Under the pieces are notes generated by a model that was not told where the DNA came from, ran no database searches, and saw nothing but the letters and a program-made list of their open reading frames with translations. The position numbers and the translations under genes are program-made. A stretch of 64,000 bases of DNA from Halomarina oriensis (lineage in GTDB: Archaea > Halobacteriota > Halobacteria > Halobacteriales > Haloarculaceae): assembly GCF_009791395.1 (NCBI RefSeq), contig NZ_WSZK01000009.1, positions 1 to 64,000 on the forward strand, given 5' to 3'. Positions 1 to 64,000 of this stretch are shown here, piece after piece (within the stretch, counting starts at the first letter, position 1; each line of letters starts with the position of its first letter).

Positions 1-2
1 GC

Positions 3-761
3 GGACGGTCGAGGGGCGGGTGCGGGTCATCTCCGGTGACGACGGACGAGTGGGACCCGAGCGAGACGCTCACGTCGAACTCGACGAGGGGAGTCTGTGC
101 CGGGACGAGCGACTCGGCGTCGGTCACGCTCGTCTACGACAGCGGCCGGTCGGGGAACGTCATCGCCGACATGGAGGTCCCGGTCGTCCGTGACGTGTTC
201 GAGATCTCGGGCGGGCAGGTCGTCCCCAACCACGACTACGAGGCCGAAGCGACGGTCCTCGGTGCGGGCTACACGCTGGGGGCCGGTGGGTCGAACATCC
301 CCATCACCGTCGACGTGACCGTCGGCGACGACACCGACCGGCCGTGGGGTGCGGATATCAACGACGGCGCGAACCCGCGGTCGACGGTGTACGCCGACCA
401 GTCGGCGGGGACGGGCATCTCGGTCACTGCCGACCCGGACTACGGTGCGCCGGTCGACTCCGAGGCGGACGCCGGGGAGTACGTCCACGTGCTGAAAGAC
501 GGCGACACGCCACCGAACCTCGCGGGCTTCGGCGATCAGGACAGCGCGGCGAGTTACGTCGCGCCGTATCTCGACGAGGACGGGAAGATCGACCTGCGTG
601 ACAACCAGGCCATCTTCCTGTTCGAACTCAGCGGGTCGACGACCGGACCCGCCGCGGACTTCCAGGACGTCGTGGTGCTGGTCTCACTGACCCCCGAGAC
701 CGACCGGGAGGTCGACGAAGGGTCGGGCGAGGGGTTCATCGCCTGTCCCGAGACGTCGTAG
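3..761 (+). CDS. Hypothetical secreted-type protein, 5'-truncated by the window edge
   Basis: I do not recognise the family. The reading frame is open to the first base of the window, so the true start probably lies outside; a GTG at 36 is the first internal candidate. The visible 241-250 residues are acidic, rich in Ser/Thr/Gly/Asp, and predicted mostly beta-strand, with no membrane helix in the visible part. This composition is typical of haloarchaeal exported or pilin-like proteins. Upstream residues include a Cys in a small-residue context (CGSS), which could be part of a lipobox, but the hydrophobic segment that would confirm it is not in view. The gene ends with TAG and is followed by about 110 bp before the next gene on the same strand. 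Confidence 0.6.
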   Translation, partial: GRSRGGCGSSPVTTDEWDPSETLTSNSTRGVCAGTSDSASVTLVYDSGRSGNVIADMEVPVVRDVFEISGGQVVPNHDYEAEATVLGAGYTLGAGGSNIPITVDVTVGDDTDRPWGADINDGANPRSTVYADQSAGTGISVTADPDYGAPVDSEADAGEYVHVLKDGDTPPNLAGFGDQDSAASYVAPYLDEDGKIDLRDNQAIFLFELSGSTTGPAADFQDVVVLVSLTPETDREVDEGSGEGFIACPETS

Positions 762-871
762 GGGTCGCCCGACGGACACCGCGGCGTCCCGTTCACGAAC
801 CGGGAGACGGATCGGTCGACCTCGACTCGTCGGGATGCAACAGGTAACTATTTGCGTGACATTGGTGACGG

Positions 872-1324
872 ATGTGTATGCGCTCACCGCTAGACCGAGC
901 GGTCACGGTCGGTGTCGTGCTCCTGCTCGTGGGGGGGTTGAGCGGTGGGTGGGGACTGTATCTGGAGGCCACGGACACCTGCATGGAGGGGTACGGCGTG
1001 ACCGTCGACGAACTGGACCCCGGTGAGACCGCGCCACTGGCGACCAACAAGGTCGACTACGGCAACCTCTCGTCCGACGAACGACGGGTGTTCCGCGAGG
1101 TGCTGGACGCCGAGGAGTCGCCGATATACGAGAACGCGAGCGACGTCTCCAGCGTCGCCAACACCGTCGTCACGTACCGCGGCACGCGCTACTGGGTCGG
1201 ACCGCTGTTCGTCAACGACTGCCCGCCCGACGTCTCGCGTATCTTCGTCGTCACCGGAGGCGCGGCGTTGCTCTTCGGCGTCCTCGTCCTCGCCACGTTC
1301 TACACGGTCCGAGAACTCCGCTGA
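872..1324 (+). CDS. Hypothetical protein with two membrane helices
   Basis: 150 residues. A hydrophobic helix sits at about residues 10-30 (VTVGVVLLLVGGLSGGWGLY) and another near the C-terminus at about 124-144 (IFVVTGGAALLFGVLVLATF). Between them is an acidic domain of about 90 residues containing YRGTRYWVGPLFVNDC and two other cysteines, which would face outside if the N-terminus is cytoplasmic. ATG at 872 and ATG at 878 are both possible starts (MCMRS). This two-helix plus outer-domain architecture is common among haloarchaeal membrane proteins of unknown function. I cannot assign a role. Confidence 0.7.
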   Translation: MCMRSPLDRAVTVGVVLLLVGGLSGGWGLYLEATDTCMEGYGVTVDELDPGETAPLATNKVDYGNLSSDERRVFREVLDAEESPIYENASDVSSVANTVVTYRGTRYWVGPLFVNDCPPDVSRIFVVTGGAALLFGVLVLATFYTVRELR

Positions 1325-2003
1325 GCGACGCCACGTCTTCGGTCCGACGGGTCCGCCTCGTATCGAAAGCCCGAGCGACGACCACACCGTGAATCGTCCC
1401 CGATCGGTCGGAACGGAATAATTCCACACACGACTGACACGCCGTTTAGAGTGTGTGGCCCTTCGACACGTGTCGACGTTCCTAAGTGTCGTGGCGCTGA
1501 ACACGGGATAGGAGTCATCCGGCACCACGGGTCGCTCGACGGAACGAAGGTGGATGGGTTTCCCCCGTGCTGGCCGAGATGGGTCCTGAACCGAGGTGGG
1601 GACGACGCCTCTGACAATCGTTCTCCTCCACCTCTCTCTTTCGCTACGGAGCACTCGCGCCGTCGTCACGCGGGGGAGAGAACCGCTCCGGAGAGCACCT
1701 CGGTGCTCGGTATCGGTCGTCCGGTCGTGGTGTTTCTCCGGTCGCTCCAGGCGAAACGGAGGGGTCGTGAAAGACCGTTATATTCGTCTCCCGAGTCGTA
1801 CAGTCCCACACGCTCGACCGTCGACGCGGACGGACTGTCGGTGACGCGCCCGCCTCTCGACTCCGGGCGACCCTCGCGTTCCACGGGGGTTTCCCGGCCG
1901 CGACGGTCGCCCCCGTGTCGATTCGTGAGGGATGTCTTCCGGTCGCTGCGTCCGGAAACGAAGGGGCTATCCCCGGCCCGTCTCCTACGGTAGCGTACTC
2001 CTC
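1325..2003. other. 679-bp gene-free stretch with promoter-like and palindromic sites
   Basis: No frame here gives a convincing haloarchaeal protein: the available translations are Arg/Pro/Ser-rich, unlike the acidic neighbours. It holds GGAATAATTCC (1415-1425), a CCACACA/TGTGTGG stem flanking a TTTAGA box (1424-1458), the 12-bp palindrome CGACACGTGTCG (1464-1475), a 7-bp hairpin GAGCACC/GGTGCTC (1693-1708), and a second AT-rich box GTTATATT near 1779. It may be the long regulatory region of the MATE gene, may encode a non-coding RNA, or may be a decayed gene. No tRNA, SRP RNA or RNase P signature was recognised. Confidence 0.5.
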
Positions 2004-3449
2004 GTGTCCTCCGTTCCGAACCCGATTCGCCTGGTCGTCGCAGCTATCGGTTCCCTCCTCGTCCGTCTCGGCCTCCTCGACGACGAACGCGCCCGCCGAA
2101 CCGCGGACCTCGCGTGGCCACGCATCGTCACCGGTATCGCCCGCATGTCGCGGAGTGCCGTCGACGTGGCGATGGTCGGTACCGCCCTCGGCACCGCCGC
2201 CATCGGTGGGGTCGGCCTCGCCAGTCCGTTCTGGGGCCTCGCGTTCGCCGTCGGTGGCGGCATCGCGGCGGGCAGTATCGCACTCATCTCCCAGCGCTTC
2301 GGCGGGAGGTCCCTCGACGGTATCGGCCAGGCGGTCCGGTCCAGTGCCGCCGTCGTCGTCCTCCTCACGCTCCCGCTGGTCGCCGCCTTCTGGACGTTCG
2401 CACCGGAACTCGTCGGCTTGCTGAGCGACGAACGGGCCGTCGTCGACTACGGGTCGGCGTATCTGCGAGTCGTCTCGCTCGGCGTCCCGTTCGCCGCGCT
2501 CAACCTCATCGGATCGCGGGTGTTCATCGGCGTCGACGACGCCTGGACGCCGATGGTCGTCCGCTCGGGCGGGGCCATCTCGAACATCGCCATCAACGCC
2601 GTCCTCATCTTCGGGTTCGACATGGGCGTCGTCGGAGCGGCCCTCGGGACGGTCCTCTCGAACGTCCTCGTCACGGCCGTCTTCGCGGGCACGCTCGTCA
2701 CCGGTCGCCTCCCCGGTGTCGGGGAGTTCCCCGTCCGCGTCGACCCGTTCGGGCCGTATCTCTCCCGCGACGTGGTCCGGCAACTCGTCACCATCGGCCT
2801 GCCCGTCATCGGCCGAAACGGCGTCTGGACCGTCGCGGAGTTCCCCATGCTCGCCATCGCCGCCCTCTACGGTCAGGAGGTGCTCGCGGCGTTCGTCATC
2901 GCCCGACGCATCTGGGGGTTGATGAACACGCCCGGATGGGGGTTCGGCCTCGCCTCCAGCAGCCTCGTCGGCCAGGAACTCGGCGCGGGACACGAGACCA
3001 CTGCCGAGTCCTACGGCCGCGAAATCATCCGCTACGCCGTCGCCGTGTACGTCCTCTCCGGTGCCATCGTCTTCGTGCTCGCGGACCCCATCGTCCTCGC
3101 GTTCGTCGACGACCCGACCGCTCGCTCGGTGCCGGTGGCGACCACGCTGGTCCGGGTCGCCTGTCTCGCCATCGTCTTCCAGGGCATCTCCGGCGGGTCG
3201 GCCGGACCGCTCGACGCCAGCGGCGACACCCACTGGCCGTTCGCCAGCCAGTTCCTCGGGATGTTCTGTTGTTCCATCCCAATAGCGTACCTCGGCGCGA
3301 CCACCGCGCTCGGCATCCTGGGTCTCTACCTCGCGTTCGTCGCGGAGACGGCCATCCCCGCGGCGCTCAACTACTACCGGTTCCGCTCGAACGTCTGGAA
3401 GCGCGTCAGCCGTGACTACCGCCCCGGCGCGACACCCGCCGACGACTGA
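2004..3449 (+). CDS. MATE family efflux transporter
   Basis: About 481 residues with roughly twelve hydrophobic segments, the expected size for the multidrug and toxic compound extrusion family, which exports organic cations or drugs using Na+ or H+. Typical features are the N-terminal segment RMSRSAVDVAMVGTALGTAAIGGVGLA, glycine-rich helices, and the second half beginning near the segment LVTIGLPVIGRNGVWTVAEF. The frame opens at 1932, but the first ~24 residues are Arg-rich and unlike the family. GTG 2004 (SSVPNPIRLVV) gives the expected N-terminus and is preferred. The gene stands alone; its substrate cannot be told from sequence. Confidence 0.9.
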   Translation: MSSVPNPIRLVVAAIGSLLVRLGLLDDERARRTADLAWPRIVTGIARMSRSAVDVAMVGTALGTAAIGGVGLASPFWGLAFAVGGGIAAGSIALISQRFGGRSLDGIGQAVRSSAAVVVLLTLPLVAAFWTFAPELVGLLSDERAVVDYGSAYLRVVSLGVPFAALNLIGSRVFIGVDDAWTPMVVRSGGAISNIAINAVLIFGFDMGVVGAALGTVLSNVLVTAVFAGTLVTGRLPGVGEFPVRVDPFGPYLSRDVVRQLVTIGLPVIGRNGVWTVAEFPMLAIAALYGQEVLAAFVIARRIWGLMNTPGWGFGLASSSLVGQELGAGHETTAESYGREIIRYAVAVYVLSGAIVFVLADPIVLAFVDDPTARSVPVATTLVRVACLAIVFQGISGGSAGPLDASGDTHWPFASQFLGMFCCSIPIAYLGATTALGILGLYLAFVAETAIPAALNYYRFRSNVWKRVSRDYRPGATPADD

Positions 3450-3508
3450 GCGACCGACTCGTGCCGCCGACCGCCGCCGTCGACGGTCTCGCCGACCGTG
3501 TTGCCGCC

Positions 3509-4513
3509 TCAGCGCGTGAGGCGGTAGGTGCGCGCGCGGTTCTCGCCGTCGGAGATGACGAGGTCGTACTGCACCAGCTTCGAGAGGTAGTTCCGGACCG
3601 TCCGGCGGGTCATCGGGTCGTCGACACGCTCGGTGTAGCGGTCGTACAACTCCCCGGCAGACTGCTCCCCGTACTCGTCGAGCACGTCGTACAGCGTCCG
3701 CTGGTGTGGCGTGAGCGTCTCCACCGTCGACTGTCGTATCTCCCGGCGGGCCCCCGGTATCGCACCGTCGACGACGTCGTCGCCGATGGTGTCGTCGCCC
3801 GCTCGGGTCGCGTCTCGGGCGGCGTTCCTGAGGATGCCCAGCGCGACCCGTGCGTCCCCGGCCGCCGCGTCCGCGATGCGGCGTAACTGGACGTCGGAGA
3901 CGCTGTCGGGGTCGAGACCCCAGTCCACCCGGTCGCGCATGATGGTGACCAGTTCGTCCTCGCCGTAGTGGTCGAACCGGATGCGCCGGGCGCTCTGGAG
4001 TCGACTCACGACCCGGTCGTCCAGGTCGACGAACAGCTCCTCCTCGCGGTTGGCGACGAGTATCATCGAGAGGTTGGGGACGCGGTAGAGGTCGTAGAGC
4101 ACCGCCGCGTCCTGTAGCTGGTCGACCTCGTCGAGGACGACGACGTACGGCGGTCCGTCGTACGCCTGGAGTCGCCCGAGCAGTTCGTCGTGTGGCGTCG
4201 ACCGACGGTGGACGTCGGTGGTCCGGTTCAACCCCTCCAGGATGTGGTACAGCGCCTGGAACCGAGAGTAGTGTTGCCAGCAGTTGACGTACTGGGACTC
4301 GATGTCGACGACCGCCTCGCGGAGTCGGTCGACGGTGTACTGGGCGATGCAGGTCTTCCCGACACCCGACGGGCCGAACAGGAACGCCGTCTCTCCCCGC
4401 TCGCCGTCGACGATGGGGTCGAGTGCGTTCGTCAACTGGTTGACCTCGGCGTCACGATGCTGGACCTCACGGGGGACGAACTCCGGCTGTAAGACCCGGG
4501 CATCGCGTATCAC
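3509..4513 (-). CDS. Orc1/Cdc6-type AAA+ ATPase (short form)
   Basis: About 334 residues. AAA+ Walker A GPSGVGKT lies at residues 47-54, Walker B VVVLDEVDQL at about 125-134, a sensor-1 strand SMILVANREE follows, and the C-terminal ~80 residues look like a winged helix (TPHQRTLYDVLDEYGEQSAGELYDRY). This matches archaeal Orc1/Cdc6 initiators, which bind origin repeats and load MCM. It is shorter than most haloarchaeal Orc proteins and may be a paralogue without an origin of its own. The frame extends upstream, but GTG 4513 is the likely start: a TTTATG box lies 28 nt upstream, as for a leaderless mRNA. I do not see clear origin-recognition-box repeats beside it. Confidence 0.8.
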   Translation of the reverse strand: MIRDARVLQPEFVPREVQHRDAEVNQLTNALDPIVDGERGETAFLFGPSGVGKTCIAQYTVDRLREAVVDIESQYVNCWQHYSRFQALYHILEGLNRTTDVHRRSTPHDELLGRLQAYDGPPYVVVLDEVDQLQDAAVLYDLYRVPNLSMILVANREEELFVDLDDRVVSRLQSARRIRFDHYGEDELVTIMRDRVDWGLDPDSVSDVQLRRIADAAAGDARVALGILRNAARDATRAGDDTIGDDVVDGAIPGARREIRQSTVETLTPHQRTLYDVLDEYGEQSAGELYDRYTERVDDPMTRRTVRNYLSKLVQYDLVISDGENRARTYRLTR

Positions 4514-4537
4514 GTCGAGAAGATTCCACGTCGAACG

Positions 4538-4545
4538 GCATAAAC
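4538..4545 (-). promoter_or_regulatory. TATA box for the Orc1/Cdc6-type gene
   Basis: TTTATG on the minus strand, centred 28 nt before GTG 4513. This spacing implies a leaderless transcript and decides the start. Confidence 0.5.
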
Positions 4546-4748
4546 GAAATGGGGTCGGTTCCGATTCTTCCGATTCTCCCCGCAGTTCGTCGGTCGGTTC
4601 GTCCGACGACGTGCGCTTCGAGTACTCTGGCCGGTACACGCCGCCGAGACGGTGTCGCAGCGACCGGTGCGGTTCCGCGTCGGGCGCCGGGAGCCACTCC
4701 GACCCCACGTCCCCCGTTCCCGGACGCTACGCTCGGAGAGCGCCCCGC

Positions 4749-4892
4749 TCACTCGTCCGGCGCGACGATGTCGACGTCGTGGTCGGCGGCGTCGGCGTGA
4801 ACTGCCGCGAGTCGCTCCGCGAGCTCTCGCTCGGCGGCACGGCCACGGAACTCACACTGGGTACAGACGAGACGCCACCACTCCTCGCCCAT
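4749..4892 (-). CDS. 47-residue CxxC microprotein
   Basis: The minus strand encodes MGEEWWRLVCTQC, then a charged helix with two ExAxER/L-type heptads (AAERELAERLAAVHADAADH) and an acidic tail ending in TGA. A single CxxC (VCTQCEF) near the N-terminus looks like half of a zinc ribbon, so the protein may dimerise around a metal or pair with another protein. Small CxxC proteins are numerous in haloarchaea and mostly of unknown role. Codon use is strongly GC3-biased and the product is acidic, like real genes here. It is divergent from the HalOD1 gene 114 bp away. The function is unknown. Confidence 0.65.
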   Translation of the reverse strand: MGEEWWRLVCTQCEFRGRAAERELAERLAAVHADAADHDVDIVAPDE

Positions 4893-4946
4893 GCGTGTCC
4901 TTCTCTATCGGCGTGTATGACTCTTTACATCGTCGGTGACTGTTCG

Positions 4947-4974
4947 ACAGGGGTTTCTTTCTCCGCAACCCTGT
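4947..4974. promoter_or_regulatory. Inverted repeat in the divergent CxxC/HalOD1 promoter region
   Basis: ACAGGGGTT and AACCCTGT form a near-perfect inverted repeat separated by 11 nt, between the two divergent genes and just upstream of the GGTAAAT box at 4982-4988 that precedes ATG 5007. The position suits an operator. Confidence 0.35.
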
Positions 4975-5006
4975 GTTCTTTGGTAAATGGGCGTTCAACC
5001 GTGGGT

Positions 5007-5327
5007 ATGAAGCGGGAGTCGGGTCCGTCGAGGTCGCCGGCCGAGCGAGCGGACCGTCCACTCCGATATCGGTCCGAAGCCGACCCGGCGGGCGGTCGGT
5101 CGCTCCTCAGAACCGTCAGTGAGGGGTTAGCGGACCTGCTCGACGAGGACCCGGCGTCGCTCGAACCGCCTCTGGCGACGGTCGCCGCGTGGGACGCGCT
5201 CGAACGTCTCCTGACGGAACACGGCGGCGACGGACCCTCCCCGATTCACTACATCGAGTTCGAGTACGACCGGTTCTCCGTGGCGGTGTACGGCGACGGC
5301 ACGGTCTGTATCTACGACGCCGAGTGA
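5007..5327 (+). CDS. HalOD1 output domain protein
   Basis: 106 residues. Residues ~35-106 (SLLRTVSEGLADLLDEDPAS, then a region ending VAVYGDGTVCIYD) match the haloarchaeal output domain 1 pattern: a helix giving 'S.V.eAvae..g.dp..L.PL', then a beta hairpin ending 'v.V.gdG.v.v'. HalOD1 occurs as a stand-alone module or fused to receiver domains and is thought to act in signal output; its ligand is not established. ATG 5007 is chosen because a GGTAAAT box lies about 22 nt upstream and the preceding residues are not acidic. The first 30 residues are a charged disordered tail. Confidence 0.75.
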   Translation: MKRESGPSRSPAERADRPLRYRSEADPAGGRSLLRTVSEGLADLLDEDPASLEPPLATVAAWDALERLLTEHGGDGPSPIHYIEFEYDRFSVAVYGDGTVCIYDAE

Positions 5328-5487
5328 CGACGGGACTCCGATAGACACAACCACCCGCCGAGCGCACGCTCCGGTGGCCGATGACGACACACTCCGTCCG
5401 AACCGGACTCGGCACCCGGTCGTGACGACCCCTATGAGTGCCGAGGCCCTCGCCGTCGACGAACGCTCTTCGCTCCCTCGCGGTCGA

Positions 5488-5503
5488 CCGAGCGACCGCT
5501 CGG
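5488..5503. terminator. Hairpin between convergent genes
   Basis: CCGAGCG and CGCTCGG form a perfect 7-bp stem with a 2-nt loop between the convergent HalOD1 and SnoaL-like genes. It could serve either transcript as a termination or processing structure, but there is no T-run. Confidence 0.3.
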
Positions 5504-5538
5504 CAGGCGGGCGAGCGGTCGGGTCACGCCTCCGGTGC

Positions 5539-5889
5539 TCAGTCCTTCGGCGTGACCTTCGGGGCGACCCACTGGACCTCGATGACCCCGTCGCGGACGA
5601 GGAACGTGTCGCTCACGTGTTCGTAGGTGTTGTCCGGCGTCTCGGCGTGCCAGACGATGAACGCGAGGTCGCCCTCGGTCGTCCGGTCGTCGAGCGTGAA
5701 CTCGACGCCCTCCTTCCCGAACTCCTCGAAGAAGCCAGCGAAGAGCGTCTCTATCTCCTCGAGGCCGCGGTAGCTCTCGCCGCCGGGTAAGAGGACGACC
5801 GAGTCCTCGCCGTAGTCGGCGAGGTTCTCGTCCATGTCCTGATTGCCGAACGCTTCCAGATGATGACTCAGCGTGTCGTCTGTGCTCAT
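5539..5889 (-). CDS. SnoaL/NTF2-like fold protein
   Basis: 116 residues, the usual length of a stand-alone NTF2-like (SnoaL/DUF4440-type) domain. It has an N-terminal helix (HLEAFGNQDMDENLADYGED), then SVVLLPGGESYRGLEEIETLF, the 'G...I..f...F' signature of the cone-shaped fold, and a strand rich in aromatic residues (DLAFIVWHAET, FLVRDGVIEVQWV). The family includes enzymes and small-ligand binders, and no catalytic residues can be assigned here. ATG 5889 gives the normal domain start; the frame upstream is Arg/Ser-rich and not acidic. Confidence 0.8.
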   Translation of the reverse strand: MSTDDTLSHHLEAFGNQDMDENLADYGEDSVVLLPGGESYRGLEEIETLFAGFFEEFGKEGVEFTLDDRTTEGDLAFIVWHAETPDNTYEHVSDTFLVRDGVIEVQWVAPKVTPKD

Positions 5890-6004
5890 GGTCCCGTCTC
5901 CCGCCCGGCCGAGTCGACTCGGTCGGGGGAAGCTGTCAGTAGAGCGGGCAGAGCCAAACCAGTTCCGGCGGGGGTCGTCGTCTCGCTCGCCGTCGGACTG
6001 CCGC

Positions 6005-6838
6005 TCACCGGTGGGCGTCACACGGTCGGAGACAGGTCGCTGCCGGTGAGAGGGACTGGTCCGTCTCGCCGTCGGACTCGGAGGGGAGTGGCCGTCCGGT
6101 GGGTCGTCGGAAGCGAGCGAGTTCGGTCCGCGCGCACTCGTCGAACCGTAACAGGAGTCGCGGCTTCTTCCCCCGAACTGGGGGGTACGGGTCACCACAG
6201 CGGCTCTCCTCGTAGTCGAACTGTGCACGCCTGACGGCTGCCGGGGCCCACGGGTAGCCACTGACCATCGGACTCACGATGGCGGCCCCCTCCTCGGTAC
6301 GAATCGTCCCGTGGTCGTGTCGGAGGCCGAGCGCGTGGCCACACTCGTGGAGGAGCACCTGGATCGTCCGGAGTGAGAAGCGGTCGGGGACGACCACGTC
6401 GGTCGCTTCGGCCGGCGGCGCACGGACGATCTCCGCGGCCCCACCGACGGCGGCGACGTAGGGGATGCCCGCGCCCGTCGGCGCGTTCCGCATCGACCCG
6501 TCGGTGACGAGCAGGTTCACGCCGTCGACGGCGTCGAACCGGCGACCGGACGTCCCCGTCAGGAGTCGCCGCGGCCACGTCCCGTCGACGACGAGGCGAT
6601 AGGCGTTCTCGGTTCGGAACGACACGGTCCCGCCGAACGAGACGTCCACCGAGATGCGGAGGCTCTCGAAGGCCCGTTCGACGTAGGATTCGACCCGCTC
6701 GCGGAGACCGGGGTACAGCGCCGCTCGCTCGGTCGCCCACCACCGAAGCTTGATGGTGCCGACGAGCGTCGAGGCGACCCCGGCCACGCCGACCGTACCG
6801 GCCGCGCCGAGGCCGAGCAGGACGTGACGTCGGCGCAT
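6005..6838 (-). CDS. Exported matrixin-like zinc metalloprotease
   Basis: About 277 residues from ATG 6838. The N-terminus MRRRHVLLGLGAAGTVGVAG has the twin-arginine and hydrophobic stretch typical of haloarchaeal Tat export. The zinc site HECGHALGLRH (His 164, 168, 174) fits the HExxHxxGxxH metzincin motif with the catalytic Glu at 165, and VSPMVSGY supplies the Met-turn (Met 191). The N-terminal half resembles the mixed alpha/beta pro- or upper domain of matrixin/archaemetzincin-like proteins. Probably a secreted or membrane-held protease. The C-terminus beyond ~220 is Arg/Pro/Ser-rich and not obviously folded. A further in-frame start exists at 6886, but the Tat signal fits 6838. Confidence 0.8.
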   Translation of the reverse strand: MRRRHVLLGLGAAGTVGVAGVASTLVGTIKLRWWATERAALYPGLRERVESYVERAFESLRISVDVSFGGTVSFRTENAYRLVVDGTWPRRLLTGTSGRRFDAVDGVNLLVTDGSMRNAPTGAGIPYVAAVGGAAEIVRAPPAEATDVVVPDRFSLRTIQVLLHECGHALGLRHDHGTIRTEEGAAIVSPMVSGYPWAPAAVRRAQFDYEESRCGDPYPPVRGKKPRLLLRFDECARTELARFRRPTGRPLPSESDGETDQSLSPAATCLRPCDAHR

Positions 6839-7075
6839 CAGTCGGTCGATGGGTCTCGACGGTCGCTGACATCGCACGTAGCGCACGGCCGGTGTCGACT
6901 CATACGTCTTCGCACACCCCGACGATGCTTGGCTCTGATGGATGTCGTCGAATCCGGGACAGTCCTGGCCGGTCCACGACGGACCAGCGAGGGGTCCCCG
7001 AAGGCGGGTCGCTCACCGCGCGAGCGACCGGGTAGTCGTCACTCGCGGTCGAGACGCGGCGAGAGGAAAGTCGGG

Positions 7076-7360
7076 TCAGTCGATGTGGCCTTCGCGTCGG
7101 AGCTGCTCGGCGTCCTGGCCGCTGTAGCGCCACTCGATGTTGGCCTTCTCGTCCTGCCAGGACCACGGTTCGACGAGGACGACGTCGCCCTCGTTGATCC
7201 ACGTGCGGTACTTCATGCGACCGGGAATCCGGCCCATGCGGCTCTTGCCGTCCTGACACTGGACGCGGACGTGGTTGCCGCCGTTGTGTTCCGTGACCAC
7301 CGCGAACAGCTCGTCGTCGTTGGGCATTCGGAGGTTCCGACGCCCGGACTCTTCGCTCAT
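7076..7360 (-). CDS. eif1A: Translation initiation factor aIF1A
   Basis: 94 residues. The S1/OB-fold core is clear: [20 protein letters not shown], then [20 protein letters not shown] and [20 protein letters not shown]. aIF1A binds the A-site of the small ribosomal subunit and helps start-site selection. ATG 7360 ([22 protein letters not shown]) is preferred over the upstream ATG because a CTTTACC box lies 26 nt before it. The C-terminal helix ([13 protein letters not shown]) is typical of archaeal forms. Confidence 0.95.
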
Positions 7361-7381
7361 ACGCTTACTTCGTGGGGACAC

Positions 7382-7390
7382 GGTAAAGTC
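7382..7390 (-). promoter_or_regulatory. TATA box for aIF1A
   Basis: GACTTTACC on the minus strand, centred about 26 nt before ATG 7360, consistent with a leaderless transcript. Confidence 0.45.
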
Positions 7391-7575
7391 ATCCGATACA
7401 CGATATAGCGTACCACGGTCGCGGGTGGTGCTCGACGAGGCCCGATACCGCTCCGGTCGAACTCGGAGCCGTCGCTCACGAGTTCGGCCGTCTCCGGAAC
7501 CTCCGTCCGGTCACCGCCACGGCCGCCATCGGGAGCGGAGTCGGGCGGCGTAGCCGTGGCCGACACTCGCTCTCG

Positions 7576-7989
7576 TCACTCCTCGTCTTCGATGTCGATA
7601 ACGGTCGGGTCGTCGCCTTCGGTCGCGGCCGCCGTCTCCTCGGCGACCCCCTCTACCGCCTCCCCGACGGTCTCGGGGTCGACCCGTTCGACCAGGAACG
7701 TGACGAGCGACGCACCGGCCCGGCCGGCGGCCTCGCGTGCGACGAGGCCGGTGACGCCGCTCCCGACGACCCGGTCGGCCAGTCGCCGCGCGACGAGTTT
7801 GCCCGCCGGACCGCCGAGTGCGTCGCGCAGGCCGTCGCCGTCGACGGCCTCCTCGACGGCGACCCCGTTCTGGAGCGCCTCGACGTCGATGGCCTCGAAC
7901 AGGTCGCGGGCCACGTCGACGAGCGTCAGTGCGTCCAGTCCGGTGTCGACGCTGTCGAGTGGGTCTCCGTCGGGCGAGTCCTCGCTCAT
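7576..7989 (-). CDS. Acidic haloarchaeal protein of unknown function
   Basis: 137 residues from ATG 7989. The sequence is helical and acidic: LVDVARDLFEAIDVEALQNG and a Gly/Ala-rich middle (GPAGKLVARRLADRVVGSGV...GRAGASLVTFLVERVD), ending in a disordered acidic tail (VIDIEDEE). There is no membrane segment long enough to be certain, although the Gly/Ala/Val middle could associate with membrane or pack as a helical bundle. I do not recognise the family. It lies between aIF1A and a DUF5789 gene on the same strand, but the gaps (115-215 bp) do not suggest one operon. Confidence 0.65.
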   Translation of the reverse strand: MSEDSPDGDPLDSVDTGLDALTLVDVARDLFEAIDVEALQNGVAVEEAVDGDGLRDALGGPAGKLVARRLADRVVGSGVTGLVAREAAGRAGASLVTFLVERVDPETVGEAVEGVAEETAAATEGDDPTVIDIEDEE

Positions 7990-8104
7990 CGGCCGGTCAC
8001 CTCGGTCGCTGGTCGGGACACGTCTCCGGTGAGACGCGGGCGACGGATGGGGCCGTGGCTTGCCCACGCGTCGTCCGCGAGAAGGGAGTACGGTCGGCCG
8101 TCGT

Positions 8105-8467
8105 CTACAGCGACTCCGTCTCGTCGACGTCCTCCGCTATCTCTTCGAGGTTCCGCTCCTCGTTGTACTCCGCGTAGCCGTCGCCCTCGCTGCGCCCGGT
8201 CAGTTCGCCGTAGAGCGCCTCTCGGACCTCCTCGGGCGTGTCGTACTCCTCGCGCTGGCTCATCCGGTCGAAGACGCTCCCGAGTGACTCCGTCTCGTTC
8301 GGCATGTCGAGTGGCTGGTCGGCGTACTGCTGGGCCAACTCCTCGTTTCGGACGGGGTACTCGTGGTCGCCGAGGTCACGCTCGACGTCGTCGAGGATGC
8401 GCTCGACGCTCTCCGCTCGCTCGTGCTTGCGCTGTTCGGAACGGTCCTGAACGTCGTCTCGGGCCAT
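8105..8467 (-). CDS. DUF5789 family protein
   Basis: 120 residues from ATG 8467. The core HEYPVRNEELAQQYADQPLD, followed by MPNETESLGSVF and YDTPEEVREALYGELTG, matches haloarchaeal DUF5789: 'yPv..eeL...ygd..i.lpnG.e.l..vl' then 'y.s.eev.q.i...v'. The N-terminal 40 residues form a charged helix that the typical members lack or vary. The function of the family is unknown; small size and abundance suggest a regulatory or structural role. The family call rests on pattern recall, not alignment. Confidence 0.65.
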   Translation of the reverse strand: MARDDVQDRSEQRKHERAESVERILDDVERDLGDHEYPVRNEELAQQYADQPLDMPNETESLGSVFDRMSQREEYDTPEEVREALYGELTGRSEGDGYAEYNEERNLEEIAEDVDETESL

Positions 8468-8521
8468 ACTCCGGCTACTCGTGCCCACCACAAATCCGTG
8501 TGGGCTGCCAGCGCGTCCCGT

Positions 8522-9235
8522 TCACTCCACCGGCATCCACAGCGCCCCGTGGACGACGATGGGGTCGTCGGGAGCGACGATGTCGCCGAACGCCGTCGGC
8601 GGCCGTGGCTCGACCAGCGGGCCGAGGTCGACCCCGTCGAGGTGTGCCGTCGCGGCCGAGACGTGCGTGATTCGCTCGGCGTCCGTCCAGTACCGCGCCC
8701 CGGTGTCGGTCCGCCCGCCGACTTTCAACCCGTTGACGTCGACGAGTGTCCGGAGCGACCACGTGGCGACGGCCGTTCCGACCCGCGAACGGGCGAGACG
8801 GTCGGGAGTCAGGCGGTTGGCCAGCGTCAGTAGTCGCGTCCGGAGCGTCGAGGTGACGGTGAGCGTCAGGTCGACCGACCGACCTTCGCCCCGCGCGGTC
8901 ACGCTGAGCACTCCGTCGTCGTCCCACGTCCACTCCATCGTCGCCGGGACGACCACGTCGACGACGTGGTAGCCTCGGACGTCCGCGACCGCCTCGGGGT
9001 GGTCGATGAACAGCGTCCGCTCGTCGTCGGGGCCGACGACCCACACCTCCGAGTACGCCGACGTGCTGGTCGGCGTCCCGACGAAGTCGACCAGCATCAC
9101 CGCGTGTCCGCTCTCGAAACTCAGTGGCGGCGTGAACAGCCCGCGAAACGGCCGGAGCGGTCCGTCGGGGACGGGCCGAGGCCGACCGTGCTCTTCGAGT
9201 GCCAGACGTCGCCGTCGTATGTCAGCAGCGGACAA
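8522..9235 (-). CDS. Conserved-looking beta-rich protein of unknown function
   Basis: 237 residues, soluble, with many alternating hydrophobic strands (GHAVMLVDFVGTPTS, AYSEVWVVGPDDERTLFIDH, VVDVVVPATMEWTWDDDGVL, VDLTLTVTSTLRTRLLTL). The pattern suggests a large beta-barrel such as a lipocalin/CrtC-like or acetoacetate-decarboxylase-like fold, but I cannot place it. Starting at 'MSAADIRRRRLALEEHGRP' the N-terminus is basic and unstructured. The neighbours (DUF5789, YchF) give no functional hint. It is a real gene by codon bias and acidity. Confidence 0.6.
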   Translation of the reverse strand: MSAADIRRRRLALEEHGRPRPVPDGPLRPFRGLFTPPLSFESGHAVMLVDFVGTPTSTSAYSEVWVVGPDDERTLFIDHPEAVADVRGYHVVDVVVPATMEWTWDDDGVLSVTARGEGRSVDLTLTVTSTLRTRLLTLANRLTPDRLARSRVGTAVATWSLRTLVDVNGLKVGGRTDTGARYWTDAERITHVSAATAHLDGVDLGPLVEPRPPTAFGDIVAPDDPIVVHGALWMPVE

Positions 9236-9303
9236 GAAGGTTGACAGCGTCCGGGATTCGGGACCGACTCGGTGGCGGAGACGACGGTCCGCTCGCGGCG
9301 GCC

Positions 9304-10497
9304 TCAGTTCGTCGAGACGATCTCGACGACGTCGCGGTGTTCGAGGTGGTGACTCGACCCAATCTGGCGTTTCGATCGGCAGTCGACGCCGTGGAGGAGG
9401 CCGTCGCCGATGTCCGAGTGCAGGAAGTACGCGAAGTCCTCCGTGGTGGCCTCCGGCGGGAGGAGGAAGCAGTCACGCAGCACCTTCCCCTCGTCGGTGA
9501 CGACGCCGTTCGAACTGCCGGGGAAGACGGCCTTCACGCCGAGTTCGTCGAACAGCGCGGTTTCGAGGGCGGACTGGACGCCCGTCTCGCCGAACGCGTC
9601 GAGGAAGTCCCGAATCCGTTCGAGACCCCGTTTCTGTTCCATCGAGCAGTCCGCGAGGATGTCGAAGTCGGCCTCGCCGGGGGTGTAGTCGACGACGCCC
9701 TTCTCGTCGGCGCTCTTGAGCGCCTTCTCCGCGTGTGCGCTCGCGGGGACGATTTCGAGGTGCTCGTACTCGGGGTCGCTGGTTATCTCCTCGAAGTTCG
9801 CCTGCGCCTCGGGGGTGTCCATCTTGTTCGCCGCGACGACCATCGGTTTCGTCCGGATGCGCATCTCGCGGGCGAGTTCGAGACGGTCCTCGGCGTCCCA
9901 GGTCTCGGGGTCCAAATCGAGGCCGAGGGCGAGGACGACCTGTTTCACCTGGTCCTTGTTCGTCCCGAACGCGTTCATCTGGTCGGCGACGTACTCCTCG
10001 ATGGCGGGTTCCGTGCCGGCGTAGGCGTTCTCGAACTTGTCGACGGCCTTGTTCAGGATGCCGAGGTACCACTGGTCGAGTTCCTCTTCGAGGAAGGCGA
10101 TGTCCTCGCGTGGGTCGTGGCCCTCGGTGGGTTCGCCCTCGATGTCCGTCGTCCCGGAGAAGTCGACGACGTGGACGAGCACGTCCGCCTCGTTGAGGTC
10201 CGAGAGGAACTGGTTGCCGAGACCCTTCCCCTCGTGTGCCCCCGGAATCAGTCCCGCGACGTCGACGAGTTTGACGGGGACGAACCGCGTCCCGTCCTCG
10301 CAGTAACCGGTCTCGGGCGTGCACGTCTCCTCGAAGTCCGGGGCCGCACAGTCGACGCGGACGTACGCCTCGCCGACGCTGGGGTCGATGGTCGTGAACG
10401 GGTACGCGCCCTCGGGGACGTCGTTCATCGTCGCCGCGTTGAAAAACGAGGACTTCCCGACGGAGGGTTTCCCGACGAGACCGATCTTGTAACTCAT
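9304..10497 (-). CDS. ychF: YchF/OLA1-type P-loop ATPase (GTPase superfamily)
   Basis: 397 residues, the normal archaeal length. G1 is GKPSVGKS (residues ~9-16), the switch-II region is VDVAGLIPGAHEGKGLGNQF, G4 is NKMD, and the C-terminal ~80 residues form the TGS domain (AVFPGSSNGVV ... DFAYFLHSDIGDGLLHGVDC ... GSSHHLEHRDVVEI). YchF/OLA1 proteins bind ribosomes and hydrolyse ATP in translation or stress responses. The conserved MSYKIGLVGKP N-terminus fixes the start. A CCATTAGC box lies 27 nt upstream. Confidence 0.95.
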   Translation of the reverse strand: MSYKIGLVGKPSVGKSSFFNAATMNDVPEGAYPFTTIDPSVGEAYVRVDCAAPDFEETCTPETGYCEDGTRFVPVKLVDVAGLIPGAHEGKGLGNQFLSDLNEADVLVHVVDFSGTTDIEGEPTEGHDPREDIAFLEEELDQWYLGILNKAVDKFENAYAGTEPAIEEYVADQMNAFGTNKDQVKQVVLALGLDLDPETWDAEDRLELAREMRIRTKPMVVAANKMDTPEAQANFEEITSDPEYEHLEIVPASAHAEKALKSADEKGVVDYTPGEADFDILADCSMEQKRGLERIRDFLDAFGETGVQSALETALFDELGVKAVFPGSSNGVVTDEGKVLRDCFLLPPEATTEDFAYFLHSDIGDGLLHGVDCRSKRQIGSSHHLEHRDVVEIVSTN

Positions 10498-10520
10498 TGA
10501 GCGGGTTCGGCGAGCGGGCC

Positions 10521-10528
10521 GCTAATGG
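10521..10528 (-). promoter_or_regulatory. TATA box for ychF
   Basis: CCATTAGC on the minus strand, centred 27 nt before ATG 10497; implies a leaderless transcript. Confidence 0.4.
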
Positions 10529-10918
10529 GTTGCGACTCTCGGGCGCTACGACCCGTGTGAACGGGGTGCGTGGCCGTCGGCCCCCGTCAACACCCTCGCC
10601 TGCCTCGCTCGCGGCTCTCCCGAACGCTTCGGACACGCGGCCGAACCGGTGGGTACGGACGTCAGTGACCTCGACCCCGTCGCCCTCGTCGTGGGCCACG
10701 ACGTGGAGACGGTGCGAGCGAGACTCGACGAAGCGGGAATCGCGGTCGAACGGGAACTCGACGCCCCCACGGGCGCGACGGGTGTCACACCGGCCGTCTA
10801 CGTCCGCGACCCGCTCGGCTACCGCGTCGAACTGAAGAGCGCGACCGGCCACGCCGACGCCCGACACGGTCTCACACTACTCTCGACTGATCTATATAGC
10901 AGAGAAATTTTCAGATAG
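10526..10918 (+). pseudogene. Remnant of a VOC/glyoxalase-fold gene
   Basis: The frame opens after a stop at 10523-10525 and ends with TAG at 10916-10918. Only the C-terminal half of a vicinal-oxygen-chelate domain is recognisable, from about GTG 10649: DPVALVVGHDVETVRARLDE, then VYVRDPLGYRVELKSA, the standard 'v.DPdG..iEl' ending. The N-terminal beta-alpha-beta module (including its metal ligand) is missing, and the residues before 10649 do not resemble it. After the VELK ending the frame runs on into AT-rich sequence (STDLYSREIFR). This suggests deletion of the 5' half and loss of the original stop. A short expressed half-domain cannot be excluded. Confidence 0.55.
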
Positions 10919-11115
10919 ATTCGGCTAAATATCATCCTGTATGGTGAGATTCATCATGGTCGTTGCTGAGGCAGAGACATTACCATGGCAACAGTTACAC
11001 GGTGTTTCAGGGCGTGAAGATGCAGAATCGTTCGGGACGTGTGCTACCGATTCTCAATTCCTATCACGAAGATGGAATGTTTTTTATACCCTGAACTGTT
11101 TCTACAGAGTACGAG
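10885..11115. other. AT-rich patch between the VOC remnant and the next gene
   Basis: About 230 bp are visibly poorer in GC than everything around them, with runs such as GATCTATATAGC, GAAATTTTCAGATAG and TTTTTTATACC. No convincing protein is encoded. The last AT-run (11081-11090) can serve as the TATA box of the gene at 11180. The rest looks like foreign or decayed DNA joined to the truncated VOC gene. I found no terminal inverted repeats or target-site duplication. Confidence 0.5.
11081..11090 (+). promoter_or_regulatory. TATA box for the gene at 11180
   Basis: TTTTTATACC, a strong haloarchaeal TATA match. Initiation would be near 11113, leaving a leader of about 65 nt before ATG 11180. 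Confidence 0.45.
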
Positions 11116-11179
11116 CCGAGGTCGCCCGCGTGGTGCCTCGGACCGCATCGCTCGCAAACCACACCTGACACAAACACCA

Positions 11180-11470
11180 ATGTCACGACACCCCCGCTTC
11201 GACGGCTGGACTGACTCTCGAACGCCGTGCGACTCACAGTCGCTCGTGGCCACGTTCGCGCTCGCCGCGTTCGTCCCCGTCGCCTTCTGGGCGATGGAGT
11301 TCCCCACGACCGCCGCACTCGTCGGTGCCTTCCTCGTCGCACTGGCGCTCTCCGCACGGTACGCAGTTTCGGCCGCCGCTCACCGGATGGACGGCCGCAC
11401 GGCCGCCATCCGCGTTCCGGGTCTCGACACGCAGGTCGAGGTCCGCCTCGCGGCGCGCCCGAACCGCTAA
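11180..11470 (+). CDS. Small membrane protein, unknown function
   Basis: 96 residues from ATG 11180 (MSRHPRFDGW). Two hydrophobic helices, about residues 24-42 (LVATFALAAFVPVAFWAME) and 45-66 (TTAALVGAFLVALALSARYAV), are followed by a short polar tail with strand character (TAAIRVPGLDTQVEVRLAA). The frame is open upstream into AT-rich DNA, but that part has non-haloarchaeal composition. No family recognised. Confidence 0.55.
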   Translation: MSRHPRFDGWTDSRTPCDSQSLVATFALAAFVPVAFWAMEFPTTAALVGAFLVALALSARYAVSAAAHRMDGRTAAIRVPGLDTQVEVRLAARPNR

Positions 11471-11510
11471 CACCGCTCGACCGCATCGACGCGCTTGACG
11501 CGGCACCGAA

Positions 11511-11577
11511 CGTGCCAGCGGGCACGCACGTGCCGGCAGGCACGCGGTCCACGGTACGTCACGGGCGTCGTCGTGAC
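11511..11577. terminator. Tandem hairpins between convergent genes
   Basis: Three inverted repeats follow one another: CGTGCC-AGCG-GGCACG (11511-11526), CGTGCC-GGCA-GGCACG (11529-11544) and GTCACG/CGTGAC (11558-11577). They lie between the stop of the small membrane protein and the stop of the convergent nucleoside permease/phosphorylase gene. The first two stems are identical and differ only in the loop. A role as bidirectional terminator or RNA-stability element is inferred from position. Confidence 0.4.
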
Positions 11578-11671
11578 AAACACCCTCTAGCATACGAGGG
11601 GTCGTTCCGCTACTGTCATTTCGCGGGGCCGGGGTCGCCGCCACGACCTCTCCCCGTCCTCACTCACACGC

Positions 11672-12505
11672 TCACGAGCGGCCGCTTCCTGCGGTTCGGC
11701 GCTCTTGAACCCGTTCGACGAGCGCCCGCCCCACGCGGTACGCGTTCTCGGCGGCCACCTCGTTGGCGTGTTCACCGGTCTCGAAGTCGAGGTTCTCGTG
11801 GGCGCTCCGGTCGGCCGGTGGTCGGTCGTAGTTCGCCACCCCTCGCACGACGACGTACCGGTCGAGGGCGTCGAAGCGGTCGAGCGTGACGACCATCCCC
11901 GCCGCCTCCATCTCGGTGACGCGGTACGGCGGTGCGCCGTAGGCGTCGACCAGCCACTCGGCCTGTCTCGCCAGCGACTCGCCGTGCCAGAACTCGCCAC
12001 CGGAGAGGACCGTCCCTCGCGTGGCCTGCGGGACGCGCTCCCCGGCCGTCCGGAGGTCGACCCTCTCGGCGACGTCGACGGCGAGGTCCGCGAGCGCCGA
12101 ATCGAGGTCGTAGACGTAGTCGCGTTCGCGCCAGTACAGCAGGTCGATGGGTCGGTCCTCGTCGTCCGTGACGCGGTGTTTCCTGTCCCAGTCGACCACG
12201 CAGTCACCGACGCAGACCGACCCGAACGGTCCCGTCTCGGGGGGGCCGCCGGCAATACCGGCCGTGAGGAACGTCGCCTCGGAGCAGTCGACGCGCGGCG
12301 AGGCGAACAGCGCGGTGAGCGTCGTCGCGGCGTCGGCCTTCCCGATACCGGTGGGGACGACGCCGACACCGTCGTCGGTGACGCGAAGCGGTTCGTGCAG
12401 GCCGGGGAGCGTGAGTTCCTCGGTGAACGAGAGACCGCCCAGCCACGGGCGGAGTTCGAGGCCGATGGCGGGGAGGACGACGACGCGAAGCGTGTGCGGA
12501 GTCAT
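11672..12505 (-). CDS. Purine nucleoside permease (NUP)/phosphorylase-superfamily protein
   Basis: 277 residues. The pattern VVLPAIGLELRPWLGGLSF, then VGVVPTGIGKADAATTLTAL and TFLTAGIAGGPPE, and later GGEFWHGESLARQAEWLV, YRVTEMEAAGMVVTL and YVVVRGVANYDRPP matches the NUP family. The fold is related to purine nucleoside phosphorylases and MTA nucleosidases: EMEAAG is the nucleoside-binding Glu segment. The founding yeast protein was described as a nucleoside permease, but the sequence has no membrane helices, so a soluble nucleoside-binding or phosphorolysis role is equally likely. There is no signal peptide. Confidence 0.7.
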   Translation of the reverse strand: MTPHTLRVVVLPAIGLELRPWLGGLSFTEELTLPGLHEPLRVTDDGVGVVPTGIGKADAATTLTALFASPRVDCSEATFLTAGIAGGPPETGPFGSVCVGDCVVDWDRKHRVTDDEDRPIDLLYWRERDYVYDLDSALADLAVDVAERVDLRTAGERVPQATRGTVLSGGEFWHGESLARQAEWLVDAYGAPPYRVTEMEAAGMVVTLDRFDALDRYVVVRGVANYDRPPADRSAHENLDFETGEHANEVAAENAYRVGRALVERVQERRTAGSGRS

Positions 12506-12561
12506 ACCCGTCCTCGCGGACGGACCGAGAAAACAGTTCCCGAGCGCTCGGACCGCTCCCC

Positions 12562-13212
12562 TCAGACGAGGTCGGTCAACGGGTCGAGCGTCTCGAACTC
12601 GTACGTCGGGTCGACCGACAGGTCGTCGTCCGCGCGGTGCTCGCGCCGGAGGAACACCGAGTCCACCCCGGCGGCGTGGGCGGCCTCCACGTCCGTCTCG
12701 CTGTCACCGACGAACAGGGCGTTCTCGGTGCCGATGTCGGCCAGCGCGCGTTCGACGAAGTGCGGGTTCGGTTTCTTCCGGCGCACGTCCTCGATGGTCG
12801 GTCGCCGGCCGTAGTACGTCTCGAACTGTTCGCGCAGGTCGTAGTGGTCGAGGATGTACTCGATGGTCGCGTGCTGGTTCGAACTGACGATACCCAGTGG
12901 GACGTCGAGGTCACGAACCACCTCGGCGTCGTCGTACATCGGCTTGCGCCCCTCGCGGACCTCGCGTCGCTGGACGGTGGAGTAGTTCGTGTCCCGCCGA
13001 TACCAGAAGTCGGCGGTGTCGAGGCCGTGACGGGCACACATCGCTTCCAGTCCTTCGGGAGTGACCGAGGAGAGAACCCTCGACAGGTCCTCGTCGCTCG
13101 GGTCGACGTCGAAGTGCGAGAAGGCGTCGCGGGCGGCCCCCCGGAGCACCTCCCAGTCGGTGATCTCGGTGAGCACCCCGTCGTTGTCGAAGACGATGGC
13201 GTCGTAGGTCAC
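12562..13212 (-). CDS. HAD-superfamily hydrolase, phosphoglycolate phosphatase-like
   Basis: 216 residues. HAD motif I is DNDGVLT (DxDGT/V, nucleophile Asp 9 in VFDNDGVLTE), motif II is the Ser in GIVSSNQ, motif III the Lys in RRKKPNPHFV, and motif IV GDSETDVEAAHAAGVDSVFL. The helical cap between motifs I and II classifies it as subfamily IA, with phosphatases of small phosphorylated metabolites. The substrate cannot be read from sequence. It lies 30 bp before (upstream in map, same strand) the M24 peptidase-like gene and may be co-transcribed with it. Confidence 0.85.
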   Translation of the reverse strand: MTYDAIVFDNDGVLTEITDWEVLRGAARDAFSHFDVDPSDEDLSRVLSSVTPEGLEAMCARHGLDTADFWYRRDTNYSTVQRREVREGRKPMYDDAEVVRDLDVPLGIVSSNQHATIEYILDHYDLREQFETYYGRRPTIEDVRRKKPNPHFVERALADIGTENALFVGDSETDVEAAHAAGVDSVFLRREHRADDDLSVDPTYEFETLDPLTDLV

Positions 13213-13242
13213 GCGCTCACCTTCGACCCGGTCGGCCTCAAC

Positions 13243-14442
13243 CTACCGGATGACGTTCGCCTCCAACTCCCGCGGGAAGTACGTCAGCACCTCGAACCCG
13301 TCCTCGGTGACGACGACGGTGTCGGAGTGACGATAGCCCGCCTCGTCGGTGTAGATGCCGGGTTCGATGGTGTAGACGTGACCGACCTCCATCCGGGCGT
13401 CCTCGGGAGCGTACTCGGTGTCGTCGGACTCGCAGTGGGCGGTCCAGCCACGGTCGATGTACGGCGGTTCGTGCCCGTCCATCCCGATGTTGTGCCCGAC
13501 GTGGTGCTGGGCCAGTTCCGAGACACCCTGTTCCTCGAAGTAGTCGGCAACCGCGCGGTCCACGTCCGCGACGAGCACGTCCGGGCCGAGTGCCTCGATA
13601 GCGATGGTCTGGGCTTCCAACATCAGTTCGAAGTAGTGGGCCTGCTCGTCGGTCGGTTCGCCGACGAACATCGTCCGTTCGAGTTCGGAGTGGTAGCCGT
13701 CGACGTTCGCCGACGCACCCGTGACGAGGACGTCGCCTTCTTCGAGGCGCTGGTTCGGGGTGTGGCCGTGGGGGAGCGCCGTCTCGTGAGCGCTGATGTA
13801 GCCCGCGTGGACCGGCCCGCTCGCCCGAACGCGTTCGACGTAGCGACTCCCGAGCGTGTCGAGCATCGCCCGCGAGGCGTCCGTCGAGGCCTGCTGACTC
13901 ACCGTCGCGGGGTGTGCGCCGGGTTCGGTCAGGTCCGCGAGGTAGCGGTGGCCGAGGTTGGCCCACTTCGCGGACTCGCGGACCAGCGCGACTTCGGCCT
14001 CGGACTTCGCCCAGCGCATCCGGGGGACCCACGACTGCGTCTCCACGTCGAGGAACTGACTCAGCGCGGGGCCGGTGTAGCCCATCGTCCCCGGCGCGCC
14101 GTCGCTGTCGGCGAGGACCGTCTCCGCACCGAGTTCGCGGAGCATCGACGCCGCCGCCTCGATGGGCCGCCCGCCGGGGTAGTCGAAGTAGTGGTGGACC
14201 GCGTCGACGCGGGGGTTGCCCTGCACCCGGTCGACTTCGAGGCGCGGGACGACCAGCGCGCACTCCTCGGGGGTGACGCCGAGGACGACCGGTCGCTCGG
14301 TCTGGATGTGGGCGAACCCGGTGAGATACTCGATGCTCGTCGCGCCGAACCAGACGCCGGCGTCCGCGTCGCTCTCGGCGATGCGCTCGCGTATCGTGGC
14401 GAGGCGCTCGTCGTACTCCGCGTCCGGGAGTCGTGTTGCCAT
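13243..14442 (-). CDS. M24 (creatinase/prolidase-fold) protein with altered metal ligands
   Basis: 399 residues from ATG 14442. It has an N-terminal creatinase-type domain (~1-130) and a C-terminal pita-bread domain. In prolidases five ligands (Asp, Asp, His, Glu, Glu) bind two metals. Here the His (HHVGHNIGMDGHEPP, residue 317) and one Glu (YTIEPGIY, 360) are present. The 'D.G' position reads TGAS, the second Asp is Glu (YHSELERT, 253), and the last 'ED' reads SD (RHSDTVVVTEDG, 373). The protein may therefore bind metal weakly or not at all, like creatinase, or use the fold for another reaction. The usual automatic name would be Xaa-Pro peptidase; I would not assume that activity. Confidence 0.8.
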   Translation of the reverse strand: MATRLPDAEYDERLATIRERIAESDADAGVWFGATSIEYLTGFAHIQTERPVVLGVTPEECALVVPRLEVDRVQGNPRVDAVHHYFDYPGGRPIEAAASMLRELGAETVLADSDGAPGTMGYTGPALSQFLDVETQSWVPRMRWAKSEAEVALVRESAKWANLGHRYLADLTEPGAHPATVSQQASTDASRAMLDTLGSRYVERVRASGPVHAGYISAHETALPHGHTPNQRLEEGDVLVTGASANVDGYHSELERTMFVGEPTDEQAHYFELMLEAQTIAIEALGPDVLVADVDRAVADYFEEQGVSELAQHHVGHNIGMDGHEPPYIDRGWTAHCESDDTEYAPEDARMEVGHVYTIEPGIYTDEAGYRHSDTVVVTEDGFEVLTYFPRELEANVIR

Positions 14443-14502
14443 GTGTGAGCGACCGGCCCGCCTCACAAAAGCGTTCCCGGCCCCCGTGACCGACGGGGTC
14501 GG

Positions 14503-15846
14503 TCAGTCGGTCTCGGCCGGCGTGGGTTCGACACCGACCGCTCCGTCGACGACCGTCCGGTCCGGTATCGCCTCCGGTGACGTCGCCCGGACCGAGAAGA
14601 GGCGTTCGAGCCACGACAACTCACGAGGATTCGCCTTCTCGACGGTGTGGTAGTCGATGGTCAACTCGCCGTCGGCGTCGTGCAGGTGGAAGTAGTTCAG
14701 CCGGTAGGAGGGTCGGTAGACGCTCGGGAACGGCGTGAACGGTGTCTTCACGCGACGGAGTATCTTCAGCCACGTCCCGGTGTTCAGAACGTACCGGCCG
14801 TCGAGTTCCGTCAACGACGCCCGATGGGTGTGGCCGTAGACGAACGCGACGACGTCGGGGCGGTCTTCGAACACCTCGCTGGCGGCGTCGAGGTACCGCC
14901 TGTCCGGCCCCTCGTCCTCGACGAGTTCCTCCTCCTCGTCGGGGACGAAGCGGAACCGCCTGAGCGTCCTCCTGACGTCCCGTCCGAAGAAGAACAGCGG
15001 GACGGCGAACACCAGCGACAGCAGGACGAACAGGATGTTGATGCCGATGACGACGTTCACCGCGTCGCCGACGACGCCGAGGGCCGTGAGGTACGTCTCT
15101 AGTTCGAGCGCACGGATGCCCGTGACCGTCGCGGCGACGTCCGAGACCAGCACGAGCAGGCTGACGTAGAACGTCACCAGGAACGGGACCGAGGCGTACC
15201 GGAGGAACGGGCTCATCTCCCGGTAGTAGTAGTTCGAGGCCATCCAGCGTGGAATCTCGGTCATCGGCTGGACGGACTGGATGTCTTTCAGCCAGTTGTA
15301 CCGGCCGCGGTCGGAGAGCCGTCCCGCCGTACTGGTGACGTGCCGGTTGACGAAGTACCCCGGCGGGTTCGCGTACGGGTTCCCGAAGTCCGGGATGCGG
15401 TTGTTCGGGTCCTGTTGCATCCCGTGTTCGATCCAGATTCGTCGACCGTCGAGGTCACGGAGGAGGTGGAGTTCCTGTTCGAGCGTAACGTGGTACGCCG
15501 CGAGGCGCTCGACGTACTCCGGGTAACAGGCCAGTTCGTAGTCGTGGTTGCCCGGAATCAGCGTGATAGTGACGTGCTCGCCGGTCGCACGGAACTGCTC
15601 GAACAGGCGGGGGTAGCTCTCGGTCAGCACCTCGAACTTCTCGACGCCGTCGACGTCGGTGAACTCCCAGAGGCCGAACGCGTCGCCGAGGACGACGAGT
15701 TCCGCGCTCTCGCCCTCGACCGGGTCCCGGTATCTCGATTCGAGGTCCCGCAGGAACTCGAGGAACTCGGCTTCGAACTCGCAGTGGCGCAACTGCTCGT
15801 CGCCGCCGATATGCAGGTCACTGACCAGGTAGTAGTTCGTCGCCAT
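14503..15846 (-). CDS. Metallophosphoesterase with an inserted membrane hairpin
   Basis: 447 residues from ATG 15846. Calcineurin-like motifs are in order: SDLHIGG (DxH), LGDAFGLWE (GDxx), PGNHDYEL (GNHD), IEHGMQ, and FVYGHTHRA (GHTH) late in the protein. Between the fourth and fifth motifs lie ~130 residues with two strong membrane helices (LVTFYVSLLVLVSDVAATVT and IGINILFVLLSLVFAVPLFFF), so the catalytic domain is split by a membrane anchor. The GDAFGLW pattern recalls LpxH-type enzymes that cleave lipid-linked pyrophosphates, so a membrane phospholipid or isoprenoid phosphate substrate is plausible but unproven. Confidence 0.85.
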   Translation of the reverse strand: MATNYYLVSDLHIGGDEQLRHCEFEAEFLEFLRDLESRYRDPVEGESAELVVLGDAFGLWEFTDVDGVEKFEVLTESYPRLFEQFRATGEHVTITLIPGNHDYELACYPEYVERLAAYHVTLEQELHLLRDLDGRRIWIEHGMQQDPNNRIPDFGNPYANPPGYFVNRHVTSTAGRLSDRGRYNWLKDIQSVQPMTEIPRWMASNYYYREMSPFLRYASVPFLVTFYVSLLVLVSDVAATVTGIRALELETYLTALGVVGDAVNVVIGINILFVLLSLVFAVPLFFFGRDVRRTLRRFRFVPDEEEELVEDEGPDRRYLDAASEVFEDRPDVVAFVYGHTHRASLTELDGRYVLNTGTWLKILRRVKTPFTPFPSVYRPSYRLNYFHLHDADGELTIDYHTVEKANPRELSWLERLFSVRATSPEAIPDRTVVDGAVGVEPTPAETD

Positions 15847-15919
15847 GCGGTGAGTCGCCACTCGGTTGGTGCGCCGGTGACATGAATCTCGCGCGTCTGT
15901 GGACCGTCACCGTCGCGCG

Positions 15920-16648
15920 TCAGTTCGTCTCGACGACCGTGTTCCGGAGCGTCCCGACGCCCTCGTAGGTGATCTCGACCTCGTCGCCGGGTTCTAAGAG
16001 CCCCGGATTGGCGGGACTGCCGAAGGCGACGACGTCCCCCGGCTTGAACGTGAAGCGCTTCGAGAGGTACGCGACGAGTTCGCGTGGCGAGAAGAACATC
16101 TGCGCCGTCGTGGCGTCCTGCCGTTGCTCGCCGGCGACGTACGTCTCCATCCGCACGTCGTCGGGGTCGAGGTCCGTCTCGACGTACGGGCCGAGCGGCG
16201 CGGAGCCGTCGAACGCCTTGCGGGCCGTCCGTCCGACCTGGTCGAGCGCGTCGAGGTCGTTCATGACGGTGTACCCTCGCAGGACGTCGTCGACCTCGTC
16301 CTCGTCGACGTCGTGGCACTCCACGTCGACGACGGCGGCCAGTTCGCCCGCGTAGGTGAACTCCTCGGTGAAGTGGGGGTACTCGACGTCGGCGTCGGGT
16401 GCGAGCACCGAGACGGGCGGTTTGATGAAGAAGTCCGGTTCCTCGGGGGCGTCGTAGCCCATCTGCTCGACCGTCGCCGCGAAGTTCCGGCCGACGCAGT
16501 AGAGCGCCGTCGGTTCACACGGTGCGAGCAGGTCGTACTCCGACTCCTCGTAGCGCGTGCCGTCGTCCGTCGTCACCCCGCCGTCCTCGTAGTGACCGGT
16601 CCGAACGCCGTCGTCGGTCGTGATGCGTGCGAGTTTCACGGTCGACAC
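15920..16648 (-). CDS. Fumarylacetoacetate hydrolase-family protein
   Basis: About 242 residues, standard for the short FAH family that hydrolyses or decarboxylates/isomerises 2-oxo acids in aromatic catabolism. Recognised: ALYCVGRNF, PDFFIKPPVSV, FTYAGELAAVVDVE, LRGYTVMNDLDALDQ, DGSAPLGPYV, FFSPRELVAYLSKRFTFKPGD, and the C-terminal LEPGDEVEITYEGVGTLRNTV. The usual first metal ligand in 'DYExEL' is replaced (TYAGEL, Ala 100); Glu 102 and Asp 131 remain. Both GTG 16648 and GTG 16639 (VKLARI) are possible starts; the second gives the more typical N-terminus. It is upstream of no obvious pathway partner. Confidence 0.85.
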   Translation of the reverse strand: MSTVKLARITTDDGVRTGHYEDGGVTTDDGTRYEESEYDLLAPCEPTALYCVGRNFAATVEQMGYDAPEEPDFFIKPPVSVLAPDADVEYPHFTEEFTYAGELAAVVDVECHDVDEDEVDDVLRGYTVMNDLDALDQVGRTARKAFDGSAPLGPYVETDLDPDDVRMETYVAGEQRQDATTAQMFFSPRELVAYLSKRFTFKPGDVVAFGSPANPGLLEPGDEVEITYEGVGTLRNTVVETN

Positions 16649-16728
16649 TCCCGGCGCTGGGTGGTAGGTGTTGTGTCACGGGGTCGGTGGCCGGTCGGTG
16701 ACGGCCGGTGGCCAGCGAGGCGACCGAC

Positions 16729-17682
16729 TCAGTCCGCGAGGTTCCGCAGGTGGGCTTTCGTCCCGCCGTTCTCGTAGAGCGTCCGGTAGTTCGCGGCGAC
16801 GATGCCCGCCGCTCGCTCCATGTACTTCGGCGTCGCCCCCGCCACGTGGGGCGTGACGATGACGTTCGAGAGGTCCCACAGCGGCGACGCCGCGGGGAGC
16901 GGTTCGGTCTCGAACACGTCGAGTGCGGCCCCCCGAATCACGTGGTACTGAAGTGCGCTCACGAGGGCGTCCTGGTCGACCACCTCGCCGCGAGCGACGT
17001 TGACGAGGACGCCGTCCTCGCCGAGCAGTCGCAGTTCCTCGCGGCCGACCATCCCACGGGTCTCGTCGGTGAGCGGGCAGGCGACCAGCAGGTAGTCCGA
17101 CCGTTCACAGACTTCGGCCAGGCCGTCGGGGCCGAAGCACTCGTCGACGACGCCGGGGTCGGCCGAGGGATCGCGCTTGATTCCGAGCAGGTCCATCTCG
17201 AACGCGCCGGCCAGTTCGGCGACGCGCGTCCCGATGGCCCCGACGCCGACGATACCGAGGGTCTTCTTCATCAACTCGCCGGTGGGGTAGCGCTCCCACA
17301 CCCCGCGGTGCTGTTGCTGCATGCCGGTGAGCAGTCCACGCTCGAACGCGAGCAGGTAGCCGACGACCTGTTCGGCGACGGGTTCGGCGTGGACTCCCGA
17401 GAGCGTCGTCAACGCGACGTCGCGTTCGGCGAGCGCCTCGCGCGGGTAGCCGTCGACACCGGCCGAGAGCGCCTGTACCCACTCCAGGTCGGGCGCGTCG
17501 TCGAGGTAGTCGGCGGGAAAACGGGCGGCGACGACGGCTTCGGCGTCGTCGAGAGCGTCGAGGAAGTCGGGTTCCGTTCGTGGGCAGTCGAGCGTCACCG
17601 ACGGGAGTTCGTCGGCGAGCGCCTCACGCAGGTCCGCGGCGGCGGACCGCGAGACGGTGTGCGTGAGCAGGAGGCGATCCAT
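16729..17682 (-). CDS. D-2-hydroxyacid dehydrogenase (NAD-dependent)
   Basis: 317 residues from ATG 17682, the family's normal size. The NAD-binding Rossmann motif is GIVGVGAIGTRVAELAGAF (GxGxxG). The catalytic triad is visible as Arg in VNVARGEVVDQDAL, Glu in ALDVFETEPLP and His in VTPHVAGATPKY. Members reduce 2-oxo acids or oxidise D-2-hydroxy acids (glycerate, lactate, phosphoglycerate); the substrate is not evident here. The downstream gene on the same strand is the FAH-family protein 80 bp away, so the two may act on related oxo acids. Confidence 0.9.
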   Translation of the reverse strand: MDRLLLTHTVSRSAAADLREALADELPSVTLDCPRTEPDFLDALDDAEAVVAARFPADYLDDAPDLEWVQALSAGVDGYPREALAERDVALTTLSGVHAEPVAEQVVGYLLAFERGLLTGMQQQHRGVWERYPTGELMKKTLGIVGVGAIGTRVAELAGAFEMDLLGIKRDPSADPGVVDECFGPDGLAEVCERSDYLLVACPLTDETRGMVGREELRLLGEDGVLVNVARGEVVDQDALVSALQYHVIRGAALDVFETEPLPAASPLWDLSNVIVTPHVAGATPKYMERAAGIVAANYRTLYENGGTKAHLRNLAD

Positions 17683-17763
17683 GCTCCTCGCTAGCCGCCA
17701 CGTGTTATGAACGCTCGGGAGACGCGCCGCCAACGCTTTTGCCGTGGGTATCAGTGACACAGT

Positions 17764-18276
17764 ATGGACAGCCGACAGTATCCGTTCGACGGTGCCGTCC
17801 CCCAGATACACGACGACGCTCGCGTCAGTCGTGAGTCGACGCTCGTCGGTGACGTCAGCGTCGAGGCGCAGGCGAGCGTCTGGCCGGGCGTCGTCCTCCG
17901 TGGTGACGTCGGCCCCGTCGTCGTCGGCCGCGACTCGCACGTCGGCGACAACGCGACGCTCCACGCCTCGACGCTCGGCGAGCGGGTGATGGTCGGCCAC
18001 GGCGCGGTGTTGAACGAGGTCACCGTCGAGGACGGGGCGCTCGTCGGGTTCAACGCCACCGTCTCGGAGGCGGTGGTGGGCGAGGACAGCATCGTCGCCA
18101 TGGGGACGACGGTGTTACCGGGGACGGACGTCCCACCGAACTCCTTCGCGTTCGGGACCCCGGCGAACTGGGTCCCGCTGGCCGACTCCGGCGTCGACCC
18201 GGAAGCGGTGTTCGAGGACTACTCCTCGGGTGGGTACGCCGACCTCGCGGCACGACACGGCGAACTGTTCGAGTGA
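17764..18276 (+). CDS. Gamma-carbonic anhydrase-like hexapeptide protein
   Basis: 170 residues of left-handed beta-helix hexapeptide repeats (SVWPGVVLRGDVGPVVVG, DNATLHAST, VMVGHGAVLNEVTVEDGAL) plus a C-terminal helix, as in gamma-class carbonic anhydrases and relatives. The active-site Arg-Asp pair (RGD, ~46-48) is present. Of the three zinc-binding histidines, His 67 and His 79 are seen, but the third position (five residues after His 79) is Asn 84. Either zinc binding differs or the protein is a non-enzymatic or transferase-like relative. It is divergent from the hydroxyacid dehydrogenase, with 81 bp between starts. Confidence 0.8.
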   Translation: MDSRQYPFDGAVPQIHDDARVSRESTLVGDVSVEAQASVWPGVVLRGDVGPVVVGRDSHVGDNATLHASTLGERVMVGHGAVLNEVTVEDGALVGFNATVSEAVVGEDSIVAMGTTVLPGTDVPPNSFAFGTPANWVPLADSGVDPEAVFEDYSSGGYADLAARHGELFE

Positions 18277-18297
18277 GTGAAACGGGCGGAGAACGAC

Positions 18298-18984
18298 TCA
18301 GGCCAGTTCCTCGACCACTTCGGGCGAGTCGTTGGTGGGGTCGTTGACCGCCGTCGAGACGGGGTACGCGCGGAACGCGTCGTCGTCGTGGACCGAGACG
18401 TCCTCGACGGGCGCGCCGTCGAGCCACGCCGCCTCGTCGGCCGGGTCCAACACGAGCGCCATCCGGTGGTGGTACTGCGCCATGAACGGTGTCGGGTCGC
18501 GGGTGACGACGGTGAACGTCTCGACGGGGTCGGGGGCGCCCTCGGGCCCGCCGCCCGCGAACTGGTCCAGTCCGGTCTGGCGTTCCGTCGGCGTCCACTC
18601 CTGGTAGAGTCCCGCGAGCGCGAACGGTTCGTCGTCGGTTCGGGTGATGCGGTAGGGCTGTTTTCCGCCTCCCTCCTCGACCCACTCGTAGAAGCCGTCG
18701 GCGGGGACCAGACAGCGGCGTTCACGGTAGGCGTCGCGGAACGCGGGTTTCTCGGCCAGCGTCTCCGCGCGGGCGTTGATGATACCCTCGCTCTCGTCGT
18801 CGGCCCACGGCGGGAGCAGGCCCCAGCGCGACTCGGTGATGGCGTCGGCCGAGACGTCACGAACGACGGGGAGCGACTGACTCGGCGCGGCGTTGTACCG
18901 CGGCCGGTACTCGAACGAGAGGTCGGCGTCGAAGCGGATTTCGAGGTCGTCCGGTGGCACGAACAGGCTGTAGCGACCACACAT
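18298..18984 (-). CDS. yedK: HMCES/YedK-type abasic-site protein (SRAP domain)
   Basis: 228 residues beginning MCGRYSLF, the invariant start of SRAP proteins in which Cys 2 forms a thiazolidine crosslink to abasic sites in single-stranded DNA. Other conserved elements are present: YNAAPSQSLPVV (active-site Asn), RWGLLPPWA, INARAET, CLVPADGFYEW (catalytic Glu), and FMAQYHHRMALVL (catalytic His). The role is shielding abasic sites during replication. It is convergent with the gamma-carbonic anhydrase-like gene, with 21 bp between stops. Confidence 0.95.
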   Translation of the reverse strand: MCGRYSLFVPPDDLEIRFDADLSFEYRPRYNAAPSQSLPVVRDVSADAITESRWGLLPPWADDESEGIINARAETLAEKPAFRDAYRERRCLVPADGFYEWVEEGGGKQPYRITRTDDEPFALAGLYQEWTPTERQTGLDQFAGGGPEGAPDPVETFTVVTRDPTPFMAQYHHRMALVLDPADEAAWLDGAPVEDVSVHDDDAFRAYPVSTAVNDPTNDSPEVVEELA

Positions 18985-19060
18985 GTCTCGACGGAGGCAC
19001 GCGAGCGGCAAGAGGGTTCGCGCGGCGACCCGACACCGACGGCGATTCGACGGGGCGTGA

Positions 19061-19501
19061 TTACAGTCGTCGCGCCTCGCGTGCCGCGGGGACGACGACG
19101 GTGCCTGCCGCGAGGTCACCGAGGCGTTGACGTCTGTTGCCGGGCGTGACGACCCACCCGACGGCGTTGAGTGTCAGCAGGTCCGCGACCCGGACGAGTT
19201 CGCGGACGGCCGCTTCGCGGTAGCCGACCGGCCCGCCGTCGGCCGTCGTGACCACGACGCCGACGACGTACTTCCCGACGGTCTGGCCGTAGCGACCCTG
19301 TGCGACGACGACGTACGAGAACCAGGTGACGAACCAGACCAGCGCCGCCGGGCCGACGGTCACCTGTTCGAGCGTGAGTGCGACGGCGACGACGAGCGAG
19401 ACGAGCGTTACGACGGCGACGTCCAGACAGAACGCGGCCAGCCGACTCTCGACGACGGCGTCGGTCGTCAGGTCCGGTGACACCCGTTTGAAGCTACCCA
19501 T
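19061..19501 (-). CDS. RDD family membrane protein
   Basis: 146 residues. The RDD signature is split along the chain: ESRLAAFCLDVAVVTLVSLVV (R..A...D), the GQTVGKYVVGVVV turn, and RELVRVADLLTLNAVGWVV then RQRLGDLAAGTVVV (the D of RDD). Three hydrophobic helices are predicted. RDD proteins are membrane proteins of mixed function; some are Na+/H+ exchangers in halophiles. The start ATG 19501 has a TTTTTATC box 27 nt upstream, so the mRNA is probably leaderless. Confidence 0.9.
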   Translation of the reverse strand: MGSFKRVSPDLTTDAVVESRLAAFCLDVAVVTLVSLVVAVALTLEQVTVGPAALVWFVTWFSYVVVAQGRYGQTVGKYVVGVVVTTADGGPVGYREAAVRELVRVADLLTLNAVGWVVTPGNRRQRLGDLAAGTVVVPAAREARRL

Positions 19502-19523
19502 GTCTCTCGGAGAGAGGTTCGAG

Positions 19524-19531
19524 GATAAAAA
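19524..19531 (-). promoter_or_regulatory. TATA box for the RDD gene
   Basis: TTTTTATC on the minus strand, centred 27 nt before ATG 19501. Confidence 0.5.
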
Positions 19532-19698
19532 TGAGTCGGCGCACGTCAGACGCGTGGCCGACGAACGAGGAATCCGTCAGGTGTAGTCACCGAACTATCC
19601 ATCTCACGATTGCGAACGACCCGTATTATAATTTCTGGCCGGCTGCATGTGCACATTAACTGTCCACGTCCCGTGACTTCCGTCCTCGATGAAACGAC

Positions 19699-20139
19699 GT
19701 GTCGTTCGTGTCCCCCCGCGAACTTATCCCGGACGACGAGCAACGGGGGCACGTGTCACGCGACCCGTCGTTCGAGATACCGGCCCGCCCGACCCGCAAC
19801 TACTCGCGGACGACCGTCGAGTACGAGGGGTCGGTCGTGTTCGCACTCTCGCCGGAGGTCACCGTCGGGGACGACGCCCTCGACGCTCTGCTCCGTGGCG
19901 TCCTCGACGACGGGCCGTACCGGTACGGCGACTGGTTCGACCTGCCGATGCCGCTGTACACCGTCCACGACGACGCGACCGGCGACACGTTCCGCGTCTC
20001 GGTGCGCGACGGGAGCGTCGAGTTACACGTGTTGCCCGCGACCGGTTCGCCGGGGCTGGCGGCGCTGTACGACCGACTGGTCGCCACCGGCGAGCACGAC
20101 TGGACGGTCGACTGTCGGACAGAGTGTGCGGACGACTGA
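19699..20139 (+). CDS. Acidic haloarchaeal protein, unknown function
   Basis: Up to 146 residues with no membrane segment. The core is VEYEGSVVFALSPEVTVGDD, DALLRGVLDDGPYRYGDWFD, LYTVHDDATGDTFRVSVRDG and a helix LAALYDRLVATGEHDW, and reads as a compact alpha/beta domain. GTG codons at 19699, 19708 and 19753 all could start translation; the first ~18 residues are the least haloarchaeal in composition, so 19753 is possible. A GTATTATAATTT box at 19621-19632 would drive it with a leader. The family is not recognised. It sits 51 bp before the ornithine cyclodeaminase gene and may be co-transcribed. Confidence 0.6.
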   Translation: MSFVSPRELIPDDEQRGHVSRDPSFEIPARPTRNYSRTTVEYEGSVVFALSPEVTVGDDALDALLRGVLDDGPYRYGDWFDLPMPLYTVHDDATGDTFRVSVRDGSVELHVLPATGSPGLAALYDRLVATGEHDWTVDCRTECADD

Positions 20140-20190
20140 GTCGGTTGCGGCGACGACAACCGCTTTGACGCCCCGCATCGACCCCCGAGT

Positions 20191-21459
20191 ATGACTGTCT
20201 CTCGCGTGGTCGAACTGGAGGGTCACATCATCGACTCCGGGATGATGCAGGCGTGTTTCGGCATCGTCATGGACCTCGACGGGCAGTTCGACGTCGAGGA
20301 GTTCCGTGTCGGGCGCTCGAAGACCGAGGAGTCGTACTGCCGAATGACCGTTCTCGCCGACGACCCGGCGACGCTCCGGTCCATCGTCCACGAACTCCAC
20401 CAGCACGGGGCGAACCCGGCGGACCCACAGGACGCCGAGGTGACCGCCGCACCGGCCGACCGGGTCGTCCCGCCGGGGTTCTACTCGACGACGAACCACC
20501 CCACCGAGGTCCGCTACGAGGGCGAGTGGCTCCCGGTCGAGCGCATCGAGATGGACTGTGCGGTCGTCGTCCACCCGGCCGACGAAGTGGGGGCGAACGC
20601 GGCGACGGACGACGGCCCCCAAGAGCGGCCGTGGGCCGAGACGAAGGTACTCAACGCCGTGAGCGAGGGTGACCTCGTGGTGACCGGCGAGACGGGAATC
20701 CGGGTCCATCCGCCCGAGCGTCCCCGCGAGAAACGCGCCTTCGGGTTCATGCAGGGCGGCGTCTCCGCCGAACGCCCCTCCGAGTCGACCATCGCACAGA
20801 TCGCCGAGGAACTCCAGCACGTGAAAGACGACGGTGGGGACGTGCTCGTCGTCGCGGGACCGGCGGTCATCCACACCGGCGCGCGCGAGGCGCTCGCCGA
20901 ACTCGTCCGCGAGGGCTACGTCGACATGCTCTCGGCGGGCAACGGCTTCGCCGTCCACGACCTCGAACGCGACCGCTACGGCACTTCGCTGGGCATGGAC
21001 ACCGAGACGCTCGACCACCCACGGAAAGGCCACAAACACCACATCTACACCATCAGCGAGGTCATCCGCGCCGGTGGTATCCGAGCGGCCGTCGCGGATG
21101 GGCTCGTGGACTCGGGCGTGATGTACGAGTGCATCGAGAACGACGTCGACTACGTCCTCGCGGGGTCAATCCGCGACGACGGCCCGCTGCCCGACACCAT
21201 CACCGACGCCGTCGAGGCCCAGAACGCGCTCCGCGAACAGGCCCACGAGGCGGACATGGTGATGATGCTCTCGACGCTGTTGCACTCGGTGGCGGTCGGC
21301 AACTGCCTCCCCTCGACGACGCGGGTCGTCTGTGTGGACATCAACCCCGCGACGGTGACACAGCTACTGGACCGTGGCAGCGCACAGGCCGTCGGCATGG
21401 TCACCGACGTCGGGACGTTCCTCCCGACGCTGGCCGACTACGTGCTCACGCGTTCGTGA
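20191..21459 (+). CDS. Archaeal-type ornithine cyclodeaminase (LOR/SDH domain, TIGR00300)
   Basis: 422 residues. The N-terminal LOR/SDH domain starts VVELEGHIIDSGMMQACFGI; the segment VVPPGFYSTTNHPTEVRYEG is highly typical. The C-terminal half carries the NAD-binding region DVLVVAGPAVIHTGA, LSAGNGFAVHDLE, HHIYTISEVIRAGGI and MVTDVGTFLPTL. Members characterised in methanogens, and the equivalent domain of cyanobacterial AgrE/ArgZ, convert ornithine to proline plus ammonia with NAD. The likely role is proline synthesis or arginine/ornithine breakdown. Length and start are normal for the family. Confidence 0.85.
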   Translation: MTVSRVVELEGHIIDSGMMQACFGIVMDLDGQFDVEEFRVGRSKTEESYCRMTVLADDPATLRSIVHELHQHGANPADPQDAEVTAAPADRVVPPGFYSTTNHPTEVRYEGEWLPVERIEMDCAVVVHPADEVGANAATDDGPQERPWAETKVLNAVSEGDLVVTGETGIRVHPPERPREKRAFGFMQGGVSAERPSESTIAQIAEELQHVKDDGGDVLVVAGPAVIHTGAREALAELVREGYVDMLSAGNGFAVHDLERDRYGTSLGMDTETLDHPRKGHKHHIYTISEVIRAGGIRAAVADGLVDSGVMYECIENDVDYVLAGSIRDDGPLPDTITDAVEAQNALREQAHEADMVMMLSTLLHSVAVGNCLPSTTRVVCVDINPATVTQLLDRGSAQAVGMVTDVGTFLPTLADYVLTRS

Positions 21460-21778
21460 GTGTCGTCTCACTGGCCCGTTCGTAGCGTTCGAGGTTGCGA
21501 CGGGCCTTCCTGACGGAGACGCCCGCCGACCCCGAGAGTCGCCCTTCGAGCGAGACGAGCGTCTCTTCGAGGCGTTCGACGTCTGCCCGTGTCCCGCCAC
21601 GGGCGACAGCGTCAGAACGCGGAGCGTTCTGATTGGCTCGCGAGAGGGACTCACGAACGTCGTCGAGTTCGCTCGCGAGAAACGAGACGGTCGACCGGGT
21701 CCCGACGTCCCGGATGCGTGCCGCTCCGGCGTCGAGTTGCTCGCTCGCCTGTCGCAAGTACTGACGGGAATCCTCCAT
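21446..21778 (-). CDS. Small coiled-coil protein, unknown function
   Basis: 110 residues, almost entirely helical with heptad spacing (YLRQASEQLDAGAARIRDVG, SFLASELDDVRESLSRANQN, VERLEETLVSLEGRL). The 3' end overlaps the convergent ornithine cyclodeaminase gene by 14 bp. Between the helices lies a short polar insert (NQNAPRSDAVARGG) encoded by a perfect palindrome, CAGAACGC-3 nt-GCGTTCTG at 21613-21631. No family assigned. Confidence 0.6.
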   Translation of the reverse strand: MEDSRQYLRQASEQLDAGAARIRDVGTRSTVSFLASELDDVRESLSRANQNAPRSDAVARGGTRADVERLEETLVSLEGRLSGSAGVSVRKARRNLERYERASETTLTNA

Positions 21779-21819
21779 ATCCGATTCTTTCGTGATAGAC
21801 TCCTAAAGGTACTCCCTGC

Positions 21820-22218
21820 CTAGCGCTCCGTCTCCAGCGGTACCGCGACGACGGGCCGGTCCGTCGAGAGCAGGAGGTCCTGTGCGGTCGACCCGAAGAC
21901 GATCTTCCCCGTCGGGTTCCGCTTCCGGATGGCGATACAGATCTCGTCGGCGTCGTACTCGGTGGCGGCCGCGAGGATGTCCTCGGCCGGGTCGTTGCCG
22001 CGGACGAACTGGTGGGTCTCTACGGGAACCGTGATGTTCTCGGTCAGAGCGTCGATGGCCTCGGTCCCCATCCGGATATCACCGGCCTCCGAGTCGTCTC
22101 CGCCCTCCTGAGAGTTGACGACGTAGACCCGGTCGCCGTCGGTGAGTCGGCCGACCAGATAGTCGTTGATTCGCTCGCTCGTCTCGACGTTCTTCGTAGC
22201 CACGACGAAGGTTGTCAT
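21820..22218 (-). CDS. Universal stress protein (UspA family)
   Basis: 132 residues. A single Usp domain starts MTTFVVATKNVETSERINDY and ends with the ATP-binding signature RNPTGKIVFGSTAQDLLLST, then DRPVVAVPLE, fitting the G-2x-G-9x-G(S/T) pattern only loosely (P-T-G-K...G-S-T). Proteins of this family bind nucleotides and are made under stress; the specific role is unknown. The frame continues upstream but the sequence there is Arg-rich, so ATG 22218 is the start. It is divergent from the ATP-grasp gene, with 51 bp between starts. Confidence 0.85.
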   Translation of the reverse strand: MTTFVVATKNVETSERINDYLVGRLTDGDRVYVVNSQEGGDDSEAGDIRMGTEAIDALTENITVPVETHQFVRGNDPAEDILAAATEYDADEICIAIRKRNPTGKIVFGSTAQDLLLSTDRPVVAVPLETER

Positions 22219-22269
22219 GGACCAACTCACACCCCCTACCGTGATAAACGTCCCCGCCGAGCGCGGGGT

Positions 22270-23694
22270 ATGAACGTCCTGTTCGCCTCCAGAGACGGCC
22301 TCGTCGGTGACATCGCGTGGCGCGTCCAGCGCGAGGGCCACGAGGTCCGCTACTGCGTCGAGAGCGAGTCCGAGGGCCGTATCGCCGACGGGTTCGTCGA
22401 GAAGGTTACGGACTGGCGCGACCACGAGTCGTGGGCCGACCTCGTCGTCTTCGACGACGTCTGGGGCTACGGGGCCGAAGCCGAGCGACTCCGGGCCGAG
22501 GGCGTCCCCGTGGTCGGCGGCACGGCACTCACCGACCGCCTCGAAGACGACCGAGGGTTCGCTCAGGAGGTGCTCGCCGACGCGGGCGCGGACGTCCTGC
22601 CGCATCGTGAGTTCACGGCGTTCGAGGCGGCCCGCGAGTGGGTCCGGGAGAACCCCGCCCCCTACGTCATCAAGCCCTCCGGCGAGGTCCAGAACGTCAA
22701 GCGTCTCGTCTACGTCGGGACGGACGGCAACGGCGGGGACGTGCTGGACGTCCTCGACGCCTACGAGGAGGCGTGGGGCCACCGCATGAAGGGGTTCCAG
22801 CTCCAGCGTCGTGCGAAGGGCGTCGAAGTCGCGGTGTCGGCGTTCTTCGACGGCGAGTCGTTCGTCGAACCGGTCTGTGTCAACTTCGAGCACAAGAAGC
22901 TGTTTCCGGGCAACGTCGGCCCTTCGACCGGTGAGATGGGGACCAGCGCGTTCTGGACCGAGCGCGTCGAACTGTTCGACCGCACGCTCGGTCGATGCGA
23001 GGACCTGCTCGCCGAGGAGGGGTACGTCGGCAGCCTCGACCTGAACTGTATCGCCACGCCCGACGGCGTCCACCCGTTGGAGTTCACCCCGCGCTTTGGC
23101 TACCCGACGGTCTTCGTCCAGGCCGAGAGCATGGAGACGCCACTCGGGGCGTTCTTCTACGGGTTGGCGACCGGCGACGCGCCGGACCTGCAGGTGCAGT
23201 CGGGCTATCAGGTCGGCGTCCGCGTCTGCGTCCCGCCGTTCCCGTTCGACGACGACACGACGTTCCGCGAGACCTCGTACAACGCCGCCATCACGTGGGC
23301 ACGTAGGGAGGACGGAGCGACCGACGGCGGTACCGGCGCGAGCGAGTCCGACGAGTCGGACCCGACGAGCGTCGACGCCCGCCCGGACGGCCTCCACATC
23401 GAGGACGTCAAGCGCGTGCGACCGGACGGGACGCCGACCGACCCCGGCGAACGCGGTCAGTGGCGCGTCGAGGGCTCCTCGGGCGTCGTCTTGACCGTCG
23501 CCGGCTGTGGCGAGACGATGCGTGCCGCCCAGCGCCAGGCCTACGAACGGGTCTCGCGGATCGTCCTCCCCTCGGCGTACTTCCGCGACGACATCGCCGA
23601 CCGCTGGTTCGAGGGCGGCGGGACGCCGCGCGCGCTCAACACCGAACGCGCCGGCGACGGTGACCGCCTCGCGGCGTGGGGCTATCTGCGATAA
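22270..23694 (+). CDS. PurD-like ATP-grasp protein of unknown substrate
   Basis: 474 residues from ATG 22270. The middle matches the ATP-grasp fold of glycinamide ribonucleotide synthetase: APYVIKPSGEVQNVKRLVYV, RRAKGVEVAVSAFFDGESFV, CVNFEHKKLFPGNVGPSTGE and SLDLNCIATPDGVHPLEFTPRF. The N-terminus (MNVLFASRDGLVGDIAWRVQ) lacks the GREH signature of true PurD. A Ser/Asp/Glu-rich linker (~355-375) precedes a C-terminal segment. It is thus a GARS-like ligase that may join an amino-containing acceptor to a carboxylate in another pathway. crtB lies 138 bp downstream on the same strand, with its own promoter. Confidence 0.7.
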   Translation: MNVLFASRDGLVGDIAWRVQREGHEVRYCVESESEGRIADGFVEKVTDWRDHESWADLVVFDDVWGYGAEAERLRAEGVPVVGGTALTDRLEDDRGFAQEVLADAGADVLPHREFTAFEAAREWVRENPAPYVIKPSGEVQNVKRLVYVGTDGNGGDVLDVLDAYEEAWGHRMKGFQLQRRAKGVEVAVSAFFDGESFVEPVCVNFEHKKLFPGNVGPSTGEMGTSAFWTERVELFDRTLGRCEDLLAEEGYVGSLDLNCIATPDGVHPLEFTPRFGYPTVFVQAESMETPLGAFFYGLATGDAPDLQVQSGYQVGVRVCVPPFPFDDDTTFRETSYNAAITWARREDGATDGGTGASESDESDPTSVDARPDGLHIEDVKRVRPDGTPTDPGERGQWRVEGSSGVVLTVAGCGETMRAAQRQAYERVSRIVLPSAYFRDDIADRWFEGGGTPRALNTERAGDGDRLAAWGYLR

Positions 23695-23832
23695 TCGCTG
23701 CACGCCCCCGGCGATTCTGACCTCCCCGAGGCGATGCTTGAGCGATGAAACCGCCGGGGGGCTCCGGAACGGGTCGCTCGGGCACAAAGGCATAAGCCGG
23801 TCGCTGCCGTACTTTATACCCTACGAGGCCCC

Positions 23833-24795
23833 ATGGTCAACAAATCGCAGTTAGCCCAGAGCAAGTCGATTCACCGGCGAACTGGGAAGACCTTCTACTT
23901 TGCGACGAGAGTCCTGCCCGAGCGGGTTCGACAGTCCACGTACGTACTCTACGCGTTCTTCCGTATCGCCGACGAGGTCGTCGACGACGAGGACAACCAG
24001 CTCACGCCGGCCGAACAGCGCGAACGGCTGGAGGCGATTCGCTCCGTCGTCCTCGGCCACGAACCGACCGACGACCCGGTGTTGCAGGCGTTCTGTGAAC
24101 TCCGCGAGGAGCAGGGTATCAGCGACGAGGAGGTGAACGTCTTCGTCGACGCGATGCTGACGGACGTCGAGAAGACCCGCTACGCGACCTACGACGAACT
24201 GGAGACGTACATGCGCGGGTCGGCGGCCGCCGTCGGCGAGATGATGACCACCGTCATGTCGCCGACGCCGGAGGACGACGAACGCGCTCGACCCCACGCT
24301 CGGGCGCTCGGCGAGGCGTTCCAACTGACGAACTTCGTCCGCGACGTGCGCGAGGACGTCCGCGACCGGGGTCGCATCTACCTCCCACAGACGACGCTCT
24401 CGCGTCACGGCGTCACCGACGAACAGGTCGAACGTGCCGAGTTCGACGAGAACGCTCGCGCCGCGGTGCAGGAGGAACTACGCCGCGCGGAGGGACTCTA
24501 CCGCGAGGGCGTCGAGGGAATCAAGTACCTCCCCGAGGACTGCCAGTTCGCCGTCCTGCTCGCGTCGGTGCTCTACGCCGACCACCACCGGGCGATTCGT
24601 CGCCACGACTACGACGTCTTCTCGGCGACGCCACAGCTCAGTACTCGCCGGAAGGTCGCCCTCGTGCTCAAGACCCGCGCGTACTGGGCGCTCTCGAAGG
24701 ACCCCGAGTCGGTGTTCGCCCGCGTGAGCGCCATCCCGATGACCGACGAACGACCACAGGGCCGCGAGGCGGGCGACCCACGCCCCGTCCAGTAA
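23833..24795 (+). CDS. crtB: Phytoene synthase
   Basis: 320 residues. Trans-isoprenyl diphosphate synthase (squalene/phytoene) signatures: VLYAFFRIADEVVDDEDN with the first Asp-rich motif, and AFQLTNFVRDVREDVRDRGR followed by IYLP with the second. The enzyme condenses two GGPP molecules into phytoene, the first committed step to the C50 bacterioruberin made by the crtD-lyeJ-cruF cluster just downstream. AT-rich boxes at 23788-23796 (AAGGCATAAG) and 23811-23820 (ACTTTATACC) precede ATG 23833; the first gives the better spacing. The C-terminal tail is Arg/Pro-rich. Confidence 0.95.
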   Translation: MVNKSQLAQSKSIHRRTGKTFYFATRVLPERVRQSTYVLYAFFRIADEVVDDEDNQLTPAEQRERLEAIRSVVLGHEPTDDPVLQAFCELREEQGISDEEVNVFVDAMLTDVEKTRYATYDELETYMRGSAAAVGEMMTTVMSPTPEDDERARPHARALGEAFQLTNFVRDVREDVRDRGRIYLPQTTLSRHGVTDEQVERAEFDENARAAVQEELRRAEGLYREGVEGIKYLPEDCQFAVLLASVLYADHHRAIRRHDYDVFSATPQLSTRRKVALVLKTRAYWALSKDPESVFARVSAIPMTDERPQGREAGDPRPVQ

Positions 24796-24834
24796 CGCCC
24801 GACACACCGACCACTGGGGCTCGTCCTCCCTGTT

Positions 24835-25374
24835 TCACTCCGCGCGCCGCTCGTCGCGCAGCGCCCGAATCACGTCCTCACGAGTGACGATGCCGACCAG
24901 GGCACCCGCCTCGGTCAGGACGGGCAGTCGGTTGATTCGGCCGCTCAGCAGGTCGAGGATGCGGTCGATGTCGTCGTCGGGAGCCACGGTGACGACGTCG
25001 GTGCTCATCACCTCGCGGACGGGTTTGTTCACGTTGCGCGCGAGGTCCACACCCAGGTCGAGGTCGTCCCACGACACGTCGACGGCGTACTTCACCGTCT
25101 CCGTGAACGGCGGGAGGCCGACGGGAATCCAGAGGACGCGCTCTTCGGTCTGGAACAATCGGACGAGGTCACCCTGCGTGACGATGCCGACGAGTTCACC
25201 GTCGTCGCCGGAACGCGATGCGTTCCGGCTGCCAGTGGAGCGTTGCTCCACGCTGTCCAGGACGGGAAAGCCGTTGAACTCCGCTTTCGCCAGTTTCGAG
25301 AGCACGTCGCCGACCTCGTCGTCCGGGGCGACCACTTCGACGTCCTGCGTCATCACGTCGCGTGCGGTGAGCAT
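24835..25374 (-). CDS. Two-CBS-domain protein with a palindrome-encoded insert
   Basis: 179 residues, a CBS pair: MLTARDVMTQDVEVVAPDDE at the start and PVREVMSTDVVTVAPDDDID, then RINRLPVLTEAGALVGIVTREDVIRAL. CBS pairs bind adenosyl ligands and regulate partner proteins. In the first CBS domain the turn between GFPVLD and ELVGIVTQGDL is enlarged by ~18 Ser/Arg/Asn residues (VEQRSTGSRNASRSGDD), encoded by two adjacent perfect palindromes at 25208-25228 and 25235-25251. The gene is convergent with crtB and followed by the cruF end on the same strand; no evidence links it to carotenoid control. Confidence 0.9.
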   Translation of the reverse strand: MLTARDVMTQDVEVVAPDDEVGDVLSKLAKAEFNGFPVLDSVEQRSTGSRNASRSGDDGELVGIVTQGDLVRLFQTEERVLWIPVGLPPFTETVKYAVDVSWDDLDLGVDLARNVNKPVREVMSTDVVTVAPDDDIDRILDLLSGRINRLPVLTEAGALVGIVTREDVIRALRDERRAE

Positions 25375-25440
25375 ACTCGGTCGGTTCGACCGGGCGTGGG
25401 GTAGCCGTTTGGGTGGGCGACCGGCCTCGCGGAGGGTCGA

Positions 25441-26319
25441 CTACCGTCCGATGTACTGGAGCGGCGTCGTCCCGCGCACGTCGAAGTCGAAGCGGTCGGT
25501 CCACAGCAGGCCGAGGCCGAACAGCGCGGCGACGGCGACGGGAACCCAGTTCGTGTAGAACGCGTTGATGAGACCCCAGAGGATGACGAAGCTCACCAGG
25601 TCGTCGAGCATGAACTCGCACTCGCGGACCCGTCGGAGCAGGCCGCTCCGCGAGAAGCCCCAGTCGAACGCCAGCACCGACACCGTCGCCGAGAGCACCC
25701 ACCCGAGGTAGTTCGAGACGGGGACGCCGTAGTAGACGCCGCCGGCGTCGTACGCCCAGAACTGGACGGCGACGGCGGCCGGGTCGAGCACGAGGTCCAT
25801 CGCCACGACGGCCGCGACGGCCACCGGAAGGCGGACGAACCACCGGTCCGCTCGGTCGCCGAGCGACAGCAGACAGAGCAGGTAGCTGTTGAGCACCAGC
25901 GGGAAGAAGAACACCGGCAGGGCCACCGGGATGGTGTCGAACAGCATCGGCCCGAGTTCGACGGTGTACTCGAACGCGCCGTACGGTTCGCCGGTCGTCA
26001 CGCCCAGATACTCGATACCGTAGGCGTAGCCCGCCAGCGCGAGCAGGGCGGTGGCGGCCTTCCGGTCGACCAGCGGCGCGACGCCCGCGACGAGCGGGAG
26101 ACGCATCACGACGACGCCGAAGAGGACGAAGTAGGGGTTGAACTCCAGGAAGCGTAGGGGGCGCGGGAACCAGCCCTCCGCGCTGGCGACGAGCGAGAGC
26201 GCCCCGACCAGCGGGAAGACGACCGAGATGGTGAAGCGGTTCTCCTCGACGAGCGTGTCCAGTCGGTCCTCGACGTGGTCACGACTCCACTCGCGGGTGG
26301 TCGTCGCTCCCTCGGTCAT
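25441..26319 (-). CDS. cruF: Bisanhydrobacterioruberin hydratase
   Basis: 292 residues, about seven membrane helices. It matches CruF/DUF422-type carotenoid hydratases: GYAYGIEYLGVTTGEPYGAF, VALPVFFFPLVLNSYLLCLL, AMDLVLDPAAVAVQFWAYDAGGVYYGVPVSNYLGW. CruF adds water to the C50 chain ends in the last step of bacterioruberin synthesis. It is the third gene of the crtD-lyeJ-cruF operon, 42 bp after the lyeJ stop, the order known from Haloarcula japonica. The asparagine/aspartate residues in DLVLDPAA are likely catalytic by family comparison. Confidence 0.9.
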   Translation of the reverse strand: MTEGATTTREWSRDHVEDRLDTLVEENRFTISVVFPLVGALSLVASAEGWFPRPLRFLEFNPYFVLFGVVVMRLPLVAGVAPLVDRKAATALLALAGYAYGIEYLGVTTGEPYGAFEYTVELGPMLFDTIPVALPVFFFPLVLNSYLLCLLSLGDRADRWFVRLPVAVAAVVAMDLVLDPAAVAVQFWAYDAGGVYYGVPVSNYLGWVLSATVSVLAFDWGFSRSGLLRRVRECEFMLDDLVSFVILWGLINAFYTNWVPVAVAALFGLGLLWTDRFDFDVRGTTPLQYIGR

Positions 26320-26361
26320 CGACGACCCTCGCTGGCCGTCCCGTCGACCGAACGCCGCCGT

Positions 26362-27237
26362 TCACCCATACAGCATCACCCACAGCCCCGCCATCGTGAT
26401 GACCGCGCCGACGACGGTGTTGATGGCGGGGTACCACCAGTAGGCCTCGTTCACGTCCACCGACGACGCGGCGATGCCGAAGACGATGACCGGGTAGACG
26501 CCGAGGACGACGGCGAAGAACGGGTGGACGACCCAGAACGCGGCGGCGGCGGCCGCCCAGCACAGTCCACAGTAGACGTAGGTTCGGCGTTCGCCGAGCA
26601 GCGTCGCCGTCGTGCGGACGCCCGCCGCGCGGTCCGGGTCGATGTCCGGAATCGCCGAGAACGTGTGCATCCCCATCGCCCAGAGCCACCCGCCGACGAC
26701 CGCCGCGACCGGCGGGTACTCCCCGGCCAGCGCGGCGAACGTGACGACTGCGGGGAGGACGTACAGCCCGTTCGACAGCGAGTCGAGAAACGGCGTCGTC
26801 TTGAACCGGAGCGGTGGTGCGCTGTACTCCACCGACAGCACGCCCCACGCGAGGAAGGCGAGGAGCGCGGCTTCGGGGAGCACGAACGCGAACGGGAGCG
26901 CGAGGAGTCCACAGACCACCACGCTGGCGACCACGAGTCGGCCGCCGCGATAGCGCACCTCGCGGCCCTCCTTCTTCTCGTTGAACGCGTCGATGTCGGC
27001 GTCGAAGACGTCGTTGACGCCGTAGAGCAGGACGTTCGCCGGGAGCAGGAAGTACGCGAACAGCGCGAGTGCGACCGGCGAAATCAGGTCCGCGGGCACG
27101 GACGCCGCGTAGGTCGCCCCGACGACGACCGGTCCCGCGAGGTAGAACCAGAACCGGGGGCGGGACATCCGGAGCAGGTAGCCCAGCCGCGACTCCTCGG
27201 GCGGGAGGACGTCACGGATACCCGTCGCCAGTTCCAT
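26362..27237 (-). CDS. lyeJ: Lycopene elongase/1,2-hydratase (UbiA family)
   Basis: 291 residues from ATG 27237 (a GTG lies one codon earlier). The UbiA prenyltransferase Asp-rich motif is LYGVNDVFDADIDAFNEKKE, and the second is AIPDIDPDRAAGVRTTATLL. LyeJ adds C5 units to both ends of lycopene with hydration, leading to C50 carotenoids. Start and crtD stop share a base (TGATG), a sign of translational coupling. About eight helices are predicted, consistent with a membrane enzyme. Confidence 0.95.
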   Translation of the reverse strand: MELATGIRDVLPPEESRLGYLLRMSRPRFWFYLAGPVVVGATYAASVPADLISPVALALFAYFLLPANVLLYGVNDVFDADIDAFNEKKEGREVRYRGGRLVVASVVVCGLLALPFAFVLPEAALLAFLAWGVLSVEYSAPPLRFKTTPFLDSLSNGLYVLPAVVTFAALAGEYPPVAAVVGGWLWAMGMHTFSAIPDIDPDRAAGVRTTATLLGERRTYVYCGLCWAAAAAAFWVVHPFFAVVLGVYPVIVFGIAASSVDVNEAYWWYPAINTVVGAVITMAGLWVMLYG

Positions 27238-28760
27238 CACTCCTCCTCTACGAGCGCGTTCGCCGTATGCTCACCGCTGATGAGACACATCGGGACGCCG
27301 ATACCCGGCGTGGTGTAGCCGCCGGTGTAGTAGAGGCCGTCGAGCGCTTTCGAGCGGTGGCGCGGGCGCAAGAGCGCGGTCTGCCGGAGCGTGTGGGCGA
27401 GGCCGCCGAGCGCGTTGCCGTCGTAGGCGTTGTAGCGGTCGGCGAAGTCGTTCACCGAGAACTGCTCCTCGAAGACGATACGCTCGCGCAGGTCGACGCC
27501 CGTGTGCTCTGCGAGGTCCGCCAGCACCGTCTCGCGGTACTCCGCGCGAATCTCGGGCGTGTCGTCCAGGCCGGGCGCGATGGGGACGAGGACGAACAGG
27601 TTCGAGTGGCCCTCGGGGGCGACGGTGTCGTCGGTCACGCTGGGCGCACAGACGTAGTACGCCGGTTCCTCGGGCCAGCCGGGGTCTTCGAAGATGCGCT
27701 CGAAGTGCCCCTCCCAGTCGGTCGGCAGGACGAGCGTGTGGTGGGCCAGCGGGTCGATGTCGCCCTCGACGCCCATGTACAGCAGGAACGCGGAGGGCGA
27801 GTAGGTCTTGGACTCCCAGTAGTCGTCGTCGTACTGGCGCTCGTGTTCGGGCAGCAGTTCGCGCTCGACGTGGGCGTAGTCGGCGTCGCTGACGACGTGG
27901 TCCGGGCGGTAGACCTCCCCCGTGACCGTCTCGACGTGGAACCCCGACTTGCGCTTGGTTATCTCGACCACCTCGCTGTCGGTGACGAACTCCACACCGA
28001 GTTCCTCGGCGAGTTCGACGATTCCGTCGACGACGACGCCGATACCGCCACCGTCGCGGTCGTCCGCTTCCTTCCGGACGGGGTACCAGACGCCCATGTT
28101 GAAATCGACGTGACTCATGATGTTGTAGAGCGCCGGCGTGTTCGACGGCGCGCCACCGAGGAACACCAGCGTGTACTGCATCAACTGCTGGAGTTTGGGG
28201 TGGTCGAAGTAGTCGCTCACGTAGTCGTCCATCGTCCCGACGAGTTTCAGGCCGATGGGTGCGGCCTTCATCACGTCCGGGTCGACCCAGTCGCGCAGGC
28301 GCGGCCGGTCGGTGTAGACGAAGTCGTCCATCGCCGTCTCGTAGTGGCGTTCGCTCGTGTCGAGGTACTCCAGCAGTGCGCCGCCCGCGCCCGTCTCGTA
28401 GGTCTCGAACGTCTCGACCATCGCCTCGACGTCCGGCAGGACGTCCATCCGGTCGCCGTCCTTCCAGAACACGCGGTAGTGCGGGTCGAGACGTTCGAGG
28501 TCGTAGTAGTCCGTCGGCGACTTCCCGAACTGTGCGAAGAACCGCTCGAAGACGTCGGGCATGAGGTACCACGACGGCCCCATGTCGAAGGTGAACCCGT
28601 CGGCTTCCAGCCTGGACGCTCGTCCGCCCACCTGCTCGTTTTTCTCCAACAGCGTCACGTCGGCCCCGTCGCGGGCGAGGAAACACGCCGCCGACAGCCC
28701 ACCGAACCCACCGCCGACCACGACCACCTCGCGGTCGCGGAGGGCGTCTCGTTCGCTCAT
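27237..28760 (-). CDS. crtD: Carotenoid 3,4-desaturase
   Basis: 507 residues. FAD-binding VVVVGGGFGGLSAACFLARDGADVTLLEKN at residues ~11-40, then GGRASRLEADGFTFDMGPSWYLMPD, and a C-terminal FAD region YTGGYTTPGIGVPMCLISGE, all typical of phytoene desaturase-type oxidases. In haloarchaea CrtD desaturates the C3,4 positions of the C50 intermediate in bacterioruberin synthesis. It is first in the operon with lyeJ and cruF. A CTTTTAGAC box 26 nt before ATG 28760 implies leaderless transcription of the operon. The frame extends upstream but the extra sequence is basic and Ser/Arg-rich. Confidence 0.95.
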   Translation of the reverse strand: MSERDALRDREVVVVGGGFGGLSAACFLARDGADVTLLEKNEQVGGRASRLEADGFTFDMGPSWYLMPDVFERFFAQFGKSPTDYYDLERLDPHYRVFWKDGDRMDVLPDVEAMVETFETYETGAGGALLEYLDTSERHYETAMDDFVYTDRPRLRDWVDPDVMKAAPIGLKLVGTMDDYVSDYFDHPKLQQLMQYTLVFLGGAPSNTPALYNIMSHVDFNMGVWYPVRKEADDRDGGGIGVVVDGIVELAEELGVEFVTDSEVVEITKRKSGFHVETVTGEVYRPDHVVSDADYAHVERELLPEHERQYDDDYWESKTYSPSAFLLYMGVEGDIDPLAHHTLVLPTDWEGHFERIFEDPGWPEEPAYYVCAPSVTDDTVAPEGHSNLFVLVPIAPGLDDTPEIRAEYRETVLADLAEHTGVDLRERIVFEEQFSVNDFADRYNAYDGNALGGLAHTLRQTALLRPRHRSKALDGLYYTGGYTTPGIGVPMCLISGEHTANALVEEE

Positions 28761-28781
28761 AGATGGACGACGCCGGGAACC

Positions 28782-28791
28782 GTCTAAAAGG
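28782..28791 (-). promoter_or_regulatory. TATA box of the crtD-lyeJ-cruF operon
   Basis: CCTTTTAGAC on the minus strand, centred 26 nt before ATG 28760. Confidence 0.5.
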
Positions 28792-28893
28792 GGGCTGTTC
28801 GGTCCGGTACCGAGCCACACGATACCCCGGTTCGGTCGCACGTCGTCGTTCCGCTTACACAACGGCCAAGCGCTCGCCGTGCGTTGGTTCGGT

Positions 28894-29592
28894 ATGGACG
28901 CAACGACAGTCGTCGTCACCGGCGCGAGTCGAGGACTCGGCGAAGCGGTCGCCCGGCGGTTCGCCGAGGAAGGAGCACACGTCGTCCTCTGCGCTCGGGA
29001 CGCCGACGCGGTCGAGTCGGTCGCCGAATCCATCCGGGAGGAGGGCGACAGCGCCACGGGCCTCCGCGCGGACGTGCGCGACGAGTTCGACGTGGAGCGG
29101 CTGATGGAGGTGGCCGCCCGCGAGGGCGAGGCCGGCGGTGTCGACACGGTCGTCGCCAACGCGGGCGTCTACCACGGCGAGACGGCGAAGACGCCGCTGG
29201 CCGAGGACGCCTACAGCGCCTTCGACCAGCACTACCAGACCAACGGCCGTGGCGTGTTCGCCGCCGTCAAGGAGGCGCTGCCGCATCTGAACGACGACGC
29301 GCGAATCCTCGTCCCCTCGGGGAGCGTCGCCGTCGACGCCACGCCCGGCCTCGGGTCGTACGCCGCCTCGAAGGCGTTCGCCGAGGCGCTGGTCCGACAG
29401 TTCGCCGTCGAACTCGACGCGACGGTCGGCGTCGTCGACCCCGGTCAACTCGCCACCGAACTCACCGGCGGCGCGGGCCGGGACCCGACCGACGTGGCCG
29501 ACCAGTTCCTCTGGGCGGCGACGGAGGCCCCCACCGAGGACCTCGACGGCGGCCGCGTCGACCTGAAGACCTGGAAACGGGCCACGCACTGA
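28894..29592 (+). CDS. Short-chain dehydrogenase/reductase
   Basis: 232 residues from ATG 28894. NAD(P)-binding VVVTGASRGLGEAVARRFAE at residues ~6-25, VDTVVANAGVYHG, catalytic Ser in LVPSGSVAVDA and YxxxK in GSYAASKAFAEALV. It is slightly short of the 250-residue norm, with the C-terminal substrate loop reduced. SDRs reduce or oxidise alcohols and ketones; the substrate is unknown. It is divergent from crtD, but no link to carotenoid synthesis is shown. The next gene starts 46 bp downstream from its own TATA box. Confidence 0.9.
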   Translation: MDATTVVVTGASRGLGEAVARRFAEEGAHVVLCARDADAVESVAESIREEGDSATGLRADVRDEFDVERLMEVAAREGEAGGVDTVVANAGVYHGETAKTPLAEDAYSAFDQHYQTNGRGVFAAVKEALPHLNDDARILVPSGSVAVDATPGLGSYAASKAFAEALVRQFAVELDATVGVVDPGQLATELTGGAGRDPTDVADQFLWAATEAPTEDLDGGRVDLKTWKRATH

Positions 29593-29606
29593 GGCGTCTC
29601 CGAGGG

Positions 29607-29614
29607 TTTATTAA
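29607..29614 (+). promoter_or_regulatory. TATA box for the ZIP-like gene
   Basis: TTTATTAA, centred about 29 nt before ATG 29639; implies a leaderless transcript. Confidence 0.5.
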
Positions 29615-29638
29615 TCGCTAACCCACAGTTGCTAACAG

Positions 29639-30508
29639 ATGGGGATTACCGAAACCGTCGATAGCAACACCGGTCTGGGTCGTCCCTCGTGGGTCGGCGT
29701 CACCGCCGTGGCGCTCCTGCTGGGCGTCACGGGACTCGCGCTCTCGGCGGGCCTCTGGAAGGTGACGGTCATCTCGTGGGTCGCGTTCGTGGCGATGGCC
29801 GTCGCCATCCCGCTGGGGGTTCGTGCGGAGGGGAGCGTGAACGCCCGCCGTCTCGTCTGGGGGTACGGCCTCGCCAGCGGCGCGATGCTCACCAGCGCCG
29901 CCGCGTTCATCGTCCCGCAGGCCATCGGTCTTCACCCCAAACTCGGCGGGTTCGGCATCGCCGCGGGCGTCGTCGTCGGCTTCGGCGGCCACACGCTCGG
30001 CCACCGCGTCTCGCACCTCGACCTGCCGTTCGACAGCACCGCCGCCCAGATCTCCGCGCACGCACTCTCGGCGGGCCTCGTCATCGGACTCATCTACGGG
30101 TCGATGCCCGACGTCGGCCTGCTGCTCGGCCTCGCAATCGTCTCGCACAAGGGACCGGCAGGCTACGCCTCCGCCCGCCGACTCGTGCGCTCGGGGCGGT
30201 CGCCGTGGGTCGTCCTCCTCCCCGCCGCGGGTGTCGGCATCGCCGCGATTCCGGGTGCGTACGTCGGTCTCCCGAGCGTCACGACGCTGAACGCGTTCGT
30301 CTTCGGCTTCGCCGCGGGCATCTTCCTGCACGTCGCGCTCGACTTCCTCCCCCGGTGTGAGGTCGGGAGCGAGGTGACGGAGGTGGCGGGCATCACCGAA
30401 CACGACCACGCACTGCTCGACCGCCTGCGCAGCCACGCCGTCCTCTCGACGACGGTCGGTGCGGTCGTCGTCTTCGGGGCGTGGACCGCGCTCAACGGCG
30501 GCTTCTGA
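29639..30508 (+). CDS. ZIP-like membrane protein (metal permease family)
   Basis: 289 residues, about eight hydrophobic helices. The layout resembles ZIP transporters: a metal-motif helix AQISAHALSAGLVIGLIYGS, followed by LGLAIVSHKGPAGYASARRL, and a C-terminal FAAGIFLHVALDFLPRCEVG. In canonical ZIPs the two motifs read HNxPEG and HEIPEG; here they are HALSAG and HKGPAG, so the metal-binding acids are missing. The histidines in GGHTLGHRVSHLDLP may contribute. I call it ZIP-like, and the transported ion, if any, is unclear. Confidence 0.6.
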   Translation: MGITETVDSNTGLGRPSWVGVTAVALLLGVTGLALSAGLWKVTVISWVAFVAMAVAIPLGVRAEGSVNARRLVWGYGLASGAMLTSAAAFIVPQAIGLHPKLGGFGIAAGVVVGFGGHTLGHRVSHLDLPFDSTAAQISAHALSAGLVIGLIYGSMPDVGLLLGLAIVSHKGPAGYASARRLVRSGRSPWVVLLPAAGVGIAAIPGAYVGLPSVTTLNAFVFGFAAGIFLHVALDFLPRCEVGSEVTEVAGITEHDHALLDRLRSHAVLSTTVGAVVVFGAWTALNGGF

Positions 30509-30543
30509 GGCCGACGACCGGAACTCCGCTCGCGTTCGGCTCT

Positions 30544-30557
30544 CCGCTCGTGAGCGG
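30544..30557. terminator. Hairpin between convergent genes
   Basis: CCGCTC-GT-GAGCGG, a perfect 6-bp stem with a 2-nt loop, in the 67-bp gap between the ZIP-like gene and the convergent P450-fold gene. Terminator role inferred from position only. Confidence 0.3.
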
Positions 30558-30575
30558 TGGGTCTCGTCGGTCGGT

Positions 30576-31961
30576 TCAGTTCCGGGGGGTCGCCACGCGC
30601 TCGCGGACCACGAGGTCGAGTCCGTCCTTCGGGGCGAGCGTCGCCCCGAACCGGAGTTCCAGTGGGTCGTCGGTCACGGGGTCGAAGGTCACCTGCTGGG
30701 CCATCGTCGCCACGACGAGCTGGAGTTCCTGTACGACGAACCGTGCCCACTCGCCTGCCCGTTCGCCGCCGCCGAACGGGAAGTACGCGTACTCCGGGCC
30801 GTCCCACGTCGCCCAGCGCTCGGGCCGGAACGTCTCGGGCGCGGTGTACCAGCGGGGGTCGTTGTGGACGACGTACTGCGACGTGACGACGGTGGTGTCG
30901 GCGGGTATCTCGTAGGTCGCCAGTTCGGCCGTCCGCGTCGGCCGCCTGACGGTCGCGTACAGCGGCGGATAGCGCCGTAGCGACTCCGTGACGACGCGCT
31001 TCGTGTAGCCGAGTGCCGGGCGGTCCTCGGCGGCGGCCGACCGCGGGCCGAGGACGGCGTCGACCTCCGCGCGGAGTCGGTCGGCGACGCCCGGATGCGT
31101 CGCCAGCGCGTGGGCAGTGAACGTCAGCGCCGCCGCCGTCGTCTCGTGGCCGGCGACCAGCGTCCGCACGAGTCGGTCGCGTATCGCCACCTCGTCGAGT
31201 TCCCGGCCCGCCGACCCGACCCGCAACAGCGTGGAGAGGACGTCGTGGCTCCCGTCGTCGTCGCTCGCCCGTCGTCGTTCGACCACCTCGTCGACGACGT
31301 GCTCGAACTCGGCGAGCGCTCGGCGGTACTGTCGGTTCGGCCGCGTCGGGACCCATCCGGGGACGAGACCGCTCGGCGAGCGGGTGTCGACCGCCTCGTC
31401 GAACGCGTGGACGGCCGCTCGCAGTCGCTCGGTGTCGCCGGACCCCGGTTCCCCGACGGCTCCGCCGAGGTCGGAGAGGCGCTGGCGGTGGTCGACGTCG
31501 ACACCGAACAGCACGTCGATGAACACGTCGAGGGCCAGTTCGCGCATCGCCTCGTCGACGGCGACGACTTCCCCGTCGTCCCAGAGGGCGGCCATCGTCT
31601 CGGCGTGACGCACCGTCGCCGTCGCGTACTCCGGCACGTAGCCGGTGTCGAAGAGCGGTGGCGGCGTCGAACGGGGGTGTCGCCATCGGTTCCCGGCGAC
31701 CAGCGCCATCCCGACGTCGAACACGCCGGCCCGCTCGGGGTTGGAGTCGAGTCGGCGGTAGTTCGCCGCGTCGTCGACGAGCACCTGCCGGATGAGGTCG
31801 GGGTGCGAGACGACGTAGAGGTCCTCACGGCCGATTCGGGCACGGACCACGTCGCCGTACTCCGCACAGACGCCGTAGAACCCTACCGGGTCCCGAACGA
31901 ACTGGAGCGTGTTTCCGAGCCCCGGCAGTCCGTCGGGACCGGGCGGGCGGCCGCTGCTCAT
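30576..31961 (-). CDS. Cytochrome P450-fold protein lacking the heme-ligand cysteine
   Basis: 461 residues with the P450 fold: proline-rich start RPPGPDGLPGLGNTLQFVRD, I-helix AGHETTA (270-276), ExxR motif ESLRR (326-329), the PERW segment (380-383) and the heme loop FPFGGGERAGEWARF (394-408). In a normal P450 the loop is FGxGxRxCxG. Here the Cys position is Gly 403 and the Gly two residues later is Trp 405, with no gap in the alignment. The C-helix (WRHPRSTPPPLF) also departs from the usual W-x-x-x-R-r-l. Heme could still bind with another ligand or not at all, so monooxygenase activity should not be assumed. The acidic reading frame is intact. Confidence 0.85.
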   Translation of the reverse strand: MSSGRPPGPDGLPGLGNTLQFVRDPVGFYGVCAEYGDVVRARIGREDLYVVSHPDLIRQVLVDDAANYRRLDSNPERAGVFDVGMALVAGNRWRHPRSTPPPLFDTGYVPEYATATVRHAETMAALWDDGEVVAVDEAMRELALDVFIDVLFGVDVDHRQRLSDLGGAVGEPGSGDTERLRAAVHAFDEAVDTRSPSGLVPGWVPTRPNRQYRRALAEFEHVVDEVVERRRASDDDGSHDVLSTLLRVGSAGRELDEVAIRDRLVRTLVAGHETTAAALTFTAHALATHPGVADRLRAEVDAVLGPRSAAAEDRPALGYTKRVVTESLRRYPPLYATVRRPTRTAELATYEIPADTTVVTSQYVVHNDPRWYTAPETFRPERWATWDGPEYAYFPFGGGERAGEWARFVVQELQLVVATMAQQVTFDPVTDDPLELRFGATLAPKDGLDLVVRERVATPRN

Positions 31962-32049
31962 TGGCTCTCTCTCGGGGTCCGGTTTGATAACAGTTCGTGC
32001 TACTGTCGGGGAAGCCGAGCGGTCGCGTCGCCACCCCGCTCCGCTCGGC

Positions 32050-33354
32050 TCAACCCGGTTCGACCGAGCAGGTGAAGTGTCGACTCCGGTTGGCGGCGAC
32101 GTACTCGTAGACGCGGACGCCGACCCACTCGACCGGGTGCCGGTCCATCAGCCACACCACCGGCCGGAACAGGCCGAACTGCCGGACGAGTTCGCGGAAC
32201 GCCGCGTAGCCAGCGTAGGGCGTGGCGTTGGAGGCAGTGGCCTCGCTGTCCGAGGCAGTGGCCTCGCTGTCCGAGGCGGCGGCCTCGCTCTCGACGAAGG
32301 CGTACATCGCCGCGCCGAAGTCGACGTCCTCGCGGCCCCGGTAGCGCTCGGGGACGTCCGACTGCGAGTAGAACGTCACCGTGTCGTTCACGTCGAGCAC
32401 CTTGAACGGGAGGAGACTCCGGGCACAGAAGTGACACCGGTCGTCGAAGACGACGTCGACCGACCGGTCGCTGGCGAGTCGCTCGTGGAGACGGTCCCAC
32501 GCGAGGAACGCACCGAAGACGAAGAACGCGTCGACGAAGATGATGTTGACCGTCACCAGCGTCCCGAGTTTCATCCCCAGCAACAGCACGACGGGGAGCG
32601 TGATGGAGCGACGGGTGAGGACGAGGACGAGGAGTCCGACCTCGGCGGCCAGCGTCGCCGCCGACATCGCGGCGATGAGTAGCGGATAGTCGAGCAACCG
32701 GACGCCCAGCGTGATGGGGAGGTCGTAGTGGACGGTGCGGAACAGGATGATGCGACTGAGATTCGACGGTGCGGCCCACGCCAGTCCGCTCTGGAGCAGT
32801 TTGTCGACGCCGGACCCGAAGTAGACGACGCCGATGGCGAGCAACGGCATCGTCAGCGCGTCGACCGAGTAGCCCCGGTCGAGCGGCGACTTCAGTCGGT
32901 CGACGACGGTGTCGATGGAGTCCGTCGCCGCGTGGCGGAACCCGTCGACGGTCAGCGCGTCCGGGTCGTGATAGAGACCCATGAACAGCAGCATGTAGAC
33001 GAAGAAGAACAGCACCGTCACCGGGCCGTGGGTCTTGAACAGGAACAGCACCGCCGTCTGGTGACCGAGCAACACGGCCGCGAGGAACGTCGAGAGGCGA
33101 AGTCGGTAGCCGACCGCCACCGCCAGCAGCGCCGCGACGAGGAGCCACTGCTCGGCGACGAGGACGAGAGGGTCCGGCGGCAGGAAGAACCGATACTCCT
33201 CGAAGAGGACGTACGGGGCCTCCGTGACCTCGAACCAGTCTATCCAGACGACGCGCCAGACGACGACGGCGGCGACGAGGACCCGCGCCAGCGCGAGGTT
33301 CAGCGGCGTCTCGCGCTCGGCGCTCCCGAAGTAGTTGACGACCCCGAACCTCAT
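32050..33354 (-). CDS. HTTM membrane domain fused to a DCC thiol-oxidoreductase-like domain
   Basis: 434 residues. Residues ~1-300 hold the horizontally transferred transmembrane (HTTM) domain related to vitamin K-dependent gamma-carboxylase, with about eight helices (FLAAVLLGHQTAVLFLFKTH, VLFFFVYMLLFMGLYHD, GVVYFGSGVDKLLQ). The C-terminal part begins VDVVFDDRCHFCARSLLPFK, the DxxCxxC motif of DCC/DUF393 thiol-disulfide proteins. Near residue 375 are three tandem copies of a 7-residue unit (EAAASDS/EATASDS/EATASNA) encoded by 21-bp repeats. The stop and start overlap the upstream gene (33351-33354), so the two proteins are likely made together, possibly as a membrane thiol-redox complex. Confidence 0.85.
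   Translation of the reverse strand: MRFGVVNYFGSAERETPLNLALARVLVAAVVVWRVVWIDWFEVTEAPYVLFEEYRFFLPPDPLVLVAEQWLLVAALLAVAVGYRLRLSTFLAAVLLGHQTAVLFLFKTHGPVTVLFFFVYMLLFMGLYHDPDALTVDGFRHAATDSIDTVVDRLKSPLDRGYSVDALTMPLLAIGVVYFGSGVDKLLQSGLAWAAPSNLSRIILFRTVHYDLPITLGVRLLDYPLLIAAMSAATLAAEVGLLVLVLTRRSITLPVVLLLGMKLGTLVTVNIIFVDAFFVFGAFLAWDRLHERLASDRSVDVVFDDRCHFCARSLLPFKVLDVNDTVTFYSQSDVPERYRGREDVDFGAAMYAFVESEAAASDSEATASDSEATASNATPYAGYAAFRELVRQFGLFRPVVWLMDRHPVEWVGVRVYEYVAANRSRHFTCSVEPG
32231..32293. repeat. Three tandem 21-bp palindromic units inside the HTTM/DCC gene
   Basis: Two identical 21-bp units (32231-32251 and 32252-32272) and one diverged unit (32273-32293) follow head-to-tail. Each has the short stem GAGGC/GCCTC around a 4-nt loop (GAGGCAGTGGCCTC). 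They encode on the minus strand the repeated residues ASDSEA/TASDSEA. In-frame length keeps the gene open. Confidence 0.75.
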
Positions 33355-34049
33355 CCCGCCACCTCGCTGGTGGCGACCGGTGGACAGTTCGCCGGTCGGG
33401 TGGCTGGCACCGCCGGTCCCGACTCCTGCCACTCGTCGACCCGGCGCTCGGAGTACGACTCGACTTCGGTGCCGGCCGCGTTCGTCGTCAGGTTCACCCG
33501 ATAGACGCGCACGGCGACGAACCGGTCGTACCGTTCGACCTTCTCCCTGGGCCACGTGGTGAAGCCGTGGGCCGGATACCGCAGGTACTTGCTCGGGGAG
33601 TCGGCCTCGACCTGCCTGCGGAACTCCCGGCTCTCGTCGAGCAGGTAGAGTGCGACCGTCCGACGCTTCTCGGCGGAGTACTCGGCGTACATCTCGTTCA
33701 ACAGCGGTTGCAGGGCGATGTTCTCCGCCTCGAAGGGCACCTCCCCGTCGACGCGAATCTCACACCCGCGCTCGTCGACGATGCGCATGGTGTGGTAGGA
33801 CTCCTCCGCGCTACGGGCGATGGAGAACTTGTGCCAGTGGAAGAAGGGGACGACGACCACCGACAGGACGAGGTTCACGAGAACCAGCGCGACGAAGAAG
33901 TTGACGACGTACGTCCGCCGCACCGTCGCGTTCTGACGGTAGTAGATGGCGACGCCCGCCGCGACGAAGAACCCGACGAAGAACAGCGGGAGCAACACCC
34001 CGACGTACGGTCGGAGCGGTCCGACGAACGCGACGACGTGACCGTTCAT
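33351..34049 (-). CDS. Membrane protein paired with the HTTM/DCC protein
   Basis: 232 residues. Two N-terminal helices (PYVGVLLPLFFVGFFVAAGVAIYY and VVNFFVALVLVNLVLSVVVV) are followed by an outer domain of ~150 residues with EVPFEAENIALQPLLNEMYA, YLLDESREFRRQVE and YDRFVAVRVYRVNLTT. I do not recognise the family. The last codons overlap the HTTM/DCC start by four bases (ATGA), so the pair is translationally coupled. HTTM genes in other prokaryotes are also often next to a small membrane partner; that context supports a joint function but does not define it. Confidence 0.7.
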   Translation of the reverse strand: MNGHVVAFVGPLRPYVGVLLPLFFVGFFVAAGVAIYYRQNATVRRTYVVNFFVALVLVNLVLSVVVVPFFHWHKFSIARSAEESYHTMRIVDERGCEIRVDGEVPFEAENIALQPLLNEMYAEYSAEKRRTVALYLLDESREFRRQVEADSPSKYLRYPAHGFTTWPREKVERYDRFVAVRVYRVNLTTNAAGTEVESYSERRVDEWQESGPAVPATRPANCPPVATSEVAG

Positions 34050-34074
34050 CGCCGGTCACGACTCCCCCGCCAAT

Positions 34075-34138
34075 CATGACGACTCATGCACCCGAGTCAT
34101 CGTATCGTCGTAAAGCAAGTGTGGCCGTACTACGATAC
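34075..34138. promoter_or_regulatory. Two inverted repeats upstream of the HTTM pair
   Basis: CATGA-CGAC-TCATG (34075-34088) is a perfect palindrome placed 26-39 bp before ATG 34049, where a leaderless promoter would sit. GTATCGTCGTA (34102-34112) and TACTACGATAC (34128-34138) form an 11-bp inverted repeat with one mismatch. Both lie on the promoter side of the coupled pair and are candidate operators. Confidence 0.4.
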
Positions 34139-34266
34139 TGTCGGGCGTAACGAAGTATTAACGAACCGAGTACGTCCGACGCTCGGACCCCATCGCGTCG
34201 TGCTCCCGTCCCGGGAAAACGACACCGAGACCCGTCGGTACCGGGGAGACGACGGCCGCGGACCGG

Positions 34267-34587
34267 TCAGCTGTAGCCCCGCCAGCGGTGGCCACACTCG
34301 GTGCACTTGAAGAACCGTGTCGGCGGTTCGTCGGCGCTCCCGGTCTGTTTGATGGTGTACCACGCGCGGCCGTTGCCACACTGGTCGCACTCCTCCTCGG
34401 CGGTCGGCTTCCCCTCGTCGGCGGCGTCCTCGGTGGTCTCGATGACGTCGTCGAACGTCTGGGACTCGGTCGAGACGTACTTCGCGGCCTCCTCCTCGTC
34501 TTTGAGTACCCGTGCGCCACACGACGAGCAGACCATCTCCGCGTCGTCCGCGTGCATCAGAGAGCCACAGTCGTCGCAGAACTGCAT
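34267..34587 (-). CDS. tfs: Transcription factor S (TFS, RNA polymerase cleavage factor)
   Basis: 106 residues. The N-terminal zinc ribbon is CDDC...CSSC (Cys 4, 7, 20, 23) and the C-terminal ribbon CDQC...CTEC (Cys 67, 70, 95, 98). The catalytic acids Asp 86 and Glu 87 of the SADEP loop are present. TFS inserts this loop into RNA polymerase and stimulates cleavage of backtracked RNA. The residue that is normally Arg (QTRSADEP) is Gly 83 here (QTGSADEP). An ACTTTTGG box lies 27 nt upstream of ATG 34587. Confidence 0.95.
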   Translation of the reverse strand: MQFCDDCGSLMHADDAEMVCSSCGARVLKDEEEAAKYVSTESQTFDDVIETTEDAADEGKPTAEEECDQCGNGRAWYTIKQTGSADEPPTRFFKCTECGHRWRGYS

Positions 34588-34674
34588 GGCTGCCGTAGTC
34601 GCCCCCGACCCAAAAGTGCCCGGCCGAACGGCCGTCGACGGGGAAGCTATCCGGACGCCGACCGTATCGGTGAT

Positions 34675-35115
34675 ATGAACCCCACGAATCGGCCCGTGGC
34701 GACGTTGACCGTCTCCGTCGACGACGCGACGCTCTCGGTGACCACTTCGGAGTCGAAGCCGGTCGGAACGGAACTCCTCGGCCCGGACGTGGCCGGCGAA
34801 CTCCGACTCCGCGTCGACACCCACCGAACCAGCACCGACCGGCCCGACACCGACCGACAGACCGACCCACCGGAGGGCCACGAACCGACGGCAGACGACT
34901 CAGTCCGCGCGGACTCCGGAGCCCCCGAGACGGCGTCCAGTGCCCGGTTCGAGGTGTACGAGGACCGCGCCGGCGAGTACCGCTGGCGACTCGTCCACGA
35001 CAACGGGAACCTCATCGCCGACTCCGGCGAGGGCTACGCGACGTGGCAGGGCGCGGAGAACGGTCTCCGGAGCGTGAAGGCGAACGCGCCGAACGCGTCC
35101 GTCGAGCGACTCTGA
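34675..35115 (+). CDS. DUF1508/YegP-like domain protein with disordered N-terminal half
   Basis: 146 residues from ATG 34675. The C-terminal ~55 residues (ARFEVYEDRAGEYRWRLVHD, GNLIADSGEGYATWQGAENG, LRSVKANAP) match the DUF1508 (YegP) domain, a small beta-beta-beta-alpha fold of unknown role that often occurs in tandem pairs; haloarchaeal versions bear a single copy. The N-terminal half has a strand region (VATLTVSVDDATLSVTTSE) and then a Thr/Asp/Arg-rich disordered linker. It is convergent with thiD. Confidence 0.75.
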   Translation: MNPTNRPVATLTVSVDDATLSVTTSESKPVGTELLGPDVAGELRLRVDTHRTSTDRPDTDRQTDPPEGHEPTADDSVRADSGAPETASSARFEVYEDRAGEYRWRLVHDNGNLIADSGEGYATWQGAENGLRSVKANAPNASVERL

Positions 35116-35128
35116 CGGCCGGACGCTC

Positions 35129-35983
35129 TCAGCCGCGGTCGACCTGCGGGACCGCTCCCTCCACGTCGACGAGGTGGTTGACGCTCCCGCGCTCGCCCAC
35201 CGCCGCGGGGCTGGCGATGGTCGCGTGGGTGAACTCGATGCCACGCTCGACTGCGGCCGTGAGGTCGTCGCCGTGTGCGAGACGGGCCGCGACGGCACTG
35301 GAGAGCGTACAGCCCGACCCGTGAGTCGAAGCGGTCGCCACACGCTCGGTCTCGAAGACCGTCCGGTCGTCGCCCGTCACGAGCGTGTCGCGGACGGTCC
35401 CGTCCGTCTCGACGTGTCCACCCTTCAGCAGGACGGCGTCGGCCCCACGCTCGCGGACGGCGGCCGCCACCTCGCGGACGGCGCTCGGGGAGTCCGGACG
35501 GACGCCCGTCACCGTCTCGGCCTCGTCCGCGTTGGGCGTGACGAGCGTCGAGCGCTCGAACAGCGCGTCGTAGGCGTCGATGGCGTCGGGGTCGAGCAGC
35601 GTGTCGCCCGCCGAGGAGACCATCACCGGGTCGACGACGACGCTCCCCCCGAACCCGTCGAGCAGGTCGGCGACGGTTCGCACGACGGGTTCGGTCGCCA
35701 GCATCCCGACCTTCACCGCCCGCACGTCGAAATCGTCGGTGACCGCCTCGAACTGGGCGCGGACCTCTGCCGTCGGGAGCGTGAACACCGAGTCCACGGT
35801 CCGGGTGTTCTGGGCGGTCAGCGCGACACAGACCGACCCACCGTAGACGCCGAGTCGCGTCATCGTCTTCAGGTCGGCCTGGACGCCCGCCCCGCCGCCG
35901 GAGTCGCTGGCGGCGACCGTCAGTGCGTACGGCGGGCGTTCCGGGGTCGCCTCCACTCCCCGTCTCGCGGGGTCGTCGCTCAC
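35129..35983 (-). CDS. thiD: Hydroxymethylpyrimidine/phosphomethylpyrimidine kinase
   Basis: 284 residues. N-terminal ALTVAASDSGGGAGVQADLK, VVVDPVMVSSAGDTLLD, LVTPNADEAETVTG and the C-terminal anion-hole region STHGSGCTLSSAVAARLAHG mark a ribokinase-like ThiD. It phosphorylates HMP and HMP-P to give the pyrophosphate used by ThiE. It is the last gene of the thiE-thiM-thiD unit, overlapping thiM by four bases. There is no fused ThiN domain, consistent with the presence of a separate ThiE. Confidence 0.95.
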   Translation of the reverse strand: MSDDPARRGVEATPERPPYALTVAASDSGGGAGVQADLKTMTRLGVYGGSVCVALTAQNTRTVDSVFTLPTAEVRAQFEAVTDDFDVRAVKVGMLATEPVVRTVADLLDGFGGSVVVDPVMVSSAGDTLLDPDAIDAYDALFERSTLVTPNADEAETVTGVRPDSPSAVREVAAAVRERGADAVLLKGGHVETDGTVRDTLVTGDDRTVFETERVATASTHGSGCTLSSAVAARLAHGDDLTAAVERGIEFTHATIASPAAVGERGSVNHLVDVEGAVPQVDRG

Positions 35984-36831
35984 GCCTCGACCACCCGCTC
36001 GATGCGGCCCGCCGCCTCGGGGTCGGTGTCCGCGAGTCCCGCGACGGCGTCGAGGAACGCCACCTCGTAGCTCGCGGGGCCGTGGTACTCCCCGAAGCGG
36101 CCGTCGGCAGCGGCTTCGCCCGCGAGACCGAACGCGACGGTTCCGGCGACGGCGGCCGTCTCGGTGTCGAGGTCGGCCCCCGCGAACGCCGCGAGCGTCG
36201 CCCCGAGCATACAGCCGGTTCCGACGACGCGACCCATCATCGGGTCGCCGGCGTGGACCTCGACTGCGGCGTCGGCCGTCGCCACCACGTCGGTCTCGCC
36301 GGAGGCGACGACGACGCTCCCGGTCCGTCGGGCGAGCGCCACCGCGCTCTCGGCGATGGCCGCGTACTCGCCGACCGACTCGACGCCACGGACGTCGCTC
36401 TGCTCGCCGGCCAGCGCGCTCACCTCGCCGTAGTTACCCTTGACGACGGCGACGTCGAGGTCGGTCACGAGGCGCTCGGCGACCCGGTCGCGCGTCGGCG
36501 TCGCACCCACCCCGACGGGGTCGACGACGACCGGTACGTCGTTCTCGTTGGCCGCCTCGCCCGCCGCCAGCATCGTGGCCTCGCCAGTCTCGCTGACGGT
36601 CCCCATGTTGAGCAGACACGCCTGTGCGCCGGCGACCATGTCCGCCACCTCCCGCTCGTCGTCCGACATCACCGGGAGACCGCCCCAGTGGAGCGTGCAG
36701 TTGGCGACGTCGTTGACCGTCACCTCGTTCGTGAGCGCGTTCACGAGCGGCGTGGCGTCGGCGACGGCGGCGAGCGCCGCGGCCACGTCCACGTCCGTGA
36801 TGCTCCGAGTGGTCGACGGTCCGTCGCTCAT
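35980..36831 (-). CDS. thiM: Hydroxyethylthiazole kinase
   Basis: 283 residues. Characteristic segments are PLVNALTNEVTVNDVANCTL, GGLPVMSDDEREVADMVAGA, VPVVVDPVGVGATPTRDRVA and the C-terminal MMGRVVGTGCMLGATLAAF with the nucleotide-binding glycines. It phosphorylates the thiazole for salvage. It overlaps both neighbours by four bases (ATGA), so it is translationally coupled with thiE and thiD. Confidence 0.95.
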   Translation of the reverse strand: MSDGPSTTRSITDVDVAAALAAVADATPLVNALTNEVTVNDVANCTLHWGGLPVMSDDEREVADMVAGAQACLLNMGTVSETGEATMLAAGEAANENDVPVVVDPVGVGATPTRDRVAERLVTDLDVAVVKGNYGEVSALAGEQSDVRGVESVGEYAAIAESAVALARRTGSVVVASGETDVVATADAAVEVHAGDPMMGRVVGTGCMLGATLAAFAGADLDTETAAVAGTVAFGLAGEAAADGRFGEYHGPASYEVAFLDAVAGLADTDPEAAGRIERVVEA

Positions 36832-37469
36832 CGTGCGGCCCTCCCCGCGGCGACGGCCTCGCCGAGCGCCTCGGTCGCCCGCCGTGGGTCCGCCGCGGCC
36901 GTTATCGCGGAGACGACCGCCACGCCGTCCGCTCCCGCTTCGACGACCGACGCGGCGTTCTCGGCGGTGATGCCGCCGATACCGACGAACGGGAGGTCGG
37001 TCGCGTCGGCGATGGCACGGACGCGGTCGAGACCGATCTCGGCGTCCCGCTCGCGGACGTCCTTCGAGTCCGTGTGGAACACCGCACCGACACCGAGGTA
37101 GTCCGCACCCGCCTCGGCGGCGGCCCGCGCCCCCCCGACGGACGAGACCGAACGCCCGACGACGGCGTCGTCACCCAACTGCTCGCGGGCGACGGGCACG
37201 GGCAGGTCGTCGTCGCCGAGGTGGACGCCGTCGGCGTCGACGGCCCGCGCGAGGTCGATTCGGTCGTTGACGACGAACGTGACGCCGGCCTCGCGGGTCA
37301 GTTCACGCAGTTCCTGCCCGAGTCGGTACCGCTCGCGTGCGCTCTCGGCTTTCTCCCTGAGTTGGACGACGTCGACACCGCCCCCGACGGCGGCCCGGAC
37401 CACGTCGACCGTCGAGCGACCCGACGAGTGGGCCGCCTCGGTGACGAGGTACGTCTCGTAGCTATTCAT
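36828..37469 (-). CDS. thiE: Thiamine-phosphate synthase
   Basis: 213 residues with the TIM-barrel pattern of ThiE: VDVVQLREKAESARERYRLG, FVVNDRIDLARAVDADGVHL GDDDLPV, VVGRSVSSVGGARAAAEAGA, DYLGVGAVFHTDSK and LPFVGIGGITAENAASVVEA. It joins HMP-PP and thiazole phosphate to thiamine phosphate, which ThiL (47281-48141) then phosphorylates. It is first of the thiE-thiM-thiD operon, 82 bp after the PitA-type gene. I see no TPP riboswitch in that gap. Confidence 0.95.
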   Translation of the reverse strand: MNSYETYLVTEAAHSSGRSTVDVVRAAVGGGVDVVQLREKAESARERYRLGQELRELTREAGVTFVVNDRIDLARAVDADGVHLGDDDLPVPVAREQLGDDAVVGRSVSSVGGARAAAEAGADYLGVGAVFHTDSKDVRERDAEIGLDRVRAIADATDLPFVGIGGITAENAASVVEAGADGVAVVSAITAAADPRRATEALGEAVAAGRAAR

Positions 37470-37551
37470 TGGTGGTAGTCGCTGGTTGTCCCGCTCGGTG
37501 AAACGAGTACCGACTCCGGTGGACCGGGGCGACGAGGGGGGACGCGACCTC

Positions 37552-39291
37552 TCAGGCGAGGAAGACGTGGCGCGGTCGGTCGGCGAGCACGTCGCGGCCC
37601 CACTGGACGGTCTCGCGGAAGGCGTCGGAGCCGAAGAACGCCATCGCGTCTTCCCGTGCGCGCCACTGGCTGGCGATGAACATGTCGTTCTCGTCGGCGA
37701 GGTTCACCATCAGGTCGGTCTCCCGGTGGCCCTCCATGTCCGCGAGCAGGCCGCCGACGCCGTCGAACGTCTCGACGAACTCCTCGCGGTGGTCGGGCTT
37801 GACGGTGTAGAACATCCCCATCGTCCCGAACCCGCTCTCCTCTCCGGCGCGAGCGACGATACCCGGGAGGTCCCCGAGGAACCCGGCGGCGGTGTCGGCG
37901 GCGCTCGCCGTCTCCCAGATGCTCACGACGGCGTGCCGGTCGGTCGCCCGACCCTCGTAGACGGCGGTGCGGACGTGAGTGTCGTAGCGGTCGAACCCCT
38001 CCGAGAGGTCGTCGACCGCTCCCGCGAGCGTCTCGCCGTCGGCCTCCGAGTAGAGGACGATGGCGTAGACGTCCTCGCCGTGGGGCTTCCCGGCGTAGAT
38101 GTCGAGGTCCGCGAGTTCGCCGCGAATCTCGTCTTCGGTCGTCTGCGCCGTGTCGTCGTGGTCGCTCGCACCTGCCCCGTCGCCGCCCCCGCCCAGTGGG
38201 CCGGTCTCGGTGTCCGTGACGCCCGGCAGGTCCGCGAGGAACCCGCTCGCGGTGTCGGCGGCGCTCGCCGTCGTCCACGCGCTCACGACGATGGTCTCCT
38301 CGTCGGTGGCGAGGACGTTCGTCAGGAGGTGGCTGTCGTAGTGCTCGAAGTTCCCGCGCAGGCTGTCGACGGCCTCCTCGACCGTCTCGGCGTCGCTCTC
38401 GCTGTGGACGAGCACCGCGTGGGCGTCCGCGGGGACGTCGAGGTCAACGCCGAGGGCGTCGAGGTCGCCGTACAGGCCGCGCTCCCCGCTCGACGCGTCC
38501 ACGCGTTCGCCGTCGGTCGGAATCGGGTCCCCGGCGAGCAGTGCCGAGAGGTCACTCGCGGGGAACCGTCGCCCGAAGTAGAACTCGCCGAAGTCGGCGT
38601 AGCGCGACGACGAGGGGTCGAAGCGCATCTCGTAGAGCAACTCTTTGATGTCGGTGGGGTCGTCGGCGAACAGCGTCACACCCCACTCGTAGTCGTCCAT
38701 CCCGAGACTGCCCGAGATGATCTGTTTGACCTTCCCTGCATACCCGCGGCCGATGTCGCCGTGACCCGCCATCAGGTCGGCGCGTTCGTCGAACGAGAGG
38801 TCGTACCAGTTGTACTCGGCGTCACGACGCTTGTCCATCGGGTAGAAACAGACGTGTTCGGCGTCGGGCAGGTCGGGGTAGATGCGCGACTCGATGTAGC
38901 GCTGGAGGCCGGTGTCGGCCGTCTCACCCTCCGAGAAGTACTCGCGTGCGGACTCGGAGTAGCCCGACGCCTCCGTGACCGAGACGTACGACGACGACTG
39001 GGTGGCGTAGTCCGCGAGGGTCGTCTGCTGGAACCGACGTTCGAGCGTGTCCAACTCGCGGGTGGTCGGCCGGAGGTGGAGTACCATGAAGTCGGCCTTG
39101 TGGCCGAGGACGGAGAAGACGGCCGTCCACCCCTCGCCGTCGTGGTCCTCGTGGGTGGTGAGGTACTCGACTCCCTCCTCCAGCGCACGTCGGCGCTTCT
39201 CCTCCGGGGCAGCACGCCACGCCGCCCAGTTGACTCGCCGGAAGTCGTGGAGCACGTACCAGCCCTCGTCGGTCCGCGGTGGTTCGGGCAT
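37552..39291 (-). CDS. pitA: PitA-type fusion: chlorite dismutase/coproheme decarboxylase-like domain, duplicated middle domain and ABM domain
   Basis: 579 residues from ATG 39291. Residues ~1-245 are a chlorite dismutase-family heme domain (GWYVLHDFRRVNWAAWRAAP; AGHGDIGRGYAGKVKQIISG with the probable heme His 177; MRFDPSSSRYADFGEFYFGR). Residues ~272-358 and ~391-480 are a clear internal repeat (WTTASAADTASGFLADLPG and WETASAADTAAGFLGDLPG). The last ~85 residues are an antibiotic-biosynthesis-monooxygenase-like domain (MGMFYTVKPDHREEFVETF). Haloferax PitA has the Cld plus ABM fusion; the duplicated middle is an extra feature to compare. It may work in heme synthesis or heme release. Confidence 0.9.
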   Translation of the reverse strand: MPEPPRTDEGWYVLHDFRRVNWAAWRAAPEEKRRRALEEGVEYLTTHEDHDGEGWTAVFSVLGHKADFMVLHLRPTTRELDTLERRFQQTTLADYATQSSSYVSVTEASGYSESAREYFSEGETADTGLQRYIESRIYPDLPDAEHVCFYPMDKRRDAEYNWYDLSFDERADLMAGHGDIGRGYAGKVKQIISGSLGMDDYEWGVTLFADDPTDIKELLYEMRFDPSSSRYADFGEFYFGRRFPASDLSALLAGDPIPTDGERVDASSGERGLYGDLDALGVDLDVPADAHAVLVHSESDAETVEEAVDSLRGNFEHYDSHLLTNVLATDEETIVVSAWTTASAADTASGFLADLPGVTDTETGPLGGGGDGAGASDHDDTAQTTEDEIRGELADLDIYAGKPHGEDVYAIVLYSEADGETLAGAVDDLSEGFDRYDTHVRTAVYEGRATDRHAVVSIWETASAADTAAGFLGDLPGIVARAGEESGFGTMGMFYTVKPDHREEFVETFDGVGGLLADMEGHRETDLMVNLADENDMFIASQWRAREDAMAFFGSDAFRETVQWGRDVLADRPRHVFLA

Positions 39292-39382
39292 TAGACGTCC
39301 TTGGAACGGACCGCTCAAGGGGTTTGTGAGTCCGCGGTGCGAGTCGGCCGTCGGTCGTCGTCCGGGAGGCCGGCGGGGGCCG

Positions 39383-40210
39383 TCAGTCCTCGGTCGGTGA
39401 GATGTCGACGCTCTGTTCGCCTGCCGTTCGGACCGTGTGGCCGTACATGAACAGGGCGACGAAGACGACGCCGCCGACGATGTTCCCGAGGATGGCGAGC
39501 ACCTCGAAGACGAGGAAGTCGGCGACGGTGTAGTCCGCGCCGGCGAGCAGGCCCGTCAACACCTCGATGTTGCCCGCGACACAGTGGGGCAGGTGGGCGA
39601 AGCCGATGGTGAACGTGACGATGAAGATGGTGAACATCCGGCTGATGGTGTCCTGTGCGGAGGTGAGAATCCACGACAACAGTCCCATCAGCCACCCGGC
39701 GAACACCGCGCCGGTGAACGTCGCCATCGGCGACAGTTCGATGAACGTATCGCCGATGTCGATGAACGCCTCGGGTTCGATGACGCCCAGTGCGGGTCCG
39801 GCGTAGACGGCCACGACGGAGAACAGCGCTCCCCCGACGAGGTTGGCGAACAGGACGACCCCCCACAGGATACCGAGTTCCCGCATCGACGAGCGGTCGC
39901 CGAGAACGGGCAGGACGGCGAGCGTCGTGTGCTCGGTGAACAGTTCGAGGCGACCGAGGATGACGAAGATGAAGCCGAAGGTGTAGACGCTCGACGTGAT
40001 GAACTTCATCGTCGGTTCGTCGTAGTAGCCGGTGACCGCGGTGTGGACCGCATAGAGCATGAACATCCCGATACCGAGGTCGAGTCCGCAGGAGAGTCCC
40101 GACAGGAACTGCCCGCTGATGGGTCGACGGAGCGCCATCAGTCCCTCTTCGATCTGCTGTTCGAGGATCGTCGTGTAGTCTCGCTGTGTGTCGGGGGTCT
40201 CTGGTGCCAT
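39383..40210 (-). CDS. Formate/nitrite transporter (FNT) family channel
   Basis: 275 residues from ATG 40210, six helices expected of the pentameric FNT fold. The family pattern is visible in LGRLELFTEHTTLAVLPVLG, LGILWGVVLFANLVGGALFS and TIGFAHLPHCVAGNIEVLTG (channel-lining His and the helix-breaking N in the second half). Substrates of the family are formate, nitrite, hydrosulfide and related weak acids; which one applies cannot be told. It stands alone, 72 bp before the end of the S2P gene on the same strand. Confidence 0.9.
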   Translation of the reverse strand: MAPETPDTQRDYTTILEQQIEEGLMALRRPISGQFLSGLSCGLDLGIGMFMLYAVHTAVTGYYDEPTMKFITSSVYTFGFIFVILGRLELFTEHTTLAVLPVLGDRSSMRELGILWGVVLFANLVGGALFSVVAVYAGPALGVIEPEAFIDIGDTFIELSPMATFTGAVFAGWLMGLLSWILTSAQDTISRMFTIFIVTFTIGFAHLPHCVAGNIEVLTGLLAGADYTVADFLVFEVLAILGNIVGGVVFVALFMYGHTVRTAGEQSVDISPTED

Positions 40211-40282
40211 GAAAGAGCGGTGTTGCACCGGGCTACGTCCGACCCCGAGATACCTGTTGTGCCCGAGTGTGCAGGTACCGAT

Positions 40283-42076
40283 TCAGGCGAGTAACTGCGG
40301 GCCGAACACCATCAGGAAGACGCTGGCGAGCATCGTGAGACTCACGACCGTCGTGATGGTGTTGGTGAGTCGCCGACCGCCGGAGATGGGGAGCCGCGAC
40401 ACGACGGCCTCCGTCGAGGTCCGGAGGATGTGGCCGCCGTCGAGCGGGAACGCCGGGATGCAGTTGAAGAAGGCGAGGTTGACGTTTATCCACCCGGTCC
40501 AGAACAGTGCGTTCGCCAGCAGGAACACCCCGCCGCCGAGCACCGACAGCGGCCCTTCGACGACGAAGAAGTTGGTGTACGGGCTGACGAACCCCGCGAA
40601 GTTGTACGGCAGTTGGCCGATGGCCCCGGCGAACGGCAGGATGAGCGCCGCGCCGATACGCGTGAAGAACGTGGCGACGTCGCCACCGGTCGCCCCGAGG
40701 ATGTCCAGATACTGCTGGGCGGGGTAGGTGTAGACACCGAAGTCGTCGGCCGCGATGCCACCGGTGCCGGGCGACACCGCCGCGCCGATGAGGCCGGCGT
40801 CGCTGTTCGGGTCCTCCCGGAGCGTGAGTTCGAGCCGGTGAGCCTCGCCGTCGACGTACACCTCGGCGCCGACGGTGTCACCGGGACTCGTCTCGGCTCT
40901 GGCCGCCTGGAACTCCTCGGTGCTCACGACCCGCTCGCCCGCGAACTGCGTCACGACGATGGCGTGTTCGGTGGCGTCGGTCGGGAGGCTGGCGTCCTGC
41001 AACGCTCGTTCGAGCGCACCGTCGTCGCTCACACCGGAGACGTACGCGCCACCGACGATGTCGAAGCTCCCGCGGTCGGTCTGGACGGTGGCGACCGGGT
41101 CCTCGCGCAGCACGTCGTAGAGCTGTGCGCTCGTCCCGACCGACTCGCCGTTCACGGACGCGATACGTGGTGGCTCGCCGCTCGTGTCGAGGTCACCGAC
41201 GACGCTCGGCGTGGTCCGCGTCAGGATGAGTTCGCGCTGGACGTCGACCTGCCGTTCGCCCGCCCCGTCGTCGACGGTGACCGCGATGGTCCGGTCGGGC
41301 GTCTCGGAGAGCACCGTCTGGAGGTCGGCGGGGTCGGAGACCGCCTGTCCGTCGACGCCGACGATTCGGTCACCGGCGTCGATGCCCGCGTTCGCCGCCG
41401 GCGAGTTCTCGACCACGTCGCCGATAGCTGCACCCGGTGCGACGCCGATAGCTCCGACGACGGGACCGAACAGCAGCGCGAACGCGATGACCGTCACCGC
41501 GAAGTTGTTGGTCACCCCCGCGGCGAACATCCGGGTCTGTGCCCCACGGTCGGCCTCCGCGCGGTCCTCCTCGTCGGGTTCGACGAACGCGCCGACGGGG
41601 ATGAACGCCAGCAACGCGACGCCCATCGAGGAGATGTCGATGTTTTCCACCCGGCAGAACAGGCCGTGGCCCCCCTCGTGGACCACGAGGCCGACGAGCA
41701 GGCCGAGGAGTATCTCGGGAGCGACCGACAGCGGGAGGAAGTCGTTGACGCCCGGAATCACCAGCACGTTCTGCGGTTCGGTGACGGCACTGGGTTGGGG
41801 GTTGGTGAGCGCCGAGAACCCCGAAAACAGGACGAGGAAGAAGACGCCGAACATCACGACGAGGACGAGTCCGATACCGAAGTTCCCCCACGCCCGCCAG
41901 AGTCGTCCGGGGCGTGCGAGTCTGTCGAGGAGCACCTTCCCACGCATCGTGTGGATGGTGGTGATGGGACCGGAGACGCGCACGGACTCCGGCAGGAGGC
42001 CGCGTGCGGAGGCGGCCATGGCGAGGAGGGTGTAGATGCCGATGCCTGCCAGCACCAGCCAGAGCGTGTCGACCAT
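40283..42076 (-). CDS. Site-2 protease-like membrane metalloprotease with PDZ-like domains
   Basis: 597 residues. Metal motif HEGGH in GLVVHEGGHGLFCRVENIDI, and the second metal site in CIPAFPLDGGHILRTSTEAV near the C-terminus, the usual S2P pair. Between them lie ~300 residues with at least one PDZ-like module (VVENSPAANAGIDAGDRIVG then VDGQAVSDPADLQTVLSETP) and probably a second. The first helix cluster and a cytoplasmic loop with EPDEEDRAEADRGAQTRMFA look regular. S2P enzymes cut transmembrane substrates, often anti-sigma or transcription-factor anchors; the substrate here is unknown. Confidence 0.9.
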   Translation of the reverse strand: MVDTLWLVLAGIGIYTLLAMAASARGLLPESVRVSGPITTIHTMRGKVLLDRLARPGRLWRAWGNFGIGLVLVVMFGVFFLVLFSGFSALTNPQPSAVTEPQNVLVIPGVNDFLPLSVAPEILLGLLVGLVVHEGGHGLFCRVENIDISSMGVALLAFIPVGAFVEPDEEDRAEADRGAQTRMFAAGVTNNFAVTVIAFALLFGPVVGAIGVAPGAAIGDVVENSPAANAGIDAGDRIVGVDGQAVSDPADLQTVLSETPDRTIAVTVDDGAGERQVDVQRELILTRTTPSVVGDLDTSGEPPRIASVNGESVGTSAQLYDVLREDPVATVQTDRGSFDIVGGAYVSGVSDDGALERALQDASLPTDATEHAIVVTQFAGERVVSTEEFQAARAETSPGDTVGAEVYVDGEAHRLELTLREDPNSDAGLIGAAVSPGTGGIAADDFGVYTYPAQQYLDILGATGGDVATFFTRIGAALILPFAGAIGQLPYNFAGFVSPYTNFFVVEGPLSVLGGGVFLLANALFWTGWINVNLAFFNCIPAFPLDGGHILRTSTEAVVSRLPISGGRRLTNTITTVVSLTMLASVFLMVFGPQLLA

Positions 42077-42146
42077 TACCGTATCCGAAGGGGGAGGCGG
42101 CTATGAGGCTTATCCCTCGCGTCCGTCGGGGCCCTGCCGCTGGCGA

Positions 42147-43847
42147 CTACGACTCCCGACGCAACCGCTCGACGACGAACGTCCGGTCGAGCGCGGCGAG
42201 AAACGGGCCGAGTCGTGGCCCCTGCTCCTCGTTCAGGAACAGGCGGTAGCCGAGCGTGAAGAAGTCGCCCACCTCGACGCCGTTGTCGCGGGCGGACTCG
42301 TAGACCCGCTCCTGAACGGCCTCCTCGTCCCGTCGTTCGGCCTCGACGAACGCCGCGAGCGCGTCCAGCGCGGCGGCTTCGTCCTCGTTCACCGCGACGT
42401 CGGGCAGGTCCTCGGCGAGGCGGTAGTTGTACTCGTTGTCCGTCTCGACGGCCCACGTCCGGGCCTTCTCGACGCGGGCGAGTGCGTTCTCGACGGCCCA
42501 CGTGGGCGCGTCGTCGGTGAGGTGACCGCTCCGGCGGGCCATCGTCTCGCGCAGGTCCTCGTCGTCGGTCATCCCGAGCACCGCGGCGAACGTGTACGGG
42601 ATACGCTCGACGCCCTCGCGGGTCTCGGGAACACACATCGGGTACGCCCGCTGTGCGAGGGCGCGTTCGCGCTCCCCGACGCTCACGTCGCCGAAGTAGA
42701 CGCCCTCGAAGCGGTCGAACTCGTCGACCAGTTGGTCGAGTCGGGAGACGGCGAAGTCGCGGGCGCGCTTCGGTTGTTTCGTGAAGAAGTAGCGAAACAC
42801 CTCGACGTCGAGCATCGAGAGCACGTCGTCGACGGTGATGACGTGGCCCGACGACGACGACAGCGCCTCGCCGTCGTAGGTGAACCACTCGTAGACCATC
42901 GGGACGGGCGGTTCGGCGTCGAACACCTCGCGGACGACGTGCTCGCTGGAGGGCCACGACCCCTCGGCGTGGTCCTTGCCGAACGGTTCGTGGTCGACGC
43001 CCAGCACCTGCCACTGTGCGGGCCACTCCAGTCGCCACGGGAGTTTGCCCTCGCGGAACGTCGCCGTCCCCTCGTGGTCACAGCCCTCGATGGTTCGGTT
43101 GCCGGCCTCGATGTCCGAACAGCGGTAGTCGACCGTGCCGGCCTCCAGGTCGACGCTCGTCACGGCCTCGGTTATCTTCCCGCAGTTCGCACAGACGGGG
43201 TTGAACGGGACGTACGACTCGTCGACCTTGTCCTGGTACTCCGCGAGCACCTCGCGGACGGTGTCGGCCTTCGAGAGCACCGTCCTCACGGCGTCGTCGA
43301 ACGCGCCCTCCTCGTACAGTTCGGTGTTTGACGTCACCTCGATGGGGACGCCCATCGCCTCGGCCATCCGTTCGAGGAGCTTCGTCTGGTGGGCACCGAA
43401 CGAGTCACAGCAGCCGAACGGGTCGGGGACGTTCGTCAGTGGGTGACCGAGGTTCTTCCCGAGCGCGCCGGGGTTCTCGGTGTCGCCGAGGCCGACGATG
43501 TCCCACTCCAGCGTCGAGAGCGTTCGCGGGACCTTCCGAAGCGGGTCCCTGTCGTCGGAGGTGAACACCTGCCGAACCTCGTAGCCCCGGTCACGCAGCG
43601 CCTGTGCGACGAAGTAGCCGCGCATTATCTCGTTGAGGTGGCCGATGTGAGGGACGCCCGAGGGGGAGACGCCGCCCTTGACGATGACGGGTTCCTCGGG
43701 GTTCCGGGCTTCGATTTCGTCGGCGACGGCGTCCGCCCAGAAGACGCGGTGGCCCTCGTTCGACTCCTCGCGCTCGTCCCGGCCCGAGGTGAGCGGGTCG
43801 GCGTCGAAGGCGTCGCCATCGGCGGACTCCTCGGGGCCGGAACTCAC
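42147..43847 (-). CDS. lysS: Lysyl-tRNA synthetase, class I
   Basis: 566 residues from GTG 43847, which overlaps the pyrH stop. The HIGH motif is VPHIGHLNE, and the KMSKS-equivalent is ALSSSSGHVITVDDVLSML. A zinc-binding insertion CANCGK...CSDIEAGNRTIEGCDHEG is present, as in archaeal class I LysRS. Length and domain order are normal. Class I LysRS replaces the class II form in most archaea. The upstream frame reads in Arg-rich sequence, so the GTG beside pyrH is the natural start. Confidence 0.95.
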   Translation of the reverse strand: MSSGPEESADGDAFDADPLTSGRDEREESNEGHRVFWADAVADEIEARNPEEPVIVKGGVSPSGVPHIGHLNEIMRGYFVAQALRDRGYEVRQVFTSDDRDPLRKVPRTLSTLEWDIVGLGDTENPGALGKNLGHPLTNVPDPFGCCDSFGAHQTKLLERMAEAMGVPIEVTSNTELYEEGAFDDAVRTVLSKADTVREVLAEYQDKVDESYVPFNPVCANCGKITEAVTSVDLEAGTVDYRCSDIEAGNRTIEGCDHEGTATFREGKLPWRLEWPAQWQVLGVDHEPFGKDHAEGSWPSSEHVVREVFDAEPPVPMVYEWFTYDGEALSSSSGHVITVDDVLSMLDVEVFRYFFTKQPKRARDFAVSRLDQLVDEFDRFEGVYFGDVSVGERERALAQRAYPMCVPETREGVERIPYTFAAVLGMTDDEDLRETMARRSGHLTDDAPTWAVENALARVEKARTWAVETDNEYNYRLAEDLPDVAVNEDEAAALDALAAFVEAERRDEEAVQERVYESARDNGVEVGDFFTLGYRLFLNEEQGPRLGPFLAALDRTFVVERLRRES

Positions 43848-44524
43848 GGCACGACCTCCGTCCCGTCGTGGTCGCCGTCGGCGATGGCGCGGTAGACGGA
43901 CTCCGGGTTCTCGCCGTCCAGCACGAGCGTCCGCGTGTTCGAGCGCTGGACGATCTTCGCACCGAGCAGGTCGATGGGGGCGTTCGACCCCGCGGTCATC
44001 TCGATGTCGCCGATGATGTCGACCAGTTCCCCGGTGGCGATCTCGTCGTACTTCTTCGCGTCGGGGTTCTCGCTCGGGTCCGCGGAGTAGACGCCGTCGA
44101 CGCTCGTGGCGAAGACGAGGAGGTCCGCACCGACCGTCTCGGCGAGCGCCGCACTGACGGCGTCCGTCGTCTGGCCGGGAATCATCCCGCCCATCACGGG
44201 GACGTCGCCCCGACGGAACGCGACGGCGGCGTCCTCGTACGCCTCGGGGGGCGTCGGTGCGGCCTGCTCGCCCAGCGCGGCGACGAGGAGTCGTGCGTTC
44301 AGGCGCGTGACGCCGATGCCGAGCTGGTCGAGCGCCATCTCGTTGGCCCCGAGTTCGCGTGCGGTCCGGATGTAGTCGCGGGCGACGCCCCCGCCCCCGA
44401 CGACGACGCCGAGTTCGACCCCTTCGTCGAGGAGCGATTCGATGGCGTCCGCGTACGCCGCGACCCGCCCACTGTCGAGTCCCGGCGCGAGGACACTGCC
44501 ACCCACAGAAACAACTGCTCTCAT
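43844..44524 (-). CDS. pyrH: UMP kinase
   Basis: 226 residues. Amino-acid-kinase fold: VVSVGGSVLAPGLDSGRVAA, LGVVVGGGGVARDYIRTARE, GMIPGQTTDAVSAALAETVG, LLVFATSVDGVYSADPSENP and the C-terminal IDLLGAKIVQRSNTRTLVLD. Archaeal PyrH is hexameric and makes UDP from UMP. The stop overlaps the lysS GTG, so the two are probably one transcript from the leaderless promoter at 44549-44556. Confidence 0.95.
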   Translation of the reverse strand: MRAVVSVGGSVLAPGLDSGRVAAYADAIESLLDEGVELGVVVGGGGVARDYIRTARELGANEMALDQLGIGVTRLNARLLVAALGEQAAPTPPEAYEDAAVAFRRGDVPVMGGMIPGQTTDAVSAALAETVGADLLVFATSVDGVYSADPSENPDAKKYDEIATGELVDIIGDIEMTAGSNAPIDLLGAKIVQRSNTRTLVLDGENPESVYRAIADGDHDGTEVVP

Positions 44525-44548
44525 TGACTGCGGGTAACTCTGTGTGGC

Positions 44549-44556
44549 GTTTAAGA
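44549..44556 (-). promoter_or_regulatory. TATA box of the pyrH-lysS operon
   Basis: TCTTAAAC on the minus strand, centred about 28 nt before ATG 44524; implies a leaderless operon mRNA. Confidence 0.5.
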
Positions 44557-44578
44557 GTTGCCAAGGAGTGCGCGGTTC

Positions 44579-44601
44579 GGAACGAGCGGACGAAGCTCGT
44601 T
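44579..44601. repeat. Inverted repeat between pyrH and the MoaE-fusion gene
   Basis: GAACGAGC and GCTCGTTC form a perfect 8-bp stem around a 7-nt loop in the divergent gap. It resembles the short palindromes seen elsewhere in the window; function unknown. Confidence 0.35.
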
Positions 44602-44642
44602 CGAGAGCAAACCTCAAGCCGACGGCACGGTGAACACGAGAC

Positions 44643-45458
44643 ATGTACGCAGTCTCCGTCGTCGGGTCGGACTCGACGGCGCTCGTCGAACGACTCGTAG
44701 GCCGACTCGCCGTCGAGGGCCGGGTCGCAACCGTCTCGAACCTGTCTGCCCCACCCGAACCGGGATTCGAGGCGGGCGTCGGCTTCCGAGGCGAGGGCGC
44801 GGCCGTCACCTACGGACTGGGCGACGGGTGGACCGCACTCGGTCACGACCGGTCGCTACGGGAGGTCCTCGACGACTGTGCGCCGGAGTACGACTACCTG
44901 CTCGCCGACGGCTTCGAGGGGACGCGACTCCCGACGATCGTCGCGGGCGAGGCACCGACGGCGTCCGACACCGACGGCGCCCTGACGGCAGTCGACGCCG
45001 ACGACGCTGACCTGGACGCGCTCGTCGGCACCATCGAGGCGACGGAGCCCCACGAGACGCTCGAATCGCTCGTGGCCGCAGCGAAGGCCTCTCCCGACGC
45101 CGAGCGCTCGGGAGCCATCGCCACGTTCACCGGACGCGTCCGCGCGAAAGACGCTGCCGACGACGCCCGGACGGAACTGCTGGAGTTCGAGATGTACGAG
45201 GGCGTCGCCGAGGAGCGCATGGCGGCCATCTCGCGGGAGCTAAAGGAACGGGAGGGGGTCTTCGAGGTCCGAATGCACCACCGCTCGGGAGTCATCCCCG
45301 ACGGCGAGGACATCGTCTTCGTCGTCGTGTTGGCCGGCCACCGTGGTGAGGCGTTCCGGACCGTGTCGGACGGTATCGACCGTCTCAAGGCCGAAGTGCC
45401 GATATTCAAGAAGGAGGTCACGACCGACGAGGAGTTCTGGGTCCACGACCGGTCGTGA
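44643..45458 (+). CDS. moaE: MobB-like/MoaE fusion: molybdopterin synthase catalytic subunit
   Basis: 271 residues. The C-terminal ~140 residues are MoaE: SGAIATFTGRVRAKDAADDA, LLEFEMYEGVAEERMAAI, VRMHHRSGVIPDGEDIVFVV and RLKAEVPIFKKEVTTDEEFW with the conserved lysines near the end. MoaE transfers sulfur from MoaD-thiocarboxylate to precursor Z. The N-terminal ~120 residues resemble MobB (YAVSVVGSDSTALVERLVGR ... LREVLDDCAPEYDYLLADGF), but the P-loop is degenerate: SDSTALV stands where GKTTL belongs. The fusion is common in haloarchaea; nucleotide binding by this copy is doubtful. Confidence 0.9.
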   Translation: MYAVSVVGSDSTALVERLVGRLAVEGRVATVSNLSAPPEPGFEAGVGFRGEGAAVTYGLGDGWTALGHDRSLREVLDDCAPEYDYLLADGFEGTRLPTIVAGEAPTASDTDGALTAVDADDADLDALVGTIEATEPHETLESLVAAAKASPDAERSGAIATFTGRVRAKDAADDARTELLEFEMYEGVAEERMAAISRELKEREGVFEVRMHHRSGVIPDGEDIVFVVVLAGHRGEAFRTVSDGIDRLKAEVPIFKKEVTTDEEFWVHDRS

Positions 45459-45731
45459 TGTGGATTCACACTTTATTGCACGGAAATAACGGTGGCATTA
45501 CACCGGTTCGCCGCGATTAACGCCGCAAAACACCGGAGACCGACCTCCTCTGCGACAACCGAAACACCGGGGAACAAAAGTCTTAGAACGGGTTCTAAAA
45601 GGTCTAAAGCTCTTTGAGGTCTTCGTGAAAGATCCGAGCGGACTTTTTCTGTAGCGAAATGGTGTGAAGTTATGCTAAGGTTCTCACCCTTATATGCTCC
45701 CGGCGGAGCAAGCAGGGAGCGAGGTCAGACA
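45459..45731 (+). other. AT-richer leader region of the DUF7123 gene
   Basis: 273 bp without a gene and less GC-rich than the surroundings. It contains TTAGAAC-GG-GTTCTAA (45583-45598), a perfect 7-bp inverted repeat, and a strong TATA-like box CCTTATATG (45688-45696) that would start transcription about 13 nt before ATG 45732. Additional TTTATT and TTATGC boxes upstream allow a longer transcript. Confidence 0.4.
45583..45598. promoter_or_regulatory. Palindromic operator candidate upstream of the DUF7123 gene
   Basis: TTAGAAC-GG-GTTCTAA, perfect dyad with a 2-nt centre, about 95 bp upstream of the TATA-like box CCTTATATG. The symmetric form suits a dimeric regulator. Confidence 0.4.
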
Positions 45732-45974
45732 ATGAGCGCAACCGCACCCTCCACACAGACCGAAAGCAAAGAAGACCGACTCCGCTCGTACCTGCGTTCG
45801 CAGGCGGAGCAGGGCGAGATGTACTTCAAAGGTAAGTTCATCTCCGAGGACGTCGGTCTCTCGCCGAAGGAGATCGGCGCGCTGATGGTCAAACTCCGTG
45901 ACACGGCGACCGACCTCGAGATCGAGAAGTGGTCCTACACCAGCGCCACCACGTGGCGCGTCGCGCTCGCGTAA
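45732..45974 (+). CDS. DUF7123 family protein
   Basis: 80 residues. The pattern KEDRLRSYLRSQAEQGEMYF, KGKFISEDVGLSPKEIGALM and DLEIEKWSYTSATTWRV is that of a small Halobacteria-wide family, DUF7123. The first helix and the 'S.kEIGalm..L' segment resemble a winged-helix DNA-binding domain, so a transcription-associated role is possible, but none is established. The strong promoter and conserved, short sequence suggest high expression. Confidence 0.8.
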   Translation: MSATAPSTQTESKEDRLRSYLRSQAEQGEMYFKGKFISEDVGLSPKEIGALMVKLRDTATDLEIEKWSYTSATTWRVALA

Positions 45975-46126
45975 CCCCTCACACGCTCCCGACCGTCCCA
46001 ACTCCCGCCGTCCGCGCACCCCGCGCCCTCCGAAGCGGTCCCCGACCGACCCCCCGTTCTCGGTCCCCGAACACGCTACTCACGTACCGACCGCCGAGCC
46101 ACCGCTCACGGCCCACCGGCAGGAAG

Positions 46127-46132
46127 TTTATC
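46127..46132 (+). promoter_or_regulatory. TATA box for the site-2 protease gene at 46159
   Basis: TTTATC, centred about 29 nt before ATG 46159; implies a leaderless transcript. Confidence 0.45.
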
Positions 46133-46158
46133 CCACCAGCGACCGTTGTGTGTCGTAG

Positions 46159-47259
46159 ATGGACGAGTTCGAGGAACCCCGAGCAGGCCCTCCCATCTAC
46201 GCCCTCCGGTCGGTCTTTCGCGTCTACGAGACACACCGGGAGGGGGACCGCCTGCTGTACTACGGCGACCCCATCGTCTCACCGGACGTCCTCGAACGAC
46301 ACGTCTGGCCGCTGTTCCGTGACGCGGGCTACGAGGTGACCTTGCAGGTCCGAACCGGCGAGCACGTCCTCGTCGCCGAACCACGGTCGACCGGACTGGA
46401 CGGCGTTCCCTGGAAGAACGTCGTCTTCGCGCTGTTGACCGTCGTGACGACGCTGTTCGCTGGCGTCGAGTGGTACGGTGCGACCGTCTCGCTCGACGAC
46501 CCGCTCTCCGTCCTCCAGACGTGGCCCTTCGCCGCCGCCGTCCTCGGCGTCCTCGGCATCCACGAACTCGGCCACTACGTGATGAGTCGGCACCACGACG
46601 TGAACGCGACGCTCCCGTACTTCATCCCCGTCCCGACCATCTTCGGGACGATGGGGGCGGTCATCAAGATGAAGGGCCGCATCCCCGACCGAAAGGCGCT
46701 GTTCGACATCGGCGTCGCCGGTCCGCTCGCGGGCCTCGCCGCGGCCATCGTCGTGACGGCTATCGGACTCCAACTGGAACCGGTCGCTGCCGGTCCCGTC
46801 TACGGCATCGGCGAGTTGAACTACCCGCCGCTCATCCGGTTCATCGCCGCGTCGACCGGTGCGGACCTGAACCCGCCCGGCGCGCGGGTCAATCCGGTCG
46901 TCGTCGGCGGGTGGGTCGGCATGTTCGTCACCTTCCTCAACCTCCTGCCGGTGGGCCAACTCGACGGCGGCCACCTCGTCCGGGCGATGCTCGGCGAGCG
47001 TCAGGAGACGGTGGCCGCGATGGTGCCGGCGGGACTGTTCGGTCTCGGTGGCTACCTCCTGTTGGTCCAGGAGGTCGAACTCCAGGCCATCACGCTGTGG
47101 TTCTTCTGGGGCCTCATCGCCATCGGCCTGGCGTACGCCGGTCCGGCGACGCCCGTCCTCGACGACGAGTTGGGCGCACGCCGGATGGCCGTCGGCGTCC
47201 TGACGTTCGTCCTCGGCCTGCTCTGTTTCACTCCCGTCCCGTTCACCTTCGTCATCTGA
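46159..47259 (+). CDS. Site-2 protease family membrane protein without PDZ
   Basis: 366 residues. Metal motifs are HELGH (VLGIHELGHYVMSRHHDVNA) and LDGGH (LLPVGQLDGGHLVRAMLGER), about 160 residues apart, with the family's FDIGVAGPLAGLAAA helix between. About seven membrane segments. Unlike the protein at 40283 it has no PDZ region but has an N-terminal cytoplasmic domain of ~85 residues (RVYETHREGDRLLYYGDPIV, EVTLQVRTGEHVLVAEP). This arrangement is the common haloarchaeal S2P form. The substrate is unknown. Confidence 0.9.
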   Translation: MDEFEEPRAGPPIYALRSVFRVYETHREGDRLLYYGDPIVSPDVLERHVWPLFRDAGYEVTLQVRTGEHVLVAEPRSTGLDGVPWKNVVFALLTVVTTLFAGVEWYGATVSLDDPLSVLQTWPFAAAVLGVLGIHELGHYVMSRHHDVNATLPYFIPVPTIFGTMGAVIKMKGRIPDRKALFDIGVAGPLAGLAAAIVVTAIGLQLEPVAAGPVYGIGELNYPPLIRFIAASTGADLNPPGARVNPVVVGGWVGMFVTFLNLLPVGQLDGGHLVRAMLGERQETVAAMVPAGLFGLGGYLLLVQEVELQAITLWFFWGLIAIGLAYAGPATPVLDDELGARRMAVGVLTFVLGLLCFTPVPFTFVI

Positions 47260-47280
47260 CCGGGCGGGCCCGTTCGACGC

Positions 47281-48141
47281 TCAGTGTGTGTACCCACGGT
47301 CGGGCAGCGACTCGCCGTCTATCGTCACACCGTCGTCGGTCACCTCACCGAGCACCGTCACCGGGGTCGGTGCGGCCGCCCGCGCGGCCGCCGGGTCGGC
47401 CGTCGTGAAGACCAGTTCGAAGTCCTCGCCGTAGTGGACGGCGAGTTCGCGGTCGTCGGCGTCGTCCTCGGCGACCGACTCGACGGCGGGGTGGACGGGG
47501 AGCGCGCCGCCCTCGACGGCGAACCCACAGCCACTGGCTTCGGCCAGTTGGTGGAGCGAGCGTGCCACACCGTCGCTGGAGTCCATCATCGAACTGGCGT
47601 GGGCCGCGAGCGCACGGCCGGCGGCGACCCGTGGCTCGAAGCGAAAGAGTTCGTTGGCACGCTCGGGGTCCTCGGGGAACAGTCGGACCGCGGCGGCCGT
47701 TCGCCCGAGCGTGCCGGTCACGCAGACCGCCTCGCCGGGCGACGCCCCGGCACGCATGACGGGGTCCTCGGTCCGGCCGATAGCGGTCGTGGCGACGGTG
47801 AACTCCTCGTGGTCGTCGAGGTCACCGCCGACGTACTCGGCGTCGACGCTCGCACACACCTCGCGTGCGCCGTCGAGGAACGCTTCGAGGTCGTCGGGGT
47901 CGAACGCGGGGGCGGCGTAGACGGCGACCGCACAGGTCGCCTCGGCCCCCATCGCGGCCACGTCCGAGAGCGACGCGGCGACGGCCCGCCAGCCGGCGGT
48001 GTAGCGGGTCGTCCCCGCCGGGAAGTCCGTCGTCTCGTGGAGCATGTCGGTCGTGACGACGAGGTCGTCGACGACGGCGGCGTCGTCGCCCGCCGCGGGG
48101 AGCGTCCCATCGATGAGTGCGAGCGCGGCCCGTTCGTCCAT
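47281..48141 (-). CDS. thiL: Thiamine-monophosphate kinase
   Basis: 286 residues. The N-terminal GDDAAVVDDLVVTTDMLHET binds Mg-ATP; ASLSDVAAMGAEATCAVAVY, YVGGDLDDHEEFTVATTAIG, MDSSDGVARSLHQLAEASGC and YGEDFELVFTT are all ThiL signatures. It makes thiamine diphosphate from thiamine phosphate, the last step after thiE-thiM-thiD (~10 kb upstream). It is convergent with the S2P gene, with 21 bp between stops. Confidence 0.95.
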   Translation of the reverse strand: MDERAALALIDGTLPAAGDDAAVVDDLVVTTDMLHETTDFPAGTTRYTAGWRAVAASLSDVAAMGAEATCAVAVYAAPAFDPDDLEAFLDGAREVCASVDAEYVGGDLDDHEEFTVATTAIGRTEDPVMRAGASPGEAVCVTGTLGRTAAAVRLFPEDPERANELFRFEPRVAAGRALAAHASSMMDSSDGVARSLHQLAEASGCGFAVEGGALPVHPAVESVAEDDADDRELAVHYGEDFELVFTTADPAAARAAAPTPVTVLGEVTDDGVTIDGESLPDRGYTH

Positions 48142-48249
48142 ACGCGGTGGTGGGCGGAGCGTGCGAAAACGCGTTGTGGTTCGCCCCTCGTCGCCGCGTC
48201 ATCGGCCGGGTTCGGTGGTTTCAAGCGTTCGACGCCCGCCCACGGTCGT

Positions 48250-49266
48250 ATGGACATCGACGTACGGGCGACGGTCGCGGGCTTTCTCGCGGCACTGTTC
48301 GTCCTCGCCGGACTCCTCGTGTTCGTCGGCGTCGATGCGACGGTCGACGCGGTCTCGATGGCCGACCCCGCCATCCTCGTCCTCCTCCCGTTCGTCGCGC
48401 TCGCGTGGCTCGTCTCCTGGGGGCTGTCGTTACGTATCGTGCTCACCGTCGTCGGGACGCCCATCTCGACGGTCAAAGCGGTGGGCATCTACACCGCAGC
48501 GGTGTTCGCCAACAACGTCACGCCGTTCGGGCAGGCCGGCGGCGAACCCGTCACCGCCTTCCTCATCGCCGACGCGACGGAGAACCGCTACGAGACGGGG
48601 CTGGCGGCCATCGCCAGCGTCGACGCGCTCAACCTGTTTCCCTCCCTCTCCATCGCCGCCGTCGGACTCGGGTACTACGCCGTGACGACGACGCTCGGTC
48701 GCCAGCTCCAGGTCGCAAGCGCCGTCGTCGGCGTCCTCGCCGTCGCCATCCCGGTGGCCGGCTACGTGCTCTGGCGACGCCGCGAGGCAGTGGAGAACGG
48801 ACTCACCCGGCTACTGACCTCGGGGTTCGGGGCCGTCTATCGGCTCCTTCCGGGGCGTCAGCCGCCGACCGAGGAGTCGGTTCGCGTCCGCGTCGACGGC
48901 TTCTTCCACGCCGTCGAGCGCGTCGCGGAGGACCGTCGACAGCTCGTCCTGGCGCTCGGGTTCGCCACCATCGGCTGGCTGGCCTTGTCGACGTCGCTGT
49001 GGCTCTCGCTGTACGCCCTCGGCGCGCGCGTCCCGCTGGCGGCCGCGCTGCTCATCGTCCCCATCGGCTCCATCGCGTCGGTCACCCCGTTCCCCGGCGG
49101 ACTCGGTGGCATCGAGGCCGTCCTCATCACCCTCCTCGTCCCGACGACGGGCGTCACGGCGGCGACGGCGACGGCGGCCGTCCTCATCCACCGGACGGCG
49201 ACCTACTGGCTCCCGACGGTGGCTGGCGGCGGTGCGGCGGCGTGGTTCGGGCTGGACCGGATGTGA
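48250..49266 (+). CDS. YbhN/AglD-type flippase-like membrane protein (UPF0104)
   Basis: 338 residues, eight or more membrane helices. The signature NNVTPFGQAGGEPVTAFLIA and the C-terminal PIGSIASVTPFPGGLGGIEAV with its Gly-rich helix and IHRTATYWLP are typical of the lysylphosphatidylglycerol-synthase TM/YbhN family. Haloarchaeal relatives (AglD and others) act in N-glycosylation or lipid-linked sugar handling. Which role this one has is unknown. It is divergent from thiL, with 108 bp between starts. Confidence 0.85.
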   Translation: MDIDVRATVAGFLAALFVLAGLLVFVGVDATVDAVSMADPAILVLLPFVALAWLVSWGLSLRIVLTVVGTPISTVKAVGIYTAAVFANNVTPFGQAGGEPVTAFLIADATENRYETGLAAIASVDALNLFPSLSIAAVGLGYYAVTTTLGRQLQVASAVVGVLAVAIPVAGYVLWRRREAVENGLTRLLTSGFGAVYRLLPGRQPPTEESVRVRVDGFFHAVERVAEDRRQLVLALGFATIGWLALSTSLWLSLYALGARVPLAAALLIVPIGSIASVTPFPGGLGGIEAVLITLLVPTTGVTAATATAAVLIHRTATYWLPTVAGGGAAAWFGLDRM

Positions 49267-49354
49267 GACCGGCCGTCCCCTCGGACCGGACGCGTGTCGA
49301 CGAACGTCCCCGAACCCCACGACAACGTCTCGCACGCCAGCGAACCATCGATGC

Positions 49355-49362
49355 CCTTAAAC
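49355..49362 (+). promoter_or_regulatory. TATA box for rps19e
   Basis: CCTTAAAC, centred about 29 nt before ATG 49387. Confidence 0.45.
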
Positions 49363-49386
49363 GGCGCGCGGGGGAGTGTTGGGGTA

Positions 49387-49836
49387 ATGACGACGTTCTA
49401 CGACGTCCCGGCCGACGCCCTCATCGAGGCCGTCGCCGCGGAACTCGACCTGGAGGAACCGGAGTGGGCTGCCTACTCGAAGACCGGCGTCTCGAGAGAG
49501 CTACCACCGGAACAGGAGGACTTCTGGAACACCCGCGCCGCGAGCGTCCTCCGCACCATCGCCAAGGACCAGCCCGTCGGTGTCGAGCGACTCCGCTCGC
49601 GCTACGGCGGCTCGAAGAAGGGGTCGACGCGCTACCGCGTCCGACCGGACCGGAAGACCGGTTCCTCGGGGAAGGTCATCCGCACCATCCTCCAACAGCT
49701 CGAAGAGGCCGGCTACGTCGAAATCGCCGAGGGTGAGGGTCGCCGCATCTCCGGTGAAGGCCGCGCACTCCTCGACAACACCGCCAGCGAGGTACTCGAG
49801 GACCTCGACCGGCCGGAACTCGAACGCTACGCGTAA
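49387..49836 (+). CDS. rps19e: 30S ribosomal protein S19e
   Basis: 149 residues, all S19e hallmarks: TTFYDVPADALIEAVAAELD, EDFWNTRAASVLRTIAKDQP, GVERLRSRYGGSKKGSTRYR, SGKVIRTILQQLEEAGYVEI. The protein belongs to the archaeal/eukaryotic small subunit and helps 3' maturation of 16S-type rRNA. It opens the translation-related run S19e, PDCD5 protein, HisS, TruA. Confidence 0.98.
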   Translation: MTTFYDVPADALIEAVAAELDLEEPEWAAYSKTGVSRELPPEQEDFWNTRAASVLRTIAKDQPVGVERLRSRYGGSKKGSTRYRVRPDRKTGSSGKVIRTILQQLEEAGYVEIAEGEGRRISGEGRALLDNTASEVLEDLDRPELERYA

Positions 49837-49977
49837 GCAGCGTCCCTGCCGGCCGATTCTCGGAGTTCACCGTCACGTTCGGCGAGGACGCCGTCCACCG
49901 GTCAGTTCGCCGCGCCCATCGGCTTCCACGGCGCTCGTGGCGTCACGGTTTTGTTTCGGACTCCCCAACGGGCGTGT

Positions 49978-50322
49978 ATGCCAGACGAGGACGAACTCGA
50001 AGAGCTTCGACGCAAGAAGATGGAGCAGTTGAAAGAACAACAGCAGGGCGGTGAGGTCGACGAGGAGGCGATGCAGGCCCAACAGGAGCAGGCGGAAGCC
50101 CAGAAGAAGGCCGTCCTGCGTCAGTACCTCACCGACGGCGCGCGTAAACGGCTGAACACGGTCAAGATGTCGAAACCCGACCGCGGCGAGCAGATCGAAC
50201 AGCAACTCGTCGCGCTCGCCCAGTCCGGCCGCATCCAGAACCAGATCGACGAGGACCAGATGAAAGACCTGCTCCAGGAGATGACGCCGGACAAGCAGAG
50301 CTTCAACATCAGTCGACGGTAG
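49978..50322 (+). CDS. PDCD5-type DNA-binding protein
   Basis: 114 residues: charged N-terminal helix ([20 protein letters not shown]), then [40 protein letters not shown] and [19 protein letters not shown]. This is the archaeal homologue of human PDCD5/TFAR19, a three-helix bundle that binds DNA in Methanothermobacter and relatives. The exact role is unsettled. It is regularly linked to rps19e in archaea, as here. ATG 49978 gives the family start; the frame extends nine codons further. Confidence 0.95.
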
Positions 50323-50435
50323 TCGTCGGTTCTCTCGTCTCCCCGCTCCGACGCTCGACGTGACGAGGGCCGCCGTCGTGCGGCGCGGTGTCGTGGTATC
50401 AGATGCTTCAAGTACGTCTCGCGTGAGGAGCGAGT

Positions 50436-51740
50436 ATGTACGAGCGCATCAAGGGGTTCCGTGACTTCTACCCCGCCGAGATGTCGCCACACCGTCAGAC
50501 CGTCGACACGGTGGAGTCGGTGGCGGCACGCTACGGGTTCCGGGAGATAGCGACGCCCGCGCTGGAACACGCCGAACTGTGGACGGACAAGAGCGGCGAC
50601 GACATCGTAGACGAACTGTACGCCTTCGAGGACCGGGGTGGCCGCCACGTCACGATGACGCCCGAACTCACCCCGACGGTCGCTCGGATGGTCGTCGCGA
50701 AGGGCCAGGAGCTCTCGAAGCCCATCAAGTGGGTCTCCACGCGGCCGTTCTGGCGCTACGAACAGGTCCAGCAGGGCCGGTTCCGCGAGTTCTACCAGAC
50801 GAACGTCGACATCTTCGGCGCGTCCGCACCCGAGGCCGACGCCGAAATCCTCGCGTTCGCGGCGGACGCGCTGGTCGAACTCGGTCTGACGGCCGACGAC
50901 TTCGAGTTCGAGGTCTCACACCGCGACATCCTCGGTGGACTGCTCGACTCGTTCGACCGGGAGGTCGACACCGAGGCCGCCATCCGCGCCGTCGACAAGC
51001 GTGAGACGGTCGAGACGGCGGAGTACTACGGACTGCTCGAAGACGCCGGGCTGACCTACGACGACGCTCAGCGCTTCGACGACCTGCTGGACACCGACGA
51101 CCGGCAGGAACTCGTCGAGTTCGCGGGCACCGACCGGGTCCGGGGGGCCGTCGAGAACCTGGACGCGGTCCTCGACGCGGCCGAGGACTTCGGCGCGCGC
51201 GAGTACTGCACCGTCGCGCTCGACACCGCTCGCGGACTGGACTACTACACCGGCATCGTCTTCGAGTGCTTCGACACGACCGGCGAGGTCGGCCGCTCGG
51301 TGTTCGGCGGCGGCCGCTACGACGACCTCATCGAGGACTTCGGCGGTCAGCCGACCCCCGCCGTCGGCGTCGCACTGGGCGTGATGAACTCCACCCTGCC
51401 ACTCCTGCTCCAGCGAGCGGGCGTCTGGCCCGAGGAGGCGCTGTCGACGGACTACTACGTCCTCGCTGTGGGTGACACGCGGAGCGAGGCGGGGCAGGTC
51501 GCCCGCGAACTCCGGTCGCGTGGGTTCGTCGTCGAGACGGACGTCGCCGACCGCGGGTTCGGCTCGCAACTGGGCTACGCCGACGGTATCAACGCCGAGA
51601 CGGTGGTCGTCGTCGGCGAGCGTGACCTGGCGAACGGCGAGGTGACGGTCAAGGAGATGGCGAGCGGCGACGAGACGACAGCGCCGTTCGACGGGTTCCT
51701 CGACGAGGCCGAGCGACCGACGTACGACGACTTCGCCTGA
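50436..51740 (+). CDS. hisS: Histidyl-tRNA synthetase
   Basis: 434 residues. Class II motif 1 near the N-terminus (GFRDFYPAEMSPHRQTVDTV), motif 2 in STRPFWRYEQVQQGRFREFY, and the histidine-specific LDTARGLDYYTGIVFECF followed by GGGRYDDLIEDFGGQPTPAVG. The C-terminal anticodon-binding domain is present. Normal archaeal length. truA begins 12 bp after the stop. Confidence 0.95.
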   Translation: MYERIKGFRDFYPAEMSPHRQTVDTVESVAARYGFREIATPALEHAELWTDKSGDDIVDELYAFEDRGGRHVTMTPELTPTVARMVVAKGQELSKPIKWVSTRPFWRYEQVQQGRFREFYQTNVDIFGASAPEADAEILAFAADALVELGLTADDFEFEVSHRDILGGLLDSFDREVDTEAAIRAVDKRETVETAEYYGLLEDAGLTYDDAQRFDDLLDTDDRQELVEFAGTDRVRGAVENLDAVLDAAEDFGAREYCTVALDTARGLDYYTGIVFECFDTTGEVGRSVFGGGRYDDLIEDFGGQPTPAVGVALGVMNSTLPLLLQRAGVWPEEALSTDYYVLAVGDTRSEAGQVARELRSRGFVVETDVADRGFGSQLGYADGINAETVVVVGERDLANGEVTVKEMASGDETTAPFDGFLDEAERPTYDDFA

Positions 51741-51752
51741 GTCAGCGCGCAG

Positions 51753-52565
51753 ATGAAACGTGCCTTCCGCGTCGCCTACGACGGCACGGCGTTTCGCGGC
51801 TTCCAGCGCCAACCCGACGCGCGGACCGTCGAGCGGACGCTGTTCGACGCGCTGGCGCGACTCGGCGTCTACGACGGCGAGCGGTTCAGACCGCCCGGCT
51901 ACGCCGCCGCCGGTCGGACCGACGCGGGCGTCTCGGCGCTCGCCCAGACCGTCGCGTTCGACTGTCCGGCGTGGTGTACACCGCGAGCGGTCAACAGCGA
52001 ACTCCCCGCCGACGTCCGGGCGTGGGCGAGCGCGGAGGTCCCCGAGGCGTTCCACGCGACCCACGACGCGACCGAACGGGAGTACACCTACCACCTCCAC
52101 GCGCCCGACGCCGACGCCGAGCGGGCGCGTGAGGCGCTCGACCGACTCGCCGGGAGCCACGACTTCCACAACCTGACGCCCGACGACGCCGGCACCGAAC
52201 GAACGCTCGACGCGGCGCTCTCGGCTGACGGGCCGTTCCTCGTCGTCGTCGTCCGCGCCGACGGCTTCCCGCGGTCGTTCGTGCGTCGACTGGCGACGCT
52301 CGTCGGCGCGGTCGGAACCGGCGTGCGTGCGCCCCCGTTCGTCGACCGGGTGCTCTCGGACGAACGGTTGGGCGGGGGCGACGCCGTCGGCGCTGCACCG
52401 CCCGAACCGCTCGTCCTCACGGACGTGACGTACCCGGACCTGGCCTTCGAGCGCGACGAGGACGCGGCCGAGAGCGCTCACGAAGTGTTCGAGACACGGC
52501 GTGTCGACCACGAGACGAGCGCTCGTGTCGCCGCGCGTCTCCGCGACGGCGTCGGCCCTCCGTGA
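51753..52565 (+). CDS. truA: tRNA pseudouridine(38-40) synthase
   Basis: 270 residues. The catalytic Asp is in AAAGRTDAGVSALAQTVAFD, the invariant TruA motif, preceded by AYDGTAFRGFQRQPDARTVE. Later segments are ATEREYTYHLHAPDADAERA and RSFVRRLATLVGAVGTG. It modifies uridines 38-40 of tRNA anticodon arms. It follows hisS by 12 bp, so the two are probably co-transcribed. Confidence 0.95.
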   Translation: MKRAFRVAYDGTAFRGFQRQPDARTVERTLFDALARLGVYDGERFRPPGYAAAGRTDAGVSALAQTVAFDCPAWCTPRAVNSELPADVRAWASAEVPEAFHATHDATEREYTYHLHAPDADAERAREALDRLAGSHDFHNLTPDDAGTERTLDAALSADGPFLVVVVRADGFPRSFVRRLATLVGAVGTGVRAPPFVDRVLSDERLGGGDAVGAAPPEPLVLTDVTYPDLAFERDEDAAESAHEVFETRRVDHETSARVAARLRDGVGPP

Positions 52566-52628
52566 GAACAGTTTTCACGACGGCGACGAAGGTTCGTCGA
52601 TGACAGTTCCCTCCCACGCGGTGGTTCG

Positions 52629-52868
52629 ATGAGCGCGGACTCCGCCGTCGTCTGGCACTGTGCGAAACTGGTGACGGCCGGTGTCGCGGTGGTCGCCGTC
52701 GCGGAGTTCGTCGGCGGTCTGCTGGCGGCGGTTCCGGTCCTCGGCCCGGTGTTGTTCGCTCTCGCACTCCTCGCGGGCCTGCTCGTCGGGTCGTACCTCG
52801 TGCTGGAGGCGCTCTGGGAACTCGTCGAGGCGGCGACGGCCGAGGCGGCCGACCGGTCGTCGAACTGA
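52629..52868 (+). CDS. Small two-helix membrane protein, unknown function
   Basis: 79 residues. Two hydrophobic helices, ~13-31 (LVTAGVAVVAVAEFVGGLLA) and ~37-60 (LGPVLFALALLAGLLVGSYLVLEAL), are followed by an Ala/Glu-rich helix. It lies 63 bp after truA and ends five bp before the end of the convergent M28 peptidase gene. No family assigned. Confidence 0.6.
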   Translation: MSADSAVVWHCAKLVTAGVAVVAVAEFVGGLLAAVPVLGPVLFALALLAGLLVGSYLVLEALWELVEAATAEAADRSSN

Positions 52869-52872
52869 CCGG

Positions 52873-54222
52873 TCAGTCCCACTCGTCGGGCCACAGCTCG
52901 GCCGCCCGCATCCCGCGTTCGGCGTCGGCCTCGCGTAACTGCTCGGCGAGCCGCTCCGCGTCGACCCGCTCGAACGCCGCCTCCCGGGTGAGTTCGGCGA
53001 CGAGCAGCGCGGTCAGCATCGCGTGTTCGCGGACGTCCCGGACCTCGACCTTGTCGCGCGTGTCGGCGTGTGTGTGGCCCCAGCCACGGCCGCGCTCTGC
53101 ACCCGCCGGTGGCTGGCTGTGGAGCTGGAGCGCCGGCACGCCCGCCCGGAGGAAGGGCCAGTGGTCGCTGTAGGGGTGGGGGGTCTCGGTGACGGCGAGC
53201 GGTTGGCCCGCGTCCTCGACGACCCGCTCGGCGAACGCGCGGACCTCGTCGTGGCCGTGGGCGTACGCCCGAAGGTTCCGGGCCCGGCCCGCGCCGTCGA
53301 CGTTGACCACCGCCTTCACCGACAAGCGGTCGAGCGAGTCGGCCAGCGCCTCCGCACCCATCAGGCCCGTCTCCTCACAGCCGACGCCCGCGAGGCGGAC
53401 GCGACAGTCGAGGTCCATCGCGGCCAGCAGGCGGGCGGCGGTCAGAACGGTCGTGATGCCACAGCCGTTGTCCTGTGCACCCTCGGCGATGTCGTGGGCG
53501 TCGAAGTGCGCGACGACGACCACCTCCTCGTCGGTGTCGGGGCCGAGCGTTCCGACGATGTTCCGACTCTCCCCTCGCTCGGTGGTCGCGCTCACGCGGA
53601 CGGTGGCCTCCGCACCCATCGCGGCGTACTCGGTCAGCCAGTCGCCCGTCTCCGTCGAGACGCCGACGCCCGGCATCGCGGCCTCCGCGTCGAACCGAAG
53701 CGAGCCAGTGGGTGGGAGCTGGCCGGGGACGTGGTTGGCGAAGACGAACGCCTTCGCGCCCGCGGCAGCGGCGTGGCCGAACTTCTCCATCCGGTGGACG
53801 AACCGGCCCTTCTCCGGAGGCGTGTCGGTGCTGGCGACGGCGATACCGCCCGCGAGTTCGTCGCCCGCGTCGGCTATCTCGTCGGGCGTGCCGTAGCCCA
53901 CGTCCACGAGCGGCCCGGTCACGTCGCCCGCAGCGGAGTACGGGAGGGCGATGGTCTCGAACGAGCGCTCGACCGGGTCACCGTCCCGTTCGGTGCGGAC
54001 GGCGAGTTCGGCGTCGCCACGCGTCCAGCGGTTCATCTCGAACGGTTCGACGTCGGGGTCGGCTCCGACGTCGCACAGCGCGTCCGAGACGAGTTCGGCG
54101 GCCCGTCGCTCGCCGGGTGAGCCACCCATCCGGTCGCCGAGTTCGGTGAGTCGGGTGAGGAACTGCCAGGGGAAGTCGTCGCGCCACGCGCGTCCGAGCG
54201 CGGCGGCGGTGTCGTCGTCCAT
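52873..54222 (-). CDS. M28-family zinc aminopeptidase-like protein with PA domain
   Basis: 449 residues from ATG 54222. After a helical start comes a PA-type insert (DVGYGTPDEIADAGDELAGG, AGAKAFVFANHVPGQLPPTG). The peptidase domain then shows the di-zinc ligands: VVAHFDAHDIAEGAQDNGCG (His, Asp), GCEETGLMGAEAL (Glu-Glu), NVDGAG (Asp) and late TPHPYSDHWPFLRAG and HTHADTRDKVEVRDVREHA. There is no signal peptide at the chosen start, although homologues can be exported. Likely an aminopeptidase. It is divergent from pepF, placing two peptidases and PAN together. Confidence 0.85.
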   Translation of the reverse strand: MDDDTAAALGRAWRDDFPWQFLTRLTELGDRMGGSPGERRAAELVSDALCDVGADPDVEPFEMNRWTRGDAELAVRTERDGDPVERSFETIALPYSAAGDVTGPLVDVGYGTPDEIADAGDELAGGIAVASTDTPPEKGRFVHRMEKFGHAAAAGAKAFVFANHVPGQLPPTGSLRFDAEAAMPGVGVSTETGDWLTEYAAMGAEATVRVSATTERGESRNIVGTLGPDTDEEVVVVAHFDAHDIAEGAQDNGCGITTVLTAARLLAAMDLDCRVRLAGVGCEETGLMGAEALADSLDRLSVKAVVNVDGAGRARNLRAYAHGHDEVRAFAERVVEDAGQPLAVTETPHPYSDHWPFLRAGVPALQLHSQPPAGAERGRGWGHTHADTRDKVEVRDVREHAMLTALLVAELTREAAFERVDAERLAEQLREADAERGMRAAELWPDEWD

Positions 54223-54375
54223 GGCGGCGGTTCGCACGTCGAGGTGAAAACTGTAGCACCCGGTCGCCGACGGTGACGCGGACGAGGGTCCGGCGTGTCC
54301 TCGTTCGAGGGTCGAAAAGCGCGTGACAGCGCGGTGAACCGACGGCGTTAACACCCGTGCCAGCAAGCCTCAGCC

Positions 54376-56172
54376 ATGAGTTCGGTTCCCGAACGGGGGG
54401 AGATAGACGAGGAGTACAAGTGGAACCTCGCGGACCTCTACGAGGACGACGAGGCGTGGGAGGCCGCCTACGAGGACGCCGAGGCAGAAATCGAGGCGCT
54501 CGCGGCCTACGAGGGCGAGATGACCACGGACGCCGCGACGCTGCTGGCGACGCTCGAACAGCTCGAAGCGACGATGCGACTCGTCTCGAACGTCTACTCG
54601 TACGCGAGCATGCGGAGCGACGAGGACACCCGCGACCAGGAGTATCAGGCGTTCCAGGCGCGCGCCCAGTCGCTGTACGCGAGCGCGTCCTCGGCGTCGA
54701 GTTTCATGGAACCCGAGTTGCAGAGCGTCTCGCGGGAGACCATCGAGGAGTTCGTCGACGAAGAACCCGAACTGGCGGAGTACGACCACTACTTCGACGA
54801 CGTGCTCCGGATGAAGCCCCACACGCGCTCGGCGGAGGTCGAGACCCTGCTCGCGGAGTTGAGCGAGGTGACCGGCGCGGCCGGCGAGGTGTACTCGATG
54901 CTGTCGAACGCCGACATGGAGTTCCCGAGCGTCGAAGGCCCCGACGGGGAGGAGGTCGAGGTCACGCAGTCGAACTTCACGAAGCATCTGAAGAACCCGG
55001 ACCGCGAGTTCCGCCAGCGCGTCCACGAGTCGTTCTACGAGGAGTGGGGCGAGGTTCGCAACGCCGTCGGCGCGTCGTTCAAGAACAGCGTCAAGGCCGA
55101 CGGCAAACTCGCACAGGCGCGGAACTACGAGACCGCACGACAGGCCGCGCTCGACGGCCCGAACGTCCCCGTCGAGGTGTACGACACGCTCGTCGAGACG
55201 GTCAACGACAACCTCGACGTGCTCCACGACCACGCCGACCTCAAACGGGAGGCGCTGGGCGTCGACGACCTCCAGATGTGGGACCTCTACGCGCCCATCG
55301 CGGGCGGTGAGAGCCCCGACGTGAGCTACGAGGAGGCCAGGGAGTACATCGTCGAGGCCGTCGCGCCGCTCGGCGAGGCGTACCAGGAGCGCCTCGCGGA
55401 GGGACTCGACTCGCGGTGGGTCGACGTCTACGAGAACACCGGCAAACGCTCGGGCGCGTACTCGGGTGGCACGTACGACAGCCAGCCGTTCATCCTGATG
55501 AACTACCAGGACGACATCGCGTCGATGTACACGCTGGCCCACGAACTCGGTCACTCGCTGCACTCCGACCGCACCAGCGACGAACAGCCCTACGTCTACT
55601 CGAACTACGAGATATTCGTGGCCGAGGTGGCCAGCACCGTCAACGAGACGCTGCTCACCCACCACCTGCTGGAGACGGTCGAGGACGAGCAGTTCCGCCG
55701 GCACGTCCTCGACGAGTACCTCGAACGGTTCCGCTCGACGCTGTTCCGTCAGACGATGTTCGCGGAGTTCGAACACCGCGCCCACGAGAAGAGCGAGGCC
55801 GGCGAGGCGCTCACCCCCGACGTGATGGACGAACTGTACGGCGACCTCAAGCGCACCTACTACGAGACGGCCGAGGTCGACGACGCCATCGCCCGCGAGT
55901 GGATGCGCATCCCGCACTTCTATCGCGCGTTCTACGTCTACCAGTACGCGACGGGCATCTCCGCGGCCGTCGCCATCGTCGACCGTATCCGAGACGAGGG
56001 AGAGGTGGCCGCCGAGGAGTACCGCCGCTTCCTCGAATCCGGTGCGCGCGAGTACCCGCTCGAACTGCTCCGTATCGCCGGCGTCGACATGACGACGCCC
56101 GACCCCGTCCAGTCGGCCATCGACACCTACGGCGAGTTCGTCGGCGAGATGCGGGACCTCGTCGTCGACTGA
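54376..56172 (+). CDS. pepF: Oligoendopeptidase F (M3 family)
   Basis: 598 residues, family length. The zinc site HELGH is in [15 protein letters not shown], with the third ligand region in [20 protein letters not shown] (Glu). The N-terminal helical lid and [20 protein letters not shown] are typical. It cleaves peptides of about 7-17 residues in the cytoplasm. Its position immediately before pan suggests both act on protein breakdown products, PAN/proteasome making peptides and PepF trimming them. There is no signal peptide. Confidence 0.95.
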
Positions 56173-56213
56173 CAGGACACCGGTCGACGGAGCCCGTCGG
56201 CTACCCAAAGTCA

Positions 56214-56220
56214 CTTTTAG
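56214..56220 (+). promoter_or_regulatory. TATA box for pan
   Basis: CTTTTAG, centred about 30 nt before ATG 56247; supports that start over earlier codons in the open frame. Confidence 0.45.
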
Positions 56221-56246
56221 TTCAGACGCGTACCGGAAGTACCCAC

Positions 56247-57470
56247 ATGTCACGCAGCCCCTCGTTGCCGGATCGGCCCACGCTCGAACTCGATCCGGAG
56301 ATGTCGCCGTCCGAGCGGCTCGACGCGCTGCGCCAGCACTTCGCTCGCCTCGTCGATGTCAACGAGAAGCTCTCCGACCAGATCGAGGCCGCGCAGTCCA
56401 AGCACGCGTCGCTCAGTGAGGACGTCGACTCCCTCCAGCGAGAGAACGAGACGCTGAAGAGCGCCGCGAGATACATCGCCACCGTCGAGGAGGTGGCCGA
56501 CGACGAGGTCGTCCTCAAACAGCACGGGAACAACCAGGAGGTGCTCACCGAGACCGTCCCGCGCATCCAAGAGGAGGTCGAAGCCGGTGACCGCGTCGCC
56601 ATCAACGACTCGTTCGCCATCCAGTCGGTCCTCAGCACCGAGACGGACTCGCGCGCCCAGGCGATGGAGGTCGACGGCAGCCCCGACGTCCGCTACGAGG
56701 ACATCGGCGGCCTCGACGAGCAGATCCGCGAGGTTCGGGAGGCCGTCGAACAGCCGTTGCTCGCCCCCGAGCAGTTCGAGGAGGTCGGTATCGAACCGCC
56801 TGCGGGTGTCCTGCTCCACGGCCCGCCCGGCACGGGGAAGACGATGCTGGCGAAGGCCGTCGCCAACGAGACCGACGCGACGTTCATCAAGATGGCCGGC
56901 TCCGAACTCGTCCAGAAGTTCATCGGCGAGGGCGCACGCCTCGTCCGCGACCTCTTCGAGTTGGCCGGCGAACGCGAACCCGCGGTCATCTTCATCGACG
57001 AGATCGACGCCATCGCCTCGAAGCGGACGGACTCGAAGACCTCCGGCGACGCCGAGGTCCAGCGCACGATGATGCAACTGCTCTCGGAGATGGACGGCTT
57101 CGACGAACGCGGCGAGATTCGCATCATCGCCGCCACGAACCGCTTCGACATGCTCGACCGCGCCATCCTCCGGCCCGGTCGGTTCGACCGCCTCATCGAG
57201 GTCCCCGTCCCCGAACTGGAGGGCCGCAAGCGCATCCTGGACATCCACACCGCCGAGATGCCGCTGGCCGAGGACCTCGACCTGGACGCCGTCGCCGACC
57301 TGACCGACGGGTTCAGCGGCGCGGAACTCGCCAGTCTCACCACCGAGGCCGGGATGTTCGCCATCCGCGACGGCCGAACCACCGTCGAGATGCAGGACTT
57401 CGAGGACGCCCACGAGAAGGTCAGTGTCGACGGCGAGGACTCCGCCGGGACGCCGATCGCCTTCCAATAG
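56247..57470 (+). CDS. pan: Proteasome-activating nucleotidase (PAN)
   Basis: 407 residues. N-terminal coiled coil (~35-78), an OB-type domain ([36 protein letters not shown]), then the AAA+ domain: [20 protein letters not shown], Walker A GPPGTGKT, Walker [12 protein letters not shown], arginine-finger helix [14 protein letters not shown]. The C-terminus ends TPIAFQ: a hydrophobic-aromatic-X tail in which Phe stands in the HbYX Tyr position. PAN unfolds substrates for the 20S proteasome. The frame is open far upstream inside pepF, but ATG 56247 fits both the family start and the TATA box. Confidence 0.97.
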
Positions 57471-57705
57471 CACCGTTTTCTTCGTTGGGTGCGCTCGCTC
57501 ACCTCGTTCGCTCGCCCACCGCGCCTCGAAAACCCTGCACGAAAAAGCCGCTCGCTCGTTCGCTCGCGGTACAGCGCGCTGGTGACCCCACACCGCATAG
57601 CGCACAGCGTTCGTTCCTATCTCCTGTCTCAACCAGCCATGTGTCGCCGTCGCGCACCTCCCGCGATGCGAAAGGCGTTATTCCGCGCTCCCATTAGCGA
57701 CGGCG
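57471..57705. other. Intergenic region with repeated CGCTCGCT/GTTCGCTCG motifs
   Basis: 235 bp between pan and pdaD. Several near-repeats of CGCTCGCTC and GTTCGCTCGC occur (57490-57520 and 57550-57575), a pattern common in haloarchaeal intergenic DNA. The box GCGTTATTCC near 57676-57685 fits a promoter of pdaD. No gene seen. Confidence 0.4.
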
Positions 57706-58173
57706 ATGGGAACGATTCGGGTCGTCTGGGGTACCGCCAGCGCACCGACGGAGATGTCGTCGTACGACGCCGCCCTCGCCGAGGCGGGTATCGAGAACTA
57801 CAACCTCGTCTCGGTGTCGTCGGTCATCCCCAGCGGCGCACACGTCGAACGCGTCGGGACCGCACCGGACCTCGGACCGGTCGGCGAGCGGTTGACCGTC
57901 GTCGAAGGGCGTGTGACGGTCGAGGAGGGACCGGCCGCCGCGGGACTGGCGTGGGCGACGACCGAAGAGGGAACGGGGCTGTTCTACGAGGCGTCGGGGC
58001 GCGAGGCCGAGACGGTCCGCGAGGAGGTCCACGACGGACTGCGAGTGGGGATGAGTCTACGGGACTGGGAGTTCGTCGACGAGGGACGCGAGGTGGTCGA
58101 GGCCGACACGGGTGACGGCTACACTACCGCGCTGGTCCTCGCCGTGTACGGTCGAAGTACGCCGTTGCTCTGA
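57706..58173 (+). CDS. pdaD: Pyruvoyl-dependent arginine decarboxylase
   Basis: 155 residues. The proenzyme self-cleaves between the serines of NLVSVSSVIPSGAH (Ser 38/Ser 39), producing the pyruvoyl group at the new N-terminus of the alpha chain; the N-terminal beta strand IRVVWGTASAPTEMSSYDAA and late EEGTGLFYEASGREAETVRE fit the family. It makes agmatine from arginine. In archaea agmatine is needed for the agmatidine base of tRNA-Ile2 and for polyamines; the target here is inferred. A GCGTTATTCC box precedes ATG 57706. Confidence 0.95.
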   Translation: MGTIRVVWGTASAPTEMSSYDAALAEAGIENYNLVSVSSVIPSGAHVERVGTAPDLGPVGERLTVVEGRVTVEEGPAAAGLAWATTEEGTGLFYEASGREAETVREEVHDGLRVGMSLRDWEFVDEGREVVEADTGDGYTTALVLAVYGRSTPLL

Positions 58174-58192
58174 GCGCGTCGAACCCCGAGCG

Positions 58193-58199
58193 TTTTATA
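58193..58199 (+). promoter_or_regulatory. TATA box for the DUF5811 gene
   Basis: TTTTATA, centred about 30 nt before ATG 58226. Confidence 0.5.
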
Positions 58200-58225
58200 C
58201 CCCCGCTCCGCCTTCTTCTCCGCGA

Positions 58226-58555
58226 ATGTACGGCAACGCACCGTACGCGGGGCAGCACGACGACACGCCGTCGCCGGAAGCCGTCGAGCGACTGCGCCGC
58301 GAGACCGAAGGAGTGGCCGCCCGGATTCGGGACCTCCTCCCCGACGAGTTCGTCGTCGGGTCCGACCTGCGAGAGGGACTGGAGGGGCCACAGGGAACCG
58401 TCGCCATCCAACCGCCAGTCGGTGACCTCGTCCGTGCCGGCGTCGCCGCGGACGCCACCGCCGAGGAGCGCACCGGACTGGCCCACGAACTCGCCGCCGG
58501 CGCTGCGATGCAGGTGAAACAGGCCGTCAACGACGTCTCGCCGACCGCCGGCTGA
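58226..58555 (+). CDS. DUF5811 family protein
   Basis: 109 residues: MYGNAPYAGQHDDTPSPEAV, VAARIRDLLPDEFVVGSDLR, TVAIQPPVGDLVRAGVAADA, then a helix (LAHELAAGAAMQVKQAV). The opening 'NaPYAG' and the overall pattern match Halobacteria DUF5811. It appears soluble, with an alpha/beta core and a C-terminal helix. The function of the family is unknown. A strong TATA box indicates good expression. Confidence 0.75.
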   Translation: MYGNAPYAGQHDDTPSPEAVERLRRETEGVAARIRDLLPDEFVVGSDLREGLEGPQGTVAIQPPVGDLVRAGVAADATAEERTGLAHELAAGAAMQVKQAVNDVSPTAG

Positions 58556-58624
58556 CACGCCCGACGCTCTCCGTTCTCACCGCCGTCGGGCCTCGTCGCT
58601 CTCAGGTGAGCGGCCCATCGCCAC

Positions 58625-59584
58625 TCAGAGCAGCGTCCCGCTCTGGAGCACCGAGACGAGCACCGTCACCGTCACCACGCTGAGGAGTGTCGAGACGAGG
58701 ACGACCGAACTGGCGAACTCCGCGGCCGTCTCGGCGTCCTCGTCGCCGAACTCGACGAGCAGGATGAGCGGCGTCACTGCCGCCGGCGTCGCGGATTCGA
58801 GGACGAACACCGCCCCCACCGTGCCGTCGACGCCGAGACCGACCGTCTGGAGACCGATGGCGACCCCGATGGCGACGATAGGCGCGACGAGCAGTTTCAG
58901 TCCGGTCGACAGCGAGACGATGCCGAGCGACGACCGGACGTCGACGCCGACCAGCTGACTGCCGAGCATGACGAGCATCAGGGGGATGGCCGCGTTGCCG
59001 ACGAGTTCGAGCGTCGACAGGAGCGTCCCGCCGTCGGGCGGGGTCAGACCGACGGCCCGGACGAGGATGGCGAGGGCGACGGCGTAGACGAGCGGAATCG
59101 TGAACACCTGTCTCAGTGCCGACCGGCCGACGTCGCCGCCGCTCCGGGCAGCGACGAAGACGCCGTGTGTGTAGATGATGAGGCTCTGGACGGCGAGGTA
59201 GAGCACGGCCGTCGCCCGGCCGACGTCGCCGAACGCGAACGCCGAGAGCGGGATGCCGTAGTTCCCACAGTTCGGGTAGACGCTCGTGAGGACGCTCGCG
59301 CTCCGGAGCGGTTCGTCGATACCGACGACTCGGACCACCACCTCCACGAGGAGCGTCATGGCGACGAAGAAACAGACGATGGCCACGCCGAGCGACAGCA
59401 GCGTCTCGCCGCCGATGTCCGTCGTCAGTAGACTGTGGAAGACGAGTGCGGGGGCGAAGACGTAGACGACGACGGTGTTCAGCGGGTCGACGTTCAGCCC
59501 CCGTACTCGGCCGAGGAGGAACCCGACGGCCGCGATGGCGACCACGGGGGCGATGGCGGAGGTGAAAATCGAGACCAGCGACAC
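58625..59584 (-). CDS. AEC-family transporter
   Basis: 319 residues, about ten helices arranged as in the auxin efflux carrier (AEC) family: N-terminal SIFTSAIAPVVAIAAVGFLL, VYPNCGNYGIPLSAFAFGD with the helix-breaking P-N-x-N-Y-G-I-P segment typical of the family, and VMLGSQLVGV. Prokaryotic AEC members export small organic anions or solutes. The start is GTG 59584. The substrate is unknown. Confidence 0.85.
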   Translation of the reverse strand: MSLVSIFTSAIAPVVAIAAVGFLLGRVRGLNVDPLNTVVVYVFAPALVFHSLLTTDIGGETLLSLGVAIVCFFVAMTLLVEVVVRVVGIDEPLRSASVLTSVYPNCGNYGIPLSAFAFGDVGRATAVLYLAVQSLIIYTHGVFVAARSGGDVGRSALRQVFTIPLVYAVALAILVRAVGLTPPDGGTLLSTLELVGNAAIPLMLVMLGSQLVGVDVRSSLGIVSLSTGLKLLVAPIVAIGVAIGLQTVGLGVDGTVGAVFVLESATPAAVTPLILLVEFGDEDAETAAEFASSVVLVSTLLSVVTVTVLVSVLQSGTLL

Positions 59585-59663
59585 GTCCGGTGAGTCGCGT
59601 GTGGACGTTAGAAGCGTTCCGGGATGGCTCGGGTCGGCGAATAGGGGGGCTCGACGGCCCCTG

Positions 59664-59692
59664 GTCGAGCGTCGAGTCGTCCGACGCTCGAC
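59664..59692. terminator. Long hairpin upstream of the AEC gene
   Basis: GTCGAGCGTC and GACGCTCGAC form a perfect 10-bp stem around a 9-nt loop, between the stop of the small membrane protein (59709) and the AEC start (59584), both on the minus strand. It would act as terminator of the former or leader structure of the latter; there is no T-run. Confidence 0.4.
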
Positions 59693-59708
59693 GCCGCAGT
59701 GGTTTCGG

Positions 59709-59936
59709 TCAGCGCTCGCCGTCCGCCGGCGCTCGGCCCGCGGGACTGTCGCCCTCGTCGGGTGGGTCCACGAACAGCGCGTACCCGACCATGCCGGTCG
59801 CCGGCAGGCTTCCGCCCGCCAGACCGAACATGAGCGACAGCGACGTCACGACGGCAGCACCCGTGCCGAGCACGAGCACCAGCGGAATCGCGGCTAACAC
59901 GAGGTCGTGTCTGCTCGACGCTTCGCTCGCTGGCAT
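59709..59936 (-). CDS. Small two-helix membrane protein
   Basis: 75 residues. Two hydrophobic helices (LVLAAIPLVLVLGTGAAVVTSL and GLAGGSLPATGMVGYALFVD), then a polar tail (PPDEGDSPAGRAPADGER). Of unknown function. An ATTAATTAGG box lies 30 nt before ATG 59936, supporting a leaderless transcript. Confidence 0.65.
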   Translation of the reverse strand: MPASEASSRHDLVLAAIPLVLVLGTGAAVVTSLSLMFGLAGGSLPATGMVGYALFVDPPDEGDSPAGRAPADGER

Positions 59937-60025
59937 GGTGAGTACCCGGTACGACGCCCTCCTAATTAATAGTAATTACCTGCGTGAGCAAGCGGTTCCA
60001 CACCGGGAGAGTCGATAGGCCGTCG

Positions 60026-61831
60026 TTACTTCCCCCAGAACGGGTCGACCTTCCGGCGCTTGTCGAGGTACATCGACAGCGCCTCGCGTTCGTCGCCGGG
60101 GATGTCCTCTTTCAGTTCCTGTTCGAGTATCTTCGCGTGTTTCTCGGGCAGTTCCGCCCAGAGTTCGTCGCCCTCGTCTATCTGACGACCCACGGTCGGG
60201 CCGTCGATGGAGACGGAGACGCGTTCACCGGCACGGGCCTCGTCGACGTCCTCGCCCTGGCTCTGGATGGCTTTCAGGCTCCCGATGCGTTTGGGGTCGT
60301 TGCCCTGGAACTTCGCGGCGGGCGTGTTCCGTCGGAGGGTTCCCGAGAGGACTTCGACGCCGACGACGGCGGGGTTCGACTGGCGGAAGACGTGGTCTTC
60401 GAGGATGCGGAACCGACACGGACGGCGGATCTTGTCGAGGATGGCGTCCTGCTGCTCGCGCTCCATCTCGTCGACGAACGCCTCGTACTCGTCGATGAGC
60501 TGATAGATGACGTCGTCCTCGAACAGCCGGATGTTCCGGTCGCTCGCCTCGCGGCGGGCGTCCGGGAGCACGTCGACGTTGAACGCGAGGATGACCTCGT
60601 GTTTGGTCTCGTCGGCCGTCGACGCGACGGCGATGTCGCGCGGTGCGACGTCACCCACCTCGGCGCGGACGATGGGAATCTCGGCCTCGTCGAGCGCGTC
60701 GGCGATGGCTTCGAGCGACCCGAGCGTGTCGGCCTTGACGACGACGCCGTTCTCGGCGGTGTCGACCTCGATTTCGGCGAGTTCGGCTTCGACCTCCTCG
60801 ATGACCGCCTCGACGGACTGGTTCCGGACGACCCGGACGGGTGCGCCCGCCAGCGCGTCGTCGAGGTCCGGAGCGGCGATCTTCACGCCGGCCGCGGCCG
60901 ACACCTCGTCGACCTTCTCGAAGCGTTTCTCGGTGCGAATCTCCGCGAGCGGTTGTGGCTGGAGCAGGGCCCGGACGTCGGTGACGATGGGGTCGTTCTT
61001 CGCCCCGACGACGACGGTGTCGTCGGTCCGGATGGTGCCGTCGTAGAGCACCACGTCGAGCGTCGTCCCGAAGCCACGTTCCTCCTTGACTTCGAGAACC
61101 GTCCCCGACCCCGGTCCGGTGGTGTCGATGGACATGTCCTCTTTCATGTAGCGCTGGGAGAGGCCCATCAGCACGGCGAGCAGGTCGGGGACACCCTCGC
61201 CGGTCTCGGCGGAGACGGGGACGACGCCGATGTTGCCCCGGAAGTTCTGGACGCGCCAGTACATGTCCGCGGAGAAGCCGTTGTCCGAGAGTTCGCCGAT
61301 GATCTCGTAGAGGTTCTGGTTGAGTCGCTGTTCGGCGCGGTCGGACTGGGCTTCGAGGGACTGCTGGATGGGGGTATCGGGCTGTGGGTTCCACCCCGGC
61401 GTCGTGTCGACCTTGTTCGCGGCGACGATGAACGGCGTCTGCGTTCGTTTGAGGATGTCGATGGCCTCCAGCGTCTGGGGCTGGAAGCCGTCGTTGACGT
61501 CCACGACGAGGACGGCGATGTCCGCGAGCGCACCGCCCCGCGAGCGGAGCGTCGAGAACGAGTGGTGGCCCGGCGTGTCGATGAACAGCAGGCCCGGCAG
61601 GTCGAAGTCGTCCGGGTCGACGAGTCGCCCGGCGATGTCCGAGATGGTCTCGAGGGGGACGGCCGTCGCCCCGATATGCTGGGTGATAGCTCCGGCCTCC
61701 CCGGAGGTGACCGCAGAGCCGCGAACCTTGTCCAGGAGGCTGGTCTTTCCGTGGTCGACGTGGCCGAGGACGGCGACGATAGGTGTCCGCAACCCGCCAC
61801 CCGCGTCCATGGTGGTGTCGGAATCTGACAT
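60026..61831 (-). CDS. infB: Translation initiation factor aIF5B
   Basis: 601 residues, the archaeal length. G1 is [17 protein letters not shown]3 [13 protein letters not shown]4 NKVD; the later domains follow ([60 protein letters not shown]). It joins ribosomal subunits at initiation. No intein interrupts the G1 region, where some archaeal genes have one. A CTTAACC box (61869-61876) would give a ~15-nt leader. Confidence 0.97.
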
Positions 61832-61938
61832 GGCGAAGAACTCTTGATGTGAAACTGCCGGTGACGGCGGTTAAGTCTTTCAGAAACGGTACACGACTCG
61901 GTCACACATCACACGGTGTGGTCGCGTCCGCTCCCGAC

Positions 61939-62523
61939 TCACTCGACGGTGAACGACCCCTCCATCCCGATGGAGCGGTGGACGCTGCAGTAGTAGGCGT
62001 ACTCGCCGGCCGTGTCGAACGTCTCGCTGAACGAGAATCCCGAGTCCTGGGTCTCCGACTCGCCGTTGGGCGACCCCTCGAACGACGCGCCGTCGGGCAT
62101 CGACTCCGGGATGACGTTGTGACCGCCCATCGCGTACTCCCACGTCACCTCGCCGCCCTGGGCGAGCGTGAACGAGTCGGGGCTGTACCGGGCCGCTCCG
62201 TCGGCCCCGACGGTGACCGTCACCGACTCCTGTGGTTCGCTCTCGGTCGGCTCCGTGGTCGGTTCGGCGGTCGTCTCGCCGGCGTCATCCGTGGTCTCCA
62301 TCCCTTCCGTGGTCGTCGCGGGGCCGTCGGTCGTCTCCTCGCCCATCGTGTCGGTCGTGGCCATCCCCTCGGTCGTTTCCCCGTTCATCCCTTCGGTCGT
62401 CTCCTGATCCATTCCTCCCGTCTCGGTGGTCGTGGTGGTCGAGTCGCCGTCGTCGCTGGCACAGCCGGCGAGGCCGACCGCACCGAGCAGTGCCGCCCGT
62501 CGGAGGAGGGTTCGTCTGTCCAT
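61939..62523 (-). CDS. Halocyanin-type blue-copper lipoprotein
   Basis: 194 residues from ATG 62523. A Tat-type lipoprotein signal MDRRTLLRRAALLGAVGLAG ends in the lipobox LAGC (Cys 21). Residues ~22-97 are a low-complexity Thr/Glu/Gly/Met linker with repeated TTEGM units. The plastocyanin-like domain follows with copper ligands His 135 (GGHNVIPE), Cys 179 and His 182 (YYCSVH) and Met 187 (GMEG). It should carry electrons on the outer face of the membrane. The linker length and Met content are notable. Confidence 0.9.
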   Translation of the reverse strand: MDRRTLLRRAALLGAVGLAGCASDDGDSTTTTTETGGMDQETTEGMNGETTEGMATTDTMGEETTDGPATTTEGMETTDDAGETTAEPTTEPTESEPQESVTVTVGADGAARYSPDSFTLAQGGEVTWEYAMGGHNVIPESMPDGASFEGSPNGESETQDSGFSFSETFDTAGEYAYYCSVHRSIGMEGSFTVE

Positions 62524-62629
62524 AGCTTTCGAACTCTTCCGTACCGTATCAATGTTACCCGGATTCACACCCAAATCGGACGACGACGGTGGGCAGGAGA
62601 GCCGACGGGTGTCTGACGGGGACACGACC

Positions 62630-62637
62630 GTTTATGT
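62630..62637 (+). promoter_or_regulatory. TATA box for the PRC-barrel/nob1 pair
   Basis: GTTTATGT, centred about 27 nt before ATG 62660. Confidence 0.5.
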
Positions 62638-62659
62638 GGGGTCGCTACCCAACAGGGGT

Positions 62660-62899
62660 ATGGCCGAGCTACTCGCCGAGAACCTGTCGGGGAAGGACGT
62701 CATCGGCTCCGACGGGGCCACGCTTGGAGAGCTGTACAACATCACGATGGACCTGAAGACGGGCGAACTCCACGACCTCGTCGTCGACCCCGAGGAGGGC
62801 GTCCGCGACGTGGGCTTTCGGACCAACGACTTCGGTCGCTACCTCGTCCCCGTGGGGAACGTGCAGGCCGTCAAAGACCACATCGTCGTCCGCCGGTAG
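62660..62899 (+). CDS. PRC-barrel domain protein
   Basis: 79 residues forming a single PRC-barrel: LLAENLSGKDVIGSDGATLG, ELYNITMDLKTGELHDLVVD, FRTNDFGRYLVPVGNVQAVK. The domain is found in RNA-processing proteins (RimM) and photosynthetic reaction-centre subunits. Its TAG is immediately followed by the nob1 ATG, so the two are one operon with coupled translation. Because Nob1 matures 16S rRNA, a ribosome-assembly role like RimM is a reasonable inference. Confidence 0.9.
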   Translation: MAELLAENLSGKDVIGSDGATLGELYNITMDLKTGELHDLVVDPEEGVRDVGFRTNDFGRYLVPVGNVQAVKDHIVVRR

Positions 62900-63352
62900 A
62901 TGCGCGTCCTCGACTCGTCTGCGTTCATCCGCGGGTACGACGCCGACGGCCCGACCGCGTCGGTCCCGCGGGTCCGTGAAGAACTCAACGAGGAGTCGAG
63001 TCTCCGGTTCGACGCCGAGGCGGGCGCGGGGATGACCGTCCACGCGCCGAGTCCCGGTTCGGTCCGGACGGTCGAGAACGCGGCCGAACGGTCCGGCGAC
63101 GCCCGTGAACTCTCCGAGACCGACTATCACCTCGTCGCCGCGGCGTTCGAGTTGGACGCGACGCTCGTCACCGACGACTACGCGATGCAGAACGTCGCCA
63201 GTCGCCTCGACGTCCCCGTCGAGACCATCGGCCGTGACGGCATCGAGGAGGAACGTGAGTGGCGCTGGCAGTGTTCCGGTTGCGGTCGGACCTTCGACGA
63301 CGACGAGGGGCGCTGTCCCGTCTGTGGGAGCGACCTCTCGCGCAAGCGGTAG
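62900..63352 (+). CDS. nob1: rRNA maturation endonuclease Nob1
   Basis: 150 residues. PIN domain with acidic sites (MRVLDSSAFIRGYDADG, Asp 5; SETDYHLVAAAFELDATLVT and DDYAMQNVA), and a zinc ribbon CSGC...CPVC at the C-terminus. Nob1 cleaves the 3' end of pre-16S rRNA (site D equivalent). It starts on the base after the PRC-barrel stop. Confidence 0.95.
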   Translation: MRVLDSSAFIRGYDADGPTASVPRVREELNEESSLRFDAEAGAGMTVHAPSPGSVRTVENAAERSGDARELSETDYHLVAAAFELDATLVTDDYAMQNVASRLDVPVETIGRDGIEEEREWRWQCSGCGRTFDDDEGRCPVCGSDLSRKR

Positions 63353-63519
63353 TCAGTCCTGCCGGTCGAGGCGTCGAATCCGGTCGTCACGAACTGTCGG
63401 ACGACGGCCTCCTGTGTCGGTCCGTTCTCGTGGGCGAGGCGTTCGACGTCTCTCGCCAGGCCGTCCTCGCAGAGCAGGGTGTATCTCCGCACGTGTCTGT
63501 CTCTGTCGCACTCTCTCAT
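63353..63519 (-). pseudogene. Possible frameshifted small helical protein gene
   Basis: From ATG 63519 (or GTG 63492) the minus strand encodes RRYTLLCEDGLARDVERLAH ENGPTQEAVVRQFV, a ribbon-helix-helix-like pattern (strand then two helices). The frame then runs on without a stop, antisense to the 3' end of nob1. In the next frame the DNA at ~63356-63400 encodes a plausible C-terminus (RDDRIRRLDRQD, then stop at ~63356). One insertion or deletion would join them. Alternatively the region is not coding. Confidence 0.3.
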
Positions 63520-63584
63520 ACGTGCCAGTCAGACGAGCGTCCGCCACCGGTCGGACCGCGGTGTGACACAACTCATTACCGGTC

Positions 63585-64000
63585 TCAGAGTCCGCCGGTC
63601 GCCTGCCCGTACGCGAGGAGGAACTGTGTCGCGTTGTAGAGGCCGTGGACCAGCGCCGGGACGACGAGGTTCCCGGTGTACTCGTAGAGTGCTCCGAGAT
63701 ACACCGCGAGGAAGGTGATGATGGCGAGGGTGGCCACGACGCTCGTGGCCGACGCCCCGACCAGTCCGGGGACGTGGATGGACGCGAACAGGACGCTCGC
63801 GGTGAGGACGGCTCCGACCGGGCCGAACGACTCGCGCAACCAGCCCTGGACGACCCCACGGTAGAACAGTTCTTCGCCCGGACCGACCAGCACCAGCGAG
63901 AGGGGGACGAGCAACAACAGGAGCATCGGGTTCTCCATCCCGGCGGCGACGACGCCGCTCTCGGCCGCCGAGATGCCGAGCGCCTCGTAGACGACGCTGA
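63585..64000 (-). CDS. CPBP-family membrane protease (Abi/Rce1-like), 5' end outside the window
   Basis: The visible 138 residues run from the window edge to the stop. CPBP motifs are EELFYRG (PGEELFYRGVVQGWL), FxxxH (LFASIHVPG) and a third His region in VVPALVHGLYNATQFLL. About four helices are seen. The family includes type II CAAX-prenyl proteases and bacteriocin-immunity-type proteins. The frame is open through 64000, so more helices lie upstream. Confidence 0.85.
   Translation of the reverse strand, partial: SVVYEALGISAAESGVVAAGMENPMLLLLLVPLSLVLVGPGEELFYRGVVQGWLRESFGPVGAVLTASVLFASIHVPGLVGASATSVVATLAIITFLAVYLGALYEYTGNLVVPALVHGLYNATQFLLAYGQATGGL

Follow-up and report, generated by a model that had tools for sequence, protein, structure and literature searches.

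The window analysed, a stretch of 64,000 bp of the Halomarina oriensis genome (contig NZ_WSZK01000009.1), harbors a gene for a P450-fold protein, which starts with ATG and terminates with a stop codon at positions 30576-30578 (Table 1). The deduced 461-aa protein matches PF00067, the P450 profile of Pfam, with 194 bits, residues 6-436 corresponding to positions 1-446 of the 462 of the profile, and on the basis of this full-length homology and of the ExxR and PERF/W motifs it belongs to the P450 fold and superfamily. The I-helix AGHETTA (residues 270-276) and the K-helix ExxR (E326..R329), both of which the first-pass annotation had reported as intact, were confirmed, and PERW proved intact as well. 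The position expected to carry the heme-ligating cysteine is occupied by glycine.

A search of eight Halomarina species revealed orthologs in two others, H. rubra and a third species, with 64-66% identity to the window P450; in the five remaining species, the interval between the ZIP transporter and zinc-ribbon genes yielded no such P450. In all three orthologous loci (hereafter, the trio) the P450 gene is bracketed by the genes of a ZIP transporter and a TFIIS-like zinc-ribbon protein, adjoining the bacterioruberin cluster. In the window, this bacterioruberin-type cluster (23833-29159) encodes a squalene/phytoene synthase (CrtB), a CBS protein, a CruF-type carotenoid protein, a UbiA prenyltransferase and a CrtI-type desaturase. 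The genes of a DCC1-like protein and a membrane protein separate the zinc-ribbon and P450 genes in the window genome only, the interval lacking both in the two sister species. The DCC1-like protein (32050-33555, minus strand) carries its DCC domain fused after a long membrane region; a short repeat, ASDSEATASDSEATASN, lies in frame within this domain. The membrane protein is encoded alongside at 33351-34049. Farther along the window (37552-39318, minus strand) lies a fusion of a chlorite dismutase-like domain (HemQ type) with an antibiotic biosynthesis monooxygenase domain, with thiamine salvage genes (ThiD/ThiM/ThiE types) nearby.

Table 1. Coordinates in the window of the P450-like gene, its motifs and its neighbors
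Feature	Position	Strand	Basis or remark
ZIP-family transporter, convergent neighbor, positional anchor	29639..30508	+	86-88% identical in the two orthologous loci
P450-fold protein gene without heme-thiolate Cys	30576..31961	-	461 aa, Pfam match
C-terminal tail, DGLDLVVRERVATPR, conserved in the trio, largely trio-specific	30579..30623	-	alignment
Heme-binding loop region, residues 396-405, FGGGERAGEW	30747..30776	-	residues 400-405 neutral in the trio
GGC codon, Gly403, axial Cys position	30753..30755	-	sequence
PERW motif, residues 380-383, intact	30813..30824	-	alignment
K-helix ExxR (ESLR), intact	30975..30986	-	alignment
I-helix, RTLVAGHETTAAA, residues 266-278	31128..31166	-	strongly conserved, omega 0.03 over residues 262-297
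C-helix segment, residues 89-106, degenerate throughout the trio, with one codon deleted in one ortholog	31644..31697	-	alignment
Promoter, inverted repeat ACAGT-N7-ACTGT overlapping TTATCA	31985..32006	-	conserved in three species
Genes of a DCC1-like thiol-disulfide domain protein and a membrane protein	32050..34049	-	locus comparison
TFIIS/RPB9 zinc-ribbon ORF, upstream anchor in H. rubra and the third species	34267..34881	-	locus comparison

The upstream region of the P450 gene is also shared by the trio. In all three species the first base of TTATC lies exactly 29 nt upstream of the ATG, and an inverted repeat (ACAGT-N7-10-ACTGT) overlies this TATA box. The counts for the TTA-extended repeat in the three genomes are two, three and one, and a search of these genomes for a second gene with the same inverted repeat before a substantial reading frame returned the P450 site only. 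The fixed spacing between TATA box and ATG, together with the inverted repeat, suggests a regulated and probably leaderless transcript with a putative operator.

Loss of the heme-binding motif

The loop of the window P450 reads FPFGGGERAGEWARF, with Gly403, Glu404 and Trp405, and thus conforms to the earlier description of glycine for cysteine and tryptophan for glycine in an FGGG-framed loop. The axial cysteine has been described as the sole invariant residue of P450s (PMC3990721). It was kept in 63 aligned and 60 additional sequences, that is in 123 of 123 other haloarchaeal P450s sampled, and the PROSITE pattern PS00086, which includes it (FxxGxRxCxG), is matched by all 63 aligned canonical haloarchaeal P450s and by none of the trio (0/3). 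Two candidates for further Cys-less P450s were dismissed: L144 (G409) appeared to end before the loop, but its full sequence, L165, has CIG, and in L157 the cysteine is present and only the PROSITE regular expression missed it.

The first-pass annotation had proposed to look by alignment for the same Gly-Glu-Trp in close relatives, where it was not found, the glycine variant being confined to the single genome of the window. Residues 400-405 are ERAGEW in the window protein, SANCIE in H. rubra and TRDYVG in the third species, where most relatives have PRHCIG, and no position of this segment is identical across the three orthologs. Both of its flanks, FPFGGG on one side and RF..QEL on the other, are kept throughout the trio. 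The H. rubra loop retains Cys and has lost Arg401 (replaced by Ala) and Gly405; in the third species Cys is replaced by Tyr, with Arg and Gly retained. A relative with Cys in an otherwise identical protein had been named as evidence against the loss, and H. rubra answers to this only in part: its cysteine is there, but since the Arg and Gly of the motif are lost, its protein is not a normal P450 either. No TGC or TGT codon was found in any frame of the loop DNA, and a compensated frameshift therefore cannot hide a cysteine.

Near the loop, no His, Cys, Tyr or Met that is both conserved in the trio and new to it could be found as a replacement heme ligand, the ligand position itself being Gly, Cys or Tyr. 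Cys32 was considered and rejected for this role: it is conserved in the trio but also present in 17 of the 63 canonical P450s.

The C-helix faces the heme from the same side as the Cys loop. Over residues 91-105 its mean pair identity is 24% in the trio versus 93% in a canonical P450 pair (L016/L017) from the same two sister species. The initial observation of cysteine loss thus holds but was incomplete, the C-helix having decayed too and the loop varying freely across orthologs. In the 63 canonical P450s, 84 columns show at least 85% conservation; 62 of them are unchanged in the whole trio, and the strongly conserved columns that show three different states in the trio all lie inside the loop and the C-helix (7/7; Fisher p 8e-7). 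By analogy with known P450 structures, W93, R97, R339 and R401 are presumably heme-propionate contacts; the window copy has all four, of which W93 and R339 are common to the whole trio. The contacts lost vary by species, R401 being replaced by Ala in H. rubra and R97 by Gln in the third species. The I-helix of the H. rubra ortholog reads AGYETT where the window copy has AGHETT.

Phylogenetic position

The trio forms one clade (support 100/100) on a long stem of 0.71, nested inside ordinary haloarchaeal P450s, and is set apart by, among other things, 55 signature residues, an insertion around residues 157-170 and the conserved C-terminal tail. Across the three loci the P450 is less conserved than its neighbors (64% versus mostly 80-90%). 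The canonical paralog L016 (G006)/L017 (G005) occurs in both sister species, about 45-50 kb from the P450 locus; no close counterpart was present among the P450 matches of the window genome, and G002 contains a C-terminal match only (L026).

Selection on the three orthologs

The three ortholog sequences were analyzed with our own implementation of a GY94 codon model (F3x4, base-composition corrected). For residues 400-405 omega could not be told from neutrality, at 0.97 (95% CI 0.43-5, where 5 is the upper limit of the grid), the borders of this segment and of the C-helix having been picked post hoc from the alignment; with the independent borders of the PROSITE-defined loop (396-405) it was 0.27 (p 0.008). 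The C-helix gave 0.46-0.48 (p 2.5e-9 for 0.46) and lies significantly below 1; the I-helix gave 0.03, and the protein outside loop and C-helix 0.10, far from 1 (LR 1694). The control pair L016/L017 yielded 0.002 for the loop and 0.013 for the C-helix, and three control sets 0.002 and 0.013-0.029, respectively. The rest of the protein had omega 0.05-0.07 in canonical P450 controls, so that the trio value is about 1.5-2 times as high. Nei-Gojobori estimates outside the loop and C-helix gave unsaturated dS values of 0.44-0.61 and dN/dS of 0.38-0.47, compared with dN/dS of 0.88-1.55 in the C-helix; in the control pair, dN in the loop was zero.

Per-branch omega for the rest of the protein was 0.097 for the window and 0.114 and 0.093 for the others, with no difference among branches (p 0.87). 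None of the three orthologs contains a stop or frameshift and, with omega of 0.10 outside the two segments, they do not qualify as pseudogenes; under neutrality, a simulation run to 0.3 substitutions per site accumulated 6.6 stops on average, and 0.2% of runs had none. A recent pseudogene is ruled out, as the window branch evolves like the other branches and no stops are present.

A proposed P450-derived pseudoenzyme

The observed motif loss in three orthologs, the neutral loop, the purifying selection elsewhere and the common position and promoter are best explained, with a probability that we put at roughly 0.6, by a full-length P450-derived pseudoenzyme, vertically inherited in one Halomarina subclade, that has ceased to depend on heme-thiolate chemistry. 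The Cys loop and the C-helix, which form the proximal heme site, would have come free of selection at a very early stage, perhaps already in the common ancestor, after which the proximal surface would have drifted separately in each species, the remaining fold and the distal I-helix side staying under purifying selection. Heme would be absent or dispensable in the trio protein, which may act by holding a hydrophobic ligand in its distal pocket, still retained, by binding a partner protein in the way EryCII does its glycosyltransferase, or by both. Given a heme loop that drifted freely in an otherwise well-preserved protein, the Halomarina proteins most likely work as binding or partner proteins and no longer as oxidising enzymes. 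Of the three options originally offered for the window protein (another heme ligand, a different function or a recent loss of activity), the second is thus favored and the other two are not: no alternative ligating residue is conserved, the position being Gly, Cys or Tyr among neighbors that share nothing, and the window-branch omega equals that of its intact relatives, with the promoter conserved. Several points speak against a pseudoenzyme. H. rubra keeps Cys-Ile, which makes thiolate ligation possible there; the oxygen-activation motif AGHETT is the best-conserved part of the protein, which would be odd without oxygen chemistry; and the presumed heme-propionate contacts have survived in part. 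The small number of sequences, three in all, is a further caution.

The retained residues are the strength of an alternative that we consider unlikely, in which heme is still bound without thiolate, by another or no axial ligand, and serves other redox or gas-binding chemistry through the I-helix acid-alcohol pair. The H. rubra cysteine and the well-kept acid-alcohol pair (AGHETT, omega 0.03) leave room for residual heme function, and the presumed propionate contacts that remain (W93 and R339 throughout the trio, R97 and R401 in the window protein as well) could mean that a heme pocket persists. Against it, the trio has in common no His, Cys, Tyr or Met in the vicinity of the loop that could be a new ligand, the ligand position holds three different residues in a loop that changes at the neutral rate, and different heme contacts are lost in different species. 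Variation of this kind could also mark the proximal face, on which P450s dock their redox partners, as a fast-changing interface with a variable partner; omega is elevated in both C-helix and loop, and the loop interval extends above 1. Such diversifying selection seems quite improbable, as no estimate is significantly above 1 and that of the C-helix is significantly below it, and three sequences cannot separate diversification from relaxation.

Simple decay, with the P450 function lost in the clade and the reading frame merely surviving, would agree with the low conservation of the P450 relative to its neighbors and with the raised omega of the rest of the protein. We give it a small chance: that omega is nevertheless far below 1 and no higher on the window branch, three frames are intact where neutral evolution predicts several stops, TATA spacing and inverted repeat are conserved, and decay should have relaxed the protein throughout and not just in two segments that face the heme. 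We regard as negligible the probability that the window gene is an ordinary P450 gene with a strain-specific mutation or an error of sequencing or assembly. An error at the GGC codon had been named beforehand as a possible refutation, and nothing favors it except that the glycine variant comes from one genome; the difference extends over several codons, no frame of the loop holds a Cys codon, the C-helix has changed as well, and the corresponding loops of two independent genomes are disrupted in other ways.

Comparison with known systems

The nearest precedent is EryCII, an activator of a glycosyltransferase, which lacks the cysteine and the C-helix but retains I, J, K, K' and L (PMC3391682). 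The P450-derived glycosyltransferase activators EryCII/DesVIII/TylMIII (TIGR04515) thus resemble the window protein in having a P450 fold that has lost Cys and kept I/K/K'/L (PMC3391682); the C-helix, lost in EryCII, is degenerate in the window protein. Membership of TIGR04515 fails on score (41.4 bits against a cut-off of 343), on the long N-terminal A'' helix region, for which a P450 profile match beginning at residue 6 leaves no room, and on the adjacent partner glycosyltransferase, none being present among the annotated neighbors at 22-44 kb of the window. In contrast to that family, the window protein is archaeal, derived from haloarchaeal P450s, and keeps AGHETT and ExxR. The best reading of these likenesses and differences is that the trio is comparable to EryCII/DesVIII but would have evolved independently, in archaea. 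Canonical haloarchaeal P450s of the same clade, such as L031, L041 and L016/L017, share 40-47% identity over the full length and the I-helix, ExxR, PERW and FPFGGG with the trio, but unlike it all have Cys and match PS00086.

Exceptions to the heme cysteine among P450s have been noted (Sezutsu et al. 2013, as cited in PMC4229089). They are like the trio in the loss of a near-universal residue. Insect P450s are reportedly among them. The available part of a survey of archaeal P450s, in which matches were screened for EXXR and CXG, reports no Cys-less full-length P450 (PMC9962201), and our literature search for Cys-less archaeal P450s found no report.

Deletion of CYP174A1, a predicted monooxygenase of Halobacterium salinarum, raises bacterioruberin (PMC6212597), which makes the carotenoid neighborhood of the window gene suggestive and no more; both are haloarchaeal P450s, set side by side here by description, and are tied only by the proximity of a carotenoid cluster. 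An isoprenoid or carotenoid ligand or partner, prompted by the location beside the bacterioruberin cluster, is a weak guess.

Significance

Somewhat short of an even chance, in our estimate, is the wider proposal that the trio constitutes an independently evolved archaeal lineage of heme-free P450-fold proteins, a ligand-binding or regulatory reuse of the fold in which the heme site is without detectable selection, the distal I-helix side is tightly constrained and the loop is still drifting in each species. The three natural states of the loop (Gly, Cys and Tyr) offer material for studying what becomes of the fold after heme dependence ends, in hosts related to the tractable model Haloferax. 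If true, a neutral loop within a selected fold would mean that in archaea, too, the P450 fold has uses for which heme-thiolate chemistry is not needed.
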